A DNA stretch of 64,000 nt. It comes from Aliivibrio wodanis. GTDB lineage: Bacteria; Pseudomonadota; Gammaproteobacteria; Enterobacterales; Vibrionaceae. The notes beneath the pieces were generated by a model. That model did not search any database. It was not told the DNA's origin and saw only the letters and a program-made list of their open reading frames with translations. The stretch covers positions 1,798,001-1,862,000 of the forward strand of contig LN554846.1 of NCBI GenBank assembly GCA_000953695.1, read 5' to 3'. Positions 1 to 64,000 of this stretch are shown piece by piece. The position numbers were made by a program, and so were the translations under genes. The first letter of the stretch is position 1. Each line of letters begins with the position of its first letter.

Positions 1-932
1 AAACCGCCAACAGTTACGCTACCCGTTGCTTTTACAATCATATCTGCAGCAATATCACCACTTACAATAACACTGCCTTTAAATTTTACATGACCAGTCG
101 AAATATCAACTGCATTCAAACAAATAGCATTATCTACATCAGCACCATCATCATGAATCCATGGCATACCAGATGTTTGAGCTATGACTAACTCTGAGTC
201 ATTAGGAGAGATCATTGCGCCTTTACCAGCTCTTAACTTAATATTCTTACCTGGTGTTGCCTGAATTACCTCACCTTTCACCGTAAAACCATCAATTCCA
301 TTAGTTGGAGGTGTACGGCGAATTAACTCATCACCTTCAACCACTGTAATTGTCTCACCTAGATCTCTCATATCAACTTTATCTTCCTCGCCTTCTTTCT
401 CTTGAGGTTGTAAAGCTTGATCACGAAAATCTTCAACTAAAGGAGTAAAGCTTGAATTATCACCATCAACGGGTTCCTTACCTTTAGCAACTAGGAGTGA
501 TACCTTTTCACCGGAGGCTAAATTTCGACTCAAGACCATTACTTTTTTTAATGCATTTTTACTAATACCACGAGTGATTTCCATGCTTGTTAGTGCTGAA
601 ATAATATCACTGCTTTGAAGATCTCTACCGCCATATGCACCAATAACTGCCATCGTTGCTTTCATGTCTCGCTCTTCAAGCGCAATGAAAACTTCGGCAT
701 CACGACGCTCAGCAACCTGACGATTCTGGTGATTACTGATCATGCCGCTTTTAATATCATTAATGATAGAAGAAATAATTTTCTCATCAAAGAAAAAACC
801 ATTTGCTCCTATTTCCTCTAAAGATTGCTTAAATCCTTTTAAGGTTGGTTCAGCATCCGGCTGAAATTTATCAGGAAAGCGTAAAACAACCGCATTATCA
901 TCCTGTATCAATGTTAGAATAGAATTCCACAT
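1..932 (-). CDS. DUF342/FapA family protein (5' part only)
   Basis: The reading frame runs off the left edge of the window, so only about the first 310 residues are visible. The product begins MWNSILTLIQDD and contains the polymer-binding style beta region typical of the DUF342 (FapA, flagellar assembly protein A) family: GEVIQATPGKNIKLRAGKG, then NAICLNAVDISTGHVKFKGS and SVIVSGDIAADMIVKATGSV near the break. An upstream ATG at 938 is in frame, but the AAGAG ribosome site lies only 3 nt from it and 9 nt from the ATG at 932, so 932 is preferred. It follows the glutaredoxin gene by about 66 nt on the same strand and is probably co-transcribed. The family is linked to polar flagella and cell-surface assembly; the exact role here is inferred. 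Confidence 0.85.
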   Translation of the reverse strand, partial: MWNSILTLIQDDNAVVLRFPDKFQPDAEPTLKGFKQSLEEIGANGFFFDEKIISSIINDIKSGMISNHQNRQVAERRDAEVFIALEERDMKATMAVIGAYGGRDLQSSDIISALTSMEITRGISKNALKKVMVLSRNLASGEKVSLLVAKGKEPVDGDNSSFTPLVEDFRDQALQPQEKEGEEDKVDMRDLGETITVVEGDELIRRTPPTNGIDGFTVKGEVIQATPGKNIKLRAGKGAMISPNDSELVIAQTSGMPWIHDDGADVDNAICLNAVDISTGHVKFKGSVIVSGDIAADMIVKATGSVTVGG

Positions 933-998
933 GTCCATCACTCTTAGTATGTATTACAGTTTTAAATTAACCGTAAATATAGTTAGTTAATTGTTATT

Positions 999-1286
999 CT
1001 ACAGTTCAAAATCATCTAAATCTATGTCGGTCTCTTGACGCTCAAAAAACGCCACTAAATCGTCGTGTCCACCAATATATTTTCCATCTAAGTAAATTTG
1101 AGGCACTGTATTTACAACGATTCCCTCTTTTTCCTGAATTAAAGCAACCATTTCATCTTTATTTAGATCGACGTCTAATGTCAGAACTTTATACTCTATA
1201 TTTTTATCGTCTAAAATTGTTTTTGCTTTAACACAAAATGGGCAGACTGTTTTTGAGAAAACTATCGTTTGAGCTGTATCGAACAT
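999..1286 (-). CDS. glutaredoxin family protein
   Basis: A 95-residue thioredoxin-fold oxidoreductase. The dithiol active site CPFC is at residues 15-18, the cis-proline segment NTVPQIYLDG follows at about 59-68, and GGHDDL near residues 73-78 matches the glutathione-binding end of glutaredoxins. The C-terminus has a short acidic tail (DIDLDDFEL). It should reduce protein disulfides or glutathionylated proteins using glutathione in the cytoplasm. It starts 19 nt after the DUF2884 gene with an AAAGAGA ribosome site and precedes the DUF342 gene, which suggests a three-gene operon. The CPFC centre differs from the CPYC of E. coli Grx1 and Grx3, so no specific symbol is assigned. Confidence 0.9.
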   Translation of the reverse strand: MFDTAQTIVFSKTVCPFCVKAKTILDDKNIEYKVLTLDVDLNKDEMVALIQEKEGIVVNTVPQIYLDGKYIGGHDDLVAFFERQETDIDLDDFEL

Positions 1287-1305
1287 TTCTTTTATCTCTT
1301 TATTG

Positions 1306-2061
1306 TTAAATAGTAAACGCAGGGTATGCTTTTAGTTCTGGGATCAATTCATGTAACTGTTGTTCTTCATCGGCAATCTCGGTTGCTGAATCACACAAGG
1401 CTCCTGCTTCTTTTTTCATTTCTTGTTTATGTTCTTTTATTTTAGTGTTTATTGATGATTGTACATCGCTAAATTGTTGCTGTAATTCAGAGAAATTAAA
1501 TTCTCCTTCTTTCATTTTATTTGATAACGAGTTAAATACACTTGAGAACAACTCTTTATCTAAACTTTGTACCATCAACTCAAGATCTTGCTTCCAACCA
1601 GTTTCTATATCTTGAAAAAAATTCTGTTCTAATACCAGATCTTTGCCTTGATAGAACTGCTGTTTAGCTGTTTGCTTATAATCATTGATTTTTTCTTTAA
1701 CCGATTCAAATGAACCTTCAGCATTAAATGATGTTTCAATATCACTAACAAACTCACTCGCCGCTGCAAATCCTTTATCGGTAAAATCAACAATACTTGG
1801 TAGATAATTGGCTAACTGCTGCTGATACTCTTCAATCGCTTGTTTTTGTTCTAACGTCAATTTAAGTTCATTATCATTGATAAAAACATGTCCATTTTTA
1901 TCGATTCTAAGTTTATCTTGAGTATTCTCAACCTTAACCTCTCCTACCGACGTTAATATTACATCATTTTTTACGGTAATTGGGCAAATACCAGCCCAAG
2001 CTTGGTTAGTTAACAATAAGGAGATTAAAACAACAGCCTTTTTCAATGACATCGCACTCAT
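1306..2061 (-). CDS. DUF2884 (YggN-like) periplasmic protein
   Basis: A 251-residue protein with an N-terminal signal peptide (KKAVVLISLLLTNQAWA) ending at about residue 23, followed by C25. The N-terminal mature part, with ICPITVKNDVILTSVGEVKV and IDKNGHVFINDNELKL, resembles E. coli YggN (DUF2884). The remainder is charged and helical with a second cysteine near residue 223. The ATG at 2061 has AAAGA directly against it, whereas the in-frame ATG at 2052 (MSLKKAV) has AAAGA at 9 nt, so the shorter start is plausible. Function is unknown; the protein is probably periplasmic or membrane-associated. It is the first gene of the presumed operon with glutaredoxin and the DUF342 protein. Confidence 0.8.
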   Translation of the reverse strand: MSAMSLKKAVVLISLLLTNQAWAGICPITVKNDVILTSVGEVKVENTQDKLRIDKNGHVFINDNELKLTLEQKQAIEEYQQQLANYLPSIVDFTDKGFAAASEFVSDIETSFNAEGSFESVKEKINDYKQTAKQQFYQGKDLVLEQNFFQDIETGWKQDLELMVQSLDKELFSSVFNSLSNKMKEGEFNFSELQQQFSDVQSSINTKIKEHKQEMKKEAGALCDSATEIADEEQQLHELIPELKAYPAFTI

Positions 2062-2138
2062 TCTTTAATTATTCCACATACTAAACAGTTTAACTGATTG
2101 CGACTCAATTGCTCAACTTAGAATATTTACCCAATAAA

Positions 2139-2188
2139 TAGCAATCGTTTGCTTTTGTTCTGGTAGTACAACATAGTTCTGGTATGAT
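2139..2188 (+). promoter_or_regulatory. PurR-type operator and promoter of purC
   Basis: The 16-mer TAGCAATCGTTTGCTT at 2139-2154 matches the PurR consensus ACGCAAACGTTTGCGT at 12 of 16 positions, including the central CGTTTGC. A TATGAT -10 element lies at 2183-2188 with a poor -35 near 2160. The operator therefore sits over or just upstream of the -35 region, a normal place for purine repression of purC. The ribosome site AGGA at 2215-2218 is 8 nt from the ATG. Confidence 0.7.
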
Positions 2189-2226
2189 GCATCCTGTATT
2201 TAAATCGTTTATATAGGAATTCTACA

Positions 2227-3330
2227 ATGAGTCTTTCCGAACAAGTACTTGCTGTTAATGATGATCTCCCAATTCGTACCGATAAGCCTGTACACAGTGG
2301 TAAAGTACGTTCTGTATATTGGTTAACAGAGGAAGACAGCCGCCGCCTGATTAAAGAAAAAGGCTACAATGTCGCAGCTGATGCACCTTTAGCTATCATG
2401 GTAATTAGTGATCGTATCTCTGCATTTGATTGTATTTGGCATGGTGAAGGTGGATTAAAAGGAATTCCTGGTAAAGGTGCAGCCTTAAATGCGATTTCAA
2501 ATCATTGGTTTCAGTTATTTAAAGATAATGATTTAGCAGACAGCCATATTCTTGATATCCCTCACCCATTTGTATGGATTGTTCAAAAAGCAAAGCCTGT
2601 GATGATTGAAGCTATTTGTCGTCAATATATTACAGGTTCAATGTGGCGTGCTTACACTCAAGGCGAACGAGAGTTTTGTGGTATTACTCTACCTGAGCGT
2701 CTAGAGAAAGATGAGCAGTTATCAGAACTACTGTTAACACCATCAACAAAAGGCGTGTTAACAGGTATTGAAGGTGTTCCTGAAGTAGATGATGTCAATA
2801 TCACACGTAAAGACATTGAAGATAACTACGATAAATTCAATTTTTCTTCTGTTGAAGATATTGCTTCTTATGAAAAACTACTTAAAGAAGGTTTTGCGGT
2901 TATCGCCAAAGCATTGAATAAAATCGATCAAATCTTTGTCGATACGAAGTTTGAATTTGGTTACGTTAGCGATGCACAGGGCAATGAGAAATTGATCTAT
3001 ATGGATGAGGTAGGTACCCCAGATTCATCTCGTATTTGGGATAAAAATGCTTATCGCTCTGGTCATATTATTGAGAACTCAAAAGAAGGTTTCCGCCAGT
3101 TCTTATTAAATCACTTTGCTGAACCTGATATTCTTTTAAACAAAAATCGTATGGAAGAACGTTTTGCTTTAGCACAAGAGAATGAACTTCCATTAGAAGC
3201 GATGATGGACTTATCAAAAACGTATTTAGACATTGCAGCTAAAATTACAGGCTCCCCAATTACGTTAAGTGATAATCCAAAAGCAGAGATCATTAAAGTA
3301 TTAAAAGAAGAATATCAATTAGTTGATTAA
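2227..3330 (+). CDS. purC: phosphoribosylaminoimidazole-succinocarboxamide synthase
   Basis: SAICAR synthase of de novo purine synthesis: it joins aspartate to CAIR using ATP in the cytoplasm. The 367-residue length is that of the long Vibrio and eukaryote-like form rather than the roughly 237-residue E. coli enzyme. The family signatures are visible: [11 protein letters not shown] (23-33, nucleotide site), [13 protein letters not shown] (59-71), [14 protein letters not shown] (130-143) and the catalytic region [16 protein letters not shown]. It stands alone with a PurR-like operator upstream and a strong terminator just after the stop, so it appears to be a single-gene unit under purine control. 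Confidence 0.96.
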
Positions 3331-3351
3331 TATTTAACTTTTTTAGCTTAA

Positions 3352-3382
3352 AAAAATGGCGACCACATTGGTCGCCATTTTT
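3352..3382. terminator. bidirectional intrinsic terminator between purC and the barrel gene
   Basis: A 14-bp perfect stem (AAAAATGGCGACCA at 3352-3365 with TGGTCGCCATTTTT at 3369-3382) and a 3-nt loop. It has A-tract and T-tract flanks on both sides, so it can end both convergent genes. Confidence 0.9.
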
Positions 3383-3409
3383 GTATTTAACATTCTAATA
3401 ATCAGATGA

Positions 3410-3898
3410 TTATAGGAAGTGTACTGTTAGGTTAACAGATGCAAAATCAATATTTTCATCACCAACAGTGAAGTTATTGTAGCCTGCACCCAGAGTTAGC
3501 ATTGGGAATACACTGTATTCAACACCTAAACCGATGAATGGATCAACACCATCATCAGACTTATAACCGTTTGTGCCTTCCGCTTCCCAGCTATGCATAC
3601 CCGCTTTACCGTAAACATGCAGTGGACCAAAATCAATGCTTGGTTTAATAGCAAAGTTAACTGAAGTTACATCAGCAGAACCAGCAGCACCAGAATAATC
3701 ATAAGAACCTAGGTTCCAAGCACCCATTTCAACACCGATGAAAGGAAGAATACCTGTACCGATGTGAGCACCGTATACCGTAGAACTTTCGCCAGCAAAA
3801 TCAGCAGAACCAGCTTGTACGCCACCGTAAATCAGTGAATCAGCAGCCGCTGTTACTGATACGCTCGCTAGAGCTAACGCTAAAAGTGTCTTTTTCAT
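3410..3898 (-). CDS. small outer-membrane beta-barrel protein
   Basis: A 162-residue predicted outer-membrane protein. The chosen start (MKKTLLALALASVSVTAAA) gives a clean signal peptide and has AGGAT 6 nt upstream; a longer frame opens at 3931 but lacks a ribosome site. The mature protein has alternating hydrophobic and glycine-rich strands (LIYGGVQAGSADF, VYGAHIGTGILPFIGVEMGAW, LHVYGKAGMHSWEA, PFIGLGVEYSVFPMLTLGAG) and ends VNLTVHFL with the C-terminal aromatic or hydrophobic residue typical of Bam substrates. This fits the OmpA-like transmembrane-barrel fold (OMP_b-brl) with about eight strands. It lacks a peptidoglycan-binding domain. Substrate and role are unknown. Confidence 0.8.
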   Translation of the reverse strand: MKKTLLALALASVSVTAAADSLIYGGVQAGSADFAGESSTVYGAHIGTGILPFIGVEMGAWNLGSYDYSGAAGSADVTSVNFAIKPSIDFGPLHVYGKAGMHSWEAEGTNGYKSDDGVDPFIGLGVEYSVFPMLTLGAGYNNFTVGDENIDFASVNLTVHFL

Positions 3899-4007
3899 CT
3901 TAAATCCTATTTTTACTAGAGGGAGCGGCAATCTTTGACGCTCTTTTCAATATTATAAAATAACAAGCAATTAATGTGCCGAAATTAAGTGTAGTGTACG
4001 GAAAACA

Positions 4008-7000
4008 TTAACACTCAGCAATGGCATTTTTTACTCGTTTATCAGAAACTGGGTACGGTGTCCCAAGTTGTTGAGCAAAGTAGCTTACTCGAAGCTCTTC
4101 TATCATCCAGCGGATCTCTTTTACTTTATCTGGAATAGGCTGCCCTTTCGGGATTTTATTTAATAACTCTTTATATTCATTATTAATGCCTTCCACTTTC
4201 AATAAGTGAACACGGTCTCGATTTGGATCAATTGGAAGTTTTTCCATTCGGCGTTCAATTGCTTTCATATAACGATGAATGTCTGCTAATCGCTTCCAAC
4301 CACACTCTGTTGCAAAGCCTTTGAAGATTAAGTTCTCTATCTGAGCTTTAATATCAGACAGTGCAAACGCCATGCTTAAATCAACACGGCCTTTTAATTT
4401 TTTCTGTATTTGGAAAGCCGTCGTTAAAATCGTTTCAACTAATTTAGCTATCTCTACAACCGTATCTCCAAGCTCTGCTCGAATGTGTTCTTTCATTTTG
4501 TCGAAAGCCTCAGGCTCCCAAACTAGGCCACCTTTCTCTTCGATTAGCTTATCAATACCACAAGCAATACAGTCATCAATTAAATCCAGCACTCGGCCAT
4601 ATTGATTAAAGTACAAGCCTAGTTTTGACTTATTTGGTAAATTGCTATGTAAATACTTAATAGGAGACGGAACATTAAGAAGGATCAAGCGACGTTGGCC
4701 TGCCTTCATTGCATTGTGTTGCTCTTCTTCTGTTTCAAACAGTTTGATTTCAACACTGTCTTTACCATCCACAATCGCAGGGTAAGCTTTAACTTCAAAG
4801 CCACCACGTTTTTGTGTGTAAAGTGCTGGTAACTCACCAAAGCTCCACGTTTTAAGGCCTTTTTGCTCGATATCATCATCTGCAACTTGAGATAAGGTTT
4901 CTTGCACTTTATCTTTTAAGCCATCTTTTAAATCATATAGGTCACGACTTTCTTTCAGCTTACGGTTACGGTGATCAACAACTCGGTAGGTTACTTTTAA
5001 ATGATCTGGAATTTGCTCTAATTTCCAATCTTCACGTAACACTTCTACCCCAGTCATGCGTCGCAGTTCTTTTTCAAGACTGTCTAATAACGGCGCATCA
5101 AATGGCGTTGCACGAGATAAAAACGCATCTGCATAATTCGGCGCTGGTACAAAGTTACGACGAAGTGTTTTTGGTAACGATTTAATGTAAGCAACGACCA
5201 TCTCATGACGTAGACCTGGAATTTGCCAATCAAAACCATCCGTTGTCACTTGGTTCAAGATTGGTAATGGCACATGTACCGTTACACCGTCACTATCTTG
5301 ACCTGGTTCGAATTGATAACTTAGCTTCAGTTTTAAACTACCTTGATGCCAGAAATTCGGGTAATCAAGATCCGTTACATGACTTGCATCATTACGGAAT
5401 AACATCTCTTTTTCAAAACTCAGTAAATCCGGCGTTTCTTTCTGTGCGCTTTTCCACCAAGAATCAAAATGACGACCTGATACAACATCGGTATTTACGC
5501 GTTGGTCATAAAATTCAGCAAGCTGATCATCATCAACCAAGATGTCGCGACGACGGGATTTATGCTCTAACTCTTCAACTTCTTGCAAGAGCTTGCGGTT
5601 TTCTTTGAAGAATTTATGATTGGTGCTCCAATCCCCTTCAACTAGCGCTGAGCGAATAAATATTTCACGACAAACTGGCGCATCAATCGAACCATAGTTA
5701 ATTTGACGCTTAGGAACAATTGGAATGCCATAAATAGTGACTTTCTCGTATGCCATTACTGCAGCAGATTTTTTCGACCAATGCGGTTCACTGTAGCTGC
5801 GTTTAATCAAATGCCCTGCTAGTGGTTCAATCCATTCAGGTTGAATTTTCGCAACAATACGACCCCATAATTTCGAGGTTTCAACCAGCTCTGCAACCAT
5901 TATCCATTTTGGTTGCTTCTTAAATAAGCCAGATGCAGGGAAAATATGGTAACGCGCATTTCGAGCACCTTGATATTCATTTTTCTCTTGGTCTTTTTGA
6001 CCGATGTGAGAAAGCATACCGGCTAAGATTGCAGTATGTACGCTTTGATAACCTGCCGCTTCTTGATTCACTTTATAATTAAGCTCTTTCATTACTTGGC
6101 TTAATTGATAGTGAACGTCTTGCCACTCACGAACACGTAAGTAGTTTAAGAAATCTTTACGACATTGCTTTCTAAATTGGTTACTTGAAAGGGCCTTTTG
6201 TTGCTCTTTCACGTGTTGCCATACATTCACAAAGGTCAAAAAGTCTGAATCTTCATGATTAAAGCGCTTATGCTTATCATCAGACTGCTGTTTTTTGTCA
6301 CTTGGGCGTTCGCGAGGATCTTGAATCGACAGTGCTGCCGCAATGATCATCACTTCTTGCAATGCATTGTAATTTGGCGCTTCTAGAACCATACGAGCTA
6401 AGCGTGGATCGATTGGCAAACGAGCCAATTCACGCCCCACTTTCGTTAAGCTTTTCTTTGAGTCTTTAGCGTTAGGATTAATTGCCCCTAACTCTTCAAG
6501 CAGCTTTACACCATCTTGAATATTACGATTATCTGGCGCTTCTACAAATGGGAAGGCTTGAATATCACCTAAACCTAACGCGGTCATTTGTAAAATAACA
6601 GACGCCAAGTTAGTACGTAAAATTTCAGGATCGGTAAACTCAGGGCGCGCAACAAAGTCTTCTTCTGAATACAGACGAATACACACACCTTCAGATACAC
6701 GACCACAACGGCCCATACGCTGATTTGCACTTGCTTGAGAGATCGCTTCAATTGGTAGACGTTGCACTTTCGTTCGGTAACTATAGCGACTGATACGTGC
6801 CGTACCCGGATCAATAACGTACTTAATGCCCGGAACGGTTAACGACGTTTCAGCCACGTTAGTTGCCAGTACAATTCGACGACCAGCATGAGGTTGGAAC
6901 ACTCGGTTCTGCTCTTGAGACGATAAACGCGCGTATAGAGGCACAATTTCAGTGTCTCGTAGGTTACGTTTTTCTAGTGCTTCTGCAGTATCACGAATTT

Positions 7001-7901
7001 CTCGCTCACCCGTCATAAACAACAGAATGTCCCCTAGCCCTTCTTCACATAGCTCATCAACTGCATCAAAAATACCTTCCAGTTGATCTCTATCAGTATC
7101 ATCGCCATCTTCGACAATAGGACGGTAGCGCGTTTCAACAGGGAAAGTTCGGCCTGATACTTCAATAATAGGTGCATTATTAAAGTGTTTTGAAAAACGT
7201 TCAGGATCGATGGTTGCCGAGGTAATAATAATTTTTAGATCAGGGCGTTTTGGTAGTAGTTCACGCAAGTACCCCATAATAAAATCAATGTTCAGGCTAC
7301 GCTCATGCGCTTCATCGATAATAATGGTGTCATACTGATTTAAGTATCTGTCGTTTTGGATTTCAGCCAGCAAAATACCGTCAGTCATCAATTTAACTTG
7401 GGTGCGCTCTGACACTTGATCGTTAAATCGAACTTTATAACCAACATGGCTACCCAGCTGTGTTTCCATCTCTTCTGCAATACGATCAGCAACCGAACGC
7501 GCCGCAAGACGACGTGGCTGTGTATGACCGATATTACCAAATTTACCACGACCTAATTCCAAACAAATTTTTGGCAGCTGTGTGGTTTTACCTGAGCCGG
7601 TTTCACCTGCAACAATAACCACTTGGTTATTGGCAATGGCTTCTGCTATGTCGTCTTTCTTTTGGCTAACAGGCAGGTCTGGGTATTTGATCGTCGGGCG
7701 ATCCATTTCACGGTTATTAGCAACCTGCATAGATTGTGCGATGTCTAATGCAATTTCATCAAACACGGCGTTTCTTGATTCTTCTTTTTTAATGCGTGAT
7801 GCGCCATGAATGCGTTTACTTAGGCGAAAACGGTCACGCAGCATACATTCACTTAGGGCTTTTCTAAGTGTTGCTGCTGAATTTTGATTTGATTGACTCA
7901 A
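4008..7901 (-). CDS. hrpA: ATP-dependent RNA helicase HrpA
   Basis: A DEAH-box RNA helicase close to E. coli HrpA over its whole length. Walker A GETGSGKTT and DEAHERS are in the N-terminal third, followed by SAT (ITSATIDPERF), the motif VI region QRMGRCGRVSEG, and the long HrpA-specific C-terminal half ending in EEKGGLVWEPE and EELRVSYFAQQLGTPYPVSDKR. In E. coli HrpA is linked to mRNA processing and rescue of stalled ribosomes. I place the start at a TTG at 7901, because AGGA lies 6 nt upstream and the result, 1297 residues, is near the E. coli length (1300). Alternatives are ATG 7931 and GTG 7952, both with poor ribosome sites. No co-transcribed gene is obvious. Confidence 0.95.
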   Translation of the reverse strand: MSQSNQNSAATLRKALSECMLRDRFRLSKRIHGASRIKKEESRNAVFDEIALDIAQSMQVANNREMDRPTIKYPDLPVSQKKDDIAEAIANNQVVIVAGETGSGKTTQLPKICLELGRGKFGNIGHTQPRRLAARSVADRIAEEMETQLGSHVGYKVRFNDQVSERTQVKLMTDGILLAEIQNDRYLNQYDTIIIDEAHERSLNIDFIMGYLRELLPKRPDLKIIITSATIDPERFSKHFNNAPIIEVSGRTFPVETRYRPIVEDGDDTDRDQLEGIFDAVDELCEEGLGDILLFMTGEREIRDTAEALEKRNLRDTEIVPLYARLSSQEQNRVFQPHAGRRIVLATNVAETSLTVPGIKYVIDPGTARISRYSYRTKVQRLPIEAISQASANQRMGRCGRVSEGVCIRLYSEEDFVARPEFTDPEILRTNLASVILQMTALGLGDIQAFPFVEAPDNRNIQDGVKLLEELGAINPNAKDSKKSLTKVGRELARLPIDPRLARMVLEAPNYNALQEVMIIAAALSIQDPRERPSDKKQQSDDKHKRFNHEDSDFLTFVNVWQHVKEQQKALSSNQFRKQCRKDFLNYLRVREWQDVHYQLSQVMKELNYKVNQEAAGYQSVHTAILAGMLSHIGQKDQEKNEYQGARNARYHIFPASGLFKKQPKWIMVAELVETSKLWGRIVAKIQPEWIEPLAGHLIKRSYSEPHWSKKSAAVMAYEKVTIYGIPIVPKRQINYGSIDAPVCREIFIRSALVEGDWSTNHKFFKENRKLLQEVEELEHKSRRRDILVDDDQLAEFYDQRVNTDVVSGRHFDSWWKSAQKETPDLLSFEKEMLFRNDASHVTDLDYPNFWHQGSLKLKLSYQFEPGQDSDGVTVHVPLPILNQVTTDGFDWQIPGLRHEMVVAYIKSLPKTLRRNFVPAPNYADAFLSRATPFDAPLLDSLEKELRRMTGVEVLREDWKLEQIPDHLKVTYRVVDHRNRKLKESRDLYDLKDGLKDKVQETLSQVADDDIEQKGLKTWSFGELPALYTQKRGGFEVKAYPAIVDGKDSVEIKLFETEEEQHNAMKAGQRRLILLNVPSPIKYLHSNLPNKSKLGLYFNQYGRVLDLIDDCIACGIDKLIEEKGGLVWEPEAFDKMKEHIRAELGDTVVEIAKLVETILTTAFQIQKKLKGRVDLSMAFALSDIKAQIENLIFKGFATECGWKRLADIHRYMKAIERRMEKLPIDPNRDRVHLLKVEGINNEYKELLNKIPKGQPIPDKVKEIRWMIEELRVSYFAQQLGTPYPVSDKRVKNAIAEC

Positions 7902-8139
7902 AATATATCCTACTGAATTTTTATTATTCATTAACTGCAAGGATTCTATCACATTCTTAACTCTATCTACCTTAGCGAGATAAAAATCTGTTTTACTTTA
8001 TTGTAATAATCCACTGCCTAAAAATCTAAAACGCGCTTGATAAACAATCAAACTGTACGGTTATTTAGAGATTAGATTGCCCGAATAGAGCTCCCTTTGC
8101 TAAACTTAATGCATCAATCCTAATCATTAAGATGGCTGT

Positions 8140-8466
8140 ATGGAATTTAACGGTAAGCACATTGAACGCGACGCTCAAGGGTATTTAATGAATCATACCG
8201 ATTGGTGTGAAGAGTTAGTTCCACTGTTCGCGAAAGAAGAGAATATCGAATTAACTGACGCTCACTGGGAAGTTATTCGCTTTGTTCGTTCTTTTTATGA
8301 AGAATTCAAGACATCGCCAGCAGTTCGTATGTTGGTAAAAGCGATGAAAAAAGAACATGGCCCAGAAAAAGGCAACAGCAAATACCTATTTAAACTATTC
8401 AAATTAGGCCCTGCAAAACAAGCCACAAAATTGGCGGGTTTACCAAAGCCTGCAAAATGTCTTTAA
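8140..8466 (+). CDS. tusE: TusE/DsrC family sulfur-relay protein
   Basis: A 108-residue protein very like E. coli TusE, the sulfur acceptor that passes persulfide sulfur from TusBCD to MnmA for 2-thiouridine formation at the tRNA wobble position. Conserved segments are [17 protein letters not shown] (39-56), [11 protein letters not shown] and the C-terminal [19 protein letters not shown]. The penultimate cysteine (C107) is the sulfur-carrying residue. It is convergent with the acylphosphatase gene; the two are also neighbours in E. coli. The ribosome site is weak (AAGATGG). Confidence 0.93.
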
Positions 8467-8501
8467 GCTTATATTCACTAAAAGCATTTACTAATATAAG
8501 C
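8467..8501. terminator. possible weak terminator between tusE and acyP
   Basis: A 9-bp inverted repeat GCTTATATT (8467-8475) with AATATAAGC (8493-8501) between two convergent genes. It is AT-rich with a 17-nt loop and no long T run, so termination strength is doubtful. Confidence 0.3.
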
Positions 8502-8524
8502 AATTAACAAGTAGAATCATCACT

Positions 8525-8797
8525 TTAATACATTTTAAAATCAGACAACTCTTGCCACTGGGTTTCAACTTTCTCGATAGAATCAACACGAGCTAATTGA
8601 GGCCCTATTTTCAACCATTCTGCTAATGCATTTACCTTTTCCTCTTCTCCACAAGCAAGTACTTCAACAGAACCATCTGCTTGATTTCGAGCATAGCCTG
8701 TTAAATCAAGTTTCAATGCCGTATGCGCGGTATGAAAACGAAAACCTACACGCTGTACTTTTCCCTTTACAGTAAACTTGAACGATTTTTGTGACAT
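8525..8797 (-). CDS. yccX: acylphosphatase
   Basis: A 90-residue acylphosphatase, hydrolysing carboxyl-phosphate bonds in the cytoplasm. The signature [14 protein letters not shown] (residues 15-28) holds the phosphate-binding loop and the catalytic arginine, and [20 protein letters not shown] (35-54) holds the catalytic asparagine in the [11 protein letters not shown] motif. It ends DFKMY, like the family. In E. coli this gene lies between rlmI and tusE. Here the tusE neighbour is kept, but a chemoreceptor gene and a palindromic element separate it from rlmI. Confidence 0.94.
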
Positions 8798-8881
8798 AAC
8801 TCACCTATTAACTGTAATTTATAATAATGTTTTTTAATCATAATATATTATCAATCCCCCCATCATATATACGGATCTAAT

Positions 8882-10285
8882 ATGAAAGAATCAGCATTTC
8901 GTTGGATTGATAAATACCTTATCCATCTAAAAATTCAAGAAAAGTTTTATCTACTATTCTTACTTCCAATTATCGCCCTTTTAAGTCTAACAGCAATTAT
9001 GGATTCTGCTGCTGATAGCATGATGGCTGAGACATTAGATCACGAAGTTCAATTCGTTGCCTCTATGTTGGATCAACAAAATATTTCTCGACAAGATGCA
9101 GTAAACCTTCTCTCTCAATCTGCTGAGTTTTCCGTTGGTTCGGGCGAACACACTGCATTTGTTAATTCTGGTAATTACAGTATCAGTGCAGATTCAAACG
9201 TTACGCTTTGGTCTACTTTATCTAGCTTACAAATATCCCTAATAGCTGCTGTTTTATTATTAATGGCTGTTGGTGTTTATTACATAATGACTTTCATTGG
9301 TGGCGCGATGTTCACCATGAATAAAGCACTAGAGACGCTTGAATCTGGTGATTTAACCCAACGAATGAATTTTTTCTTGGTTAGAGATGAATTCAGCACA
9401 ATCGCAATGACGATAGACAAACTTGCTGATCGTGAACAGCAATTAGTATTAGCAATGCAAGAGTCTGTTGCACTGATTCAGCAGATGAGTTCTGAGTTAA
9501 GCCAAAATAGCCATAAAAGTTCAGATGCTTCTGATAAGCAACTTGCACAACTCGATTTACTATCAAGTGCAACAGAAGAAATGGCGACATCAATTCAAGA
9601 GGTGGCTAATTATACTCATGAAGCTTCTTCTCAATCAACCGATGCGATGGATTCTGCACGAACAGGGCAATCTCAAGTAGATGCTGCAGTAAAAGCGATT
9701 CAGGCGTTATCAGAAGAGATAAATCAAGCGGCAAACGCTGTACAAGAGTTAGATTCTAATGCTGCAAAAATTGATGAGGTCGTCACTACTATCAATGGTA
9801 TTTCACAACAAACCAATTTACTGGCTTTGAATGCTGCGATTGAAGCCGCACGAGCGGGCGAACAAGGTCGTGGGTTTGCAGTTGTTGCCGATGAAGTTCG
9901 TACATTAGCTAGTCGAACTCAACAAGCTACCGTTGAAATTCAGTCGATGATTGAAGCACTGCAAAATAACAGTAAATCTTTGTTATCTCTAACATCAAAT
10001 ACAGTAAGTAATGCTGAAACTGGTCAAGAGTTAATGCAGCAGGTACATAACGACATTTCAAACATTGCTGCTCGTAACAATACTATTGCACAAAGCAATA
10101 ATGAAATTGCAACAGCAGCCAGTCAGCAAGGCGATGTTGCGGTGAGTATTGCTTCAACAGTTGAAGATGTTCGAACTCAATCAAATCAAGTTCATAATAT
10201 GATCAAAGACTCAGAATCTAATATCGAGCAACTGCGTTTGAAAGGCCAAGATTTAGAATTACTGCTTAATGGATTAAAAGCATAG
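8882..10285 (+). CDS. methyl-accepting chemotaxis protein with a small periplasmic domain
   Basis: A 467-residue chemoreceptor. TM1 is at about 22-41 and TM2 at about 117-140, leaving only about 75 periplasmic residues, too few for a standard Cache or four-helix sensor. HAMP follows (about 141-195, [14 protein letters not shown]), then a coiled signalling domain whose hairpin tip has [20 protein letters not shown] and [19 protein letters not shown] (about 306-348). It should signal through CheA/CheW, but no CheR/CheB-binding pentapeptide is visible at the C-terminus. The small sensor region suggests sensing in or near the membrane, or through a partner. It sits between acyP and rlmI, which are adjacent in E. 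coli, and has its own terminator. Confidence 0.92.
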
Positions 10286-10319
10286 CCTCTTCAAATTTAA
10301 CATTTCAATAGCCTAATTC

Positions 10320-10353
10320 ATGCAGTAATAATTCATTTTATTACTGCATTTTT
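10320..10353 (+). terminator. intrinsic terminator after the chemoreceptor
   Basis: A 12-bp perfect stem, ATGCAGTAATAA (10320-10331) with TTATTACTGCAT (10338-10349), a 6-nt loop and a following T tract. Confidence 0.85.
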
Positions 10354-10401
10354 AATATCTAACTCTGCACTTTTCGATTAATCCCCTCTTCACTCCTTCT
10401 T

Positions 10402-10563
10402 ATACCAATCAAAGTAAGTAAGTGATCAGAAATAGCGAAGAAAAAATGCTTGAAAACAAGGCTGAATTTTTCGATAAGTAGTTATTCTACAATCAAAAAT
10501 TCTAACGCAGTTATCGAGCATTTTAACAAGCTAGGATGACCAGTTATTTACTACGATTGGTAT
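10402..10563. repeat. palindromic intergenic element, copy 1
   Basis: A 162-bp element bounded by ATACCAATC (10402-10410) and its exact complement GATTGGTAT (10555-10563). The terminal repeats continue imperfectly inward (AAAGTAAGTAAGTG against CACTTATTTACTAC-like sequence). The centre holds an imperfect hairpin with GTAG-TTATT-CTAC at its tip, flanked by GAATTTTT and AAAAATTC arms. Its right half aligns base by base with 37764-37840. It encodes nothing. It resembles a small non-autonomous or structured-RNA repeat and lies directly upstream of rlmI, filling most of this 342-bp gap. Confidence 0.75.
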
Positions 10564-10627
10564 TCGTTTGCTTTTCCTTGCGACATCAAAGAGAATAGCC
10601 CCCTAATTAACTCATCAGAGCATCAAT

Positions 10628-11818
10628 ATGACTGTTTCAATCTATTTAGTAAAAGGACGTGATAAAGCATTACGTCGCCGTCACCCTTGGATATTTTCTC
10701 GTGGTATTGACCGCATTGATGGAAAAGCAGAGCTAGGTGAAACAGTTGAGATTTATTCAAACAGCGGCGAGTGGCTTGCTCGTGGTGCATTTTCTCCACA
10801 ATCTCAAATCCGCGCTCGTGTTTGGACGTTTGATAAAAACGAAGCCGTTGATAAAGACTTCTTTGTTCGTCGTTTAAATCAAGCACAAGGCTTGCGTGAT
10901 GTTCTTGCTGAGCGTGAAGGCTTAACTGGCTACCGTTTAATCGCTGCTGAATCTGATGGTTTACCGGGTATCACAATTGACCGTTACCAAAACTACTTTG
11001 TTTGCCAATTATTAAGTGCTGGCGCAGAAGCAAACAAAGATCTACTAGTTGAAGCATTAATTGAATGCTATCCAGAATGTAATATTTACGAGCGTTCTGA
11101 CGTTTCTGTTCGTAAAAAAGAAGGTCTAAAACAACGCACTGGCGTTCTACATGGTGAAGAGCCACCAGAATCTGTAATCATTGAAGAGAACGGCGTAAAA
11201 ATTAGCGTTGATATCGTCAATGGTCATAAAACAGGTTTCTATCTTGACCAACGTGATAGCCGTGAGCGTTCATGCAAGTACGTGAAAGACAAAACAGTAC
11301 TTAACTGTTTCTCTTACACGGGTGGTTTTGGTCTTTACGCTCTTAAAGGTGGAGCTAAACACGTTATCAATGCTGATGTTTCTCAACTAGCACTGGATAA
11401 CGCTAAGAACAATACTGAGATTAACGGGTTTGATTTATCTAAAGCTGAATTCTTAAACGCTGATGTATTTAAACTACTTCGTGAGTACCGTGATAACGGC
11501 ACTAAATTTGATGTTGTGATCATGGATCCACCTAAATTTGCTGAATCAAAAAATCAGCTTACTGGTGCATGTCGTGGTTATAAAGACATCAATATGCTTG
11601 CTATGCAAATCTTGAACCCAGGCGGTACGCTATTAACGTATTCTTGTTCTGGTCTGATGGATACGGGTTTATTCCAAAAAATCGTTGCAGATGCAGCGCT
11701 TGATGCTAAACGTACAGTTCAATTTATTGAGCGTTTTGAACAAGCAGCGGATCACCCTCTTGACTCTGCTTACCCTGAAGGTTTCTACCTAAAAGGTTTT
11801 GCTTGCCGCGTTGTATAA
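10628..11818 (+). CDS. rlmI: 23S rRNA (cytosine1962-C5)-methyltransferase
   Basis: A 396-residue protein, the same length as E. coli RlmI. The N-terminal PUA-type RNA-binding domain covers about residues 1-80 ([20 protein letters not shown]). The linker and Rossmann methyltransferase domain follow, with [16 protein letters not shown] (SAM-binding motif I, about 220-235), the acidic motif [16 protein letters not shown], and DPPKFAES (motif IV, near 302). A cysteine in [10 protein letters not shown] is the likely catalytic or partner cysteine. It makes m5C1962 in 23S rRNA. The ribosome site is weak; upstream lies a palindromic element. Confidence 0.95.
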
Positions 11819-11845
11819 GTATCTGTAAAAAAATGAAATAATTTT

Positions 11846-11879
11846 AAGGCGAGAAGGTTACCTCTTCTCGCCTTTTTAT
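11846..11879 (+). terminator. intrinsic terminator after rlmI
   Basis: Stem AAGGCGAGAAG (11846-11856) with CTTCTCGCCTT (11864-11874), a 7-nt loop, then a run of T. Confidence 0.92.
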
Positions 11880-11967
11880 TACCTTTATTCTAAATCTTAA
11901 GAATTAAGTATCAAATTTCTCATAATCCTTTATTATTCATTATGTTTATTTTAATCGAGACATCATC

Positions 11968-12318
11968 ATGAGCAAATTAACATCAGATACTCAAGCAAAC
12001 TTAGATCTTTTCATTGCAGAAACAAAAGAAACGCAACTAGTTTGGAGTCTTTATAACGAAGAAGGTTGGATCTCTGTTGAATCAACTGAATTTGAAAACT
12101 CTGAAGTAATGCCATTCTGGTCTAATAAAGAAGATGCAGCATTCCATAATGTTGAAGAATGGGCTGATTTTGAAGTAACAGAAATCCCACTAGATATCTT
12201 TGCTGAAGATTGGTTAGTTACGTTATCTGAAGATGGTGTTTTAGTTGGTACTAACTGGAACCAACAACTTGAAGGTAAAGAAGTTGAAGCAAGTGATCTT
12301 GTAAAACTTTACCTATAA
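11968..12318 (+). CDS. DUF2750 family protein
   Basis: A 116-residue acidic cytoplasmic protein with no signal peptide or membrane segment. The conserved pattern (ETQLVWSLYNEEGWISVES, PFWSNKEDAAFHN, EIPLDIFAEDWLVTLSEDGVLVGTNWN) matches the DUF2750 family, in which a nucleotide- or ligand-sized pocket is suspected but no function is proven. It is monocistronic: a terminator lies on either side. Confidence 0.82.
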   Translation: MSKLTSDTQANLDLFIAETKETQLVWSLYNEEGWISVESTEFENSEVMPFWSNKEDAAFHNVEEWADFEVTEIPLDIFAEDWLVTLSEDGVLVGTNWNQQLEGKEVEASDLVKLYL

Positions 12319-12337
12319 TACCAATTTTAATACTAAT

Positions 12338-12367
12338 AAAAGGGCAGTAACTATACTGCCCTTTTTT
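12338..12367. terminator. bidirectional terminator between DUF2750 gene and chemoreceptor
   Basis: A 12-bp perfect stem, AAAAGGGCAGTA (12338-12349) with TACTGCCCTTTT (12354-12365), a 4-nt loop, and T runs in both directions. The flanking genes are convergent. Confidence 0.92.
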
Positions 12368-12387
12368 ATGCCTACTCTCTAATACTT

Positions 12388-13947
12388 TTAGATTTTAAAA
12401 GAACCAACATGACGATCTAACCTGTGTGCTAACTCTTCTAAATTTTTACTGGTAAGCTCTAATTCTTGACTAGCATGAACCCCTGCAGTAACTGAATTAT
12501 TAACCGCATCTAAATTCATATTTATTTCATTCGCAACACTTGATTGCTCTTCTGTTGCTGTGGCTACTTGAGTATTCAAATCAAGTATCGCTGTCACTTG
12601 CTTAGATATTCTAGCTAAAGCATCTTGAGCTTCCTCAGTTGCTTTTGAGCCTTCTATTGTTAGCTCTTTACTGCTGTTCATCGCATTAACGGCACTTTGA
12701 GCTTCGCTTTGTAAGTGATCTATCATCTTTTGAATTTCACCCGTTGACTGAGCCGTTTTAGTCGCTAGGTTCCTCACTTCGTCAGCTACAACCGCGAAAC
12801 CTCTTCCCGCTTCACCTGCACGAGCTGCTTCTATTGCCGCATTTAAAGCCAGAAGGTTAGTCTGCTCTGAAATACCTCTAATAACTTCAAGTATTGAACC
12901 AATGGATTGAGTTCTTTCTGCTAAAGATGTAATAACCAAACCCGTATTATTTATTTCATCCGCTAAAGAACTAATGGTTGATGTGGCTTCTTTTAGGGTT
13001 GTATTGCCTTCTTGCGTTTCTCTATTTGCATTTTCAGCCGAGTCGGCAGCACCCGCTGCATTTAGAGAAATTTCATTAATGGTTGCGATCATCTCATGCA
13101 TAGAGGTAACAACTAATAACGATTGCTCACTCTGCTCCTCACCTCTAGAAAGAGAAGCTATTGACTGGTTTCTCAACTCCGTAGCCGAATTCCCCAATGC
13201 CAAACCAGTCTCTACAACTTGAGTAATGATTTTATTAATACTTTCAGCAAATGTATTAAAAGCAATCGAGATATGAGCAATTTCATCATGACCTTTTATT
13301 GGTAACCTTACAGTTAGATCGCCATCCCCTTTTGATATATCTTCTAACGCTAACTGTAACCCTGATAGCGGCTTGAACAAGCGCCCCATAAACCACACAA
13401 GGACACAAATACAAATAATAAAGATAGCTACAATGGTGATAAGTTGAGTTATTAAAATCCCTGTTGCGGCATCACTCACTTCTGTAACCGGAATACCAAT
13501 ATCCACCGTACCATAAAGCTGTCCATTGACATAAATTGGCGACATAATGTCATATACCCATACTTCCTGTACATCAGCATACCATTTTGAGTATTGTTCA
13601 ACACCTTGCCTTGCACCTTTTATTGTGTAGCTATCTTCATAAATCTTATTTTGTTTTTTCTGATCACTATGTGCAACAGCTTGTATGTTTTTATCGATAA
13701 CTATCGCATAAGTAATATCTGATCGCCCTTTTAAAGAGGTCATCAAATTTTGTAGATCGATCAATGGCTGAGAAGAATTTTCTAGTATATATCCTACATT
13801 AATCGCTAATAAAGAAGCTTGAGCTTGTGATTTCTTTAAGATGATACTATCAATTTCTTTATTCGAGATATAAGAGGTTGATACTATGCTCGCTGTAGCA
13901 GCAATTGCAAACATAATACACACTACGAGTAATATTGTTTTTTTCAT
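12388..13947 (-). CDS. methyl-accepting chemotaxis protein, single-Cache-like sensor
   Basis: A 519-residue chemoreceptor. TM1 is at about 4-25 and TM2 at about 163-187. The periplasmic part (about 26-162) has a Cache-like core: [19 protein letters not shown], a [20 protein letters not shown] strand pair, then [18 protein letters not shown] lies at about 188-242 ([22 protein letters not shown]). The signalling tip is [20 protein letters not shown] followed by [20 protein letters not shown]. No C-terminal CheR-binding pentapeptide is present (ends GSFKI). Small metabolites are the usual Cache ligands; the ligand here is not predictable. The ribosome site is AAGGAAAG. A 14-bp tandem duplication lies in the leader. 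Confidence 0.93.
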
Positions 13948-13987
13948 TATTCACTTTCCTTGATATTTGTAGTGGCACATCTCTTTC

Positions 13988-14015
13988 TGAATGATACCTA
14001 TTGAATGATACCTAT
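13988..14015. repeat. 14-bp perfect tandem duplication upstream of a chemoreceptor
   Basis: TGAATGATACCTAT occurs twice back to back at 13988-14001 and 14002-14015, 41 bp upstream of the chemoreceptor start. It lies in the promoter or leader region. Confidence 0.85.
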
Positions 14016-14147
14016 CAAGTGAATAGAGAGTGTTGCTTCATACTTCATCTTATCTCAATACTTTTACTTTAAAAAGCAAGTTATGTTTGTTCTTGTATTA
14101 AGGTAACAATATATTTCATAAGAAATTTGATCTTTTTAAATAGAAAT

Positions 14148-15962
14148 TTATATTACATGTTGATTTAACGTATTAAAAAACTCTTCAGGCTTTATTGGTT
14201 TAGTTATCACTTCATTTTGCCCACATTCTATTAACTCAGATCTAGCTTCATTAAATGCATCAGCGGTACAGCCAATAATAATCGTATTTTTGTTATTCCC
14301 TTCTAAACCCCTAATCTTCAATGTGGCTTCTTTACCATCCATTATTGGCATATGATAATCCATTAATACTGCATCATATTTATTTTCTTTCACTAAATTT
14401 ACAGCGGTTTCACCATCATGAGCAACATCATATTTGTGACCTGCAAGTTTTAAGTATTTTGAAAAAATAAGAACATTCACTTTATTATCATCAACAAGAA
14501 GTATTTTATATTGCCGCTTAGGTTGAGAGATCTTAGATTTAATGTTAATCGCCGACTTTATAGACTCATCTATTTTCAATGTTACATTTATAGTAAACTT
14601 ACTTCCTTTCCCTTCCGTACTTTCTACAGAAATGGTCCCTTCCATTGCATCAAGTAACTTTGTCACTATAGTTAAACCTAAACCAGAGCCACCAAAACGA
14701 CGTGTTATTGAAGATTCCGCTTGAGAGAATTGTTCAAAGATTTGTTGTTGCTTATCTTCTGCAATCCCAATTCCAGTATCAGACACGGAAATTGCAATAT
14801 GTGCTTTATTGCCAACTCTCTTAGTTGAATACGTTAATCTAACCTCTCCCTTTTGCGTAAATTTTAATGCATTTGTTATTAAGTTCTTCACAATTTGCAT
14901 TATCCGTGTGACATCACCTATCACCCATTCGATCGCATTTTCAGATGAAATAAAATGCAACTTAACCTGCTCATTATTTATAACTGATTGATGTAGAGCA
15001 CACTCTTTTGAAAGTGACATTAATAAGTTAAAAGATTCACTCTCTAGGTTTATTTTATTCGCTTCTATTTTAGATAGGTCTAATACATCATTTAGTATTG
15101 CAAGAAGATGTTCACTAGAGATAATTAACTGGTTTACATTATCTAGCTGTTCTTTTTCTTTTAAAGTCAGCTTCAATATTTGTGCGCTACCCATTATTGC
15201 ATTCATCGGTGTTCTAATTTCATGGCTCATCGAGGCAACAAAATTACTTTTCGCTTGGCTGGCATTTTCTGCACGTTCTTTTTGTATTTTTAATCGCTTT
15301 TCACTCTCCTCTAAGTTTCTTCCTTTGTCTATTATTTCCATCACCAATTTACTAAGCGACTGATTAAATTGCCCTATTTCATCATGACTATGATCTTTAA
15401 ACTGTATATTTAAATCACCATTAGCAACTTTCTCAACATCTTCTCTCAACTGATTCAAGGGAATAAAAATAAGGTAATAAATAATAAACAGTGTAAATGT
15501 AATAAATAGTAAATAAACTAAAACCACTCCTATATAAATAGGTAATACAGACGAATTAACATTATCTGCAATGTGTTCAAGATTAATGAAAAGATGTATA
15601 TTTGCTAACTTATCTTCCTTAATCTTAATCAAATAAGATATTTTTTCATACTTATTCATTGATGCGGTATCTTCCTCTAAAGGGAATAATCGAGTCCCAT
15701 TAGGTTGAGTTACTACCAAGTAAGTCCAATATTCATTTTCGATTAATGTGGCTTCTAGAGTGGTAAATAGAGCGGCAAGATCTTGTGTGATAATATTACT
15801 TTCAATTGCATTACTTAAAATAATAAGTTTAGCTGTTTCAAATTGTATCGATTGTTCACGCTGCTCTTCAAAAAGATTTGGAGCCCAAATAAAATGCAGC
15901 CACAATAATGCCAACACTAAAATGCTTGAATATAACGTAATGAACTTCGTGATAATTTTCAC
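14148..15962 (-). CDS. hybrid sensor histidine kinase
   Basis: A 604-residue membrane kinase. TM1 is at about 7-26, a periplasmic loop covers about 27-138, TM2 is at about 140-164, and HAMP follows (about 165-215). Next come a coiled coil, HisKA with the phospho-histidine H247 in SMSHEIRTPMNAIMG, and an HATPase with NLITNALKFT, VSDTGIGIAEDKQ and RRFGGSGLGLTI. A C-terminal receiver has LLVDDNKVN and the acceptor D535 in VLMDYHMPIMDG. It starts at GTG only 3 nt after the stop of the PhnD-like gene, with GAGAAG inside that gene's end, so the two are translationally coupled. No Hpt domain is present, so phosphate must pass to a separate partner. The binding protein probably supplies the ligand signal. 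Confidence 0.93.
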   Translation of the reverse strand: MKIITKFITLYSSILVLALLWLHFIWAPNLFEEQREQSIQFETAKLIILSNAIESNIITQDLAALFTTLEATLIENEYWTYLVVTQPNGTRLFPLEEDTASMNKYEKISYLIKIKEDKLANIHLFINLEHIADNVNSSVLPIYIGVVLVYLLFITFTLFIIYYLIFIPLNQLREDVEKVANGDLNIQFKDHSHDEIGQFNQSLSKLVMEIIDKGRNLEESEKRLKIQKERAENASQAKSNFVASMSHEIRTPMNAIMGSAQILKLTLKEKEQLDNVNQLIISSEHLLAILNDVLDLSKIEANKINLESESFNLLMSLSKECALHQSVINNEQVKLHFISSENAIEWVIGDVTRIMQIVKNLITNALKFTQKGEVRLTYSTKRVGNKAHIAISVSDTGIGIAEDKQQQIFEQFSQAESSITRRFGGSGLGLTIVTKLLDAMEGTISVESTEGKGSKFTINVTLKIDESIKSAINIKSKISQPKRQYKILLVDDNKVNVLIFSKYLKLAGHKYDVAHDGETAVNLVKENKYDAVLMDYHMPIMDGKEATLKIRGLEGNNKNTIIIGCTADAFNEARSELIECGQNEVITKPIKPEEFFNTLNQHVI

Positions 15963-15965
15963 AAG

Positions 15966-16772
15966 TTACTTCTCAACAAATCGTTCTAAGTTTAGTGTTT
16001 TCAAATTATCATAGTCAGATAATGTTGCAGCCTCAACACCTCGCATAGGGATCTTATTAAGCATTTCTTTTCCTTCTTCACTCTTAAACATCGCTTCAAA
16101 AGCAGTATAGATCTCAGGTTGAAGACCAAGGATCCTAGGATGAATAGCGACAGGATGAGGAGCTACTTTTGAGGTTTGATACAAAATAGTTAATTTACTT
16201 TGTATACTGTCTTTCTGTTGTTTAAGTGAATGAAGAACACCTCCACCCGCTTTGCTTACACCTAAAGCTGTATTTAGATAAACAGATGAATGACTATGAA
16301 CATACACTGGGGTAAATTCAATATTTTTCCGGGATAACTCTGCTCTAATCATTAATGATGCACCAAGTGCATTGGGAGCTGGGAAAGCAATTTCCTGTTG
16401 ATTAAGCTGCTCAATAGATGTGATCCCACTTGTTTTTGAAACCACTAAAATCCCAGATAATAAGCGAGTAGAATCTTTTACTATGGGTAGATATCCATTA
16501 TCTTGATTTGCCATTAAGAGATGGTACGGATTAAGATAAACAATATCATAAACTTCATCAGCTAATTCTTTTTCAAAACTTGGGATATTAATGGCTTGCC
16601 TAAGTTCTAACCGAAGACCTGTTCGACTTGATAGCTCATCAATCACTGGCTGCCAAATATCTCGAATTCGATGACTTTCAAATTGAGGGACAACTCCAAC
16701 AATTAGTGTATCTTGTGCTAAAACAGCAACATTAAATAAAAGACAACCTATCAATAATATTACTCTTTTCAT
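15966..16772 (-). CDS. PhnD-like periplasmic binding protein coupled to a sensor kinase
   Basis: A 268-residue protein with a signal peptide (KRVILLIGCLLFNVAVLA) and the PhnD/SsuA/transferrin-like binding fold: LIVGVVPQFESHRIRDIWQP, YDIVYLNPYHLLMANQ, FPAPNALGASLMIRAELSRK and VGKAG-type ligand-loop segments. The family normally binds phosphate, phosphite, phosphonates or similar oxyanions for an ABC importer. No permease or ATPase is nearby; the next gene, 3 nt downstream, is a hybrid kinase. The likely job is therefore periplasmic ligand presentation to the kinase rather than transport. It could still serve a distant transporter. Confidence 0.88.
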   Translation of the reverse strand: MKRVILLIGCLLFNVAVLAQDTLIVGVVPQFESHRIRDIWQPVIDELSSRTGLRLELRQAINIPSFEKELADEVYDIVYLNPYHLLMANQDNGYLPIVKDSTRLLSGILVVSKTSGITSIEQLNQQEIAFPAPNALGASLMIRAELSRKNIEFTPVYVHSHSSVYLNTALGVSKAGGGVLHSLKQQKDSIQSKLTILYQTSKVAPHPVAIHPRILGLQPEIYTAFEAMFKSEEGKEMLNKIPMRGVEAATLSDYDNLKTLNLERFVEK

Positions 16773-16914
16773 GGTGTTCCCTTCCTATTTTCGTTACTCC
16801 ATTTAACCTAAGTATAGAATATGCTTCTTCTTTTTTCCGAGATATCTCCAGTAATCAGCTAAATAAATTAACACTTTGTTATTTAGCTGCATTATATATA
16901 TCAACGCCTGTACA

Positions 16915-16949
16915 TAAAAAAGCACCTTCCTATAATTAAGAAGATGCTT
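16915..16949 (-). terminator. intrinsic terminator of glpT
   Basis: Read on the minus strand, AAGCATCTTC pairs with GAAGGTGCTT over 10 bp (one G-U), with a 10-nt loop, followed by a T run (16915-16919 as A on the plus strand). Confidence 0.8.
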
Positions 16950-16985
16950 ACTGAAAGTGCAAAGTTGGATGTTACTCCAATAGCA

Positions 16986-18350
16986 TTAAACCTGTGGAAT
17001 TTGCTTTTTCTCTTTCGCTTTATGATAATTAGATTCACCAATGAACGCATACATCAGACACAGGATCGATAAAATACAAGAGACCACTAGTATCATAAAA
17101 CCACCATCCCAGCCAAAATGATCCACGGTATAACCAAGGATAATATTTGCGGTCACTGCACCACCAAGATAACCAAATAATCCTGTTAAGCCTGCTGCTG
17201 TACCTGCTGCTTTTTTTGGTACAAGCTCCAGAGCATAAAGACCAATAAGCATCACAGGACCATAGATTAAGAAACCAATAGCTACTAAAGCAATCATATC
17301 TACCGTAGGATTACCCGCAGGATTGAACCAATAAACCAACACAGCAATGGTAACTAATACCATGAATAGAATCCCCGCAGGTGCACGGCGACCCTTAAAT
17401 ACTTTATCCGATACCCAGCCACACAATAACGTGCCCGGAATACCTGCCCATTCATATAAAAAATATGCCCAAGACGATTTATCTACAGTGAAGTCTTTTG
17501 CCTCTTTTAAGTATACTGGCGCCCAATCAAGTACACCGTAACGGATCAAATATACAAATGCATTTGCAATCGCAATCGACCAAAGTAACTTATTGTTGAA
17601 AACATATTTAAAGAAGATTTCTTTCGCTGTCATCTCTGTTTCGTGAGATTTATCATAATCATCTGGGTAGTCATTTTTATATTCTTCAATCGCAGGAAGT
17701 CCACAAGATTGAGGGGTATCACGCAATGTAGCCCAAATAAAAACAGCAACTAACGTGGCAAAAATTGCAGGAACATAAAATGCTGAGCGCCAATCATCGT
17801 TAAAAGCCCAAAGACCTAGTAAGAAAAGGGGACCAATTAAGCCACCACCCACATTGTGCGCTACGTTCCAAACAGAAACTAACTCTCCACGTTCTTTACG
17901 TGACCACCAATGCACCATCGTTCTTCCGCATGCAGGCCAGCCCATTCCCTGAAACCAACCATTTAAGAAAAGTAATATAAACATAGCTGCAATACTTTCG
18001 GTTGCCCACGGCATAAAGCCGAAACAAAACATTACAGCGGCAGACATAAGTAAGCCTACACTTAAAAAATACCGCGGGTTTGAACGGTCTGATACGCTAC
18101 CCATTAAGAATTTAGAAAGACCATAAGCAATAGATACCGCAGCTAAAGCAACACCTAAATCACCACGACTGAAACCTTGATCGATTAAATATGGCATTGC
18201 CAAGCTAAAGTTTTTCCGTACAAGGTAATAGCCAGCATAGCCAACAAAGATACTGATAAACAACTGCCAACGTAACCGGCTATAAGTGCCGTCTATTCGA
18301 TCGGATGCAAGACGATCTATATGCATTTTAGGTTTGAATATACCAAACAT
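16986..18350 (-). CDS. glpT: glycerol-3-phosphate/phosphate antiporter GlpT
   Basis: A 454-residue major-facilitator antiporter very close to E. coli GlpT (452). It has [10 protein letters not shown] at the N-terminus, [16 protein letters not shown] (TM1 with the substrate arginine), [65 protein letters not shown] in the central loop, and [21 protein letters not shown]. Twelve membrane segments are expected. It imports sn-glycerol-3-phosphate in exchange for phosphate at the inner membrane. The start at 18350 has GGAG 6 nt upstream; the frame is open to 18449 without a ribosome site. GlpR-like and CRP-like sites lie upstream. No glpQ is seen. Confidence 0.96.
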
Positions 18351-18385
18351 AGTTAACTCCATTATATATTTGCGATGGTTATATA

Positions 18386-18449
18386 GCTCGAACGAAAAAA
18401 AATAAACTCGTTCGAAAGCTGCCGCATTGTGATGCTCAAACGAAAGCAT
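18386..18449 (-). promoter_or_regulatory. cluster of GlpR-like half sites upstream of glpT
   Basis: Three copies of a TTTCGTTYGAGC-like half site occur in 64 bp: GCTCGAACGAAA at 18386-18397, CTCGTTCGAAAG at 18407-18418 (inverted, sharing TCGTTCGA with TCGAACGA) and GCTCAAACGAAAGC at 18434-18447, itself inside ATGCT...AGCAT arms. The spacing and TTCG core fit a DeoR-family repressor such as GlpR controlling glpT. Which protein binds is inferred from the gene only. Confidence 0.55.
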
Positions 18450-18452
18450 TTC

Positions 18453-18468
18453 TGTGACAAGAATTACA
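18453..18468 (-). promoter_or_regulatory. candidate CRP site between glpT and tnaC
   Basis: TGTGACAAGAATTACA matches TGTGA-N6-TCACA with one mismatch. It lies 100 bp upstream of glpT and about 150 bp before the first possible tnaC codon, so cAMP-CRP could act on glpT; a role at tna is less certain. Confidence 0.5.
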
Positions 18469-18745
18469 AGTTAACGAATTAATTTTATAAACATATAAAA
18501 ATTTGATGTTACTGCATTAATTACATTACTAATTATATTTTTCACTCTCACTTTTTGTGTGAGAATAATAATAGATATATATAAATTATTTTATTTGTGA
18601 TCCTATCTTCATGTTTTCTTCATATTTAACTAAAGTTAATTATGTAGATCACATATCTGATCATTTAATACACTTTTATTTTATATATGGTTTTATAATT
18701 AATGAATTATCATTATTGCTTCAAAATATAGGGTACTCTGTAATT

Positions 18746-18838
18746 ATGTCTATAAAGTTGCAATTTCCACCATGGTTAGGCTTGTTAGCCTGGTATAACA
18801 TGGATTACCAAGTTTCATTCATTCTCTCTTCAGAGTAA
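18746..18838 (+). CDS. tnaC: tnaC-like leader peptide of the tryptophanase operon
   Basis: A 30-codon open frame upstream of tnaA ending LLAWYNMDYQVSFILSSE. Its WYNMD (W16 to D20) has the same spacing as the W12-FNI-D16 core that senses tryptophan in the ribosome tunnel in E. coli TnaC. The essential C-terminal proline (12 residues after the Trp in E. coli) is replaced here by serine (S28), and three residues follow before the TAA. Translation may instead begin at ATG 18611, giving 75 residues starting MFSSY; AGGG lies 12 nt before the 18746 ATG. About 230 nt separate the stop from tnaA, room for a Rho-dependent attenuator. The identification rests on position and the W-x3-D core. Confidence 0.65.
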   Translation: MSIKLQFPPWLGLLAWYNMDYQVSFILSSE

Positions 18839-19067
18839 CTTCTCAAGATATTACTATCATATTGAGTGCTTTGCGCTTGATTTCATCAGATTAATCAGTA
18901 TCTATTAATTTTATTAATGGATATGCATTTAGTTTCTGATAAATATAAATAATCAACTTTTGATTTTAAATATTATTTTACTATTTATTTAGTGAGGTGG
19001 TTATTTGTATCTAAAATATTAATTTTATCTAATTAATAAAATAATAATACCTTGTGAGATATATATT

Positions 19068-20534
19068 ATGGAAAACTTTAAACACTTACCTGAACCATTT
19101 CGTATCCGTGTTGTTGAACCAGTAAAGCGCACTACTAGAGAATACCGAAAAGAAGCGATTATCAAAGCAGGTATGAATCCATTTTTGCTCGATAGTGAAG
19201 ATGTCTTTATTGATTTACTTACTGACAGTGGCACAGGCTCTATCACTCAAAACATGCAAGCTGCAATGTTACGTGGTGACGAGGCTTACAGTGGTAGTCG
19301 CAGTTATTACGCCCTATCCAACGCAGTAAAAGACATTTTCGGTTATGAATTAACCATTCCAACTCACCAAGGCCGCGGGGCGGAGCAAATCTATATTCCT
19401 GTGCTTATTAAAAAAAGAGAAATAGAGAAAGGCTTAGAACGAAGCAAAATGGTGGCTCTATCTAATTACTTCTTTGATACCACCCAAGGCCATACACAAA
19501 TCAATTGTTGTGTAGCAAAAAATGTCTATGTAAAAGATGCGTTTGATACTTCAATTAGCTCTGATTTTAAAGGTAATTTTGATTTAGAAAAATTAGAAAG
19601 TACTATTATTGATGCAGGAGCTAAAAACGTACCTTACATTGTCAGTACTATTACGTCGAACTCTGCTGGTGGTCAGCCGGTCTCTATTGCCAACTTAAAA
19701 GCCGTTTACGAGATAGCACAAAAATACGATATTCCAGTAATTATGGATTCTGCTCGTTATGCTGAAAATGCCTTTTTTATTCAGCAGCGTGAACCTGGAT
19801 ACCAAGATTGGACAATTGAACAGATCACCAAAGAAACCTATAAATATGCCGATGGTCTAGCCATGTCAGCTAAGAAAGATGCCATGGTACAAATGGGCGG
19901 CCTACTCTGCTTTAAAGATAATTCCTTAATGGATATTTACACCGAGTGCCGAACTTTATGTGTAATACAAGAAGGTTTTCCTACTTATGGTGGATTAGAA
20001 GGCGGAGCAATGGAACGCCTCGCTGTTGGTTTGTATGACGGAATGCGTCAAGAGTGGCTCGCCTATCGTATTGGCCAGGTTCAATATCTAGTTAATGGTT
20101 TAGAGGATCTAGGGATCGTATGCCAACAAGCGGGTGGCCATGCTGCATTTGTTGACGCAGGTAAACTATTACCCCACGTTCCTAGCGAGCAATTTCCTGC
20201 TCATGCATTAGCTTGTGAGCTATATAAAGTTGCAGGTATTCGTGCTGTAGAAATTGGTTCATTACTACTAGGAAGAGATCCTGCAACTGGCAAGCAGCAC
20301 CCGTGCCCAGCTGAGTTACTACGATTAACCATTCCTCGTGCAACTTACACACAAACTCATATGGACTTTATTATTGAGGCGTTTGAGAAAGTGAAAGAAA
20401 ATGCGAAGAATGTAAAAGGCCTTAGCTTTACCTATGAGCCGCCAGTTTTACGTCACTTCACCGCTCGTCTTGAAGAAGTAAAGCTGCCTAGTAAGGCCGT
20501 AGCATGCGAAGATCCTATATTAACTGAAGCATAA
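19068..20534 (+). CDS. tnaA: tryptophanase (L-tryptophan indole-lyase)
   Basis: A 488-residue PLP enzyme that splits tryptophan to indole, pyruvate and ammonia. It follows E. coli TnaA almost residue for residue from [21 protein letters not shown]. The PLP lysine lies in [19 protein letters not shown] (about K270), with GSRSYYAL and [11 protein letters not shown] as further active-site segments. It differs by a C-terminal extension of about 17 residues after the family end ([17 protein letters not shown]). It is controlled by an upstream tnaC-like leader. No tnaB permease gene follows; a terminator lies directly after the stop. Confidence 0.96.
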
Positions 20535-20538
20535 CAAA

Positions 20539-20573
20539 AAGAGCGCATATCCATAAGGAGTGCGCTCTTCTTC
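20539..20573 (+). terminator. intrinsic terminator after tnaA
   Basis: Stem AAGAGCGCA (20539-20547) with TGCGCTCTT (20561-20569), followed by CTTCC; the T run is imperfect. Confidence 0.75.
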
Positions 20574-20619
20574 CTTAAAAATACCCCACTAATAGCCAAT
20601 TATTAGCGAGGTAATTCCG

Positions 20620-22563
20620 TTAATTCAGCGCTTTCGCTATTACCATATCACGGTGAATTCGGGCTTTTTCAGCCTCTTTTGTCGCCTTTTTTAGCTCTTT
20701 TTCAAGCTTGCTTAGATAAGTAGTTAATTCCTCTTTCGTCGAAAACACCTTACCTTTTACGTTAATCGACTCAACGTTGGTATAACGCCCATCCTCACTG
20801 GTTGGAACACTAATTTTCCCACTATTCACTAAGTCTTTTATTATTTCACGTTCTTTTTCATAACCATCAAGACCGCTTAGTGTCCAACGACTCATTGGTT
20901 TTCCTTCGTATTTACCATTTTTTACTTCATTTAAGTATCGAATGGTTAAGTTACGAATCGTCCCTTCATCTTCACCAAATTCTTCTTCGGTATCAAATAA
21001 CACAGGGAAAACTTGTCCTTCAAGTACGCCACCGGTTTTGGTTAAATGTCCCATGCGGTAGCTATTCATCCCAATGCGAATTGGAGTCGTGTTTGTTATT
21101 GCTTTGCCATCAGAAAATTTAAGATCGGCAATACGCTCTCCCGCAGGCTTGGTTAAATCAATGGTATAAGTTACCCCGGCAAAGAAGTCATTGGTTGAAT
21201 ATTTTGATGAGCGACGATCAAGATTGAAACTGTAAGTCACATCCCCTTCTTTTACACTATTGAAATAACCTGCCGACCATTCCATGTAAGTTTTAAGCTC
21301 TTTGCCCGTCATATCATAAACAGTAATTTCACCGCCTGCGTATTGGTAGTTATAAGCAATATCTTTAGCTTTAATTTTACCTACATCGAGTTCTGCCATG
21401 TCGTTATCAATTTGCAAAGCAATCACATTTGCTAATGGTGCATAATGCATGCTCGCTTCTTGGAAAAGAGCACTGATCCCCGTATCTTGAATATGTACTT
21501 GCGGTATACCTTTAATTTCATTCTCTGGGACTAAATCAACACCAAGTAATTCTGCCACCACACGGTTTGCATTCTCACGTAAACGCTTATGATAAGGTGC
21601 ATATAGCTCTTCCATCTTCTCGTCTGACTCAATACCTTTTATCTTGTAAGTGAAGCTGTCTTTATTAACAAGAGTAAACTGTCCATTTTTCTCTTCAAAT
21701 TGTAAATCGATACGAGAAAGCGCACGTCCATATTTATCTGGTTCGGTGATAATCACACCATTTACTGTCGCTTTATCAATACGAGTATGCATGTGGCCTG
21801 CAACAATCGCGTCAATTTCAGGGTTATCATTCGCGATGTCAGTCACCCCTGTGGCTTCAATGTTATTTTCATTATCAAGCCCCATATGAGCGACTAATAC
21901 AATCGCATCCACTTTATCGTCTATCTGTTTGATGACTTTTTTCACTTCTAAGGATGGATTAGTAAACGTCATTCCCTCTAAGCGATTTGTACCTTCAGCA
22001 AATACTTGAGTCATTGGTGTATCCATGCCAATCATGCCGATTTTAATGCCATTTTTTTCAATTATTTTATAGGCTGGTAAAAATGGGTTGCCGTCTTTTC
22101 GTTTGATATTTCCTGCTAATGATGTGCCTTTAAATTGAGTTAATGAGCGATTAAGTACATCTAATCCAAAATCAAATTCATGGTTTCCTAAAACCCAAAT
22201 ATCATACTTCATTTCATTAAAACCAAGCATCATTGGATCAGTTGGTTCATCTTTAAAGGTTTCAACAAAGTTACCTTGAATGGTATCTCCAGCATCAACC
22301 AAGATGACATTTTCTTGTTGGTCTCGAATGGTTTTTACTTTTGTCGCTATCTGACTCAAGCTGCCTTTCATATTGAGCTTATCGCTCGCATAATCCCAAG
22401 GCATGAAATGTCCATGAATGTCAGATGTACCAAGAATAGTAACATCAACGATATCGCCATCTGCCGCAATAGCATAACCACTTAATGAAAGTAAAATTGC
22501 AGACGCCAGTATGTGTTTTTTCATAATTATCATTATCTTATTTGTAGGGTGGTAAAGAAGCAT
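20620..22563 (-). CDS. periplasmic bifunctional metallophosphatase/5'-nucleotidase
   Basis: A 647-residue UshA/CpdB-family enzyme. An export signal (KKHILASAILLSLSGYAIAA) ends near residue 33. The calcineurin-like metal centre is seen as GTSDIHGHF (45-53), DAGDTIQGNF, GNHEFDFG (about 125-132) and AGHMHTRID, followed by the C-terminal nucleotidase domain. It should hydrolyse nucleotides, UDP-sugars or 2',3'-cyclic nucleotides in the periplasm; which is not decidable by eye. The start at 22563 has a strong AGGAG 8 nt upstream, which puts 13 extra residues before the MKK signal start (ATG 22524). The C-terminus is a charged coiled coil (KEELTTYLSKLEKELKKATK). Confidence 0.88.
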   Translation of the reverse strand: MLLYHPTNKIMIIMKKHILASAILLSLSGYAIAADGDIVDVTILGTSDIHGHFMPWDYASDKLNMKGSLSQIATKVKTIRDQQENVILVDAGDTIQGNFVETFKDEPTDPMMLGFNEMKYDIWVLGNHEFDFGLDVLNRSLTQFKGTSLAGNIKRKDGNPFLPAYKIIEKNGIKIGMIGMDTPMTQVFAEGTNRLEGMTFTNPSLEVKKVIKQIDDKVDAIVLVAHMGLDNENNIEATGVTDIANDNPEIDAIVAGHMHTRIDKATVNGVIITEPDKYGRALSRIDLQFEEKNGQFTLVNKDSFTYKIKGIESDEKMEELYAPYHKRLRENANRVVAELLGVDLVPENEIKGIPQVHIQDTGISALFQEASMHYAPLANVIALQIDNDMAELDVGKIKAKDIAYNYQYAGGEITVYDMTGKELKTYMEWSAGYFNSVKEGDVTYSFNLDRRSSKYSTNDFFAGVTYTIDLTKPAGERIADLKFSDGKAITNTTPIRIGMNSYRMGHLTKTGGVLEGQVFPVLFDTEEEFGEDEGTIRNLTIRYLNEVKNGKYEGKPMSRWTLSGLDGYEKEREIIKDLVNSGKISVPTSEDGRYTNVESINVKGKVFSTKEELTTYLSKLEKELKKATKEAEKARIHRDMVIAKALN

Positions 22564-22657
22564 AAAGGCATCTCCTACTTTATAAATAATGCATGATCAC
22601 ATTTTTATGTAACAATGACTTTATATTACAAGATTTATGATGAATGGCACATCATCA

Positions 22658-22694
22658 ACAAAAAAACCGCCAAATTAAAAATCTGACGGCTTTA
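22658..22694 (-). terminator. intrinsic terminator of tpm
   Basis: On the minus strand, AAGCCGTCAGATT pairs with AATTTGGCGGTTT over 13 bp when G-U pairs are allowed, with a 4-nt loop and then six T. Confidence 0.8.
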
Positions 22695-22728
22695 TGGTAT
22701 TAAGCATTTTTCTATTTAGCTTATTTTT

Positions 22729-23370
22729 CTAATTCTCAATCAGCCACACTTCTTCAGCAAAGCGTGATAATCCTTTTTTAATTTTAGGATGGTTCGCGTC
22801 TGCTTCATCACGCTGCAATCGAGTCACTGTCATACCAGAAAATAGCGAACGAACTTCGTCTTCAGGAACAGAGAATGGAGGCCCTGCCATTTCAGTTTGG
22901 TCATAATCTAATGTAACCAATAAAATGCGCCCACCTTCTTTTAAACGAGAGCGTAATACTTGTACGTACTCTGCTCGCATTTCTTTAGGTAGCGCGACTA
23001 ATGCTGCACGATCATAAATCAAATCAGTGGCTTCAATTGGTGCGGTAAAATAATCACCAGAATAAATGGTTAACTCATCAAACTCATATAGTTCAAGAGT
23101 GCTAGTTAATGCCGTAACAGTTGGTGTATATAAGCGCTCAGCAAAGAAGGCTCTAACTGCAATTTTACTTAGCTCAACACCCGTTACTGAGTTATGTTTT
23201 TCAGCAAGCCAATCAAGATCCATCGACTTACCACATAAAGGAACAAATACCGTATCATTACGTTGCGGCTTTAAGGCTGACCAATATTGAGTCAAGATTG
23301 GGTTTGTATCAGGCAGATGAAAACCAATTACATTACTTGCCCACTTACTTTCCCAGAATTCATGTTCCAT
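22729..23370 (-). CDS. tpm: thiopurine S-methyltransferase
   Basis: A 213-residue SAM-dependent methyltransferase of the bacterial TPMT family. Family segments are [21 protein letters not shown] (3-24), [18 protein letters not shown] (motif I, about 42-59), [23 protein letters not shown] and [16 protein letters not shown]. In other bacteria the enzyme methylates thiopurines and selenium or tellurium oxyanions; the natural substrate is uncertain. It is divergent from tcyP and ends at its own terminator. Confidence 0.94.
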
Positions 23371-23469
23371 TTACTTTTCCTTCCACTCACTTTTTATTAT
23401 TTAGAAATGGTACCTCATCCCCCTATTCTGTTCTACAAATAATCAATTAATCCCCTTATTGCTTTAACC

Positions 23470-23505
23470 ATAACCAAAAAATCAATATATATTCCATTTG
23501 GTTAT
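23470..23505. promoter_or_regulatory. 9-bp inverted repeat in the tpm-tcyP divergent region
   Basis: ATAACCAAA (23470-23478) and TTTGGTTAT (23497-23505) are perfect inverted repeats with 18 bp between them, inside the 254-bp divergent promoter region. The spacing suits a dimeric regulator spanning two turns. The regulator is unknown; CysB is a candidate only because tcyP homologues are CysB-controlled. Confidence 0.4.
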
Positions 23506-23624
23506 ATATGATAACTTTTATCACTTATCTTACCGACAGGCTTACCGTTATTATGCCTTTAAATACAAAGAGCTTGTTTCAAATCGACACATAACGAGCG
23601 CACTAAATAAACAGGAAAAGCAGT

Positions 23625-24995
23625 ATGTCATTAGCCGTTATCATCAATTTGATCGTCTTTATCGGTCTTATCTTCTTTCTTAATACCCAACAGCGCAAAG
23701 AATATACGCTGTCTCGCCTTGTTCTTATCGGCTTAATTGCTGGTAGTCTTTATGGTTTAGGTCTTCATGTCATTCATGGCGAAGGCAGTACTGTAATCAA
23801 GACGACACTTGATTGGATCAATATTGTGGGTAGCGGTTATGTTGGATTACTAAAAATGGTTATCATGCCATTAGTATTAGTTTCTATGTTTTCTGCGGTT
23901 GTTAAGCTCGATAAATCAGGTTCACTAGGTAAAATCAGTGGCGTAACTATCAGTGTTTTATTAATAACGACAATGATCTCTGCTCTTATTGGTATCGGTG
24001 TAACGCAGATGTTTGGGCTGTCTGCTGAAGGATTAACAGAAGGTGCTCGTGAAACCGCTCGTGTTGCCGTACTAGAATCTCGCATTGACCGTGTTAGTAA
24101 TTTAACTATTCCTCAAATGTTAGTTAGCTTTATTCCTACTAACCCATTTGCTGATTTAACCGGGGCTCGCTCAACATCAATTATTGCAGTGGTTATTTTT
24201 GCTATCCTTGCTGGTATTGCGGCGCGTAAAGTAAGCCAAGAGAAAGAAGAGCTAGCAGGCCCGATTAATACCTTTGTTGAGGTTGCACAATCAATTGTAA
24301 TGCGTTTGGTTAAGATGATCATGGCTTTAACCCCTTACGGTATCTTAGCGCTATTAACTAAAGTTGTTGCTACATCCAATGCTGCCGATATTTTAAATCT
24401 CCTTGGTTTTATTGTTGCTTCTTATGTCGCAATTCTTCTGATGTTTGTAGTTCACGGTTTATTGGTTTCATTTGTTGGTGTAAACCCTGTTGATTACTTC
24501 AAGAAAATTTGGCCTGTATTGACGTTTGCATTCAGCTCTCGTAGTTCTGCTGCAACAATCCCACTAAACGTTGAAGCTCAAATTACCAAGCTACGTGTTC
24601 CACCCGCAATTGCGAATTTATCAGCAACATTTGGGGCAACCATTGGTCAAAATGGGTGTGCCGGTATCTACCCTGCGATGCTAGCAGTAATGGTTGCTCC
24701 AACAATGGGAATTCTAATTGATGCTCACTTTATTCTTTCACTGGTTGCTATTATTACCGTAAGCTCGTTTGGTATTGCCGGTGTCGGTGGCGGTGCAACA
24801 TTCGCAGCTTTGATAGTACTTCCTGCAATGGGTTTACCTGTAACGATTGCAGCTCTACTTATCTCTATCGAACCCCTTATTGATATGGCTCGAACTGCAC
24901 TAAACGTAAGTGGCGCAATGACAGCAGGTACAATAACAAGCCGAGTGCTTGGTGAACAAAGTACCGATGAGCAAGTCGAAAAGGCACAAGCATAA
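23625..24995 (+). CDS. tcyP: L-cystine symporter, DAACS family
   Basis: A 456-residue carrier of the dicarboxylate/amino acid:cation symporter family, closest in pattern to TcyP/YdjN. It has several N-terminal membrane helices, VGLLKMVIMPLVLVSMFSAVVKLD (TM3 region), the serine-rich re-entrant loop AFSSRSSAATIPLNVEAQ, and the Na-binding second hairpin LSATFGATIGQNGCAGIYPA. It imports L-cystine as a sulfur source. The ATG at 23625 lies in AAAAGCAGTATG with a weak ribosome site. It has its own terminator. Confidence 0.93.
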   Translation: MSLAVIINLIVFIGLIFFLNTQQRKEYTLSRLVLIGLIAGSLYGLGLHVIHGEGSTVIKTTLDWINIVGSGYVGLLKMVIMPLVLVSMFSAVVKLDKSGSLGKISGVTISVLLITTMISALIGIGVTQMFGLSAEGLTEGARETARVAVLESRIDRVSNLTIPQMLVSFIPTNPFADLTGARSTSIIAVVIFAILAGIAARKVSQEKEELAGPINTFVEVAQSIVMRLVKMIMALTPYGILALLTKVVATSNAADILNLLGFIVASYVAILLMFVVHGLLVSFVGVNPVDYFKKIWPVLTFAFSSRSSAATIPLNVEAQITKLRVPPAIANLSATFGATIGQNGCAGIYPAMLAVMVAPTMGILIDAHFILSLVAIITVSSFGIAGVGGGATFAALIVLPAMGLPVTIAALLISIEPLIDMARTALNVSGAMTAGTITSRVLGEQSTDEQVEKAQA

Positions 24996-25026
24996 CTTTT
25001 TATCTAGTTAACTGCTTATAAAACAA

Positions 25027-25055
25027 AGAGGAAGTCATTTGGCTTCCTTTTTTTG
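25027..25055 (+). terminator. intrinsic terminator after tcyP
   Basis: AGGAAGTC pairs with GGCTTCCT (one wobble) around a 4-nt loop, followed by seven T. Confidence 0.8.
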
Positions 25056-25149
25056 ATTCATAAAACTGACATATCTCTGTAACCCTACCGTCATTCACCC
25101 TATTTATTATTTAACACATAATTTCTTGTTCCATTTGTGTAGGTTATAA

Positions 25150-27177
25150 ATGAAACCTTTTCAAAAATCATCAATTTCATTAGTCCATGTATTTACTATT
25201 TTATTAACCAGTATTGTCCTTTGCTTTATCTGTCTATCACTACTAAGTAGCCGTGGAATTGACCGTGTTGGACAGCAGTTTACTCAACTGAGTCAAACTA
25301 TGCTTCCTTCTGCATTATCCAATGCTAAATTGACAAAAAACATTTTGCAGCAAGTCACATTCATGAACGATGGCTTACACGCTAAAAATATAAATGATCT
25401 TAGCCAAATTCAAAATACTATCGAGCAATATCAACAACAAGCAAAAATTGAAATCCGTGAATTAAAACAGAAAGCCTCTACGCCAGAAACCCAACTAATC
25501 GCAAATCAATACCGCCAAATTGAGCAATCTATACAGAAATTAAACGCCTATTCTTCACGTATCTTATCGATACAAAAAAAGACCCTTTCCCTCTCAGAAT
25601 CAATCACAGAAAAACTGCCTTCTCTTCGCTATGGTTTAAGCTCAATAGGCTCAGAAATGAACCGTATTAGTGCTTTTTTAATCACTAATAGCTCTGAGGC
25701 TGACGATGCTTCTAGCCGGTTTGTATCCAGTTCGATGGCACTAGAAACTACCTTCTTAAGTTTAATCGCAGAAGATGAGTTGCTAGAAGCAAAAAAATTG
25801 TATCGTGAAATTTATAATCGAATCGCGGCTCTAGAGTTAGCTTATGATGATCTAGCCTTGTTGTATCCAGATTTACCTTCCTATATGAGCTTAACCGCAC
25901 CGTTAGAAATAGTAATGAGTGAATTAAAAAATGAGCGTTCAATTCCACAACAATTACTTACTGCGCTGTCACTATTGCAAGAACAACAAAAATTGATCGA
26001 TGCCGCTTCTGATATTTCATTAGACGTAACCACCCTACTTAGTGATATCTCACACTCTATGGAAGTATCACTTCATAAGCGCGCGATCTCTGTAAATGAT
26101 TCAATTACTACTTTCAAAAAAGTGATGTTACTAGTTAGCTGTTTTTTAATTATAACATTATGGATTGTAGCAACTTGGATACGATCTTGGATGTCACAAG
26201 GATTAACCAATATTATTGAACATTTAAAACGACTATCAACTCATAACTATCAACAACAAGTCCCCGAGATTGGGCCTACTGAACTACAAATGATCGCAAA
26301 AAAATTAAATAAAGTAATCAACTCTACAACTCATTCAATTGTAAATATGTCAAATAATTGTGATGTACTTTATCAAACCTCAGAAATTACAAGTAGTGTT
26401 TCCAATGATATTGAAGCTGGATTAACGCAGCAAAACGAAGCCTTAACAGCGATGACCTCAATTGTTACTCAGCTAGACTCTTCCATCAGTGAAGTTGCCC
26501 AATTAACACAAGAATCACATCAAGAAACTCATAAGGCTACCCAAGCTGCTGATATTGGCTTAACCGTCCTTGATAAGAATAAAACACGATTAACCCAACT
26601 GAATGATGCTCTTAGTAAAAATGTAACCGCAATGGCAACCTTGGATAGAGAGGTAGAGAAAATACAGTCAATGGTTGGGATTATTGCAGGATTAGCAGAC
26701 AGTACCAATTTACTGGCTTTAAATGCTGCAATTGAGGCTGCAAGAGCAGGAGAACAAGGAAGAGGCTTCGCCGTTGTCGCAGATGAAGTTCGCCAGTTGG
26801 CAGGCAGTACTTCACAACAGACAACTGGTATCAGGGAAACTATGAGTGATTTACTTACCGCAGCTAATGACGCGAAAACATCAATTGCTCTTAGTCAAAG
26901 CGAAATGACACTAGCATTAGAATCTAGCCTTGATGTGAGCAGTACTTTTAAGCATATCTCAGCAACAGTGACTCAGATCAGTGAGCGAATTTCACAAGTA
27001 TCTATTGCAACTGAAGAGCAAGCGCAAGCTGCCACTGAAGTCAGTAATAACATCAACCAAATTAATCAACACGGCCATGACATTGAACTACAGCTTCATG
27101 CTTTTGTAGAATCAACAATAGAGGTCGCGGGCATTGCTTCACAACAAAAAGAGCTAATTAGAACCTATCGATTATAG
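25150..27177 (+). CDS. methyl-accepting chemotaxis protein, large helical sensor
   Basis: A 675-residue chemoreceptor. TM1 is at about 13-33 and TM2 at about 326-346, so the periplasmic domain is about 290 residues, rich in Q and L and predicted helical, like tandem four-helix bundles. A HAMP-like segment follows ([19 protein letters not shown]). The signalling tip has [20 protein letters not shown] then [20 protein letters not shown]. There is no C-terminal pentapeptide (ends IRTYRL). A helical bimodular-type sensor of this size usually binds small acids or aromatic compounds, but the ligand cannot be read here. The start has AGGTTATAA upstream. Confidence 0.92.
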
Positions 27178-27303
27178 GTATAAATCATTAGAAAAACTAA
27201 TGCAATAAATTAATTTTACTCGCTGTTATTACTTCTTAAAATATCTATAATTCGCGCCATAGAGACAAGATATTTATTAAAAATAAAGTATAAAGGTGAC
27301 GCT

Positions 27304-27384
27304 ATGGCTAAAAATATTCTAACTAAAATCGCATCTGCTTATCAACGTGCATTTGTTGAATTATATAAACGCGACAATAAATAA
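27304..27384 (+). CDS. 26-residue small protein of unknown function
   Basis: ATG to TAA encodes MAKNILTKIASAYQRAFVEL followed by YKRDNK. AAAGGTGACGCT gives a ribosome site (AAGGTG) 6 nt from the ATG, and a strong intrinsic terminator starts 23 nt after the stop. The 126-bp leader is AT-rich with TATAAT-like stretches (CTATAATTCG near 27245). The product is basic and amphipathic-helical and has no transmembrane segment or signal peptide. Not recognised. The combination of ribosome site, frame and dedicated terminator is why I list it as a gene. Confidence 0.6.
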   Translation: MAKNILTKIASAYQRAFVELYKRDNK

Positions 27385-27406
27385 TCTCAATTAGATCGAG
27401 AAACAG

Positions 27407-27434
27407 AAAAAGGAGCTGAATTAGCTCCTTTTTT
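27407..27434 (+). terminator. intrinsic terminator after the 26-residue gene
   Basis: AAAAAGGAGCT (27407-27417) pairs perfectly with AGCTCCTTTTT (27423-27433) over 11 bp with a 5-nt loop and T run. Confidence 0.92.
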
Positions 27435-27463
27435 ATATTTTTCGTTTCTTATTAGTATAAGTC

Positions 27464-27994
27464 TTATAATATTTTTAAAGCTAATTGTGCCAAGTTATAT
27501 GCATCAACATAACCTGAGTGCTGTCTTCCTTCCCACTCAATGTTTAACTCTTCCATCGCTTTACGTTGACCCATTCGATCATTTTTCTTCCGTGACTTAA
27601 TACGATATAACGTTGCTAAGTTGATAAATTCAACAAATGGAAACTCAATACCTTTTGCTTCACATTCTTTTTTTAAAATCAGCTCATCGTGACCCCAAGC
27701 AGCATAAATTTTATTTGTGCCTCCGAAGTTTTTAATCATCGATTTTAAAACACCTTCTAACGGTCGACCTTGTTTTTCAATCTTACGTGGAGTAATTCCT
27801 GTCAGCTCAACACAAAAGAGCGAAATTTCATCTTCTTCAGGTTTTACATAATATTGAGCGCGCCTAACTACTTCACCAACCTGCAAATCAAGTTCAGCTA
27901 ATCCTACTTCAATGATCTCCCCTGTTGTTCCTTTGCCGTCGACACTCCAACAGCACATTTCCAAATCAAAACAGACGATACGATTAAAGTTCAT
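27464..27994 (-). CDS. DEDDh 3'-5' exonuclease
   Basis: A 176-residue exonuclease of the RNase T/DnaQ superfamily. The DEDDh catalytic set is visible: D10 and E12 in CFDLEM, D103 in AAWGHDELIL, and H159 with D164 in QHSGYVDAYNLAQ. The small single-domain layout with CVELTGITPRKI resembles the ERI-1/KapD-like exoribonucleases, so RNA trimming is the best guess, though DNA cannot be excluded. It is monocistronic, with an upstream gene running divergently. Confidence 0.87.
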   Translation of the reverse strand: MNFNRIVCFDLEMCCWSVDGKGTTGEIIEVGLAELDLQVGEVVRRAQYYVKPEEDEISLFCVELTGITPRKIEKQGRPLEGVLKSMIKNFGGTNKIYAAWGHDELILKKECEAKGIEFPFVEFINLATLYRIKSRKKNDRMGQRKAMEELNIEWEGRQHSGYVDAYNLAQLALKIL

Positions 27995-28085
27995 GGAGAT
28001 CCTTGCTACTCAAATAAAATGGGAGCGTTATTCTACCTAATCAAAGTGCATAGCGCGATACTATCGCTAATTGTTTGCTGAAAAA

Positions 28086-29603
28086 TCACTCACATATAGT
28101 AACTTGGTTTCTGCCTTTCATTTTACTTTCATACAATGCTTGATCAGAAGCCTTAATCAAGTCCTCTCGACTTTCTCCTCGCCAAAGAGCAGCACCTAAA
28201 CTAACCGTTTGCTTTATCTCAATGTCATAATGAAGCGTTGGTGATTGAGCTATCGCTAAGTGAACATCTTCTGCCACTTGTTTAAGCTCTTCTCTGTTTT
28301 TTACTTCGAGCAATATTGAAAATTCATCACCACCTAATCGAGCAATAGAAGATACACTTCCAAGTAACTGAGTTGTAATCGCCGTAATATGCTTTAAAAC
28401 CTGATCGCCTTCAGGATGACCATACGTATCATTAATCTGTTTAAAATTATCGACATCAAAACAAATCAATCCAAAAGGTTTTTCATTTTCTATGTATTGA
28501 TTAAATATGTCCGTTACTGAGCGGCGATTTAATAGTCCAGTTAAGTCGTCATGCATAGCCAAATAGTGTAATTCTTTAGTCCTAATCGCTAACTGTTCTT
28601 CAATTTGTCCTTTATCTCTCATTACCATAAAGATCAATAACGCAATTAATGTTGAGATCGCTAATGCTCCTATAAACATCCAAGCTAGCGTTACTCTCTG
28701 ATTTTTTGCCAGTTGATTATTGGTTTTATATTCAATTTTCCAAATTCGATTTTCAATATTAATACGGCTAATATAGGTTAACCCTGAAAAATCATCCCAT
28801 CGTTTACTTTCATACATAATAGGATCGTCTTCAGCATCAAATCCAGTATCAACAATTCGGATCACAAGAGATTCACCTAATGACGTTGATGATACTAATT
28901 TTTCAAAATAACTATTAATACGGAGTACACCTATCATTACCCCTTTTAAACTTTTTTTATCTGCAGAAAATACTGGATGGTAAACTAACATCCCTGCTTT
29001 AGGAGCATTTGATTCTAAACTGTCTTGTAGTAAACGTATCTTATCAGACACGCTTGGTCGACCTGTTTGCATAAATTCATCAAGGACAAGTTGAAAGCGT
29101 TCACGAGATGAATAGAACCCAAGTAATGGAATATTTAACTTATCTCTTGGGTAAATATCTGTCGCAACATAAATTGGCATATTATTCTTCATAACATAAC
29201 CATACGTTTTAGGCTGATTTTTAGGGACTGTATAGAGAGAAAATGAAGGGAATATTGCCTTAACATTTTTTACGTATTGCTCAATATCTTGCTTTTCTAC
29301 TTTCTGCATCCATTGTAATGAGATAAGACTTTTCGAACTTGAGATAAGTGAATTAGCAAATAAAGGAAATTGTTGCCAATCTTGTTTTGAGCCTGCTTGA
29401 TAAAAGTTAGCTCCCGCACCAATAAAATCGATATCTTTTTCTATTAATAGAGAAAGTAAAACTGATTGTCGTTCAACTTCATTATAAAAATTATGGCGAT
29501 TGTTATCTAAATTAGATTGATAGACAAACCTCATCGACAGCAAACTTAAAAAAAGAGCCAAGAGAAAACTTGTAATCACATGGAAATAACTATTTTTAAA
29601 CAC
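28086..29603 (-). CDS. CHASE-domain diguanylate cyclase
   Basis: A 505-residue membrane protein. TM1 (about 9-25) and TM2 (about 308-330) bracket a CHASE extracellular sensor (SLISLQWMQKV, YGYVMKNNMPIYVATDIYPR, LLGFYSSRERFQLVLDEFMQ, PVFSADKKSLKGVMIGVLRI). The C-terminal GGDEF domain has DLTGLLNRRS, LICFDVDNFKQINDTYGHPEGD and the intact active site LGGDEFS (about 424-428), so it should make cyclic di-GMP. The RxxD product-inhibition site nine residues before GGDEF is absent (GSVS there), so feedback inhibition through that site is not expected. It stands alone. Confidence 0.92.
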   Translation of the reverse strand: MFKNSYFHVITSFLLALFLSLLSMRFVYQSNLDNNRHNFYNEVERQSVLLSLLIEKDIDFIGAGANFYQAGSKQDWQQFPLFANSLISSSKSLISLQWMQKVEKQDIEQYVKNVKAIFPSFSLYTVPKNQPKTYGYVMKNNMPIYVATDIYPRDKLNIPLLGFYSSRERFQLVLDEFMQTGRPSVSDKIRLLQDSLESNAPKAGMLVYHPVFSADKKSLKGVMIGVLRINSYFEKLVSSTSLGESLVIRIVDTGFDAEDDPIMYESKRWDDFSGLTYISRINIENRIWKIEYKTNNQLAKNQRVTLAWMFIGALAISTLIALLIFMVMRDKGQIEEQLAIRTKELHYLAMHDDLTGLLNRRSVTDIFNQYIENEKPFGLICFDVDNFKQINDTYGHPEGDQVLKHITAITTQLLGSVSSIARLGGDEFSILLEVKNREELKQVAEDVHLAIAQSPTLHYDIEIKQTVSLGAALWRGESREDLIKASDQALYESKMKGRNQVTICE

Positions 29604-29850
29604 CTTATTTCCTCAAGCAGTTAATATGTCTTAATTCTAATCGTTATTAAAAGTTAACGAAACCAAATCCATAATAAATGTAAAATTTTCTTGATTTGAT
29701 TTAATTTTGTTCAAAATAGCGCCAAACGGTATCTGTTATCTTGGTTCTCTAGCCTTCTTTTTATCTCTTATCCCTTGAATATGCTACAATTCACCACAAT
29801 TTAGTTAAAAACGTTTGGTGCATTGCACCCAAAAATATAGAGAATGAATT

Positions 29851-30483
29851 ATGAATTTTGACGTAAATGCTATTCCTTCTACCTTCGATTTAGGTCACAT
29901 CGTCCTATTCGGTACTTCTGCTTTATTCGTATTGCTTTTTGCGATGAAAAAAGGAAAAACGGTTGAAGTAGAAAAGATTGTTGAAATTGAAAAAGAAAAA
30001 ATCGTTGAAAAACCAGTTGAGAAGATTGTAGAAATCGAAAAAGTGGTTGAAGTAGAAAAGATCATCGAAAAAATTATTGAGGTAGAGCCAAAAGTAAAAG
30101 CCTCTACTCCTGAATCTGCTCTCCAGTTACTTTCTCTTCTACAAAAAGAAGCTCGTTTTATCGACTTTATGCAAGAAGATCTTAAAGGCTTTGCTGATGC
30201 TGAAGTTGGCGCTGCTGCTCGTGTTATTCATGAAGGTGGTCAAAAAGTATTATCTGAATACTTCACACTTGCACCAGTTCGTACTGAAGAAGAAGAATCT
30301 CGTTTATCAATCCCTGCAGGTTTTAATCCGTCAGAAATTCGCTTAACTGGTAATGTTATTGGTGAAGCACCATTTAACGGCACACTAATCCATCGTGGTT
30401 GGAAAGTGACAGAAATTAAACTTCCTAAGTTAGTAGATGGCTATGACGCAACAATCGTTGCCCCAGCAGAGGTAGAACTGTAA
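29851..30483 (+). CDS. DUF2760 protein with membrane anchor and coiled coil
   Basis: A 210-residue protein. One membrane helix (about 15-32, GHIVLFGTSALFVLLFAM) is followed by a charged repeat region (about 37-80) in which VEKIVEIEK-type units recur six or so times and should form a stiff coil. A conserved globular DUF2760 domain follows (ALQLLSLLQKEARFIDFMQE, GFNPSEIRLTGNVIGEAPFNG, HRGWKVTEIKLPKL). The helix has no cleavage site, so the domain probably stays anchored facing the cytoplasm. Its TAA overlaps the ATG of the Hsp70 gene by one base (TAATG), indicating coupled translation. Function is unknown; the coupling implies a joint role with the chaperones. Confidence 0.88.
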   Translation: MNFDVNAIPSTFDLGHIVLFGTSALFVLLFAMKKGKTVEVEKIVEIEKEKIVEKPVEKIVEIEKVVEVEKIIEKIIEVEPKVKASTPESALQLLSLLQKEARFIDFMQEDLKGFADAEVGAAARVIHEGGQKVLSEYFTLAPVRTEEEESRLSIPAGFNPSEIRLTGNVIGEAPFNGTLIHRGWKVTEIKLPKLVDGYDATIVAPAEVEL

Positions 30484-32303
30484 TGGAACAAGCTAAATTC
30501 AGCATTGGTATCGATTTAGGTACAACTCACTGTGTGCTTTCTTATGTTGATTTACATAATGAAGACGCAAGTGTTCAAGTTATGTCAATTCCTCAACTAA
30601 CTGCTCCTGGTCAAGTTGAAGAAAAATCACAGCTACCTTCATTTATGTATCAAGCACATGAAGCAGAGCTATTAGAAGGTGATACCACACTTCCTTGGAC
30701 AACAAAACCAAACGCGATTGTGGGTAACATTGCTCGTAACCTTGGCAGTAAAACCCCTATTCGTTTAATTGCTAGTGCAAAAAGCTGGTTGTGTCATGGT
30801 GGTGTAAATCGTCGAGAAGCATTTTTACCATTAAATAGTCCTGAAGAAGTGATTAAAGCGTCACCTCTTGAAGTGACTAAACGTTATTTAGAACACCTTC
30901 AGAATGCATGGGATTCTCAAAACCCTGAGCATCCTCTAAATGAACAAGACATTACAATTACGGTACCAGCATCATTTGATCCAGCGGCACGTGACTTAAC
31001 AGCAGAAGCGGCAAATAATCTTGGTTTCCGTAATTTAACACTATTAGAAGAGCCACAAGCAGCGGTTTATAGCTGGATTAAAAACAACGGCGATTCTTGG
31101 CGTGACCAAGTTTCTGTTGGTGATGTGATTTTAGTGGTTGATATTGGTGGCGGTACTACCGATTTATCATTAGTTGCAGTGACTGAAGAAGAAGGAAACT
31201 TGAGCCTAAACCGTGTTGCGGTAGGTGACCATATTCTTCTTGGCGGCGACAACATGGATTTGGCTCTGGCTTATCGTTTAAAGATGAAGCTAGCGCAAGA
31301 AGGTAAGCAACTTCAACCTTGGCAAATCCAAGTGATGACTCATGCTTGTCGTGATGCAAAAGAAGCCCTTCTTAACGATTCTGAATTACGCTCAGTTCCT
31401 ATTGTGGTTCCTAGCCGTGGGTCTAAATTGTTAGGTGGCACACTACAAACTGAATTAACTCAAGAAGAAGTTCAGCAAACATTGGTAGAAGGTTTCTTCC
31501 CTGTTGTTCCTGTTACTGAGCATCCAGTTCAATCTGCACGTGGCGCACTGACTCAAATGGGCCTACCTTATGCACAAGATGCAGCGGTAACTCGTCACCT
31601 TGCAAGCTTCTTAACTCGTCAACAAGCGGCGACTGATGAAGTATTTGGCCAACAAAACGAAGCTGATTTTATTAAGCCTACTGCGATTCTTTTAAACGGT
31701 GGCGTTCTAAAATCAAATCTTCTTTCTGAGCGTTTACTAGGTATTATTAATGACTGGTTAATTGATGCAGAAGCGGAAGATGCAAAACTACTTGAGGGGT
31801 TAGACCTTGACCTAGCCGTTGCTTCTGGCGCGTCTTACTACGGTTCTGTTCGCACAGGTAAAGGCGTTCGTATCCGCGGTGGTATCGCATCAAGCTATTA
31901 TGTAGGTATCGAAAGCTCTATGCCTGCTATTCCAGGAATGGAACCACCAATGGAAGCATTATGTGTTGCTCCATTTGGTATGGAAGAAGGCTCTCATGCT
32001 GATGTACCTAGTCAACAATTTGGTTTGGTGATTGGTCAACCTGTACAGTTTAAGTTCTATGGTTCTACCACTCGTCGTGATGATCAAGCAGGTACACACC
32101 TTGATTTCTGGATGCCAGAAGAGCTAGAAGAACTTCCTGAAATTCAAGTGACGCTTCCTGTTACTGACGGTCGCTCTGCAGGTGAAGTAGTTCCTGTTCG
32201 TTTAGCCTCTAAAGTGACTGAACTTGGTACACTTTACCTTGAAGCCATTGCTGCCGATAGCGGTGAGAAATGGCATGTAGAGTTTGATGTACGTGAAGCC
32301 TAA
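30483..32303 (+). CDS. Hsp70-family protein, first of a pair
   Basis: A 606-residue actin-like ATPase of the Hsp70 family. ATP-site motifs are GIDLGTTHCVLSY (phosphate 1, about 9-21), VVDIGGGTTDLSLVAV (phosphate 2, about 217-232), LGGDNMDLALAYRL and LLNGGVLKSNLLSERL (adenosine). After the ATPase domain there is only a short beta-rich region (about 465-606) and no helical lid or EEVD-like tail, so it is not a DnaK replacement. It overlaps the DUF2760 gene by 1 nt. A hairpin terminator follows at 32337, so the second Hsp70 gene may need read-through or its own promoter. Confidence 0.93.
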   Translation: MEQAKFSIGIDLGTTHCVLSYVDLHNEDASVQVMSIPQLTAPGQVEEKSQLPSFMYQAHEAELLEGDTTLPWTTKPNAIVGNIARNLGSKTPIRLIASAKSWLCHGGVNRREAFLPLNSPEEVIKASPLEVTKRYLEHLQNAWDSQNPEHPLNEQDITITVPASFDPAARDLTAEAANNLGFRNLTLLEEPQAAVYSWIKNNGDSWRDQVSVGDVILVVDIGGGTTDLSLVAVTEEEGNLSLNRVAVGDHILLGGDNMDLALAYRLKMKLAQEGKQLQPWQIQVMTHACRDAKEALLNDSELRSVPIVVPSRGSKLLGGTLQTELTQEEVQQTLVEGFFPVVPVTEHPVQSARGALTQMGLPYAQDAAVTRHLASFLTRQQAATDEVFGQQNEADFIKPTAILLNGGVLKSNLLSERLLGIINDWLIDAEAEDAKLLEGLDLDLAVASGASYYGSVRTGKGVRIRGGIASSYYVGIESSMPAIPGMEPPMEALCVAPFGMEEGSHADVPSQQFGLVIGQPVQFKFYGSTTRRDDQAGTHLDFWMPEELEELPEIQVTLPVTDGRSAGEVVPVRLASKVTELGTLYLEAIAADSGEKWHVEFDVREA

Positions 32304-32336
32304 TTTGGTTATTAATCTTCATTAATATGCTTCTTT

Positions 32337-32375
32337 AAGAGTTCAGTCACCGTTATAGGGGCTGAACTCTTTTAT
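32337..32375 (+). terminator. hairpin terminator between the two Hsp70 genes
   Basis: AAGAGTTCAG (32337-32346) pairs with CTGAACTCTT (32362-32371) around a 15-nt loop, followed by TTTATT. It could reduce rather than stop transcription into the next gene. Confidence 0.75.
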
Positions 32376-32437
32376 TATATGCCCCTACATTTTATCGCTG
32401 CCGCCTTCTCTTTTATTGCAGCTTCATTGGAGTTTTT

Positions 32438-35254
32438 ATGAGTTATTCTAATCGTTATTTAATTGGTATCGATCTCGGTACTACTCACACTGTTGTGGCT
32501 TATACTGATGTCTCTCTTGGTATTGAAACTAGTCCAATTGAGATCTTCAATATTGACCAATTAATTGGGCCGGGTGAAGTCGCTCGTAAACCTCTACTCC
32601 CTTCGTTTCGCTACCATGCGTCTCAAAGCCAGATCAGCGATAACGATTTAACCCTACCTTGGAATGTAAAAGCGATTGATGGCGAGATAAAGAATGCAAT
32701 CATTGGCGAATGGGCGCGTGAATTAGGCTCAAAAGTCGAAGGCCGTCAAGTCGTCAGTGCTAAGAGCTGGTTATCTCACACTAAAGTCGACCGCACTTCA
32801 GATATTCTACCTTGGGCTGGAGCAGAAGATGTTGAAAAAGTCTCCCCTATTGTTGCTAGTGCAAGTTATTTAAACCACGTTCGTCAGTCTTGGAATTACC
32901 ACCACCCTGATGCACCGATGGAACTGCAAGAAGTGGTTGTTACTGTTCCTGCTTCATTTGATGAAAGTGCTCGCTCATTTACTATTCAAGCAGCAAAACT
33001 GGCTGGTCTTGATAAAATAATTCTATTAGAAGAACCACAAGCAGTGTGTTATGACTGGTATCACCATCATCAAGATACTGCAAAAGACATTCTCAAAAAC
33101 GTACCACTAATGGTGGTGTGCGATGTTGGCGGTGGTACTACCGATCTAAGTTTAATCCAAGCACATTTTGATAAAGATGAATTATCACTTGATCGTATCG
33201 GTGTAGGTGATCACTTAATGCTTGGTGGTGACAACATTGATTTAGCGTTAGCACATTTAGCAGAACAACGCTTAAATAGCGGAAAAAAAATGACCGCTGC
33301 TGCATTAACTAAGCTAATTCAACAAACTCGTAAAACCAAAGAGCGTTTATTATCTGCTAATTCACCTGACTCTGGTCATATTACATTACTTGGTTCTGGT
33401 TCTAAATTACTCGGTAGCAGTCGTAAAGTTGAATTAACCAAACAAGAAGTACATGAAATTGCATTAGAAGGTTTTTTACCTCTAACCGATTTTGATGAGC
33501 GTCCTAATCAACGCCAAACCGCCGTCGTTGAATTTGGTCTTCCTTATGCTTCTGATCCTGCTATCAGTAAGCACTTAGCTCAATTTTTAGACAATCATAA
33601 AGAAGTTTCTACCAAAGCATTAGGTTGGGATCAACTTGATCTTGCAGATCATAATGATCGTGCGATACCTGTTGGCTTATTATTAAATGGCGGGGTATTT
33701 AATAGCCCGCTTCTGGCTGATCGCTCACTTGAGTTAATGAATAGCTGGAAAGGTGACACCGTAACCTTACTATCAAACCCTCATCCTGATTTAGCGGTTG
33801 CTTACGGTGCTGTCGCTTATGGTAAAGCTCGTCATGGTGCACAGCTTAAAATTGGTGGAGGCTCTGCTCGTTCATTCTATCTACAATTAGAAGAAAAAAA
33901 TAAACAGCCGCAAGGTCTATGTTTATTAGCAAAAGGCAGTGACGAAGGTGAAGAGATCCGCATGACAAGCCGTCGTTTTTCTTTAACATTAGGCGAACCA
34001 GTTCGATTCAACCTACTCTCAACGACAAAAGACCAACTTGCTACCTCAGGTATGATCACTGAATTAGCAGATCCAAGCTTTGTTAGCTTACCGCCTTATG
34101 TCGTTACACTTGAATCGAGTAAAGCTAAAGAAGAGTTACATGCAAACCAAAAAGATCGCGTAGAAGTCACGTTAGCTTGTCAATTCACCGAAGTAGGTAC
34201 AATTAAAATTGAATGTGTTTCCGTTGAAGACGATTCACAGCGTTGGTTAGTTGAATTTGAAGTGCGTAACCAGGCATCGAATAAAAGTACGAACTTAGCT
34301 GACCAAATCAGTTTACCTCCTCGCCTTCCTAATGCGATAGAAAATATTAAAGAAGCCTATGGCGGCAGTAAACAAAACCCTAATGCCATTAAAGCCTTCT
34401 CTAAGAACATCGAGAAGTTAATTGGTAAGCGAGAATCATGGGATTTAATTACCTCTCGTGAATTAGCTACTGCATTATTAGACAGTAAAAAACGTCGCCG
34501 TCGTTCAGAAAAACATGAACAGAATTGGTTAAAAATGACTGGTTTTGCACTACGTCCTGGTTTTGGCTACCCTGCTGACGAATGGAAAATTAGCCAAGCA
34601 TGGGAAACCTATCAACAAGGTATTCAATTTGAATCAAAGCAATCTTGGAATGATTGGTGGACATTCTGGCGTCGTATCTCAGGTGGTTTAAGCCAAGAGC
34701 AACAAGAGACTATTTTGGCTGATATTGCCAAGTATTTACACCCAGGTTCTTTACGTAACCCTAAGACTCTAGAAGATGCGACAAACAAAAGCTATGAAGC
34801 AATGGTACGTTTAGCGGCCGCTTTAGAGCATTTAGATGTCGAAGACAAAACTCTGATCTCAACGTGGGTGTTAGGTCATGCTAAAAGTGGAAATCAACCT
34901 CAAGTGCATTGGTGGGCTTTAGGTCGTATTTGTTCCCGCTCTCCATTCTATGGCAGTCAACATAACCTTATTCCGGCAAATCAAATTGCTCAGTGGCTAC
35001 CTACACTGCTAGAGCAAGATTGGAAAATACAACCAATGGCCGGTTTTGCCGCCGTAATGATGGCACGCCTTACTGGTGATAGAACTTTAGATGTTTCTGG
35101 CGAGTTGCGTGAGAGTATCATTGATAAACTAAAAAAGAGCCGATCACCACAAAGCTGGATTGAACTCGTCTCTAACCAACAAGCATTAACAGAAGCCGAC
35201 TCTAAGCGCTTGTTTGGTGACGCCTTACCGGCAGGGTTACGTTTAATAAATTAG
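32438..35254 (+). CDS. Hsp70-family protein with C-terminal DUF3731 domain
   Basis: A 938-residue relative of the preceding gene product. It has the same ATPase motifs (GIDLGTTHTVVAY, VVCDVGGGTTDLSLIQ at about 224-239, LGGDNIDLALAHLA, LLNGGVFNSPLLADRSL) and a short beta domain. It adds about 310 residues (from about 630) rich in tryptophan (FALRPGFGYPADEWKISQAW, SWNDWWTFWRRISGGLSQEQ, VHWWALGRICSRSPFYGS), the DUF3731 domain. No signal or membrane helix is present, so it acts in the cytoplasm. The ribosome site is GGAG, 8 nt from the ATG. The paralogy suggests gene duplication followed by domain gain. Confidence 0.92.
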   Translation: MSYSNRYLIGIDLGTTHTVVAYTDVSLGIETSPIEIFNIDQLIGPGEVARKPLLPSFRYHASQSQISDNDLTLPWNVKAIDGEIKNAIIGEWARELGSKVEGRQVVSAKSWLSHTKVDRTSDILPWAGAEDVEKVSPIVASASYLNHVRQSWNYHHPDAPMELQEVVVTVPASFDESARSFTIQAAKLAGLDKIILLEEPQAVCYDWYHHHQDTAKDILKNVPLMVVCDVGGGTTDLSLIQAHFDKDELSLDRIGVGDHLMLGGDNIDLALAHLAEQRLNSGKKMTAAALTKLIQQTRKTKERLLSANSPDSGHITLLGSGSKLLGSSRKVELTKQEVHEIALEGFLPLTDFDERPNQRQTAVVEFGLPYASDPAISKHLAQFLDNHKEVSTKALGWDQLDLADHNDRAIPVGLLLNGGVFNSPLLADRSLELMNSWKGDTVTLLSNPHPDLAVAYGAVAYGKARHGAQLKIGGGSARSFYLQLEEKNKQPQGLCLLAKGSDEGEEIRMTSRRFSLTLGEPVRFNLLSTTKDQLATSGMITELADPSFVSLPPYVVTLESSKAKEELHANQKDRVEVTLACQFTEVGTIKIECVSVEDDSQRWLVEFEVRNQASNKSTNLADQISLPPRLPNAIENIKEAYGGSKQNPNAIKAFSKNIEKLIGKRESWDLITSRELATALLDSKKRRRRSEKHEQNWLKMTGFALRPGFGYPADEWKISQAWETYQQGIQFESKQSWNDWWTFWRRISGGLSQEQQETILADIAKYLHPGSLRNPKTLEDATNKSYEAMVRLAAALEHLDVEDKTLISTWVLGHAKSGNQPQVHWWALGRICSRSPFYGSQHNLIPANQIAQWLPTLLEQDWKIQPMAGFAAVMMARLTGDRTLDVSGELRESIIDKLKKSRSPQSWIELVSNQQALTEADSKRLFGDALPAGLRLIN

Positions 35255-35264
35255 TGTAGATACA

Positions 35265-35299
35265 TGACAAAAATGAGTCGTTTTGTCTCATTTTTGTCA
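35265..35299 (+). terminator. long inverted repeat after the Hsp70 cluster
   Basis: TGACAAAAATGAG (35265-35277) and CTCATTTTTGTCA (35287-35299) pair perfectly over 13 bp with a 9-nt loop. It lacks a T run after the stem, so it is a probable but not typical terminator. Confidence 0.6.
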
Positions 35300-35336
35300 A
35301 AGCTACGCAAACTAACAAAAATTCTCTTCAAAAAAA

Positions 35337-35364
35337 TGATGAATTCGGTATACTGAATTCATCA
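35337..35364. promoter_or_regulatory. 28-bp near-perfect palindrome over a promoter
   Basis: The arms TGATGAATTC (35337-35346) and GAATTCATCA (35355-35364) are exact complements, and the centre GGTATACT contains the palindrome GTATAC; only one base pair in the whole 28 bp is broken. The centre also forms a TATACT -10 element (35349-35354), with a possible TTCAAA -35 at 35327-35332. The site lies 19 bp before the ATG of the small membrane protein. This is the arrangement of a repressor operator on its promoter. Confidence 0.7.
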
Positions 35365-35383
35365 CAATTTAAAGGTAACTCTA

Positions 35384-35686
35384 ATGATCCATATCGTTAT
35401 TTTAGCGACTATGGTGTTACTTTATTTTGTTGGTTGGTCTCGCTTCGGCACTCAAGAGTTACGCAATGCAGCCAAAAGGTTCAGTGAGTTAATCCCTGCC
35501 CCTCAAGAGCTAGTTATTGAATGGATTATGTACAACAAACAGATATTGGATATCAATGAGTTTCAACGTTTTATCATCCATTTAAATAGAGCAAGCACTG
35601 AAGATTTAAAAATAGAACTGGATAGCTTTTCTCATTATCTCGAAATACATGCTCCCGAGTATGTAATTTCAAGAGCCACTTCTTAA
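35384..35686 (+). CDS. small membrane-anchored protein of unknown function
   Basis: A 100-residue protein. One N-terminal membrane helix (about 3-19, HIVILATMVLLYFVGWS) is followed by a soluble, mostly helical part (ELRNAAKRFSELIPAPQELV, EFQRFIIHLNRASTEDLKIE, LDSFSHYLEIHAPEYV). Not recognised as any family. AAGGTAAC is its ribosome site. It is monocistronic with a palindromic promoter and a bidirectional terminator, so it is tightly delimited and probably regulated. Confidence 0.75.
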   Translation: MIHIVILATMVLLYFVGWSRFGTQELRNAAKRFSELIPAPQELVIEWIMYNKQILDINEFQRFIIHLNRASTEDLKIELDSFSHYLEIHAPEYVISRATS

Positions 35687-35707
35687 AGACTACCACTTAT
35701 GATTCAA

Positions 35708-35740
35708 AAAAGGCTCATCGTCAATGACAATGAGCCTTTT
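35708..35740. terminator. bidirectional terminator between small membrane gene and DUF2947 gene
   Basis: AAAAGGCTCAT (35708-35718) pairs with ATGAGCCTTTT (35730-35740); A and T runs lie on both sides and the flanking genes are convergent. Confidence 0.9.
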
Positions 35741-35760
35741 GTTATTTTATCTATCTAAAG

Positions 35761-36234
35761 TTAACTTCTTGAACCTAACTTCACTTTACCTTTAGAATTA
35801 AACCATAAGGCTTGTGATTTCTTCTTACCTATTAAAATTGGTAAATCATCATAAAATAAGAAGTTTTTCCACGTCTTCTTAAATGTTCCCCAAGAAGTTT
35901 CAATTACATTGTATTTTTCATAACAAAAGTAGATGGTGACTTCATCAGCCCAATCAATGAACTCTAACACTTCTTCTGGTAATGATTCATTGTCACTATC
36001 CCAACGATGTTGCCAATCAATTTCATTACTCCATGAACTTTTTTTCATTGGCCATTCTTTTGAACCAAAATGATCAGCCGTTGGACTATTCGCACTGATA
36101 AAATCATTCCAAACCTGAGCAGACTTTGCCTGAGTGAATGGCTTAATTAATGGTAATACTTCATCATCAACTGGCATAGATTGATGAGTAAAAATCCATT
36201 TGCGATTGTATTCATCTAAAGGTAAATAACTCAT
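35761..36234 (-). CDS. DUF2947 family protein
   Basis: A 157-residue cytoplasmic protein rich in tryptophan, matching DUF2947: YLPLDEYNRKWIFTHQSMPV at the start, FGSKEWPMKKSSWS in the middle and TSWGTFKKTWKNFLFYDDLP near the end. No signal, membrane helix or catalytic motif is visible. Function is unknown. It is divergent from the CARF nuclease gene across a 243-bp gap, but nothing else ties the two together. Confidence 0.82.
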   Translation of the reverse strand: MSYLPLDEYNRKWIFTHQSMPVDDEVLPLIKPFTQAKSAQVWNDFISANSPTADHFGSKEWPMKKSSWSNEIDWQHRWDSDNESLPEEVLEFIDWADEVTIYFCYEKYNVIETSWGTFKKTWKNFLFYDDLPILIGKKKSQALWFNSKGKVKLGSRS

Positions 36235-36477
36235 AATTCTTCTGTATTTAAGGCATTTGATTCCATTCTATCGTCTTTTTTTATTAAGCCCAAATAAGAA
36301 TATTTAACAATGGGTTGATTTTTCTCATTAAGCCCCTCATTACAATAGTATCGAATAGAAAAACCATACCAATTCTGTAAGTAGGTATTGGATTAATATT
36401 CTCTTAAAATTATAATTATTTGGTTACACATGCCTTGAGCAACACTTATGTGTAATTATCATTACAAGGATTATTTC
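36235..36477. other. 243-bp divergent intergenic region before the CARF nuclease
   Basis: AT-rich sequence. It contains ATACCAATTCTGTAAGTA at 36366-36383, resembling the outer end of the palindromic repeats, and an inverted repeat TGTAAT-TATC-ATTACA at 36451-36466 ending just before the AAGGA ribosome site. The latter hairpin is in the leader and could affect translation of the nuclease. Confidence 0.4.
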
Positions 36478-37629
36478 ATGATCACTCATGTTGGCATATT
36501 AGATCAAGACCCCGTCCGTCTTATCACTCCCCTTCTTGATCTCTCCGTAAAAGGTGAGCACATGATTTTTATTGGCGATGACACTCAAAAGGATATGTTT
36601 CATCGTTTGGAAAAGATCCTCAAATATAAAGGTATTTCTTCAGATTTTTATGAAATCCCGAATATTGTAGATACGCATTTAATTAAAGAGTCTTTACAAG
36701 CACTTGCTTCTGAAATGAAACTTCACTTTAGTGATATCAAATTAAATGCAAGCTGCGGCCTTCGACATCGCCTCCTTTCTGCCTATGAAGTGTTTCGTTC
36801 ATATCATTGGCCAATTTTTGTTGTCGAACCGTTCAGCGATAAATTGTGTTGGTTATATCCAGATGGTCGCAAGCAAAAACACGTTGCAGATAATATTAAA
36901 CTAAGTGACTACCTTGCCATTTTTGGTGCTCGTTGTGAGTTCTCCGAAACAGAGCTACCTGAAAATATTGATAAGCGATTACGTGAGCTCTGCCAGCGCT
37001 GGGCAAGTAACGCATTAGAATTAGGCCCAGGTCTTGCTACACTTAATTACTTGGCAACAACATGTCGTAAAGAACAACGCTTAGATGTTGAAGTTACTGA
37101 AAAACAGCAAAGCTACAAAGAACTGAATATGCTGCTAACTGACTTAGTTGAAACTGGTTTGGCTACCTATGAAAACGGCACCTTAACTTTTGACTGCGAA
37201 GAAGCGCGACGCTTAGCTAACGGCGAATGGTTAGAGATTCTTGTTCACAATACCGTTGTTGATATTCAGCAATATTTACCTACGCTTCAAGATCACTCAT
37301 TGAATGTTCAAGTACATCGCGAAATTGGTGATAAAGACGTTCGTAACGAGCTTGATGTGGTCAGCATCGTCAACAACAAGCTGCATATCATTGAATGTAA
37401 GACCAAAGGTATGAGAGATGATGGTGATGATACTCTTTATAAATTAGAGTCATTACGTGATCTTCTCGGTGGTTTACAAGCACGAGCGATGTTGGTTAGC
37501 TTCCGCCCTTTACGTAATAATGACATTATGCGAGCACAAGATTTAGGGCTCGCGATTATTGGTCCTGATGAGTTAGGTGAACTTAAAAAGCATCTTTTAA
37601 ATTGGTTCTTAGCCGCTGGTGGCCATTAA
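36478..37629 (+). CDS. CARF-domain nuclease of the Card1 / VC1899 (DUF1887) family
   Basis: A 383-residue protein with the layout of V. cholerae VC1899 and Card1 nucleases. An N-terminal CARF Rossmann-like domain has the ring-nucleotide loop NASCGLRHRLLSAYEVF (from N90). A middle winged-helix region follows (ELNMLLTDLVETGLATYENG). A C-terminal PD-(D/E)xK nuclease has E291 and D293 in NELDVVSIV, then E306-C-K308 in HIIECKTKG. Card1 family members are switched on by cyclic oligoadenylate and cut single-stranded DNA and RNA. The start at 36478 has AAGGA 8 nt upstream; 10 more residues are open upstream without a ribosome site. No cas gene or CRISPR array is in the window, so its activator source is unknown. 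Confidence 0.9.
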   Translation: MITHVGILDQDPVRLITPLLDLSVKGEHMIFIGDDTQKDMFHRLEKILKYKGISSDFYEIPNIVDTHLIKESLQALASEMKLHFSDIKLNASCGLRHRLLSAYEVFRSYHWPIFVVEPFSDKLCWLYPDGRKQKHVADNIKLSDYLAIFGARCEFSETELPENIDKRLRELCQRWASNALELGPGLATLNYLATTCRKEQRLDVEVTEKQQSYKELNMLLTDLVETGLATYENGTLTFDCEEARRLANGEWLEILVHNTVVDIQQYLPTLQDHSLNVQVHREIGDKDVRNELDVVSIVNNKLHIIECKTKGMRDDGDDTLYKLESLRDLLGGLQARAMLVSFRPLRNNDIMRAQDLGLAIIGPDELGELKKHLLNWFLAAGGH

Positions 37630-37720
37630 TCATCACCCGAATTACAATAATCGATGAATACTGAAATTGATCTAACAAGAGATAGAGGCCATTAATTAAA
37701 TGGTCTATTTATTACGCAGG

Positions 37721-37840
37721 AAAACCACTTAAGAGCAAGGCAAAAATTATTTAAGTAGTTATTCTACTTAAATAATTTTTAACGAAGCTATTATGTGATT
37801 TAACCAGTAATAATGACTAGAGAATTACTGGAATTGGTAT
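37721..37840. repeat. palindromic intergenic element, copy 2
   Basis: Diverged copy of the element at 10402-10563. A central hairpin has 17-bp perfect arms (37742-37758 with 37764-37780) and the same TTATT loop closed by GTAG/CTAC. The left flank shares CTT(A/G)A(G/A)A(G/A)CAAGGC and the right flank shares TAACG(A/C)AG(C/T)TAT, then ATTTAAC, ATGAC and the terminal ATTGGTAT (37833-37840). The left terminus is degenerate, so the left border is uncertain; related sequence may begin near 37660. Confidence 0.7.
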
Positions 37841-37857
37841 TATAGACTTATTTAAAC

Positions 37858-37896
37858 AAAAATGGCGCTGATTCATTACGAACCAGCGCCATTTTT
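37858..37896. terminator. intrinsic terminator of udp, usable from both sides
   Basis: AAAAATGGCGCTG (37858-37870) pairs perfectly with CAGCGCCATTTTT (37884-37896) over 13 bp with a 13-nt loop and A/T flanks. Confidence 0.9.
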
Positions 37897-37917
37897 ATAT
37901 CTGTTTATACTCTTCTA

Positions 37918-38676
37918 TTATAGAAGATTACGAGCAGCTTCAATAACAACTTTGATTGAACGTGCTTCTGTTTCTTTTAATGTTGCGTGATCTGGTGTCT
38001 CTTTTTGAGTTCGGTTAATAATTACACCCGCAACACAACCCGCACGTAAGCCAGAGCTTGCACACATTGTTAATAATGTTGCTGATTCCATTTCAAAGTT
38101 AAGTACACCCATGTCTTGCCACTCTTGCATAGAACCTTGGAAACGCTTAACAACACGACCTGAGAACGTATCGTAACGTTCTTGACCTGGGTAGAAAGTA
38201 TCACTTGATGCTGTTACACCGGTGTGTACATTAGCACCTTGATCAACAACTGCTTTACGCATTGCTGTTGCAACATCAAAGTCAGCAACTGCTGGGAATT
38301 CCATTGGAGCAAAGTGAAGACTTGCGCCATCTAAACGCACAGAACCTGTTGTTACAATCATATCACCAACATTTACATGCGGTTGAATTGCACCCGTAGT
38401 ACCAACACGTAGGAAAGTACGAACACCAAGTTGAGCTAGCTCTTCAACTGCAATAGAAGTAGACGGACCACCAATACCTGTTGAACATACTACAATTTTC
38501 TTACCATCTAGTTCAGCCAGGTATACTGTGTATTCTCGGTGACTTGCTAGAAACTTAGGGTTTTCCATTTGCTCTGCGATTTTCTGAACACGTGCTGGAT
38601 CACCAGGGATGATCGCCATTTCTGCACCTTGAAGATCTGCTTGTGTTACGCCTAAATGGAATACTGCTGCTGTCAT
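37918..38676 (-). CDS. udp: uridine phosphorylase
   Basis: A 252-residue nucleoside phosphorylase nearly identical in pattern to E. coli Udp (253): [33 protein letters not shown] (phosphate loop), [39 protein letters not shown], the signature [18 protein letters not shown] and [20 protein letters not shown] (ribose-binding Met-Glu-Ser). It converts uridine and phosphate to uracil and ribose-1-phosphate in the cytoplasm for pyrimidine salvage. AGGAGTTAACC upstream gives a good ribosome site. It has its own terminator. Confidence 0.96.
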
Positions 38677-39040
38677 GGTTAACTCCTTGCGATTGTAGGG
38701 TCGCGTTAATTTAAATAGTTATATTTGATTCGATGAAGTTACTTTACCCAATCGATTCATTAATTAGTGTGATTAGGATCCCGAAAGGAATGTTGATAAG
38801 GTGCACTCTTGCAAAGAAAACCGATTGGCATCACAAAAATAAAGTAAGCCCCCCTCCCGTTTTTAAGTAAATCAAAAATGTTAGAGATTGTGGATGAATA
38901 GAAATTCCATCAAACCTTATTTAAAGGTCACGATGTTAATTATTTATTTCTAAGTTTTTTAACATAAGTTAATTGAATTGAATTATCACCTGTACTAAAT
39001 TATTACTAAATATCGATAAGCAGTGTTTAAGGATAAACAG
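38677..39040. other. 364-bp divergent intergenic region, udp to PKD lipoprotein
   Basis: AT-rich, with no frame or repeat of note. TTGAAT at 38973-38978 and TACTAA at 38993-38998 look like promoter hexamers for the lipoprotein but are spaced only 14 bp apart. The ribosome site AAGGAT is 8 nt before 39041. No clear CRP or CytR operator for udp was recognised. Confidence 0.5.
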
Positions 39041-42000
39041 ATGTTCAATAAAATAATATTATTAGGTTTCTCCATTGCTGCATTAGTTGGATGCAATGAT
39101 GATCACATTTCAATATCAGATGGAGGTACTTCTCCATCAAATACAGCTCCGACGGCGGTCATTTCCTCTTCATCCTCTAACGCCGTTGCCTCTATTCCCG
39201 TTTATTTTTTTTCGACATCTAGTGCTGATGCAGAAGGCGACGCCCTTACTTACCGTTGGCTAGTCACATCGAAACCAGCAAGTAGCCTACCGGCCCTGAC
39301 TCCAAACGGACAAAACTTAGAGGTGAACTTTGATGTTCCTGGAAGTTATACTATTCAGCTGAATGTTAGTGATGGTGAGTATGAAACTGTTACGACTCAA
39401 TCAATGACAGTGTTGAGCAATATACCGCCTTTAACTGGTTCGGAAACAGTTGTAGCTCAGGTAGGAAATAACCAAAAGGGCGTAATTGGTACGACTGTTT
39501 TTTTAGATGGTCATAATTCATATGATTCATTAGGTAACCCACTCACTTATTCATGGATTTTCACGCAAAGACCCGTGGGAAGCTCAGTTCAACTCTCTTC
39601 TGCCTCGGACGTATTCCCATCATTTACACCAGATATTGATGGCACTTATCTTGTTGAATTGACAGTCTCTTCTAACGGCATTACTAGTGTACCAACCACA
39701 ACTACGGTTGCAGTCGGCAACAATATAAACACACCACCTATAGCTAACGCCGGGCACGATATTGTTACTTCTGATTTTATAAATAACTCGAATGTTATCT
39801 TATTAGACGGTAGTCAATCACATGACTTAGATGGCGATGCATTAACATATCGTTGGGAAATCCACGATAAAGAGCCGGGAAGCAGCCCAATACTCGTTAA
39901 GGAAACCACCTCAAACCCAGCCCTTACGGTAGATGCAGTTGGCACTTATGAGCTGACTCTCGTGGTCTTTGATGGCAGCAACTACAGCCAAGTAGACAGC
40001 GTCACCGTTGAACAGCTTTCGGCAAATACTCCTGTGAATCACGCTCCTATTGCACATGCAGGCTTAGATCAAAAAAGTGCTGTAGTTAATGCGCAAGTAT
40101 CTTTAGATGGCAGTAAGTCGTCTGATATTGATGGTGATTCCCTTTCTTATAAGTGGCATATCAGTTCACAACCAGCATCGAGTAATGTTGCTCTTTCTGA
40201 TATAACAAGTGCAACTCCAACATTTACTCCAGTTGTAAACGGCACTTATGTATTTACATTGATTGTGAATGACGCGTCGTTAGACTCAACGCCTGATAGT
40301 GTGTCTATTCTCGTTGGGTCAACCACGAATGCTAACCATGTACCGCAAGTATCACTGTCAAACAATGCGAGTACTCACCCAGCCATCAATACCGCTGTAG
40401 ATTTCTTTGCTGTAGTGACAGACCAAGATGCTACTGATACTCACACATACCAATGGAGTATTGTAGGTTCCCCTCCAAGTAGTAATAGCACCATTAGTGG
40501 TAGTCATGGCGTGGGTAGCCTGACTCCAGATATCAGCGGAACTTATACAGTTCAAGTCATAGCGATAGATAGTAGTAGTGCTCCAAGTCAGCCAGCAACA
40601 AGCAGCATTACCGTTACAGCAATTACACCTCCTGTTGTGTTGCCCCCTACCCACAAGATTGGTTTGAATTCGACCCTCGGGGGGGGAGGTGGAGCCGGTG
40701 CTTTGTTTGCGATCGATGAGGATGCATTAAAATTAGGTAACGACATCACGGCGGCAAACAGCACGGTGGTATATAAATTTAGCGGTTTAACACCATTGGA
40801 GCAGAACCCATATCAGAAATTTACCTATAACCCGCATGACCAGAAATTTTATACTCAACTTGAAGCCAGTGGTTTGTTTGCTGACGGTTCTATTATCAGT
40901 TTTGATCCTGCAACAGATAAAATAGAAGTCGTTGCTCACGTCAAAGGTGGAACAGTCGATGGACACCATGTATATGGCTTCACTGGTAGCCCTACGGTAC
41001 ACCCCACCGGAAAATACCTGATTGCTAATTCTCGATTTGGCGGCAAGTACAATGCAGGTCGTGTGTACTTAGTTAACATCGACTCGACCGATAATGATTA
41101 TGGTGAAATATCTTGGGTATATGACCTTGGTTGTGGCAACGATAATAGCGGCGCAATAACAGAAAGTGGCTCTAACTGTACGCCAACAAAACTTGTCGGT
41201 TCAGATATGCTTTCCTACGCAGTGTGGGGTGATGGTGACGATGGGGTAGCAGGAACATCTGATGACCAAGTTGAATCTTATGCGCATGGAGACTTTCGCG
41301 CCGTTGGTGGGCTACCTGCACAACCTATCGACGGTCTGCCAACCACCTCTGGGTTATTACGTTTAAAACCTACCGATCCATTAGATTTAACGAAACGTTG
41401 GCAGTACGTCGCACCAAGTATCAATTTTGCAATGGAACTTCCAATCTTATCTTTTGCAAAGGGGCCGAACTCGCACTACATTACTCAACTATCTATGGGT
41501 GACAATGGCGGAACGCTATTTTCCGAAAATGGTGGCGGTGGTGATATCCAGTTTGGTTGTGAAAAACCATTAGGTGTTATTTACGACCCAATCCTCCATT
41601 ATAATGTTGGATTTTGCTCCGGAGATTCGATTCAATCACCAACGTTATATACTGGCGCATCGTCTTCTAGTATATCCGCAGTTCGCACTTTTCCGAATAA
41701 TCGGTCATTCACCGCTAAAGGGTTTGATTTAGGTAGTACCGGTTTTGGTGCGTTAGTGAATTATAATCATAGTGTGGCTAGTTACGTGATTCAGGGTCAA
41801 AAAAATGGACATTATCATAATATTCAATACGATCCAGCTGAAGTTCAATCCATAAACACAACAACAGGCAGTCAAACCACGGTTATTCAAGGTGACATTG
41901 CGAGGTCGTCTACGTTAGGGTCGTTATTTCTTGGCAGTGCTACTTCCGATGATTCAGGTAAGTATGTAGTCATTCTATCTTTAGATGGTGGAAATAAAAG

Positions 42001-43048
42001 CAACGGTTCTGTTTTGAAATATGATAGAGATACCGGCATAGTCACATCAACATCCTTTGGCTTTGACACTGTCGGTTATGTTTACGGAAAACCCTACAAA
42101 CATTCATCAAATGGTGAACTTTATACTGCTGCAATTTTTTCGAGTGATATGAGACATAACAAAGGGACACATATTCGATATGATGCCACTCATGGAGCTA
42201 AAGAAATTTTTGGTAATGGTCGTATTGAGCCTGGCATTACCTTTGTAGAAGCGGGTGCTAGCAATAATATTTACAGTATTGGTGTGGATATTTCTCAAGG
42301 GGACAAGCCATCAGTGCTATATGAGATTGATGCCACGAGTCATACATTTAAAAAACTCTTTAGCGCATCAAATAACAGCCAAGAAATATCGGACAAGGTG
42401 CTCTCTGTATCGTCTACAAATAGTGATGAGTTAGTCTTCGCTTTTGGTGATAGCGCAGAAAATAATGTGTACTGCTATGACTTAACTAATGTGGGTCCAG
42501 GATATACTCCGCCATTTGTTAGCTTAGAGAAAGGAATTAATCATGGTCTTCAAGGGGGGGGAGCTAACAATAATCCTCATGATGTTTACCGTGGCTTAAT
42601 GCACTCCAGTGACGGAGCTTGGTATTTCGTCGCAAATATGAATGGTGGTCAAAATGAGCCAACCATTCAGAAGCTGGATAACTGCTCTTCGATGACAATT
42701 ACTCATGTTGCTGATTTAAGCAATCAAGCTACGACAATGCCATTAGAAGTTGGTTCTAAAATATATATTGGTACTGGCGCTACACTTGTTGAGTTCGACA
42801 GCCCAATGGTTCAAGAACATACATTATCAATACCTAACTATCCCAACATCGAAATCCAAGGTTACCTGTCTGAATTGGATGGAGGCCTAGTTACAGGTGT
42901 TATTGAAGCAAAGGATGCATCAGGTAGCCAAGCGCATTTTGTGTTTACCTACGATCCCTCTCTAGGCACCAGCTCTTTCACTTACTCTAAATTAGACTCT
43001 CATATGCCGTTAGATTCGTTCTATCCAGGCGTGATTGAAATCGAATAG
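39041..43048 (+). CDS. large PKD-repeat surface lipoprotein
   Basis: A 1335-residue predicted lipoprotein. Its signal peptide ends in the lipobox ALVGC (C18), then NDD; the aspartate is at +3, not +2, so outer-membrane sorting is plausible. About five PKD/immunoglobulin-like repeats follow (up to about residue 530), each with a phrase like DGDALTYRW and GTYTIQL. A glycine-rich hinge (GGGGGAGA) leads to a long C-terminal beta domain with propeller-like strands (IISFDPATDKIEVVAHVKGG, GSVLKYDRDTGIVTSTSFGF, KPSVLYEIDATSHTFKKLFS). The start has AAGGAT 8 nt upstream; a GTG at 39023 is also open. Two eight-base G tracts lie inside the gene. The OmpA-like gene follows after 11 nt, so they form an operon. 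The ligand or adhesive role is unknown. Confidence 0.87.
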   Translation: MFNKIILLGFSIAALVGCNDDHISISDGGTSPSNTAPTAVISSSSSNAVASIPVYFFSTSSADAEGDALTYRWLVTSKPASSLPALTPNGQNLEVNFDVPGSYTIQLNVSDGEYETVTTQSMTVLSNIPPLTGSETVVAQVGNNQKGVIGTTVFLDGHNSYDSLGNPLTYSWIFTQRPVGSSVQLSSASDVFPSFTPDIDGTYLVELTVSSNGITSVPTTTTVAVGNNINTPPIANAGHDIVTSDFINNSNVILLDGSQSHDLDGDALTYRWEIHDKEPGSSPILVKETTSNPALTVDAVGTYELTLVVFDGSNYSQVDSVTVEQLSANTPVNHAPIAHAGLDQKSAVVNAQVSLDGSKSSDIDGDSLSYKWHISSQPASSNVALSDITSATPTFTPVVNGTYVFTLIVNDASLDSTPDSVSILVGSTTNANHVPQVSLSNNASTHPAINTAVDFFAVVTDQDATDTHTYQWSIVGSPPSSNSTISGSHGVGSLTPDISGTYTVQVIAIDSSSAPSQPATSSITVTAITPPVVLPPTHKIGLNSTLGGGGGAGALFAIDEDALKLGNDITAANSTVVYKFSGLTPLEQNPYQKFTYNPHDQKFYTQLEASGLFADGSIISFDPATDKIEVVAHVKGGTVDGHHVYGFTGSPTVHPTGKYLIANSRFGGKYNAGRVYLVNIDSTDNDYGEISWVYDLGCGNDNSGAITESGSNCTPTKLVGSDMLSYAVWGDGDDGVAGTSDDQVESYAHGDFRAVGGLPAQPIDGLPTTSGLLRLKPTDPLDLTKRWQYVAPSINFAMELPILSFAKGPNSHYITQLSMGDNGGTLFSENGGGGDIQFGCEKPLGVIYDPILHYNVGFCSGDSIQSPTLYTGASSSSISAVRTFPNNRSFTAKGFDLGSTGFGALVNYNHSVASYVIQGQKNGHYHNIQYDPAEVQSINTTTGSQTTVIQGDIARSSTLGSLFLGSATSDDSGKYVVILSLDGGNKSNGSVLKYDRDTGIVTSTSFGFDTVGYVYGKPYKHSSNGELYTAAIFSSDMRHNKGTHIRYDATHGAKEIFGNGRIEPGITFVEAGASNNIYSIGVDISQGDKPSVLYEIDATSHTFKKLFSASNNSQEISDKVLSVSSTNSDELVFAFGDSAENNVYCYDLTNVGPGYTPPFVSLEKGINHGLQGGGANNNPHDVYRGLMHSSDGAWYFVANMNGGQNEPTIQKLDNCSSMTITHVADLSNQATTMPLEVGSKIYIGTGATLVEFDSPMVQEHTLSIPNYPNIEIQGYLSELDGGLVTGVIEAKDASGSQAHFVFTYDPSLGTSSFTYSKLDSHMPLDSFYPGVIEIE
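40679..40686 (+). repeat. G8 tract inside the PKD lipoprotein gene
   Basis: Eight consecutive G (40679-40686) encode part of the glycine hinge (LGGGGGAGA) between the PKD repeats and the C-terminal domain. A one-base slip would shift the frame and remove the C-terminal domain. Confidence 0.9.
42554..42561 (+). repeat. second G8 tract inside the PKD lipoprotein gene
   Basis: Eight consecutive G (42554-42561) in the segment encoding GLQGGGANN, about 490 bp before the stop. Slippage here would truncate only the last 160 residues or so. Confidence 0.9.
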
Positions 43049-43059
43049 GGGTTGAAGAG

Positions 43060-44112
43060 ATGAACAAATCCATTGCTGTATTTTTGTCTCTCTATCCTGC
43101 ACTTGTTTGGGCAGATAAAGTATCAAAAACCTATGAATCAGAAAGTGTTACCGTAGATAACAGTACAGGGGCTTTTATTCGTGCAGATGTGGGGCAATCA
43201 TTTTATTTAGATGCTTGTCAGGACATGACTACCTGTATTGATGATCGGACTACTTGGGGGATTAGTGCGGGATATTTCTTTACATCTCAATGGGGAGCGG
43301 AATTAGGGTACTTTAATCTTGATGACTATCAATTTAAAAACGCACAAACACAAGAATATTTGATTGATGAAATAGAAACGTTAGATATACAGGGTATTTA
43401 CCGCTGGCACCTAGCACCTACCTTCACTTTAGATACGAAACTTGGTGTTGGCTTATGGCGCAGTGACTCTATAGGTTCAACGGGTACTTCATATGAGGCG
43501 GGTAGTCATAGTGGCGTATACCCTAAAGCAAGCGCCGCATTTAACTGGCATTTACGTTCTAACGTCATGTTAAGCACTGAATATGCTCATCGCTTTTCCC
43601 TTTCGGGGGATACCCGTGTTGGCACTCAGGGCAGTATTGATGTAGGTTCTCTCTATGTTGGAATAAGCTATGTCTTCGGCTCAAAGGTTTATCGTAAAGT
43701 AACTCACTATCAAGAAACCATTACTACTGACGTTATCATAAAAAATCGACAATCAAACCAAGAGTTGCCTTCCCCTATTACTATTGATAGCTCTAGTGCA
43801 GAGCTATTCAAAACGGGTTCGTCATCAATACGCGACACGACAGCATTGGATATGATTATTGTTCAATTAGGCAACGTAGATTTTCATTATATCACCGTAA
43901 TAGGTCATACAGACAACCAAGGTTCTCAGCAGACAAATAAAAAGTTGTCCTTAGCTAGGGCGCAGGCTGTCGCACAATATATCTCTGATCATGGAAAGAT
44001 TAGTTTAGATAGAGTTACCTCGATTGGCCTTGGTGATGCGCAACCTATAGGAGATAACGAGACAGAAGCAGGTAGGACTAAAAATAGGCGTGTAGAAGTT
44101 TTTATCAAGTAG
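43060..44112 (+). CDS. OmpA-like outer-membrane protein with peptidoglycan-binding domain
   Basis: A 350-residue protein with a signal peptide (MNKSIAVFLSLYPALVWA). A barrel-like N-terminal region (about 30-215) has strands such as GAFIRADVGQSFYLDA, TTWGISAGYFFTSQWGAELG, YPKASAAFNWHLRSNVMLST and SLYVGISYVFG. A C-terminal OmpA domain (about 240-350) carries VIGHTDNQGSQQTNKKLSLARAQ and GRTKNRRVEVFIK, the peptidoglycan-contact motifs. The two cysteines of ACQDMTTCID may form a disulfide. It lies 11 nt after the PKD lipoprotein gene, so the pair may make one cell-envelope structure, with this protein as anchor. Confidence 0.92.
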   Translation: MNKSIAVFLSLYPALVWADKVSKTYESESVTVDNSTGAFIRADVGQSFYLDACQDMTTCIDDRTTWGISAGYFFTSQWGAELGYFNLDDYQFKNAQTQEYLIDEIETLDIQGIYRWHLAPTFTLDTKLGVGLWRSDSIGSTGTSYEAGSHSGVYPKASAAFNWHLRSNVMLSTEYAHRFSLSGDTRVGTQGSIDVGSLYVGISYVFGSKVYRKVTHYQETITTDVIIKNRQSNQELPSPITIDSSSAELFKTGSSSIRDTTALDMIIVQLGNVDFHYITVIGHTDNQGSQQTNKKLSLARAQAVAQYISDHGKISLDRVTSIGLGDAQPIGDNETEAGRTKNRRVEVFIK

Positions 44113-44253
44113 GTAATGAATTTCTCATCTTTATATTTAACTCTTCACGAGAGGCCCATTCAATAACTTGGTTTGGGTATTTGATTAGAGGGAATAGAAC
44201 GAATGCTTTGGCGTCATCTTAGTCGTAATCATATCAACGAGAAGAGAGTTCTT

Positions 44254-46776
44254 ATGAAACGAGTTTCATTAAAAACGTACTTATTTATTATTTTTGCGAC
44301 TATTTTCGCCCTATTTTCAGCACATCTATATATCAATATAAAAAGCGCTGTCACAAAGCTATCAAGTGAACATATCGCTGATGTTGCCGAGCTTCACCAG
44401 AAAATTATCAGTAATAATGTAAACTTCACCATATACCAAATAGACGCATTAGCAGAAGAAATTTCTGATATGAGCTCATTGGATATTAATAATATTCCAC
44501 CATCACTAATCAACTTTATGTCTTCTGCTTTTTCTCACTCTCCTGCATTAACTAATGTATATGTCTATGACATTGAGAATAATGGTATCAATTTAAAAAA
44601 TATTGATGGAAGCATCGAAGCAGAAATAGCAACAAGCTTATCATTGGAGGAGATGTGGAAAACAAATAAAACATATACCTTTAATAATGAATATCTATAT
44701 TTAAGTCGCTCTAAAAATACGAATCTCAAAATTATTTTACAAATTTCAACCGCCATTTTTTTTGAAACCACAGACCACGAACTTGTAAATAAAAGAAATG
44801 TCGGATTTTATCTTTATGATTACCAGCTAAAAGAAATAATTTACTCTGACCATGTCCCTACGCCTTTATCTTATTCGCAACTGCAAGGTGTACTACATGA
44901 TGAGCATGAGACCGTGTCTCTAGATGGCTCTACCTACACAGCTTTTGTCCACAAATTAAATCGTAGCTCTCTGTATTTTGTGTCTCTCATCCCTAAAAGT
45001 GTTATTAATCATAACTTTAATACTATATCTAATGATTTGTTTTTGAATGTCATCGCCTACATATTTCTCGCGATATTGATTATATTTCTATCCTCTTCTT
45101 ACATATCAAATCGATTAGTTACACTGCTTAAAAACGCGCAAAAAATAAATCACTTCCAATTTAATCAACAGAAAAAGCAAGATTCAATTGTTAAAGAAAT
45201 TCATAACCTCAGCAGCACGCTTGAAACGATGGATCAAACTATTGATGATATTTTAAAAATGGTTTTTATCATTGCAAAAAGCGGTAATTTATTTCAATTA
45301 GGCGCGATTGTAGATAAAAAAATCCATAAGATTACGACAGGACACAGTTATCTTTATATAACGGATAACGAAAATACATTAAGCAGTATCGAAGGTAAAA
45401 AAAAGATCCCTATCAAGAATCAAGACCAATCTTATTACTGTGAAGCCTCTGTACATTACTTCAATTTACATAATGATAAGAAAAAGCTCATTGGCTGCTT
45501 AGTCATTGAAGTTCCACTTAATCATACTGTCCCTAAATACCGACTATTATTTATTGAACGTTTAGTGCAAATAATCGCAGTATCCATTGATAAACATAAA
45601 CTTCTAGAGCAACAAAAAGCCCTTTTGCTTTCTTTTACTAAATCGATTGCCTCTGCCATTGATGCAAAATCTCCTCATACCGCAGGCCATTGTCAACGGG
45701 TACCAGAATTAACATTGATGCTAGCAAAAGCAGCGCAAGAAAATCAAAATCAATGGAATAAATTTTCATTGAATGATGAGGAGTGGGAAGAATTATACCT
45801 TGCATCTTGGTTGCACGATTGTGGTAAGCTAACAACCGCTGACCACGTAATAGATAAAGCAACAAAACTGGATATGTTTACAAATCGTATTCATGAAATC
45901 CGAACTCGCTATGAAATTCTAAAACGAGATGCTGAACTGGCATACTTACATGAACTGCTTAAAAATAGACAAAACACACCAGAATTAGAAAGTAATTACC
46001 ATAATACAATTAAAGAACTGGATGAAGAGTTTGCGTTTATTGCCAAATCTAACCTCGGTGCTGAATTTTTTAGTGAAGATAATATTGAACGTCTAAATAA
46101 AATAGCGAAAAGAACCTTTATTCGCACCTTGGATAAACAACTTGGATTATCATGGGAAGAAAAACAGCGCTTGTCTGATGCAGACAAAATCACTCCGGCT
46201 ATTGAATCCATTTTGCAAGATAGCAGCAGTCATCTCATTCCTTGGGAGCAAAACCGAAAAGCGGATGAACAGTTTAATCTTAAACCTTACCAGAATAAGT
46301 TTAACCATGGCGAGATATATAACCTCTCAGCTCAGAGAGGAACCCTAACCAATGAAGAACGTTTTTTAATTAATGACCATATCATTCAAACGATTAATAT
46401 GCTTAAAGAATTGCCTTATCCTGATCACCTTAAAAACATCCCTCAAATTGCAGGTGGGCACCATGAACAAATGTCAGGTAAAGGCTACCCTTATGCTATT
46501 CCTGCATCTCAACTACCGGTAACCGCAAGGATGATGGCTATTGCTGATATTTTTGAAGCACTGACTGCCAGTGATCGCCCTTATAAAACACCAAAGACAT
46601 TGTCTGAATCATTAAAAATATTGGCTTTCATGGCAAAAAACAAACACATTGACCTCTCCATTTTTACCTTATTTCTAACTGATGGCGTTTATCTGAACTA
46701 TGCTAAAAAGTTTTTAAATTCCAAGCAAATTGATGATGTAAACATTCAAGAATTAATGGATATTTCACATTCATAA
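44254..46776 (+). CDS. membrane HD-GYP phosphodiesterase with a large insert
   Basis: An 840-residue protein. TM1 lies near residues 7-27, a periplasmic sensor follows (about 30-265), and TM2 is at about 268-292 (LFLNVIAYIFLAILIIFLSS). A cytoplasmic linker leads to an HD-GYP domain: HTAGHCQRV, then WLHDCGK (H521, D522), and later HHEQMSGKGYP (H736) with ARMMAIADIFEALTASDRPY. The metal-binding and GYP residues are intact, so cyclic di-GMP hydrolysis is expected. About 215 residues separate HD from HHE, far more than usual, with a charged helical insert. Start 44254 has AGAGAG 6 nt upstream; the frame is open from 44203. Confidence 0.9.
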   Translation: MKRVSLKTYLFIIFATIFALFSAHLYINIKSAVTKLSSEHIADVAELHQKIISNNVNFTIYQIDALAEEISDMSSLDINNIPPSLINFMSSAFSHSPALTNVYVYDIENNGINLKNIDGSIEAEIATSLSLEEMWKTNKTYTFNNEYLYLSRSKNTNLKIILQISTAIFFETTDHELVNKRNVGFYLYDYQLKEIIYSDHVPTPLSYSQLQGVLHDEHETVSLDGSTYTAFVHKLNRSSLYFVSLIPKSVINHNFNTISNDLFLNVIAYIFLAILIIFLSSSYISNRLVTLLKNAQKINHFQFNQQKKQDSIVKEIHNLSSTLETMDQTIDDILKMVFIIAKSGNLFQLGAIVDKKIHKITTGHSYLYITDNENTLSSIEGKKKIPIKNQDQSYYCEASVHYFNLHNDKKKLIGCLVIEVPLNHTVPKYRLLFIERLVQIIAVSIDKHKLLEQQKALLLSFTKSIASAIDAKSPHTAGHCQRVPELTLMLAKAAQENQNQWNKFSLNDEEWEELYLASWLHDCGKLTTADHVIDKATKLDMFTNRIHEIRTRYEILKRDAELAYLHELLKNRQNTPELESNYHNTIKELDEEFAFIAKSNLGAEFFSEDNIERLNKIAKRTFIRTLDKQLGLSWEEKQRLSDADKITPAIESILQDSSSHLIPWEQNRKADEQFNLKPYQNKFNHGEIYNLSAQRGTLTNEERFLINDHIIQTINMLKELPYPDHLKNIPQIAGGHHEQMSGKGYPYAIPASQLPVTARMMAIADIFEALTASDRPYKTPKTLSESLKILAFMAKNKHIDLSIFTLFLTDGVYLNYAKKFLNSKQIDDVNIQELMDISHS

Positions 46777-46780
46777 TAAA

Positions 46781-46808
46781 AAGAGCTCTAGTATAAACTA
46801 GAGCTCTT
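46781..46808. terminator. bidirectional terminator after the HD-GYP gene
   Basis: AAGAGCTCTAGT (46781-46792) pairs perfectly with ACTAGAGCTCTT (46797-46808) over 12 bp with a 4-nt loop; the flanking genes converge. Confidence 0.88.
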
Positions 46809-46815
46809 CTCTATT

Positions 46816-47541
46816 TTAAATATCAAATACGTAGCAGTTTTTTCCATCTTTAAGTGATTCTATGTTTTCTGGACTAAATATAACCACACGATTCACATTG
46901 TTCGACGTACTTGGAATAGTACACGAGCTCAATACATTGCCCTTAAGTAAAATATCTAACTTATATTCCTCATTATGATCAACCGTAATTTGCTCCGACA
47001 GCTTCTTCGGTAACAATGACGATATTTTCTCTTTGCCATCTAATTCAACAGATGTGGAATAAGTTGCATGCAGATCTCGATAATTAATAACTGTTAATGT
47101 TGATGTTGAGCTCGAGAATTTAGGCTTTTCAAAAACGTCGAGGTCATAATCACCTGTATCATCTGGACCTATAGAAAATAAAATTTGATCATTCGCAATA
47201 GATAGCACTCTTTTTGACAAAATTTCATTATCATTTACATTTTTTAATGAGAATGTAAAAGTATAAGGTAACCTAATATCTTCTTCTGACATCTGGAAGT
47301 AACCTGATTCATCTAAACCATACTCATGAATACTCGCAATAGATACTTCACTGTTATTTTCATATTTCAAGCCAATATTAATATCGTCATCAGCTAAACT
47401 TGAAAGGTTCTCTATATTCGATAAGTTAAAGCTCTGAAAATCAAATCTATATTTTTCAAGATCCCCAGTATCTTCTTCAACTTCACAACCCGTTAATAAA
47501 AAACTAGCCATCAACGCGCTTAAAACGAACTTCTTATTCAT
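46816..47541 (-). CDS. lipoprotein of unknown function
   Basis: A 241-residue predicted lipoprotein. The start at 47541 (MNKKFVLSALMASFLLTGCE) has AAGG 8 nt upstream and gives a clean signal with lipobox LLTGC (C19); a longer frame from 47571 lacks a ribosome site. The mature part is acidic and beta-rich, with segments such as NIGLKYENNSEVSIASIHEY and LPYTFTFSLKNVNDNEILSK, and two further cysteines near the end (SSCTIP, KNCYVF) that may pair. Not recognised. It could be a DUF4397-like beta-sandwich lipoprotein, but this is only an impression. Confidence 0.78.
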   Translation of the reverse strand: MNKKFVLSALMASFLLTGCEVEEDTGDLEKYRFDFQSFNLSNIENLSSLADDDINIGLKYENNSEVSIASIHEYGLDESGYFQMSEEDIRLPYTFTFSLKNVNDNEILSKRVLSIANDQILFSIGPDDTGDYDLDVFEKPKFSSSTSTLTVINYRDLHATYSTSVELDGKEKISSLLPKKLSEQITVDHNEEYKLDILLKGNVLSSCTIPSTSNNVNRVVIFSPENIESLKDGKNCYVFDI

Positions 47542-47896
47542 TATGCAGTACCTTTTAAATTTTTCATTCATATATTATAAATCCCACTGAGCGAACTATA
47601 TTACAATTAGGCTTATAATTCATTAAAACATAGGTAAATAAGTCTCTAAACAAGTATTTTAGACAGAGAGAAATATTTAAATTCAGTAGTTACCCTCTGT
47701 TTAAGTAAAATAACTGACCATAATGAAAAGAATATAATCTAAGTTATTTTAGAAAAATCAAAAATGAAGCTATTAAATACGGTTAATTTCGTGTTATTAG
47801 ATAAAGACTGTTTATCACTTATGACTTTGTGCTCAAAAAGTAAAGCCAACAATATTTAGTTGGCTCTGAAGTTAATTAATTATTTAAATACTGTAT
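47542..47896. other. 355-bp AT-rich intergenic region
   Basis: It holds the promoter region of the lipoprotein gene and the terminator of zntA (47844-47865). A weak inverted repeat (ACAGAG near 47673, CTCTGT near 47695) is the only other structure. No open frame with a ribosome site was seen. Confidence 0.5.
47844..47865 (-). terminator. terminator of zntA
   Basis: AGCCAAC (47844-47850) pairs with GTTGGCT (47859-47865), 7 bp with an 8-nt loop; on the minus strand it is followed by TTACTTTTTG. Confidence 0.55.
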
Positions 47897-50215
47897 TTAC
47901 TGTGCTTTTTCTTTAAAGCGTAATAGACGCAGTGCATTCAAGGTAACAAGTGCTGTCGCCCCACTATCTGCTAGAACTGCTACCCATAAACCGGTAATAC
48001 CCAATAAACTGGTCACTAGGAATACCGCTTTTAAACCAAGAGCTAATGTAATGTTCTGACGAATATTACTCAATGTCGCTTTTGATAGGGCAACCATTGG
48101 TGCTAGCTCTTCTAAACGGTTATGAGTCAACGCGGCATCTGCGGTCTCAAGAGCAACGTCCGTTCCGCCTCCCATTGCGATACCAATAGAGGCCGTTTTC
48201 ATTGCTGGCGCATCATTAATCCCATCACCGACCATTGCTGTTTTTGCATTAGCCGTTAATTTCTCAACATATTTCACTTTGTCTGAAGGTAATAGCCCTG
48301 CTTTGTAATCTATGTTTAGCTCTGTCGCAATCGCTTTAGCAGCACGTTCGTTATCACCCGTTAACATGATGGGTGTAATACCGAGTGCTATTAGCTTTTG
48401 TACAGCAATTTTTGCATCAAGACGTAATTCATCTCTCCACGCTAATAAACCAGAAATTTGATCATTCACTAGCACTAAAACAACCGTTTTTCCTTGCTCT
48501 TCTAGATACGCGATTTGGCTCTCGGCTTCAGAAGTAACTTCTCCATCAAATTGTTGAGGTGCATAAAGAGCAATTTGTTTTTCATCAACAATTCCTTTTA
48601 TCCCTTTACCTACAACGGTTTCACGATCGTCTGCTTCAATAACAGTAAGGCCTTGTTCTTGCGCTTTGATTACAACAGCTTTTGCTAATGGGTGTGATGA
48701 GCCCATCTCTACTGCGGCTGATTGCAATAAAATACTATGTTCAGTTTCAGTCTCAACAAGCACTCTAATATCAGTAAGTATCGGTTTACCTTGCGTTAAT
48801 GTTCCCGTCTTATCAAACGCGATGTTTTGAATATGACCTAACTCTTCTAACGCTGCGCCACCTTTAATTAAAGCCCCACGTTTTGCTGCCGTCGCTAAAC
48901 CAGAAGTAATCGCTGCGGGTGTTGATATCACTAATGCACAAGGACAAGCAATTAATAACATTGCTAAACCACGATAAATCCAAGTATCCCATGATTGACC
49001 AAAGACCAATGGTGGAATAATGATAACCAGTAATGACATCAGCATCATTGCTGGCGTATACCAACGGCTGAACTTATCAAGGAAACGCTCTAACGGTGCT
49101 TTACGTGATTCAGCTTCCTCAATTAAGTGTAAAATACGGTCAATGGCATTTTCACCTTGTGCAGAGGTAATGTGAATTTCAATCACGCGATCATTCACAA
49201 TTGATCCCGCCATTAATGGATCGTTAGCCTTTTTATCTACAGGAACTGACTCACCGGTTAATGCACTTTCATCAAAAGAAGCGAATTCAGAAAGTAAAAT
49301 AGCATCTGCGGCTAAACGATCGCCTGGAGAAACTTGAACTTTATCTCCTACGTTTAATTCTGATGCTGGTACTTCTTCTTTAGTGCCATCCAATTTAATA
49401 CGAATTGCAGTATCAGGCACTAAATCCATTAACGCTTTTACACCACTTCTCGCCTTTGCCGACGCATAGCCTTCTAATTGTTCACCTAACATAAACAATA
49501 AGATAACCATGGCAGCTTCAACGGTCTCACCTAGATACACAGCACCAATTGCAGCTACTGTCATTAAGGTTTCGATTGAGAATGGCGATCCATTTATCGC
49601 TAAACGAATCGCTTTGCGTCCAATAGGAATTAATCCAAATAGACCCGCAACAGTAAAGGCGATTGCGCCTAACTCTTTATTTACTAAATTAATACCCGTT
49701 GCAATAACTAAAAAAGCAACCAAAGTTAATAATAATATATTCTTTTTCCAGAATGGCTTAATGTCACTCTCTGATGTGTTTTTTGCACCTATATCAGATA
49801 ACGGAAAGCCTGTTGTCTTAGCCACAGTAATGATTTGTTCAAATACCGCTTCGTTCTTCACTCTTACCGTCAGTTTTTCGGTTGCAAAAATAACATTAGC
49901 ATCAATGACATCTGGAATAGCGAGTATGGCTTTTTTCAACTTAGCAGCACAGCTTGGACAGTCCATTTCGGCAATAAGCCAACTGCGAGATAATGAAGTG
50001 TTGTTTGACGCTATAGAGGAAACAACTAAGGGGTCTGAATCTCCAGGATCTGAGCCACAACATGAGTCAGCATCTGTTGCTTTATCAATACTGCTGCAAC
50101 AGTCTGAAACTGCAGTTTCTGCTTTGATTGCTGTGATTTTTGGTGTAGCACAGCAAGAGCTTGATGGATTATGCTTATGATCTTGGTTAGGTGTCGCTTT
50201 ATGGGCTGTACACAT
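47897..50215 (-). CDS. zntA: Zn(II)/Cd(II)/Pb(II)-exporting P1B-type ATPase
   Basis: A 772-residue heavy-metal pump. It has a heavy-metal-associated domain with MDCPSCAAKLKK (about 85-96), eight membrane helices, the transmembrane metal site CPC in LLIACPCALVISTPAA, the phosphorylation motif FDKTGTLTQGKP, and MVGDGINDAPAM. The first 60 residues are unusually rich in paired cysteines (SSSCCATP, SDCCSS, DSCCGS) plus histidine (HKHN). Export at the inner membrane gives zinc, cadmium and lead tolerance. The promoter has a MerR-family operator with a 20-bp spacer, so metal-induced expression by a ZntR/CadR-like protein is expected; no such gene is in this window. Confidence 0.95.
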   Translation of the reverse strand: MCTAHKATPNQDHKHNPSSSCCATPKITAIKAETAVSDCCSSIDKATDADSCCGSDPGDSDPLVVSSIASNNTSLSRSWLIAEMDCPSCAAKLKKAILAIPDVIDANVIFATEKLTVRVKNEAVFEQIITVAKTTGFPLSDIGAKNTSESDIKPFWKKNILLLTLVAFLVIATGINLVNKELGAIAFTVAGLFGLIPIGRKAIRLAINGSPFSIETLMTVAAIGAVYLGETVEAAMVILLFMLGEQLEGYASAKARSGVKALMDLVPDTAIRIKLDGTKEEVPASELNVGDKVQVSPGDRLAADAILLSEFASFDESALTGESVPVDKKANDPLMAGSIVNDRVIEIHITSAQGENAIDRILHLIEEAESRKAPLERFLDKFSRWYTPAMMLMSLLVIIIPPLVFGQSWDTWIYRGLAMLLIACPCALVISTPAAITSGLATAAKRGALIKGGAALEELGHIQNIAFDKTGTLTQGKPILTDIRVLVETETEHSILLQSAAVEMGSSHPLAKAVVIKAQEQGLTVIEADDRETVVGKGIKGIVDEKQIALYAPQQFDGEVTSEAESQIAYLEEQGKTVVLVLVNDQISGLLAWRDELRLDAKIAVQKLIALGITPIMLTGDNERAAKAIATELNIDYKAGLLPSDKVKYVEKLTANAKTAMVGDGINDAPAMKTASIGIAMGGGTDVALETADAALTHNRLEELAPMVALSKATLSNIRQNITLALGLKAVFLVTSLLGITGLWVAVLADSGATALVTLNALRLLRFKEKAQ

Positions 50216-50256
50216 GAGAGTATCCTTTCTGTTAGGTAATTTGTTTATCTACACTA

Positions 50257-50288
50257 ACTATAAACCTTAGAGTTAACTCCAAGGTCAA
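50257..50288 (-). promoter_or_regulatory. MerR-type metal-responsive promoter of zntA
   Basis: On the minus strand a TTGACC -35 (50283-50288) and a TATAGT -10 (50257-50262) are separated by 20 bp. A 22-bp palindrome fills the spacer: ACCTTAGAGTT meets AACTCCAAGGT (50264-50285) with one mismatched pair. The over-long spacer and the centred dyad are the hallmark of MerR-family (ZntR/CueR/CadR) activation by DNA untwisting. The gene it drives is a metal exporter, which agrees. Confidence 0.88.
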
Positions 50289-50483
50289 GAAGAGTTTATA
50301 TAACTAATTACAATAATGAAATTAGTTCATTGGAAACTATACTCAATATAGCACCAATTGGATTGTATGATTTTCATCCAGATAAATTTATAGTTAGATA
50401 GGAAGATAACTTTTTATTTACAGATATCCTGAGCCTGTGATGATTCAGTTAAATAAAAAAAACCGAAGTCTAGATACTAAAAA

Positions 50484-50507
50484 TCCGAGAATAATACTAT
50501 TCTCGGA
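50484..50507 (-). terminator. terminator of the CBS protein gene
   Basis: TCCGAGAATA (50484-50493) pairs perfectly with TATTCTCGGA (50498-50507) around a 4-nt loop; the minus strand then reads TTTTTAG. Confidence 0.88.
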
Positions 50508-50545
50508 CTTAGATAGGTTTACTTAATTAGTTATATATACCGTAA

Positions 50546-50962
50546 TTACACTGGGTGCTTAAAACATTGCCCAATAGATTCGCTGATAGCTTGAAGAACA
50601 TTACGACGGGTAATAATACCAACTAATTTACCTTCATCTACTACTGGGTAAATTTTAGGTTTATCAGCTGTCATGATTTGTGCCAAGTCGACAATCGTAT
50701 CTTCTGGAGTCACGGTTAATACATCTTTTCTCATAACATCACCGACAAGATGAGTATCTTGACAATGATAACTGACACCAATAAGTGATTTAATTAAATC
50801 TTGCTCAGAAATAAAGCCAATCACTTCTCGCTGCTCATTCACAACAGGACCGCCAATATGTTGTGAAGTAATAAACTGATCTAATGCCGCTGATAATGAC
50901 ATATCCGCTGTCAAATAAAGAGGTCGTGCGCTCATATATTGTTTTACTTTTTTATTTTCCAT
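50546..50962 (-). CDS. tandem CBS-domain protein
   Basis: A 138-residue protein made only of two CBS domains: about 9-65 (VKQYMSARPLYLTADMSLSA, IGGPVVNEQREVIGFISEQD) and about 76-130 (VMRKDVLTVTPEDTIVDLAQ, YPVVDEGKLVGIITRRNVLQ). Such stand-alone pairs bind adenine nucleotides (AMP, ATP, SAM) and often regulate a partner. No target is identified; the neighbours are a pseudo-receiver protein and zntA. AGGGGG 5 nt before the ATG is a strong ribosome site. Confidence 0.92.
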   Translation of the reverse strand: MENKKVKQYMSARPLYLTADMSLSAALDQFITSQHIGGPVVNEQREVIGFISEQDLIKSLIGVSYHCQDTHLVGDVMRKDVLTVTPEDTIVDLAQIMTADKPKIYPVVDEGKLVGIITRRNVLQAISESIGQCFKHPV

Positions 50963-51089
50963 TATAGCCCCCTAACGTGCTATCAATCACTTTGATAACT
51001 TAAGTGTGGACCATTTTTGGAAAAATGCTAAATCACTCTTTCCTATCACTGTGATAAATGAAGCCTATTAAGAAAATAAGAGTGTCAAT

Positions 51090-52682
51090 TTATGAGCTAC
51101 CTAACAAAACATCGATTAATATTTTTTTGTTTTGTTCAACTGATGACATTACATTTTCATATCCTGCCGTATTATTACTTCTTTCCATTCGATGAATGAT
51201 CCCTAGGCATTGCTTAATGTTTTTAGGATCTTTCATCAAATTTTTTCCTTTCAAGGTTAAAGTCAGCAGCATATAGTTTAGATCTGACGAGTAAGGGTAT
51301 GTTTGACCTATTTTTATCAATTGATTTTTATTATCATCAGCTGCTTTCTGCGCTCTTAACCATTGATATACTTTATTTAACTTTTGAAAATGTACCATTG
51401 ATTGCTGTAAAAGCTGTGGCGCTGTTTTTTTGAGACCGACTTGATCAAAAACTTTATATAAATTAATACACAATTTTACTTCACCTGACATCGCTAATAC
51501 CCCAAAAGTAGCGACGCGGAACTCATCAGAAGCAACTTTACGCTCTGATAAAAAGCGACGATAACAGGTTGTTGCCATTATTTTTGCTTTATAACGTTTG
51601 CCTTGTTTAAGCAACTGACGAGCAATAAATATATTAATATAACCTTGTAATTCATCACGTTTATCCATTGAAATACGCTTTTTCAATGTCGCGACCAACT
51701 GACCAAAAAACGAACGATATTGTTCTTTATTAAAGGTTATTGGGTGCTTATACACAACATCAGCAATATCCATAATCATTTTATTTAATGTCGCTGGACT
51801 AATGCTTATATGATAAAAACGCTTCATAATCATATTATGTAATAATAATGGTTTATTATTCACAATAATAAACGTTAAATATGAATAAAATGCTCTATCA
51901 CTTCTAGGATTATTATCAAAGGCTTTTACTAATGAAGATTGCATCTTACTAAGATGCTTTGCTTCAGAATAAATGTCCGACAGCATTAGATTCGCTTGAA
52001 ATTGATACTTCTTAGAGCGAAGCAGTAATTCTAATACAGGAATTGCTTTTGGCTTTTCTATCATCTGGCAATAAGCCATTAAGTTTTGCGGCATGATTTC
52101 ACTTTTATCATGACGCTGATACACTTTTTTAAAAGTAAGTGCATCTTTAGCTTTATATAACTCTTCTAGCGTCATATTAAGCAACATACGATTTTTGTAT
52201 GTACCAGTATAGGTTTGAGCTCGTTTAATAAATGCGGCTTTTGAGCCTTTAACTTCCGCGATCAATTTCTCAATTAACAGAGTTAGGTTAAATGATTTCT
52301 TAATTAATTCATCAATATAGCCATAGTTAATGGGACTATTTACCACAAAATCTGGAAAAAGTTCTCGTGCATTTATATCATCGACTTGAGATTCTTCATT
52401 ATCAATATCTACAATAAAAATTGGTCGCTTTCCAAATGGTGCCTTTGCGCGAGCATGTTTTACTATCTCACTAATCACTTCATGCTCTGCATAATGATAT
52501 TCAATAAAATAGTAGTCATAAACGGGTAATTCTGATGCCTTCATGCTGACATTGAAATTGTCTGCATTTTTAAAACCAGCTTTCTGAAAAAACTGACGGA
52601 TCTGAGTGCTACGCTCTCGCTTTTCGGTAAAAACCAAAACATTCATTTGCGGGATACGTCTAATTAATTCAGCACTGCTCAT
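51090..52682 (-). CDS. degenerate receiver plus TPR-like helical protein
   Basis: A 530-residue protein. The first 120 or so residues fold like a response-regulator receiver (MNVLVFTEKRERSTQIRQFF, PVYDYYFIEYHYAEHEV), but the usual phospho-acceptor aspartate is replaced by glutamate (E61 in FIEYHY) and the acidic pair of strand 1 is reduced to one glutamate (FTEKRE). The remainder is all-helical with pairs of helices in tandem (LEELYKAKDALTFKKVYQRH, IPVLELLLRSKKYQFQANLM, SDIYSEAKHLSKMQSSLVKA), resembling tetratricopeptide repeats. It may be a phosphorylation-independent scaffold. The layout recalls VieB-type receiver-TPR proteins, but I do not claim orthology. It lies between ydiJ and the CBS gene. 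Confidence 0.72.
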   Translation of the reverse strand: MSSAELIRRIPQMNVLVFTEKRERSTQIRQFFQKAGFKNADNFNVSMKASELPVYDYYFIEYHYAEHEVISEIVKHARAKAPFGKRPIFIVDIDNEESQVDDINARELFPDFVVNSPINYGYIDELIKKSFNLTLLIEKLIAEVKGSKAAFIKRAQTYTGTYKNRMLLNMTLEELYKAKDALTFKKVYQRHDKSEIMPQNLMAYCQMIEKPKAIPVLELLLRSKKYQFQANLMLSDIYSEAKHLSKMQSSLVKAFDNNPRSDRAFYSYLTFIIVNNKPLLLHNMIMKRFYHISISPATLNKMIMDIADVVYKHPITFNKEQYRSFFGQLVATLKKRISMDKRDELQGYINIFIARQLLKQGKRYKAKIMATTCYRRFLSERKVASDEFRVATFGVLAMSGEVKLCINLYKVFDQVGLKKTAPQLLQQSMVHFQKLNKVYQWLRAQKAADDNKNQLIKIGQTYPYSSDLNYMLLTLTLKGKNLMKDPKNIKQCLGIIHRMERSNNTAGYENVMSSVEQNKKILIDVLLGSS

Positions 52683-52803
52683 TTATATTATAACTCTAGT
52701 AAAAATAACAACCACAATATACCAATCTGTAAAACGCGAAACAACCTAAGATTCAACATTAGTTCAACACGAAAAGGCGTTCACATACCACTCGAAAATT
52801 TCT

Positions 52804-52828
52804 GCGCTACTTTATCATAAAGCAACGC
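52804..52828 (-). terminator. terminator after ydiJ
   Basis: On the minus strand GCGTTGCTTTAT pairs with ATAAAGTAGCGC with two G-U pairs (the innermost pairs open to give a loop), followed by AGAAATTTTC. Confidence 0.55.
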
Positions 52829-52841
52829 AAAATTAAGCTAT

Positions 52842-55800
52842 TTAAATATTGGTCAGTAGCGCTTGTAGTGGATGCTTCAATTGCTCTCCTTCAAATCGCT
52901 TAACCTGACTTCGACATGAATAACCTGTTATCAAACAACGATCTTTTTCCAACGTAGATAAATTGCTCTTCCAGCTTAGTTCATAAATTGCTTTCGATGT
53001 TTCCAATTTATCAGCTTCATGTCCATAAGTTCCCGCCATACCACAACAACCTACAGGCACTGTTACTAATGTTAGACCAAAATGCTGAAAAATCTTGCCC
53101 CACTCTTTTTCTGAGTTTGGCATTTTAGTTTTTTCAGTGCAATGGGCAAAAAGTTGCCAAGGTCGAGTATCAAATACCGTCGCTTTTGTAAAAGAAGATA
53201 ATTTAGGATACAACCACTCATGTACAGTTAATACCGTAAAATCACCTCGTTTATCCGCTAACATTTCATTATATTCATCTCTATAGCAGAGAACTAATGC
53301 AGGATCTACGCCAACCATTGGAATATTTAAAGTCGCAATCTGATTTAAAAACTCACTACTAGATTTTGCAGTTGAGGTAAATTGTTTTAAAAATCCTTTT
53401 ACATGCTGAGCCTTACCATTTGGTTTAAATGGTAACAATATAGGTTTTAAGCCTAAGCGCTGAATTAACTCTGCAAAATCACTAACAACACTTGCATCAT
53501 AGTAACTGGTGAAAGGGTCTTGAACAATCAATACACATTGCTGACGCTCTGTATCAGACATACCTTTTAAATTGTTAAAATTAAAAATAGGAAGGTGTTT
53601 CTCTTTGCATCTATCTTTTAAAGTAGGGACAGAAAGCAATGGCATATCTACATAACCAATTGTTTTTTCAGTTAAGGATTGAGTTAACGGCTGACCTAAT
53701 ACTGTATTAACAACTTTAGGCATTACCGCCATTAACGGGAGCATTGTCTCTATATTCGCAACCATATAATCTTTCATTGGACGTTGATAGCGACTGTGAT
53801 AAATATTTAAAAATCGAGAACGAAAACTAGGAACGTCAACCTTAATTGGGCACTGACTTGCACAAGCCTTACATGCTAAACATCCCATCATTGCTTCATG
53901 TACTTCATGAGAATAATCGTATTCTTTATCTTTATTCATGCAGTTACGAATACGATCAATAATCTGTTTTATGCTGGTACGCTTAGTTAAAAGACTTTGT
54001 TCAAGCGCGATTGGGTCAATACCTTGCTCTGACAGCTGACGTAACCATTCACGCACTAAACCTGCACGACCTTTTGGTGAATGACGACGATCAGCAGTTA
54101 CCTTCATCGATGGGCACATGGGTGAGCTAGCTTCATAATTAAAACAGAGGCCATTACCATTACATTCCATAGCTTGATTAAAGCTATCCCTTACTTCAAT
54201 AGGAATTTGACGATCATAATAGCCCCTTTTAGTATCACTCACTCTCACTAGCTGATCAGTACTTTCAAGTGGAGTACAAATTTTTCCTGGGTTCATTTTA
54301 TTATGTGGATCAAAAGCTCCTTTGACTCGGCGAAGCTCCATAAATAACTCTTCCCCGAAAAACTCTGGGCCATATTCTGATCGGAAGCCCTTACCGTGCT
54401 CTCCCCACATCAAACCACCGTACTTGGAAACTAAAGCCACCACTTGATCGGAAATGGTATGCATCAAGGCTTCCTGTTTTGGATCACACATATCCAATGC
54501 AGGACGAACATGTAAAACTCCAGCATCCACATGTCCAAACATGCCATAATTCAATTGATATGAATCTAATAACTCTCTAAACTCTTGAATAAAGTCAGCA
54601 AGATTCTCAGGTGGAACACAAGTGTCCTCTGCAAAAGCAACAGGTTTTGCTGCCCCTTTTGTTGCCCCTAATAAGCCTACCGCTTTTTTTCGCATAGCAT
54701 AGATCCGACCGATACTGGCCACATCAGTCGTCACTTGGTAACCAATAATACCTGCCGTTTCTGATTGCATTAATTCATCGAGCTTATTAGTAAGGCTTGC
54801 TATTTGCTGCTCTACCACGTCAAGATCAGTGCCTGCAAACTCAACCATATTTAAGCCAAGCATTTCTTTATTTGGTACATCTGTGATCAAATCACTAACG
54901 CTATGCCAAACAATATCTTGTTTTGCAAAGTTTAAAACGCGTGAATCAATGGTTTCAACAGAGAGCGCATTCGCTTCCACCATAAATGGAGCATTACGAA
55001 GAGCTGCATCGAAGCTATTATATTTAACATTAATTAATGTTCTGGCTTTTGGGATCTGCGTAATATTAACTTTGGCCTCAGTTAAAAAGGCTAATGATCC
55101 CTCTGCACCACATAACACCCGCGTTATATCAAATTGGTCAAGCTCAGTATCGAGTGCATTTTTTAAATCGTAACCAGTTAAAAATCGATTAAGATCTGGA
55201 AATTTATCTTCTATTTTCTGACGATTATCACGACAGACACTCGCTGTGATATCTAATACTGAGCGCACGCTTTCAGGTTGTTTATCATAAGAAATCTCTG
55301 TATTCAAACATGAACCATTGGCTAGTACAGCAGTGACTGCTAGCACATGATCTGATGTTTTCCCGTATTTAAGTGAGCCTTGGCCGGACGCATCTGTGTT
55401 AATCATCCCCCCAAGAGTCGCTCTATTACTGGTTGATAAATCAGGGGAAAAGAAATATCCGTATGGCCGTAATACATCATTCAATTGATCTTTAATCAAA
55501 CCAGTTTGGACTCTTGCCCACCCTTGTTCGATATTAATCTCTAATACTTGATTCATATAGCGAGACAAATCAACCACTACGCCTTGTGTAAGCGATTGAC
55601 CATTCGTTCCGGTACCGCCTCCTCGGGGAGAAAACGTCACTGCCTTATACTTATCTTCACTTGCCAATCTTGCTAAGCATTCAACATCTTTGGTGTTTTT
55701 AGGCAATAAAACCGCTTGTGGTAATTGCTGATATACACTGTTATCAGTAGCAACAGCTAAGCGACTTGAATAGGTCGTTTCTATATCGCCGCTAAAATCA

Positions 55801-55874
55801 CGTTGTTTTAATGTCTCTAAATAATCTAAGACCGTTGGGTCGATAATAGATTGATATGGTAATACTGGTAACAT
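52842..55874 (-). CDS. ydiJ: FAD and Fe-S D-2-hydroxyglutarate dehydrogenase (YdiJ type)
   Basis: A 1010-residue flavin/iron-sulfur oxidoreductase, close to E. coli YdiJ through its length. An FAD-binding (PCMH) domain (about 45-220) has SPRGGGTGTNGQSLTQGVVV and STSNRATLGGMINTDASGQG. An FAD-linked oxidase C-terminal domain follows, with GMFGHVDAGVLHVRPALDMC. A ferredoxin-like cluster CLACKACASQCP lies near 661, and a CCG domain (VGCCGMAGTYGHE) near 943. The family oxidises D-2-hydroxyglutarate to 2-oxoglutarate. Start ATG 55874 has AAGGAG 9 nt upstream; a TTG at 55892 is also open but poor. Confidence 0.95.
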   Translation of the reverse strand: MLPVLPYQSIIDPTVLDYLETLKQRDFSGDIETTYSSRLAVATDNSVYQQLPQAVLLPKNTKDVECLARLASEDKYKAVTFSPRGGGTGTNGQSLTQGVVVDLSRYMNQVLEINIEQGWARVQTGLIKDQLNDVLRPYGYFFSPDLSTSNRATLGGMINTDASGQGSLKYGKTSDHVLAVTAVLANGSCLNTEISYDKQPESVRSVLDITASVCRDNRQKIEDKFPDLNRFLTGYDLKNALDTELDQFDITRVLCGAEGSLAFLTEAKVNITQIPKARTLINVKYNSFDAALRNAPFMVEANALSVETIDSRVLNFAKQDIVWHSVSDLITDVPNKEMLGLNMVEFAGTDLDVVEQQIASLTNKLDELMQSETAGIIGYQVTTDVASIGRIYAMRKKAVGLLGATKGAAKPVAFAEDTCVPPENLADFIQEFRELLDSYQLNYGMFGHVDAGVLHVRPALDMCDPKQEALMHTISDQVVALVSKYGGLMWGEHGKGFRSEYGPEFFGEELFMELRRVKGAFDPHNKMNPGKICTPLESTDQLVRVSDTKRGYYDRQIPIEVRDSFNQAMECNGNGLCFNYEASSPMCPSMKVTADRRHSPKGRAGLVREWLRQLSEQGIDPIALEQSLLTKRTSIKQIIDRIRNCMNKDKEYDYSHEVHEAMMGCLACKACASQCPIKVDVPSFRSRFLNIYHSRYQRPMKDYMVANIETMLPLMAVMPKVVNTVLGQPLTQSLTEKTIGYVDMPLLSVPTLKDRCKEKHLPIFNFNNLKGMSDTERQQCVLIVQDPFTSYYDASVVSDFAELIQRLGLKPILLPFKPNGKAQHVKGFLKQFTSTAKSSSEFLNQIATLNIPMVGVDPALVLCYRDEYNEMLADKRGDFTVLTVHEWLYPKLSSFTKATVFDTRPWQLFAHCTEKTKMPNSEKEWGKIFQHFGLTLVTVPVGCCGMAGTYGHEADKLETSKAIYELSWKSNLSTLEKDRCLITGYSCRSQVKRFEGEQLKHPLQALLTNI

Positions 55875-56090
55875 TGCTCCCTGCTCCTTCAATCGCTGAT
55901 CCTCAGCGTCATTAATGTTGTTCTACACACACTTTACAACATCTCGAATGGATAAAACATCTCGTCTATGCTATATCGGTTAAATATTTATAATTATATT
56001 GTAATACACACAAGTCAAACAGCATGGTATTCTTAAATTAGTTACTTATATACCACTTCATCTAATCGTGACATTTCTATAGAGAAAACT

Positions 56091-56783
56091 ATGAAAGCGG
56101 CAATGAAAAAAACAAAAACAATCACTACTGATGACATTCTACTTACGCTATGTCGTTCAATGTCTGGTGTTTTAACTAAAGCCACAAATAGCTCAGTAAA
56201 TTACTCTGCAATGGTACAAAAAATCTCAAAAACAAGTCTTAAACCTGATTTTGGCTGTTTTGTACTCTTTGATGGCGGATTTTCTGGTTTAGTTGTCACA
56301 AACTTTACTAAAGATTCAGCATTAGAGTTATACACAAAGTACATGCGAAATATGGGAATGCCAGAAGAAGAACTTGCAATTTTACACACATCTGATGAGG
56401 TCGGTGATATATTAGGCGAGCTAATGAATCAAATTGTAGGTGATTTTACTGGCCAAATCCGTAAGACATTGCAAACAACTATTTCGCAGAACCAACCTAA
56501 AATGTTATCACTTAACAAGCAGATTATTCTGTCAGTTGATACTAATTTAGATCGCCCACAGGCACGTCGTGTTACCTTTACAACTGAAGATAATAATATT
56601 TTCTATCTTGAGCTAGCAATGGATAAAACAGAATTTATTCAACTTGAAGAGTTCGAACAAGAAGAAGAATTTGATACTGATGACCTATTTGAACAACACA
56701 AAGGTACATCAAAAAAATCATCTACAAAAGAAGCAAGTAATCAAGATATCGATGATTCACTATTTGATGAACTAGGGATCTAG
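56091..56783 (+). CDS. DUF3334 protein, CheC/CheX-like
   Basis: A 230-residue cytoplasmic protein of the Vibrio DUF3334 family. A segment EVGDILGELMNQIVGDFTGQ (about 103-122) resembles the E-x2-N phosphatase motif helix of CheC/CheX/FliY proteins, with GFSGLVVTNFTKDSAL before it in the position of the preceding strand and helix. The C-terminal 45 residues are acidic and disordered (EEFEQEEEFDTDDLFEQ). A role in dephosphorylating CheY-like receivers is inferred from this resemblance only. It is convergent with the GGDEF gene, 4 nt apart. Confidence 0.78.
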   Translation: MKAAMKKTKTITTDDILLTLCRSMSGVLTKATNSSVNYSAMVQKISKTSLKPDFGCFVLFDGGFSGLVVTNFTKDSALELYTKYMRNMGMPEEELAILHTSDEVGDILGELMNQIVGDFTGQIRKTLQTTISQNQPKMLSLNKQIILSVDTNLDRPQARRVTFTTEDNNIFYLELAMDKTEFIQLEEFEQEEEFDTDDLFEQHKGTSKKSSTKEASNQDIDDSLFDELGI

Positions 56784-56787
56784 TATC

Positions 56788-58074
56788 TTAGATATTTGTT
56801 GTTAATGTAATGGTGTTCCTTTGCGATTTTTTTCCAGCATAGAGAGCACCATCTGCCGCTTTAATATAGTCTGTAATATTCTCTACCTGAATATTTTTGC
56901 ATTGTTGGCTATGTATACCTATTGATAATGTCACTCTATCTGACACTAATGATGCCTCATTCAAGATATTTAAATCAAACAACTCTTGCTGCGCAGCTAT
57001 TGCAATCTTTTCTGCCTCTTCAAGATGGGTATCTTTCATCAAAATTAAAATCTCATCACCACCGTAACGAAAAATATAATCCTCCCGTCGATTAAAATGA
57101 TTTAGTAATAAATTCGCAATAGAGATAAGTACCTTATCCCCTGCATCATGCCCATATAAATCATTAAATCCTTTGTAATAATCAACATCGATCATAAGTG
57201 TTGCTAGAGGTTTACTCTGAGAATAAGAGTGCGAGAGTAAGTCTGGAGACAAACGCTCAAGTTCATGACGGTTATTTAAACCAGTAAGAGGGTCTCTAGT
57301 TGAAATGTACTCTAACTGTTTATTTATTGATTCTAATTCTTTTTGCTTCGCCAGTAATTCTTGTTTTTGTTGCACATTCTTTATCGCCACTGCTAAAAAG
57401 TTAACTAACTGAATAACTAATTTTAAATGATGCGGTTTATACTGATGTGTTTCCATATGTTGAACAGTCATTACCCCTAATAGAGTCTCCCCTAAAGTAA
57501 TAGGAACATAGATAACTGATGCCGTACTTTCTTTTGTATCATCACCGACCCAAACTTCTTCATTTATAGGGTCATGATCTAAATAGCCACGAACTTCATC
57601 ATAACTTGCTGCAGTCAATAATAGTGACTCACGGTGCTTCAAGCAATATTGTCCTAGCACCTTAACACTGTCACATTTTACTGAGAATGAAGCTAAAAAC
57701 TTTTGATTTTCATATAAATAATCATAATTCAATACATTCATTTTCTCATCATAAAGAGCAATACCTACAAATGTAGCGGGAATAATTTGTTGGATATCAT
57801 GAAACAATGATTCAACTCCTTGATAAAGATTATCCGCGATAGCTAGCTTCTGACCAAGTAAAGACATTCGATCTAAGTATTCATTAACCGACTCAAAGGT
57901 AAGCTGCTCTTTTTGTTTTTTAATCATATCAATCATGGATTGAAAATATGAATTCTCTCGCTGCTTCAGCGCTAATAATTTTGATTCCGCAAACTCTAAT
58001 TGTTTATCTATCAAACATTGAAATGAGTCCATATACCCTAGCTGGGTCAAAGCTTCTCTTTTATACTTAAACAC
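56788..58074 (-). CDS. GAF-GGDEF diguanylate cyclase (3' part of a split TPR-GAF-GGDEF gene)
   Basis: A 428-residue frame opening formally at GTG 58074 without a ribosome site. It has a coiled N-terminal region, a GAF domain (about 80-235, IPATFVGIALYDEKMNVLNY, VIYVPITLGETLLGVMTVQH) and a GGDEF domain (about 260-428). The GGDEF domain has DPLTGLNNRHELE, MIDVDYYKGFNDLYGHDAGD and the active site RYGGDEILIL (GGDEI at about 337), with the inhibitory RxxD site RRED in FNRREDYIFRYGGDE. The frame is open upstream to about 58277 and reads as TPR-like helices (LLLENKRYQEALDFCDEVEK), continuing the preceding gene in another frame. It is therefore probably the downstream half of one roughly 716-residue protein. 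Confidence 0.85.
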   Translation of the reverse strand: MFKYKREALTQLGYMDSFQCLIDKQLEFAESKLLALKQRENSYFQSMIDMIKKQKEQLTFESVNEYLDRMSLLGQKLAIADNLYQGVESLFHDIQQIIPATFVGIALYDEKMNVLNYDYLYENQKFLASFSVKCDSVKVLGQYCLKHRESLLLTAASYDEVRGYLDHDPINEEVWVGDDTKESTASVIYVPITLGETLLGVMTVQHMETHQYKPHHLKLVIQLVNFLAVAIKNVQQKQELLAKQKELESINKQLEYISTRDPLTGLNNRHELERLSPDLLSHSYSQSKPLATLMIDVDYYKGFNDLYGHDAGDKVLISIANLLLNHFNRREDYIFRYGGDEILILMKDTHLEEAEKIAIAAQQELFDLNILNEASLVSDRVTLSIGIHSQQCKNIQVENITDYIKAADGALYAGKKSQRNTITLTTNI

Positions 58075-58244
58075 TTGAAAATGACTTAAAATATTTTGTT
58101 GATAATAAGGTGCTTTTTCAACCTCATCACAAAAATCTAAGGCTTCTTGATATCTTTTATTTTCCAGTAAGAGTTGAGTAAATAATAATCCACACTCTTC
58201 AATTCCTTGTGGATCTTGCTGTACTTTAAATGCCTGAAAACTAC

Positions 58245-58937
58245 TTATATAAAAACATTCAGCTTGCTTAATATTTCCTTTTTTTGTTCTAAAACTGCGG
58301 TATATAACTCAGCATAAGGAATACCTCGATCATACTGGATCTCTTCTGCTAGTGATAAACTCTTATATAACCAGTGGCTCGCATCTTCAAATTCATTAAG
58401 ATGCACCATTGAATGCCCCAAATTAAGATAAGCGAGTACTGAAAGAGGTGCGTTTTTAAAATAGCGAAGTACATTAACAGCTTTTAAAGCATGATTAGCA
58501 GAGCTTGAATAATCAAGTATTTGGCTATAGATACCAGAAATGTTGACATGCAATAAAGCTTGATAGGCTTGATCACTGTATTGCTGTGATTCTTCAGCTC
58601 GAAGAAAATACTGTAATGATGTTTGGTAATCACTCAGAAAGGAATAAAGCGTCCCTAAGTGAAGCAAGATAAAAGAATATAATTGCTCTTCGCCTTCTTT
58701 TTCACAACGCTCTAAAATCTGCTGAAACTCAATGGCCGCTTGCTCAAAATCCGTTGAACGATAGATACGATAAACATACAAAAAATCAAGAAACAGTTTT
58801 TTGGGTTCTAGCTGCTCTTCTATATATAATGCTTTAATCTTATCAATTGCAGAGTCAATCGCATTAACTGCTCTATCATCTTGAATACAACAAACTATTG
58901 CACGAGATTTTAACTCTGCATTAGAAGAACTCGACAT
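58245..58937 (-). CDS. TPR protein (5' part of a split TPR-GAF-GGDEF gene)
   Basis: A 230-residue frame with AGGT 8 nt before ATG 58937. It holds TPR-like helix pairs (AAIEFQQILERCEKEGEEQL, LYSFILLHLGTLYSFLSDYQ, TSLQYFLRAEESQQYSDQAY, HALKAVNVLRYFKNAPLSVL). It ends at TAA 58245 just after an A7 run. A -1 shift at that run (58278-58284) continues as KKGNIKQAECFYISSFQAFK, more TPR sequence, and joins the GAF-GGDEF frame without a stop. So this is the N-terminal sensor or scaffold half of a larger signalling protein, either disrupted, misread, or joined by programmed frameshifting. Confidence 0.8.
   Translation of the reverse strand: MSSSSNAELKSRAIVCCIQDDRAVNAIDSAIDKIKALYIEEQLEPKKLFLDFLYVYRIYRSTDFEQAAIEFQQILERCEKEGEEQLYSFILLHLGTLYSFLSDYQTSLQYFLRAEESQQYSDQAYQALLHVNISGIYSQILDYSSSANHALKAVNVLRYFKNAPLSVLAYLNLGHSMVHLNEFEDASHWLYKSLSLAEEIQYDRGIPYAELYTAVLEQKKEILSKLNVFI
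58278..58284 (-). other. A AAA AAG slippery heptamer at the split of the TPR-GGDEF gene
   Basis: In the TPR frame the codons read CAA AAA AAG GAA, so A AAA AAG stands exactly in the X XXY YYZ phase for -1 slippage, as in dnaX of E. coli. A -1 shift enters the frame that reaches the GAF-GGDEF domain. No convincing upstream Shine-Dalgarno-like stimulator or strong downstream stem was found. Confidence 0.55.
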
Positions 58938-59124
58938 TTAAATTACCTAGCATGTATGACATAATTTCATTTTTCCGCATAGTACACTTTAATTTTACCT
59001 AATTCCAACGACCTCTCAACCTTTAATAAACTCATCGCAATAAGCCAATTAGATAACTCTATTTTCTTCCAAATAAAGGCATAGACAGGTAAAATGGTTG
59101 CCCCATAAAAACTAAGGTAAATTT

Positions 59125-59814
59125 ATGTCATCTGCAAAGCAAAAGGCTCTAAAAAAGATCGCTAAATGTCTTGAACTTGGTAATTCAGCAAATGTGAATG
59201 AAGCCGCTCAAGCCATTAGAATGGCGCATCGCCTTATGCTTAAATATGGTCTTGAAAAAGATGATATTGAATTTATCAAGATGGGGAAGACTCAAAGCTC
59301 TCACCTTCTTCCTGCTAATGTGGGGAGCAATATTTTGAAAATCATTCGTGGTATTAATACTCGATTTGGAGTAGAGGCAGTTTTACTCAATCACAAAGGG
59401 TTAAAGAAGGTTGAGTTTATTGGCTCAGCTGATCGTGCTATTTTTGCCGCTTTTGCTTTTGACATTGTATATCGAGAAATGAATGAACAAACTGGGCAGT
59501 TCAAAAATAGCTTTGCAGGCTCAGGTAAAGGTCAATTAGAGGTCACCAAACGTGTTAATTCTTTCTTAGCAGGTTGGATTGAAGGAGCTCTTGAAAAGCT
59601 TCCTGTCATTGCTCCTGACGATGAATCAGCAAATAAAATTAATGACTATATTGATAAAGAATTTAAAAATATTGACCGCGAAACTTTTAAACAACAATTA
59701 AAAGACGCCATGGCTAATATTACCGCTGACTATGAAAAAGGGTTAAAAAAAGGAAGGACTCTTTCAGTTAACCGCCCTGTTGCTGGAGCACAAGCACCAA
59801 AACTACTTGAGTAA
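59125..59814 (+). CDS. DUF2786 family protein
   Basis: A 229-residue cytoplasmic protein. The DUF2786 helix pair is at the N-terminus (KQKALKKIAKCLELGNSANV, NEAAQAIRMAHRLMLKYGL). A second conserved region follows (RFGVEAVLLNHKGLKKVEFI, GSADRAIFAAFAFDIVYREM, RVNSFLAGWIEGALEKLP) resembling the DUF7168-type companion domain. The C-terminus is basic and flexible. Phage and chromosomal copies of this family exist and function is unknown. AAGG 8 nt before the ATG is the ribosome site. Confidence 0.85.
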   Translation: MSSAKQKALKKIAKCLELGNSANVNEAAQAIRMAHRLMLKYGLEKDDIEFIKMGKTQSSHLLPANVGSNILKIIRGINTRFGVEAVLLNHKGLKKVEFIGSADRAIFAAFAFDIVYREMNEQTGQFKNSFAGSGKGQLEVTKRVNSFLAGWIEGALEKLPVIAPDDESANKINDYIDKEFKNIDRETFKQQLKDAMANITADYEKGLKKGRTLSVNRPVAGAQAPKLLE

Positions 59815-59851
59815 CACTTTAGTAGCAACCTGATAACAATACAACCCAGCA

Positions 59852-59865
59852 TTGATCTAAATCAA
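59852..59865. promoter_or_regulatory. perfect FNR box upstream of the 62-residue gene
   Basis: TTGATCTAAATCAA matches the FNR consensus TTGAT-N4-ATCAA exactly. It lies 82 bp before the ATG at 59947, a distance that allows activation with a leader of about 40 nt. Anaerobic control of the small gene is the simplest reading. Confidence 0.8.
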
Positions 59866-59886
59866 AAGTAGACTTCAGGTTGCACG

Positions 59887-59914
59887 ATACCTTTAAGTTG
59901 TTAGCTAAAGGTAT
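59887..59914 (+). promoter_or_regulatory. leader hairpin and duplicated ribosome-site sequence
   Basis: ATACCTTTA (59887-59895) and TAAAGGTAT (59906-59914) form a 9-bp perfect inverted repeat with a 10-nt loop, either an operator or a leader hairpin. Just downstream TATCAAGGA occurs twice (59912-59920 and 59930-59938), and the second copy holds the AAGGAG ribosome site. Confidence 0.5.
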
Positions 59915-59946
59915 CAAGGAAACTAAATGTATCAAGGAGTGATTTT

Positions 59947-60135
59947 ATGACTTTATTAAGAAACCCTAAGTGTTATACCGATGTGTGTATTAATGGTAAG
60001 TGGTACCACTACGATCATTGCGGTACCACTGTTTACATGTTGAAAGGTGGTGCTTCTGCTGAGTTCGCTCTTGACTCAGAGCCTCTAACGGAGGACGAAC
60101 TAATCGATAAAATCAAACAAATTAGTCCTCTTTAA
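59947..60135 (+). CDS. small protein of unknown function, probably FNR-controlled
   Basis: A 62-residue protein, MTLLRNPKCYTDVCINGKWY then HYDHCGTTVYMLKGGASAEF. Three cysteines and two histidines (C9, C14, H21, H24, C25) in the first 25 residues could bind a metal or form a redox centre. No membrane segment. AAGGAG 8 nt before the ATG is a strong ribosome site, and a perfect FNR box lies upstream. The stop codon overlaps the stop of the convergent GntR gene by 4 nt. Not recognised; possibly related to small anaerobically induced proteins, but this is inference. Confidence 0.75.
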   Translation: MTLLRNPKCYTDVCINGKWYHYDHCGTTVYMLKGGASAEFALDSEPLTEDELIDKIKQISPL

Positions 60136-60821
60136 TCAATTTCTACTGCTACCATATCATGACAAATACGTAGTTCCTGCAATAAATAAGCACTCTCTTT
60201 ATTATTTATTGCAGTCTGAGTTACTGATAACAATATACTTCCACTACTAATATGTAACGCACTAGACTCAAACCCTGTCGCTGGTGCGATGCCGACTTCA
60301 ACTCTATTTCGATTCGCCTTATATAAATAATGTTCTTGCAGGTATTCTACAAGGTTTTCCTCTCGATCCATCTTTTCAATAGATGAAAATTCACTTTCAG
60401 CAACATACTGATATTGAATCGCTGCGCTTCGTCCCTCAATCAACCATAGTTTGGTGTATTGACGCACATAAGAAAAAGGCTCTAATTGAAGTTTATCGGC
60501 GATTTCTTTTGGTGCAAGAAGCCTTTTTTCATCTAAGCATCTTGTTGAAAATAGCCATTTCTGTGCTTGAAGTATTATAGAGAGATCTGTATCGAACTTG
60601 GGGTTGAAACAGAACCTTGCTGCCGAAATAAACCAACCTCGCCTCTCTTCCCGATAGATTTTACCAGAAAGAGCAAGGTGATTAAGTGCTTCACGTAAGG
60701 TTATACGTGTTGTCGAAAATGACTCAGCTAGTACTCTTTCTGAAGGTAATTTATGCCCTGCTTTTAGCATGCCACTTTCGATTTGCTCCTCGATAGCGTC
60801 TTTTATTGCTAAATATTGCAT
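60132..60821 (-). CDS. GntR-family regulator, HutC/UTRA type
   Basis: A 229-residue transcriptional regulator. The winged helix-turn-helix is at the N-terminus (about 1-70: AIKDAIEEQIESGMLKAGHK, LPSERVLAESFSTTRITLRE, ALNHLALSGKIYREERRGWF). A UTRA ligand-binding domain follows (about 85-225, IEGRSAAIQYQYVAESEFSS, LSVTQTAINNKESAYLLQEL). The ligand is unknown. It begins 9 nt after the siroheme-synthase-like gene on the same strand, so they are probably co-transcribed, with this gene second. Confidence 0.88.
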   Translation of the reverse strand: MQYLAIKDAIEEQIESGMLKAGHKLPSERVLAESFSTTRITLREALNHLALSGKIYREERRGWFISAARFCFNPKFDTDLSIILQAQKWLFSTRCLDEKRLLAPKEIADKLQLEPFSYVRQYTKLWLIEGRSAAIQYQYVAESEFSSIEKMDREENLVEYLQEHYLYKANRNRVEVGIAPATGFESSALHISSGSILLSVTQTAINNKESAYLLQELRICHDMVAVEID

Positions 60822-60830
60822 TCACACTCC

Positions 60831-61772
60831 TTAAAGTGATGGAACATAAATATCCGTTGATAAGTAATTTTGAAGTTGAGTATTAGAGATAAGCTGGCCT
60901 TTTTTCATTAAAATGGTCACTCTAATCTGCTCTTTTTCAGCTTGTTGCAGGTAATCTGCTATTTCTTGCTCAGAACTAACAGAAATACGTTCAGCATCAC
61001 GACGGCATAGTTCCACAAACTCTGACGGGCAATCATTAAGATAAATCACCCATTCCGCTTGTTGCATTAATCGCAATGATTTTAAGGTTAGCATTTCTGT
61101 TTCATGGTGATATTCAATCCAATTGCGCTCAGCTTTAACACTAATATCTTTTGAAAGATAAAGAGAGAACAGTTGCTCTAGTTCATTTCGAGTTGTAATG
61201 GCTTCTATTTCTGGTGAACGTAGGAATATTTCCCAAAATTTTCGTCTTTCATCAACAGTGGCAAAGTGCTGCTTGATCACATTTCTTTTGTCCGCCCCAA
61301 AATCCGCAAGCATTGCTATCTTTGATGACAATTGAGTTTCTAACTGTTCTCGTATTATCCGAATTAATACAGGTGAAGATCCCCCACTTGAAATAGCGAT
61401 TTGTACCCGACCGCGATTCACCATTGATGGCGTAATGAAATCACAATGTTCAGTATCATCAACAACATTGACTAAAATCCCCGCATCATGGGCATCATGA
61501 TATACCTGGTGATTCAATTCGGAATTATCAGTTGTTGCCCACACTTGAATGTATTCTTGGTTTAATAAGTCACGATGATAAAAGCCTTTAGTGTATTGAA
61601 TCTTACCTTCTTCTACATAATTCATTAGGTATGTTTTTATTGAAGGGGCAATCACTGTGATATCTGCATCAGCTTGCAATAACATGTCTATTTTACGACA
61701 CGCAACTTCCCCACCACCAACCACTAATACAGGTCGTTTTTTAATATCCATAAATATGGGAAAATATCTCAT
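60831..61772 (-). CDS. siroheme synthase-like precorrin-2 dehydrogenase/ferrochelatase with SUMT remnant
   Basis: A 313-residue protein. Residues 1 to about 205 match the CysG N-terminal half: VLVVGGGEVACRKIDMLLQA (NAD loop, GGGEVA at 19-24), VWATTDNSELNHQVYHDAHD, VNVVDDTEHCDFITPS and VQIAISSGGSSPVLIRIIRE. This part oxidises precorrin-2 to sirohydrochlorin and inserts iron to make siroheme. From about 227, LTLKSLRLMQQAEWVIYLND, then ELCRRDAERISVSSE, resembles the start of the CysG methyltransferase domain, but the protein ends before most of it. So it lacks SUMT activity and needs a separate methyltransferase. It is followed by the GntR gene. Confidence 0.9.
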   Translation of the reverse strand: MRYFPIFMDIKKRPVLVVGGGEVACRKIDMLLQADADITVIAPSIKTYLMNYVEEGKIQYTKGFYHRDLLNQEYIQVWATTDNSELNHQVYHDAHDAGILVNVVDDTEHCDFITPSMVNRGRVQIAISSGGSSPVLIRIIREQLETQLSSKIAMLADFGADKRNVIKQHFATVDERRKFWEIFLRSPEIEAITTRNELEQLFSLYLSKDISVKAERNWIEYHHETEMLTLKSLRLMQQAEWVIYLNDCPSEFVELCRRDAERISVSSEQEIADYLQQAEKEQIRVTILMKKGQLISNTQLQNYLSTDIYVPSL

Positions 61773-62158
61773 TATTACTCTCTTCTTTTCACTTTATTAT
61801 CTTCAATCTTTAATATACCTTGCTTTGGCTAAATAAGGTATTTATTCACCTTTCGAACATTGTGAGCTTAACATATTCAAAAAATAATTTAATTAACAAT
61901 TATTCAACATTTGTGTATATTAAGGGAGATCAATACCACTACCCTAACCTATAAGTATCGATACTATTCACTAATAAACCTGTGCAATATAGTCATATAA
62001 TCTACTGGCTTATCAAGAGTCAATTTCACAAATCATTAACTATTCTATATGTTTTAAATACAGCTGCTTATAAAAACAGCAGCCTTTTCACTAATGGCAA
62101 CGCAACAAATTAGATTGTGATACGCCAGTTCAATAATGGATTACAAGGAAGAACACAG
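61773..62158. other. 386-bp divergent intergenic region before aapJ
   Basis: AT-rich promoter region shared by the siroheme-like gene and the aap operon. A hairpin GCTGCT (62063-62068) with AGCAGC (62078-62083), followed by CTTTTC, may be an attenuator or leader structure of aapJ. TTGTGAGCTTAACAT near 61860 has only one CRP half site. Nothing else was seen. Confidence 0.4.
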
Positions 62159-63187
62159 ATGAAATTTAAAACAAATACACTCTACACTGCACTCACCGCC
62201 GCTACATTAATGATGTCAACACAGGTAGTCGCTGCCGAAGGCACATTAGATAAAGTAAAAAAAAATGGATATTTACAATGTGGTGTTAGTACCGGTCTTC
62301 CAGGCTTTTCAAACCCAAACTCAAAAGGCGAATGGGAAGGTATTGATGTTGAATTTTGTCAAGCTGTTGCAGCCGCTGTTTTAGGTGACAAATCAAAAGT
62401 AAAATATGTTCCACTAACAGCTAAAGAGCGTTTTACTGCACTACAATCGGGTGAAATTGACGTTCTTTCTCGTAATACAACATGGACACTACACCGCGAC
62501 ACTTCTTTAGGTTTAAATTTTGTTGGTGTTAACTACTATGATGGTCAGGGTTTCATGGTGAAAAAAGACCTTGGCTTAACCAGTGCAAAAGAACTTGATG
62601 GCGCATCTGTTTGTGTTCAATCAGGAACAACAACAGAGCTTAATCTTGCCGATTACTTCCGTAACAATGACATGGAATACAAACCTGTTGTATTTGATAC
62701 CGCGGCGCAAACCTCTAAAGGCTTTGATGCAGGTAGATGTGATGTCCTAACTACTGACCAATCTGGTTTATATGCCCTTCGTTTGAATCTAAAAGATCCA
62801 AAAACAGCACAAGTATTACCTGAAATCATTTCAAAAGAACCGCTAGGCCCCGTTGTTCGTCAAGGTGATGACCAATGGTTCAACATCAATAAATGGGTGT
62901 TGAGTGCAATGATTAATGCTGAAGAATACGGCATTAGCTCTAAGAATGCAGACCAAATGCTAAAATCAAAAGATCCAAACATCAAACGTATTCTTGGCGT
63001 TGATGGTCCTAAAGGTAAAGGCTTAGGGATCCGTGATGATTGGGGCTACCAAGTCGTGAAACAAGTGGGTAACTACGGCGAAAGCTTTGAGCGCACGGTT
63101 GGTGAAGGTTCTCCTCTACAAATCTCACGTGGCGTAAATGCCCTTTGGAATGCAGGCGGTTTCATGTACGCCGCTCCAATTCGTTAA
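62159..63187 (+). CDS. aapJ: general L-amino acid ABC transporter, periplasmic binding protein
   Basis: A 342-residue binding protein with a signal peptide (KTNTLYTALTAATLMMSTQVVAA) and the family-3 solute-binding fold: GTLDKVKKNGYLQCGVSTGL, FSNPNSKGEWEGIDVEFCQA, LTAKERFTALQSGEIDVLSR, GRCDVLTTDQSGLYALR. The high resemblance to AapJ and BztA (general L-amino acid uptake) and the following AapQ gene support the name. The start at 62159 has AAGGAAG about 9 nt upstream; 14 residues upstream are open without a ribosome site. Confidence 0.92.
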   Translation: MKFKTNTLYTALTAATLMMSTQVVAAEGTLDKVKKNGYLQCGVSTGLPGFSNPNSKGEWEGIDVEFCQAVAAAVLGDKSKVKYVPLTAKERFTALQSGEIDVLSRNTTWTLHRDTSLGLNFVGVNYYDGQGFMVKKDLGLTSAKELDGASVCVQSGTTTELNLADYFRNNDMEYKPVVFDTAAQTSKGFDAGRCDVLTTDQSGLYALRLNLKDPKTAQVLPEIISKEPLGPVVRQGDDQWFNINKWVLSAMINAEEYGISSKNADQMLKSKDPNIKRILGVDGPKGKGLGIRDDWGYQVVKQVGNYGESFERTVGEGSPLQISRGVNALWNAGGFMYAAPIR

Positions 63188-63222
63188 TCAACTAATAATA
63201 AAGATAAGTAACACAATTTTAT

Positions 63223-63240
63223 GGGGTGAATTTTCACCCC
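63223..63240 (+). promoter_or_regulatory. hairpin between aapJ and aapQ
   Basis: GGGGTGAA (63223-63230) pairs with TTCACCCC (63233-63240) over 8 bp (the inner pairs open for a loop), followed by TTTTG. It can stabilise the aapJ message end and lower expression of the permease genes, as in many binding-protein operons. Confidence 0.65.
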
Positions 63241-63271
63241 TTTTGATAAATGGATTTAAGGTTGTAGTTGT

Positions 63272-64000
63272 ATGTCATCTAAAAATAAAAACCTCTTTTA
63301 TAATCCAACATTTCGTGCGATTTTATTCCAAGTGATAGCAGTTGCTGCACTTGTATTTTTCTTTTATTCCATAGTTAACAATGCATTATCCAATTTAGAA
63401 TCTCGTGGTATCGCGACTGGTCTTGGGTTTTTAAATCAAGAGGCTGGCTTTGGTATTGGTTTATCTTTAGTGGAGTATGATGAAACACACACCTATGGAC
63501 GCACTTTTATTGTTGGGCTTTTAAACACAGCATTAGTCTCTATTTTAGGGATTTTATTTGCGACTGTACTTGGGTTTACCGTTGGTATTGCTCGATTATC
63601 TAACAACTGGCTCGTCAGTCGATGCGCTGCCGTCTATATAGAAACGTTCCGAAATATCCCCCTTTTATTGCAAATTTTCTTTTGGTATTTCGCTGTATTG
63701 CAAGCACTCCCATCTCCACGCCAAAGTTTGAGTTTAGGCGAAAGCGTATTCTTAAATGTTCGTGGATTATTCTTTCCAGGACCTATATTTGAAGAAGGTT
63801 CTAACCTTATCGGCATGGCAGTAATTATTGCGATTGTCTTTATTATCTTTTTATCTAAATGGGCAAAGAACAAACAAACGCTTACTGGTCAACAAACCCC
63901 TTTGCTTCGATATTCACTCTTAGCCCTTATTGGTTTACCAACGATGGCTTACTTTATTTCAGGAATGCCTATCACCATTGAGTACCCAGAACTTAAGGGA
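63272..64000 (+). CDS. aapQ: amino acid ABC transporter permease (5' part only)
   Basis: The frame runs off the right edge after 243 codons. It starts MSSKNKNLFYNPTFRAILFQ, then a membrane helix (VIAVAALVFFFYSIVNNAL). It has the amino-acid permease segments TFIVGLLNTALVSILGILFA (TM2), TVLGFTVGIARLSNNWLVSR and the conserved AAVYIETFRNIPLLLQIFFW contact region, all typical of AapQ/BztB. AAGG 10 nt before the ATG is a weak ribosome site. It is 84 nt after aapJ in the same operon; aapM and aapP are expected downstream. Confidence 0.92.
   Translation, partial: MSSKNKNLFYNPTFRAILFQVIAVAALVFFFYSIVNNALSNLESRGIATGLGFLNQEAGFGIGLSLVEYDETHTYGRTFIVGLLNTALVSILGILFATVLGFTVGIARLSNNWLVSRCAAVYIETFRNIPLLLQIFFWYFAVLQALPSPRQSLSLGESVFLNVRGLFFPGPIFEEGSNLIGMAVIIAIVFIIFLSKWAKNKQTLTGQQTPLLRYSLLALIGLPTMAYFISGMPITIEYPELKG

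Follow-up and report, generated by a model that had tools for sequence, protein, structure and literature searches.

CARF domains are regarded as the parts of proteins that sense type III CRISPR messengers, and SAM-AMP is one such messenger (PMC10600005). The structure of Vibrio cholerae VC1899 (PDB 1XMX; DUF1887/PF09002) has been presented in print as an example of this domain (PMC4012209). The DUF1887 family includes members unlinked to CRISPR, among them Daci_4198, which lies in a Type VII secretion/Ter cluster with predicted DNA-transfer genes (PMC4012209), whereas the Vibrionaceae gene of the same Pfam family described here stands alone. Can2 (7BDV) and Card1 (6WXW) have a CARF plus PD-(D/E)xK architecture, which the present protein appears to share, and the same catalytic residues as it. 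Can2 is activated by cA4 and linked to type III systems, whereas VC1899 is neither (PMC7969007). In that report, VC1899 is called an orphan CARF protein unlinked to type III, in which the cA4-contact residues are not retained; it showed no nicking of supercoiled DNA in the presence of cA4, its RNase activity was weak and not regulated by cA4, and it was suggested to be a 'degenerate defence enzyme' cast adrift. According to an earlier paper, VC1899 had probably retained the main-chain contacts to cA4 (PMC6981274). The orphan status of VC1899 is not new here, as it was already stated in PMC7969007; what is new is the family-wide presence of the gene, the selection on it, the conservation of its pocket and its leader stem. 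No report of a CARF core gene in Vibrionaceae was found in the literature covered, which did not extend to the 2020 CARF classification paper, and for orphan CARF proteins no match was found for two of five phrasings combined.

The gene analysed here lies in a window of 64,000 nucleotides of the Aliivibrio wodanis genome (contig LN554846.1). The features of the gene and its surroundings, numbered from the first letter of the window, are as follows.

35761..36234, minus strand: gene for a DUF2947 protein (Pfam), the divergent upstream neighbour, outside the unit
36411..36416, plus strand: TATAAT, a possible -10 box directly upstream of the stem-loop, proposed by eye
36421..36458, plus strand: 5'-leader stem-loop, with arms 36421-36432 and 36447-36458 and loop 36433-36446
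36466..36470, plus strand: AAGGA, probable ribosome-binding site, assigned by eye
36478..37629, plus strand: gene for the VC1899-type CARF-PD(D/E)xK nuclease of 383 aa (translation, with profile and structure-sequence matches)
36478..36912, plus strand: probable CARF domain, residues 1-145, with loops D9-x-D11-P-x-R14 and N90-A-S-C-G-L-R96 (Pfam CARF_Card1 below cut-off)
37195..37614, plus strand: Card1-like PD-(D/E)xK endonuclease domain, residues 240-379 (Pfam PF09002), with E291, D293, E306 and K308
37918..38676, minus strand: gene for a uridine phosphorylase-type protein (PNP_UDP_1, Pfam), the convergent downstream neighbour, outside the unit

Translation bore out the gene coordinates of the preliminary description and the residues that it had named (NASCGLR at 90-96, E291, D293, E306, K308), and Pfam its DUF2947 and udp-type neighbours. 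The mechanical start of the open reading frame is at 36448; the start was taken at 36478 because orthologue alignments begin there, AAGGA precedes it, and 36448 falls inside the stem-loop. The protein scored 218 bits with Pfam Card1_endonuc (PF09002; cut-off 26.4), with E-x-D...E-x-K intact, 15.3 bits with CARF_Card1 (below the cut-off of 24.6) and 463 bits with the PADLOC profile CARF4--CARF_PDDEXK. It matched 1XMX over its full length (1-383, E = 8e-179), Can2 7bdv at E = 1e-28 and Card1 6wxw at E = 6e-10. VC1899 has the same loops and catalytic residues, with no essential difference between the two proteins. With this full-length match and its place in the tree group described below, the window gene is the Vibrionaceae family-wide orthologue of VC1899. 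Elsewhere in the window, positions 30483-35254 hold two adjoining genes of the Hsp70/DnaK type, of which the second carries a DUF3731 tail, and a gene for a 1341-aa PKD-domain protein, followed 11 bases on by an OmpA-family gene, occupies positions 39023-44112.

The nuclease gene was present in 322 of 329 Vibrionaceae genomes, covering 12 of 13 genera. The seven non-carriers comprise six small genomes of 1.0-3.1 Mb (G015, G020, G112, G125, G132 and G257, the last 65% complete) and one of 4.4 Mb (G014). An order-wide draw gave matches in 45 of 394 genomes, 34 of them Vibrionaceae and 11 others with at most 39% identity, and in a class-wide draw the endonuclease domain was found in 12 of 175 genomes, A. 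wodanis counted in. A search of 50,697 phage records gave no match, and one of 72,556 plasmid records a single weak match. In a tree of 54 rows the Vibrionaceae orthologues formed one 100/100 group, in which genera mostly fell together and some branches were long. Two genomes, G121 and G097, carry diverged second copies on contig 2 (L169 and L170, 57% and 36% identical) and keep the core copy; the second copy of G121 fell inside the family group and that of G097 outside it. At 80 named loci the neighbours were other chromosomal genes that differed by clade (most names were assigned by eye). In 62 of the 80 the commonest upstream gene shared the orientation of the nuclease gene, at a gap of 133-420 nt; the 70 residues tested of its 632-aa product matched no family, and we take it to be a chemotaxis protein. 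With this spacing and presumed identity, an operon with a defence gene was rejected, and the gene stands alone.

The gene is under backbone-level purifying selection, with a median dN/dS of 0.018 over 201 orthologue pairs (0.020 over 82 pairs) and values of 0.016-0.036 for eight neighbouring gene clusters. By part, dN/dS was 0.006 for the nuclease domain and 0.023 for the CARF domain (every fifth pair). The reading frame was broken in three of 35 genomes examined (G004, G099 and G296), so the gene is not indispensable; G029, G084, G183 and G322 each gave two matches, the better of them weak.

Conservation was assessed in an alignment of 140 sequences, 123 of them distinct (at least 56% identity and at least 375 aa), which takes in the second copy of G121 and leaves out the 45%-identical L171. 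E291, D293, E306 and K308 were invariant in all 123 distinct orthologues; the loss of nuclease residues that the preliminary description had raised as an objection to its own reading was thus not seen. Also invariant were D9, D11, P12, R14, L15, N90, A91, S92, G94, R96, H97, E117 and Q334. In the strand-1 and strand-4 loops, named as the lining of the pocket (PMC4012209) and delimited here by the analyst, 11 of 17 positions were invariant; the rest of the CARF domain had 15 invariant positions among 128 (P = 5e-6). Six of the nine CARF residues near modelled cA4 (PMC7969007) were at least 98% conserved, compared with 42 of 145 (P = 0.018), and four of the nine were invariant (P = 0.055); those below 98% were Q10, D34 (63%) and L95. 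On the mapping from PMC7969007, the Can2 contacts to cA4, Ser19, Thr42, Lys99 and Tyr118, correspond here to D9, D34, R96 and V115, of which the basic one alone is similar. As the invariant D9 occupies the place of the phosphate-binding Ser19, the CARF site, judged from the alignment, appears to be tightly constrained yet of a different chemistry from Can2. Conserved loops by themselves are no proof of a bound ligand. L171, the most diverged single-copy family member, keeps the catalytic residues and has changed H97 and E117; it comes from a 2.6-Mb Vibrionaceae genome (G035), where its gene lies near that of a TfoX-type competence regulator.

A 20-mer repeat test found no CRISPR-like array in the window, and a scan of seven neighbouring genes there found no cas gene. 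For the window, then, the earlier statement that CRISPR genes are absent from view is correct, and the gene lacks the adjacent type III genes that mark Can2-type linkage. The genome itself harbors a complete type I-F CRISPR-Cas locus (G000:C2:1058858-1069617; L192:59-10818) with Csy1-4, Cas3f and Cas1f, the single Cas1 of the genome, and an array on the same contig, C2, of at least 39 repeat copies with a period of about 60 bases. Type I-F systems produce no cyclic oligoadenylate. Profile searches of the whole A. wodanis genome gave no match to RAMP (PF03787) or to the SMODS cyclase, and hence no RAMP-bearing type III locus and no cyclase of the kind expected beside a CBASS-type effector. No match to SAVED was found in the genome either, a negative that carries little weight since the search gave no positive control match. 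The Cas10 palm2 model (PF22335) gave four weak matches in the genome (best E = 2.5e-6), which were taken for GGDEF proteins because the model passes its cut-off in E. coli too. As 226 of 329 Vibrionaceae genomes scored above the cut-off along with E. coli, palm2 was dropped as unspecific and RAMP chosen as the type III marker; palm2 matches of at least 99 bits occurred in seven of the 329 genomes, and some weaker ones lay close to RAMP genes.

Across the family, RAMP genes were found in 22 of 329 genomes, all of them carriers of the nuclease gene, which was also present in 300 of the 307 genomes without RAMP. A SMODS cyclase, the family to which the cyclase search was directed, was over cut-off in 24 of 329. 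The proposal that the ligand comes from a type III system elsewhere or from another cyclase is therefore not supported, both in this genome and against the 322 of 329 carriers. In four genomes looked at (G106, G036, G133 and G041) a separate diverged CARF4 nuclease lies near RAMP genes in addition to the core copy. Those of G106 and G036 (L172 and L174) are unusual in that NxSEGR takes the position of the GTK loop.

Relatives outside the core set were compared by their loops. Rows from RAMP-bearing genomes had Q or N at position 11 in 15 of 16 cases and mostly GTK-type loops, whereas the window protein has D-x-D-P and N-A-S-C-G-L-R. The nearest outside relative found, L159 (G422, 39% identical), resembles the window protein in its acid at position 11 and its NAS-x-G loop; its gene, unlike the window gene, adjoins those for Cas6, Cas7 III-D, Csx19 and a CARF-TM-like protein. 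This type III-D operon spans L159:9163-15721, with the gene for the 508-aa CARF-TM-like protein abutting the VC1899-like gene. The position of L159 beside it suggests a type III effector at the origin of the VC1899 branch, and the locus is possibly a living intermediate. The other acid rows outside the core set, L160-L163 and L169-L171, all come from genomes without RAMP and have NAS-x-G loops, but NTTTG in L163; L198 and L199, with GG-type loops, are exceptions from genomes without RAMP. In total, seven of eight acid rows were without RAMP and 15 of 17 other rows with it, in counts where related rows are not independent, RAMP is not always on the same contig, and L173, L194, L197 and L202 (stretch absent) and a G573 fragment are left out. 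L159 has the acid beside a type III-D operon, and so a strict rule linking an acid at position 11 to the absence of type III was rejected. The neighbour of L160 is a conjugation coupling protein, and that of L161 and L162 is EPSP synthase.

In 85 of 121 distinct leaders a stem finishes 11-21 nt upstream of the start; the same was true of 6.4% of 7,260 shuffles. It was present in 10/10 Aliivibrio and 73/93 Vibrio-group leaders, in 2/17 from other genera and in 0/1 second copy; the few outside the Vibrio group and Aliivibrio show that it is not family-wide. At the same named loci the stem was found in 64 of 77 leaders of the nuclease gene and in 16 of 269 leaders of neighbouring genes. The loops are 81% pyrimidine and 10 to 31 nt long, and the arms differ in both halves between Aliivibrio and Vibrio. 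In an alignment of 49 leaders, 48 of them selected for having the stem, both partners had changed in eight of nine pairs, and 85.5% of cells were paired, as against at most 43% when slid. An unselected alignment of 81 rows, in which the Aliivibrio arms are misaligned, gave 85.6% against at most 42% and a modest covariation (19 of 500 shuffles reached the score); its doubly changed pairs and pair types were no better than shuffles (121 and 184 of 500). Folding of the window leader was of unexceptional stability (z = -1.1), and a covariance search of the window found it at E = 5e-5 with a model whose training set includes it. Pairing of the loop with the ribosome site was rejected, as shuffled loops paired as well or better (mean -5.8 vs -4.9 kcal/mol). 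Rfam gave just two leader matches, both far under the gathering scores; among 81 leaders a strict LexA site was found in none, a loose one in one and a CRP pattern in none, and a consensus promoter scan picked no promoter at the TATAAT. The stem is taken as real in Vibrio and Aliivibrio.

The reading that we favour, and consider probable, is that the gene encodes a ligand-gated nuclease and is a domesticated, vertically inherited core gene whose ligand is other than cA4. The VC1899-type nuclease probably descended from a type III CRISPR ancillary effector, which fits the place of its nearest outside relative in a type III-D locus, and would then have entered the core genome. The protein is most likely a homodimer whose CARF pocket would bind a small non-cA4 ligand; binding would bring the two PD-(D/E)xK domains together and nucleic acid, probably RNA, would be cut with a divalent metal. 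Dimer formation and gating are suggested by Can2 and the published 1XMX comparison, and RNA as substrate by the published weak RNase of VC1899. As the core gene occurs mostly without a type III system, its signal is probably other than a type III messenger. We infer an endogenous ligand and a regulatory role of the stem, by which synthesis would probably be modulated in Vibrio and Aliivibrio; SAM-like, NAD-like and dinucleotide ligands are guesses from charge. A fuller version, rather doubtful as a whole, is that a CRISPR messenger receptor was domesticated at the root of Vibrionaceae into a housekeeping ligand-gated nuclease that senses a nucleotide of the cell itself, either non-anionic or bound to metal (a dinucleotide or a SAM-like or NAD-like compound), and that in Vibrio and Aliivibrio would govern its own production by binding its leader stem-loop or cutting it. 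The ligand-gated nuclease of the preliminary description is weakened by the near-inactivity and cA4-independent RNase of purified VC1899 (PMC7969007), which would also fit a non-enzymatic role.

The published suggestion that VC1899 is a defence enzyme adrift from its type III system and has lost its function draws on the same weak, cA4-independent RNase and the absence of DNA nicking (PMC7969007), and the frames broken in three of 35 genomes agree with it. A decaying gene would not show a dN/dS of about 0.02 like that of its neighbours, catalytic residues intact in 123/123 and presence in 322/329 genomes, and loss of function is highly improbable for the family. Another view, in which the protein is an auxiliary defence nuclease awaiting cyclic oligoadenylates in trans from transient mobile type III or CBASS systems, is unlikely, if less so. 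Vibrionaceae type III systems are frequently carried by mobile elements (PMC6360697), L159 shows that the branch can coexist with type III-D, and all 22 RAMP genomes carry the gene, though 300 of the 307 others do too. Type III, at 22 of 329, is too rare to explain the constraint in those 300 carriers, an invariant Asp stands where Can2 binds phosphate, and four genomes have a separate diverged CARF4 nuclease near their RAMP genes. The different stress response proposed in the preliminary description fits better than supply in trans, with no particular response having emerged. Gating by c-di-GMP or cGAMP, cyclic dinucleotides that contain guanine, would suit D9, D11, R14 and R96, as acidic and arginine residues are suited to guanine recognition, and the palm2 model, which also matches GGDEF proteins, has matches in 283 of 329 genomes. 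VC1899 does not appear in the accessible text on a V. cholerae ORFeome screen with 28 validated c-di-GMP binders (PMC4624772), a weak negative since many predicted binders escaped that screen, in which 3 of 11 RxxD GGDEF proteins were positive. Such gating is considered very unlikely.

For the leader, the inverted repeat could instead be a DNA operator for an ordinary repressor and not an RNA element, as its arms are symmetric, it would lie near the transcription start if the TATAAT is used, and covariation in the unselected alignment is modest. Against this, the loop varies from 10 to 31 nt and both arm halves change between Aliivibrio and Vibrio. Likewise, in a covariance search that scored 150 candidates per genome, the top match was the leader of the nuclease gene in G106 (E = 6.6e-12), G303 (2e-6) and G160 (0.017), the next best having E of 0.66 or more; the search missed the own leaders of the Aliivibrio genomes G000 and G002. 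An operator is considered somewhat unlikely.

The favoured reading, of a core ligand-gated nuclease with a ligand other than cA4, bears on how CARF proteins are understood. That a whole family keeps a CARF nuclease under strong selection, mostly without type III systems, means that CARF nucleases can act outside type III immunity. The published 'degenerate' view becomes directly testable, and another CARF signal may exist in Vibrio.
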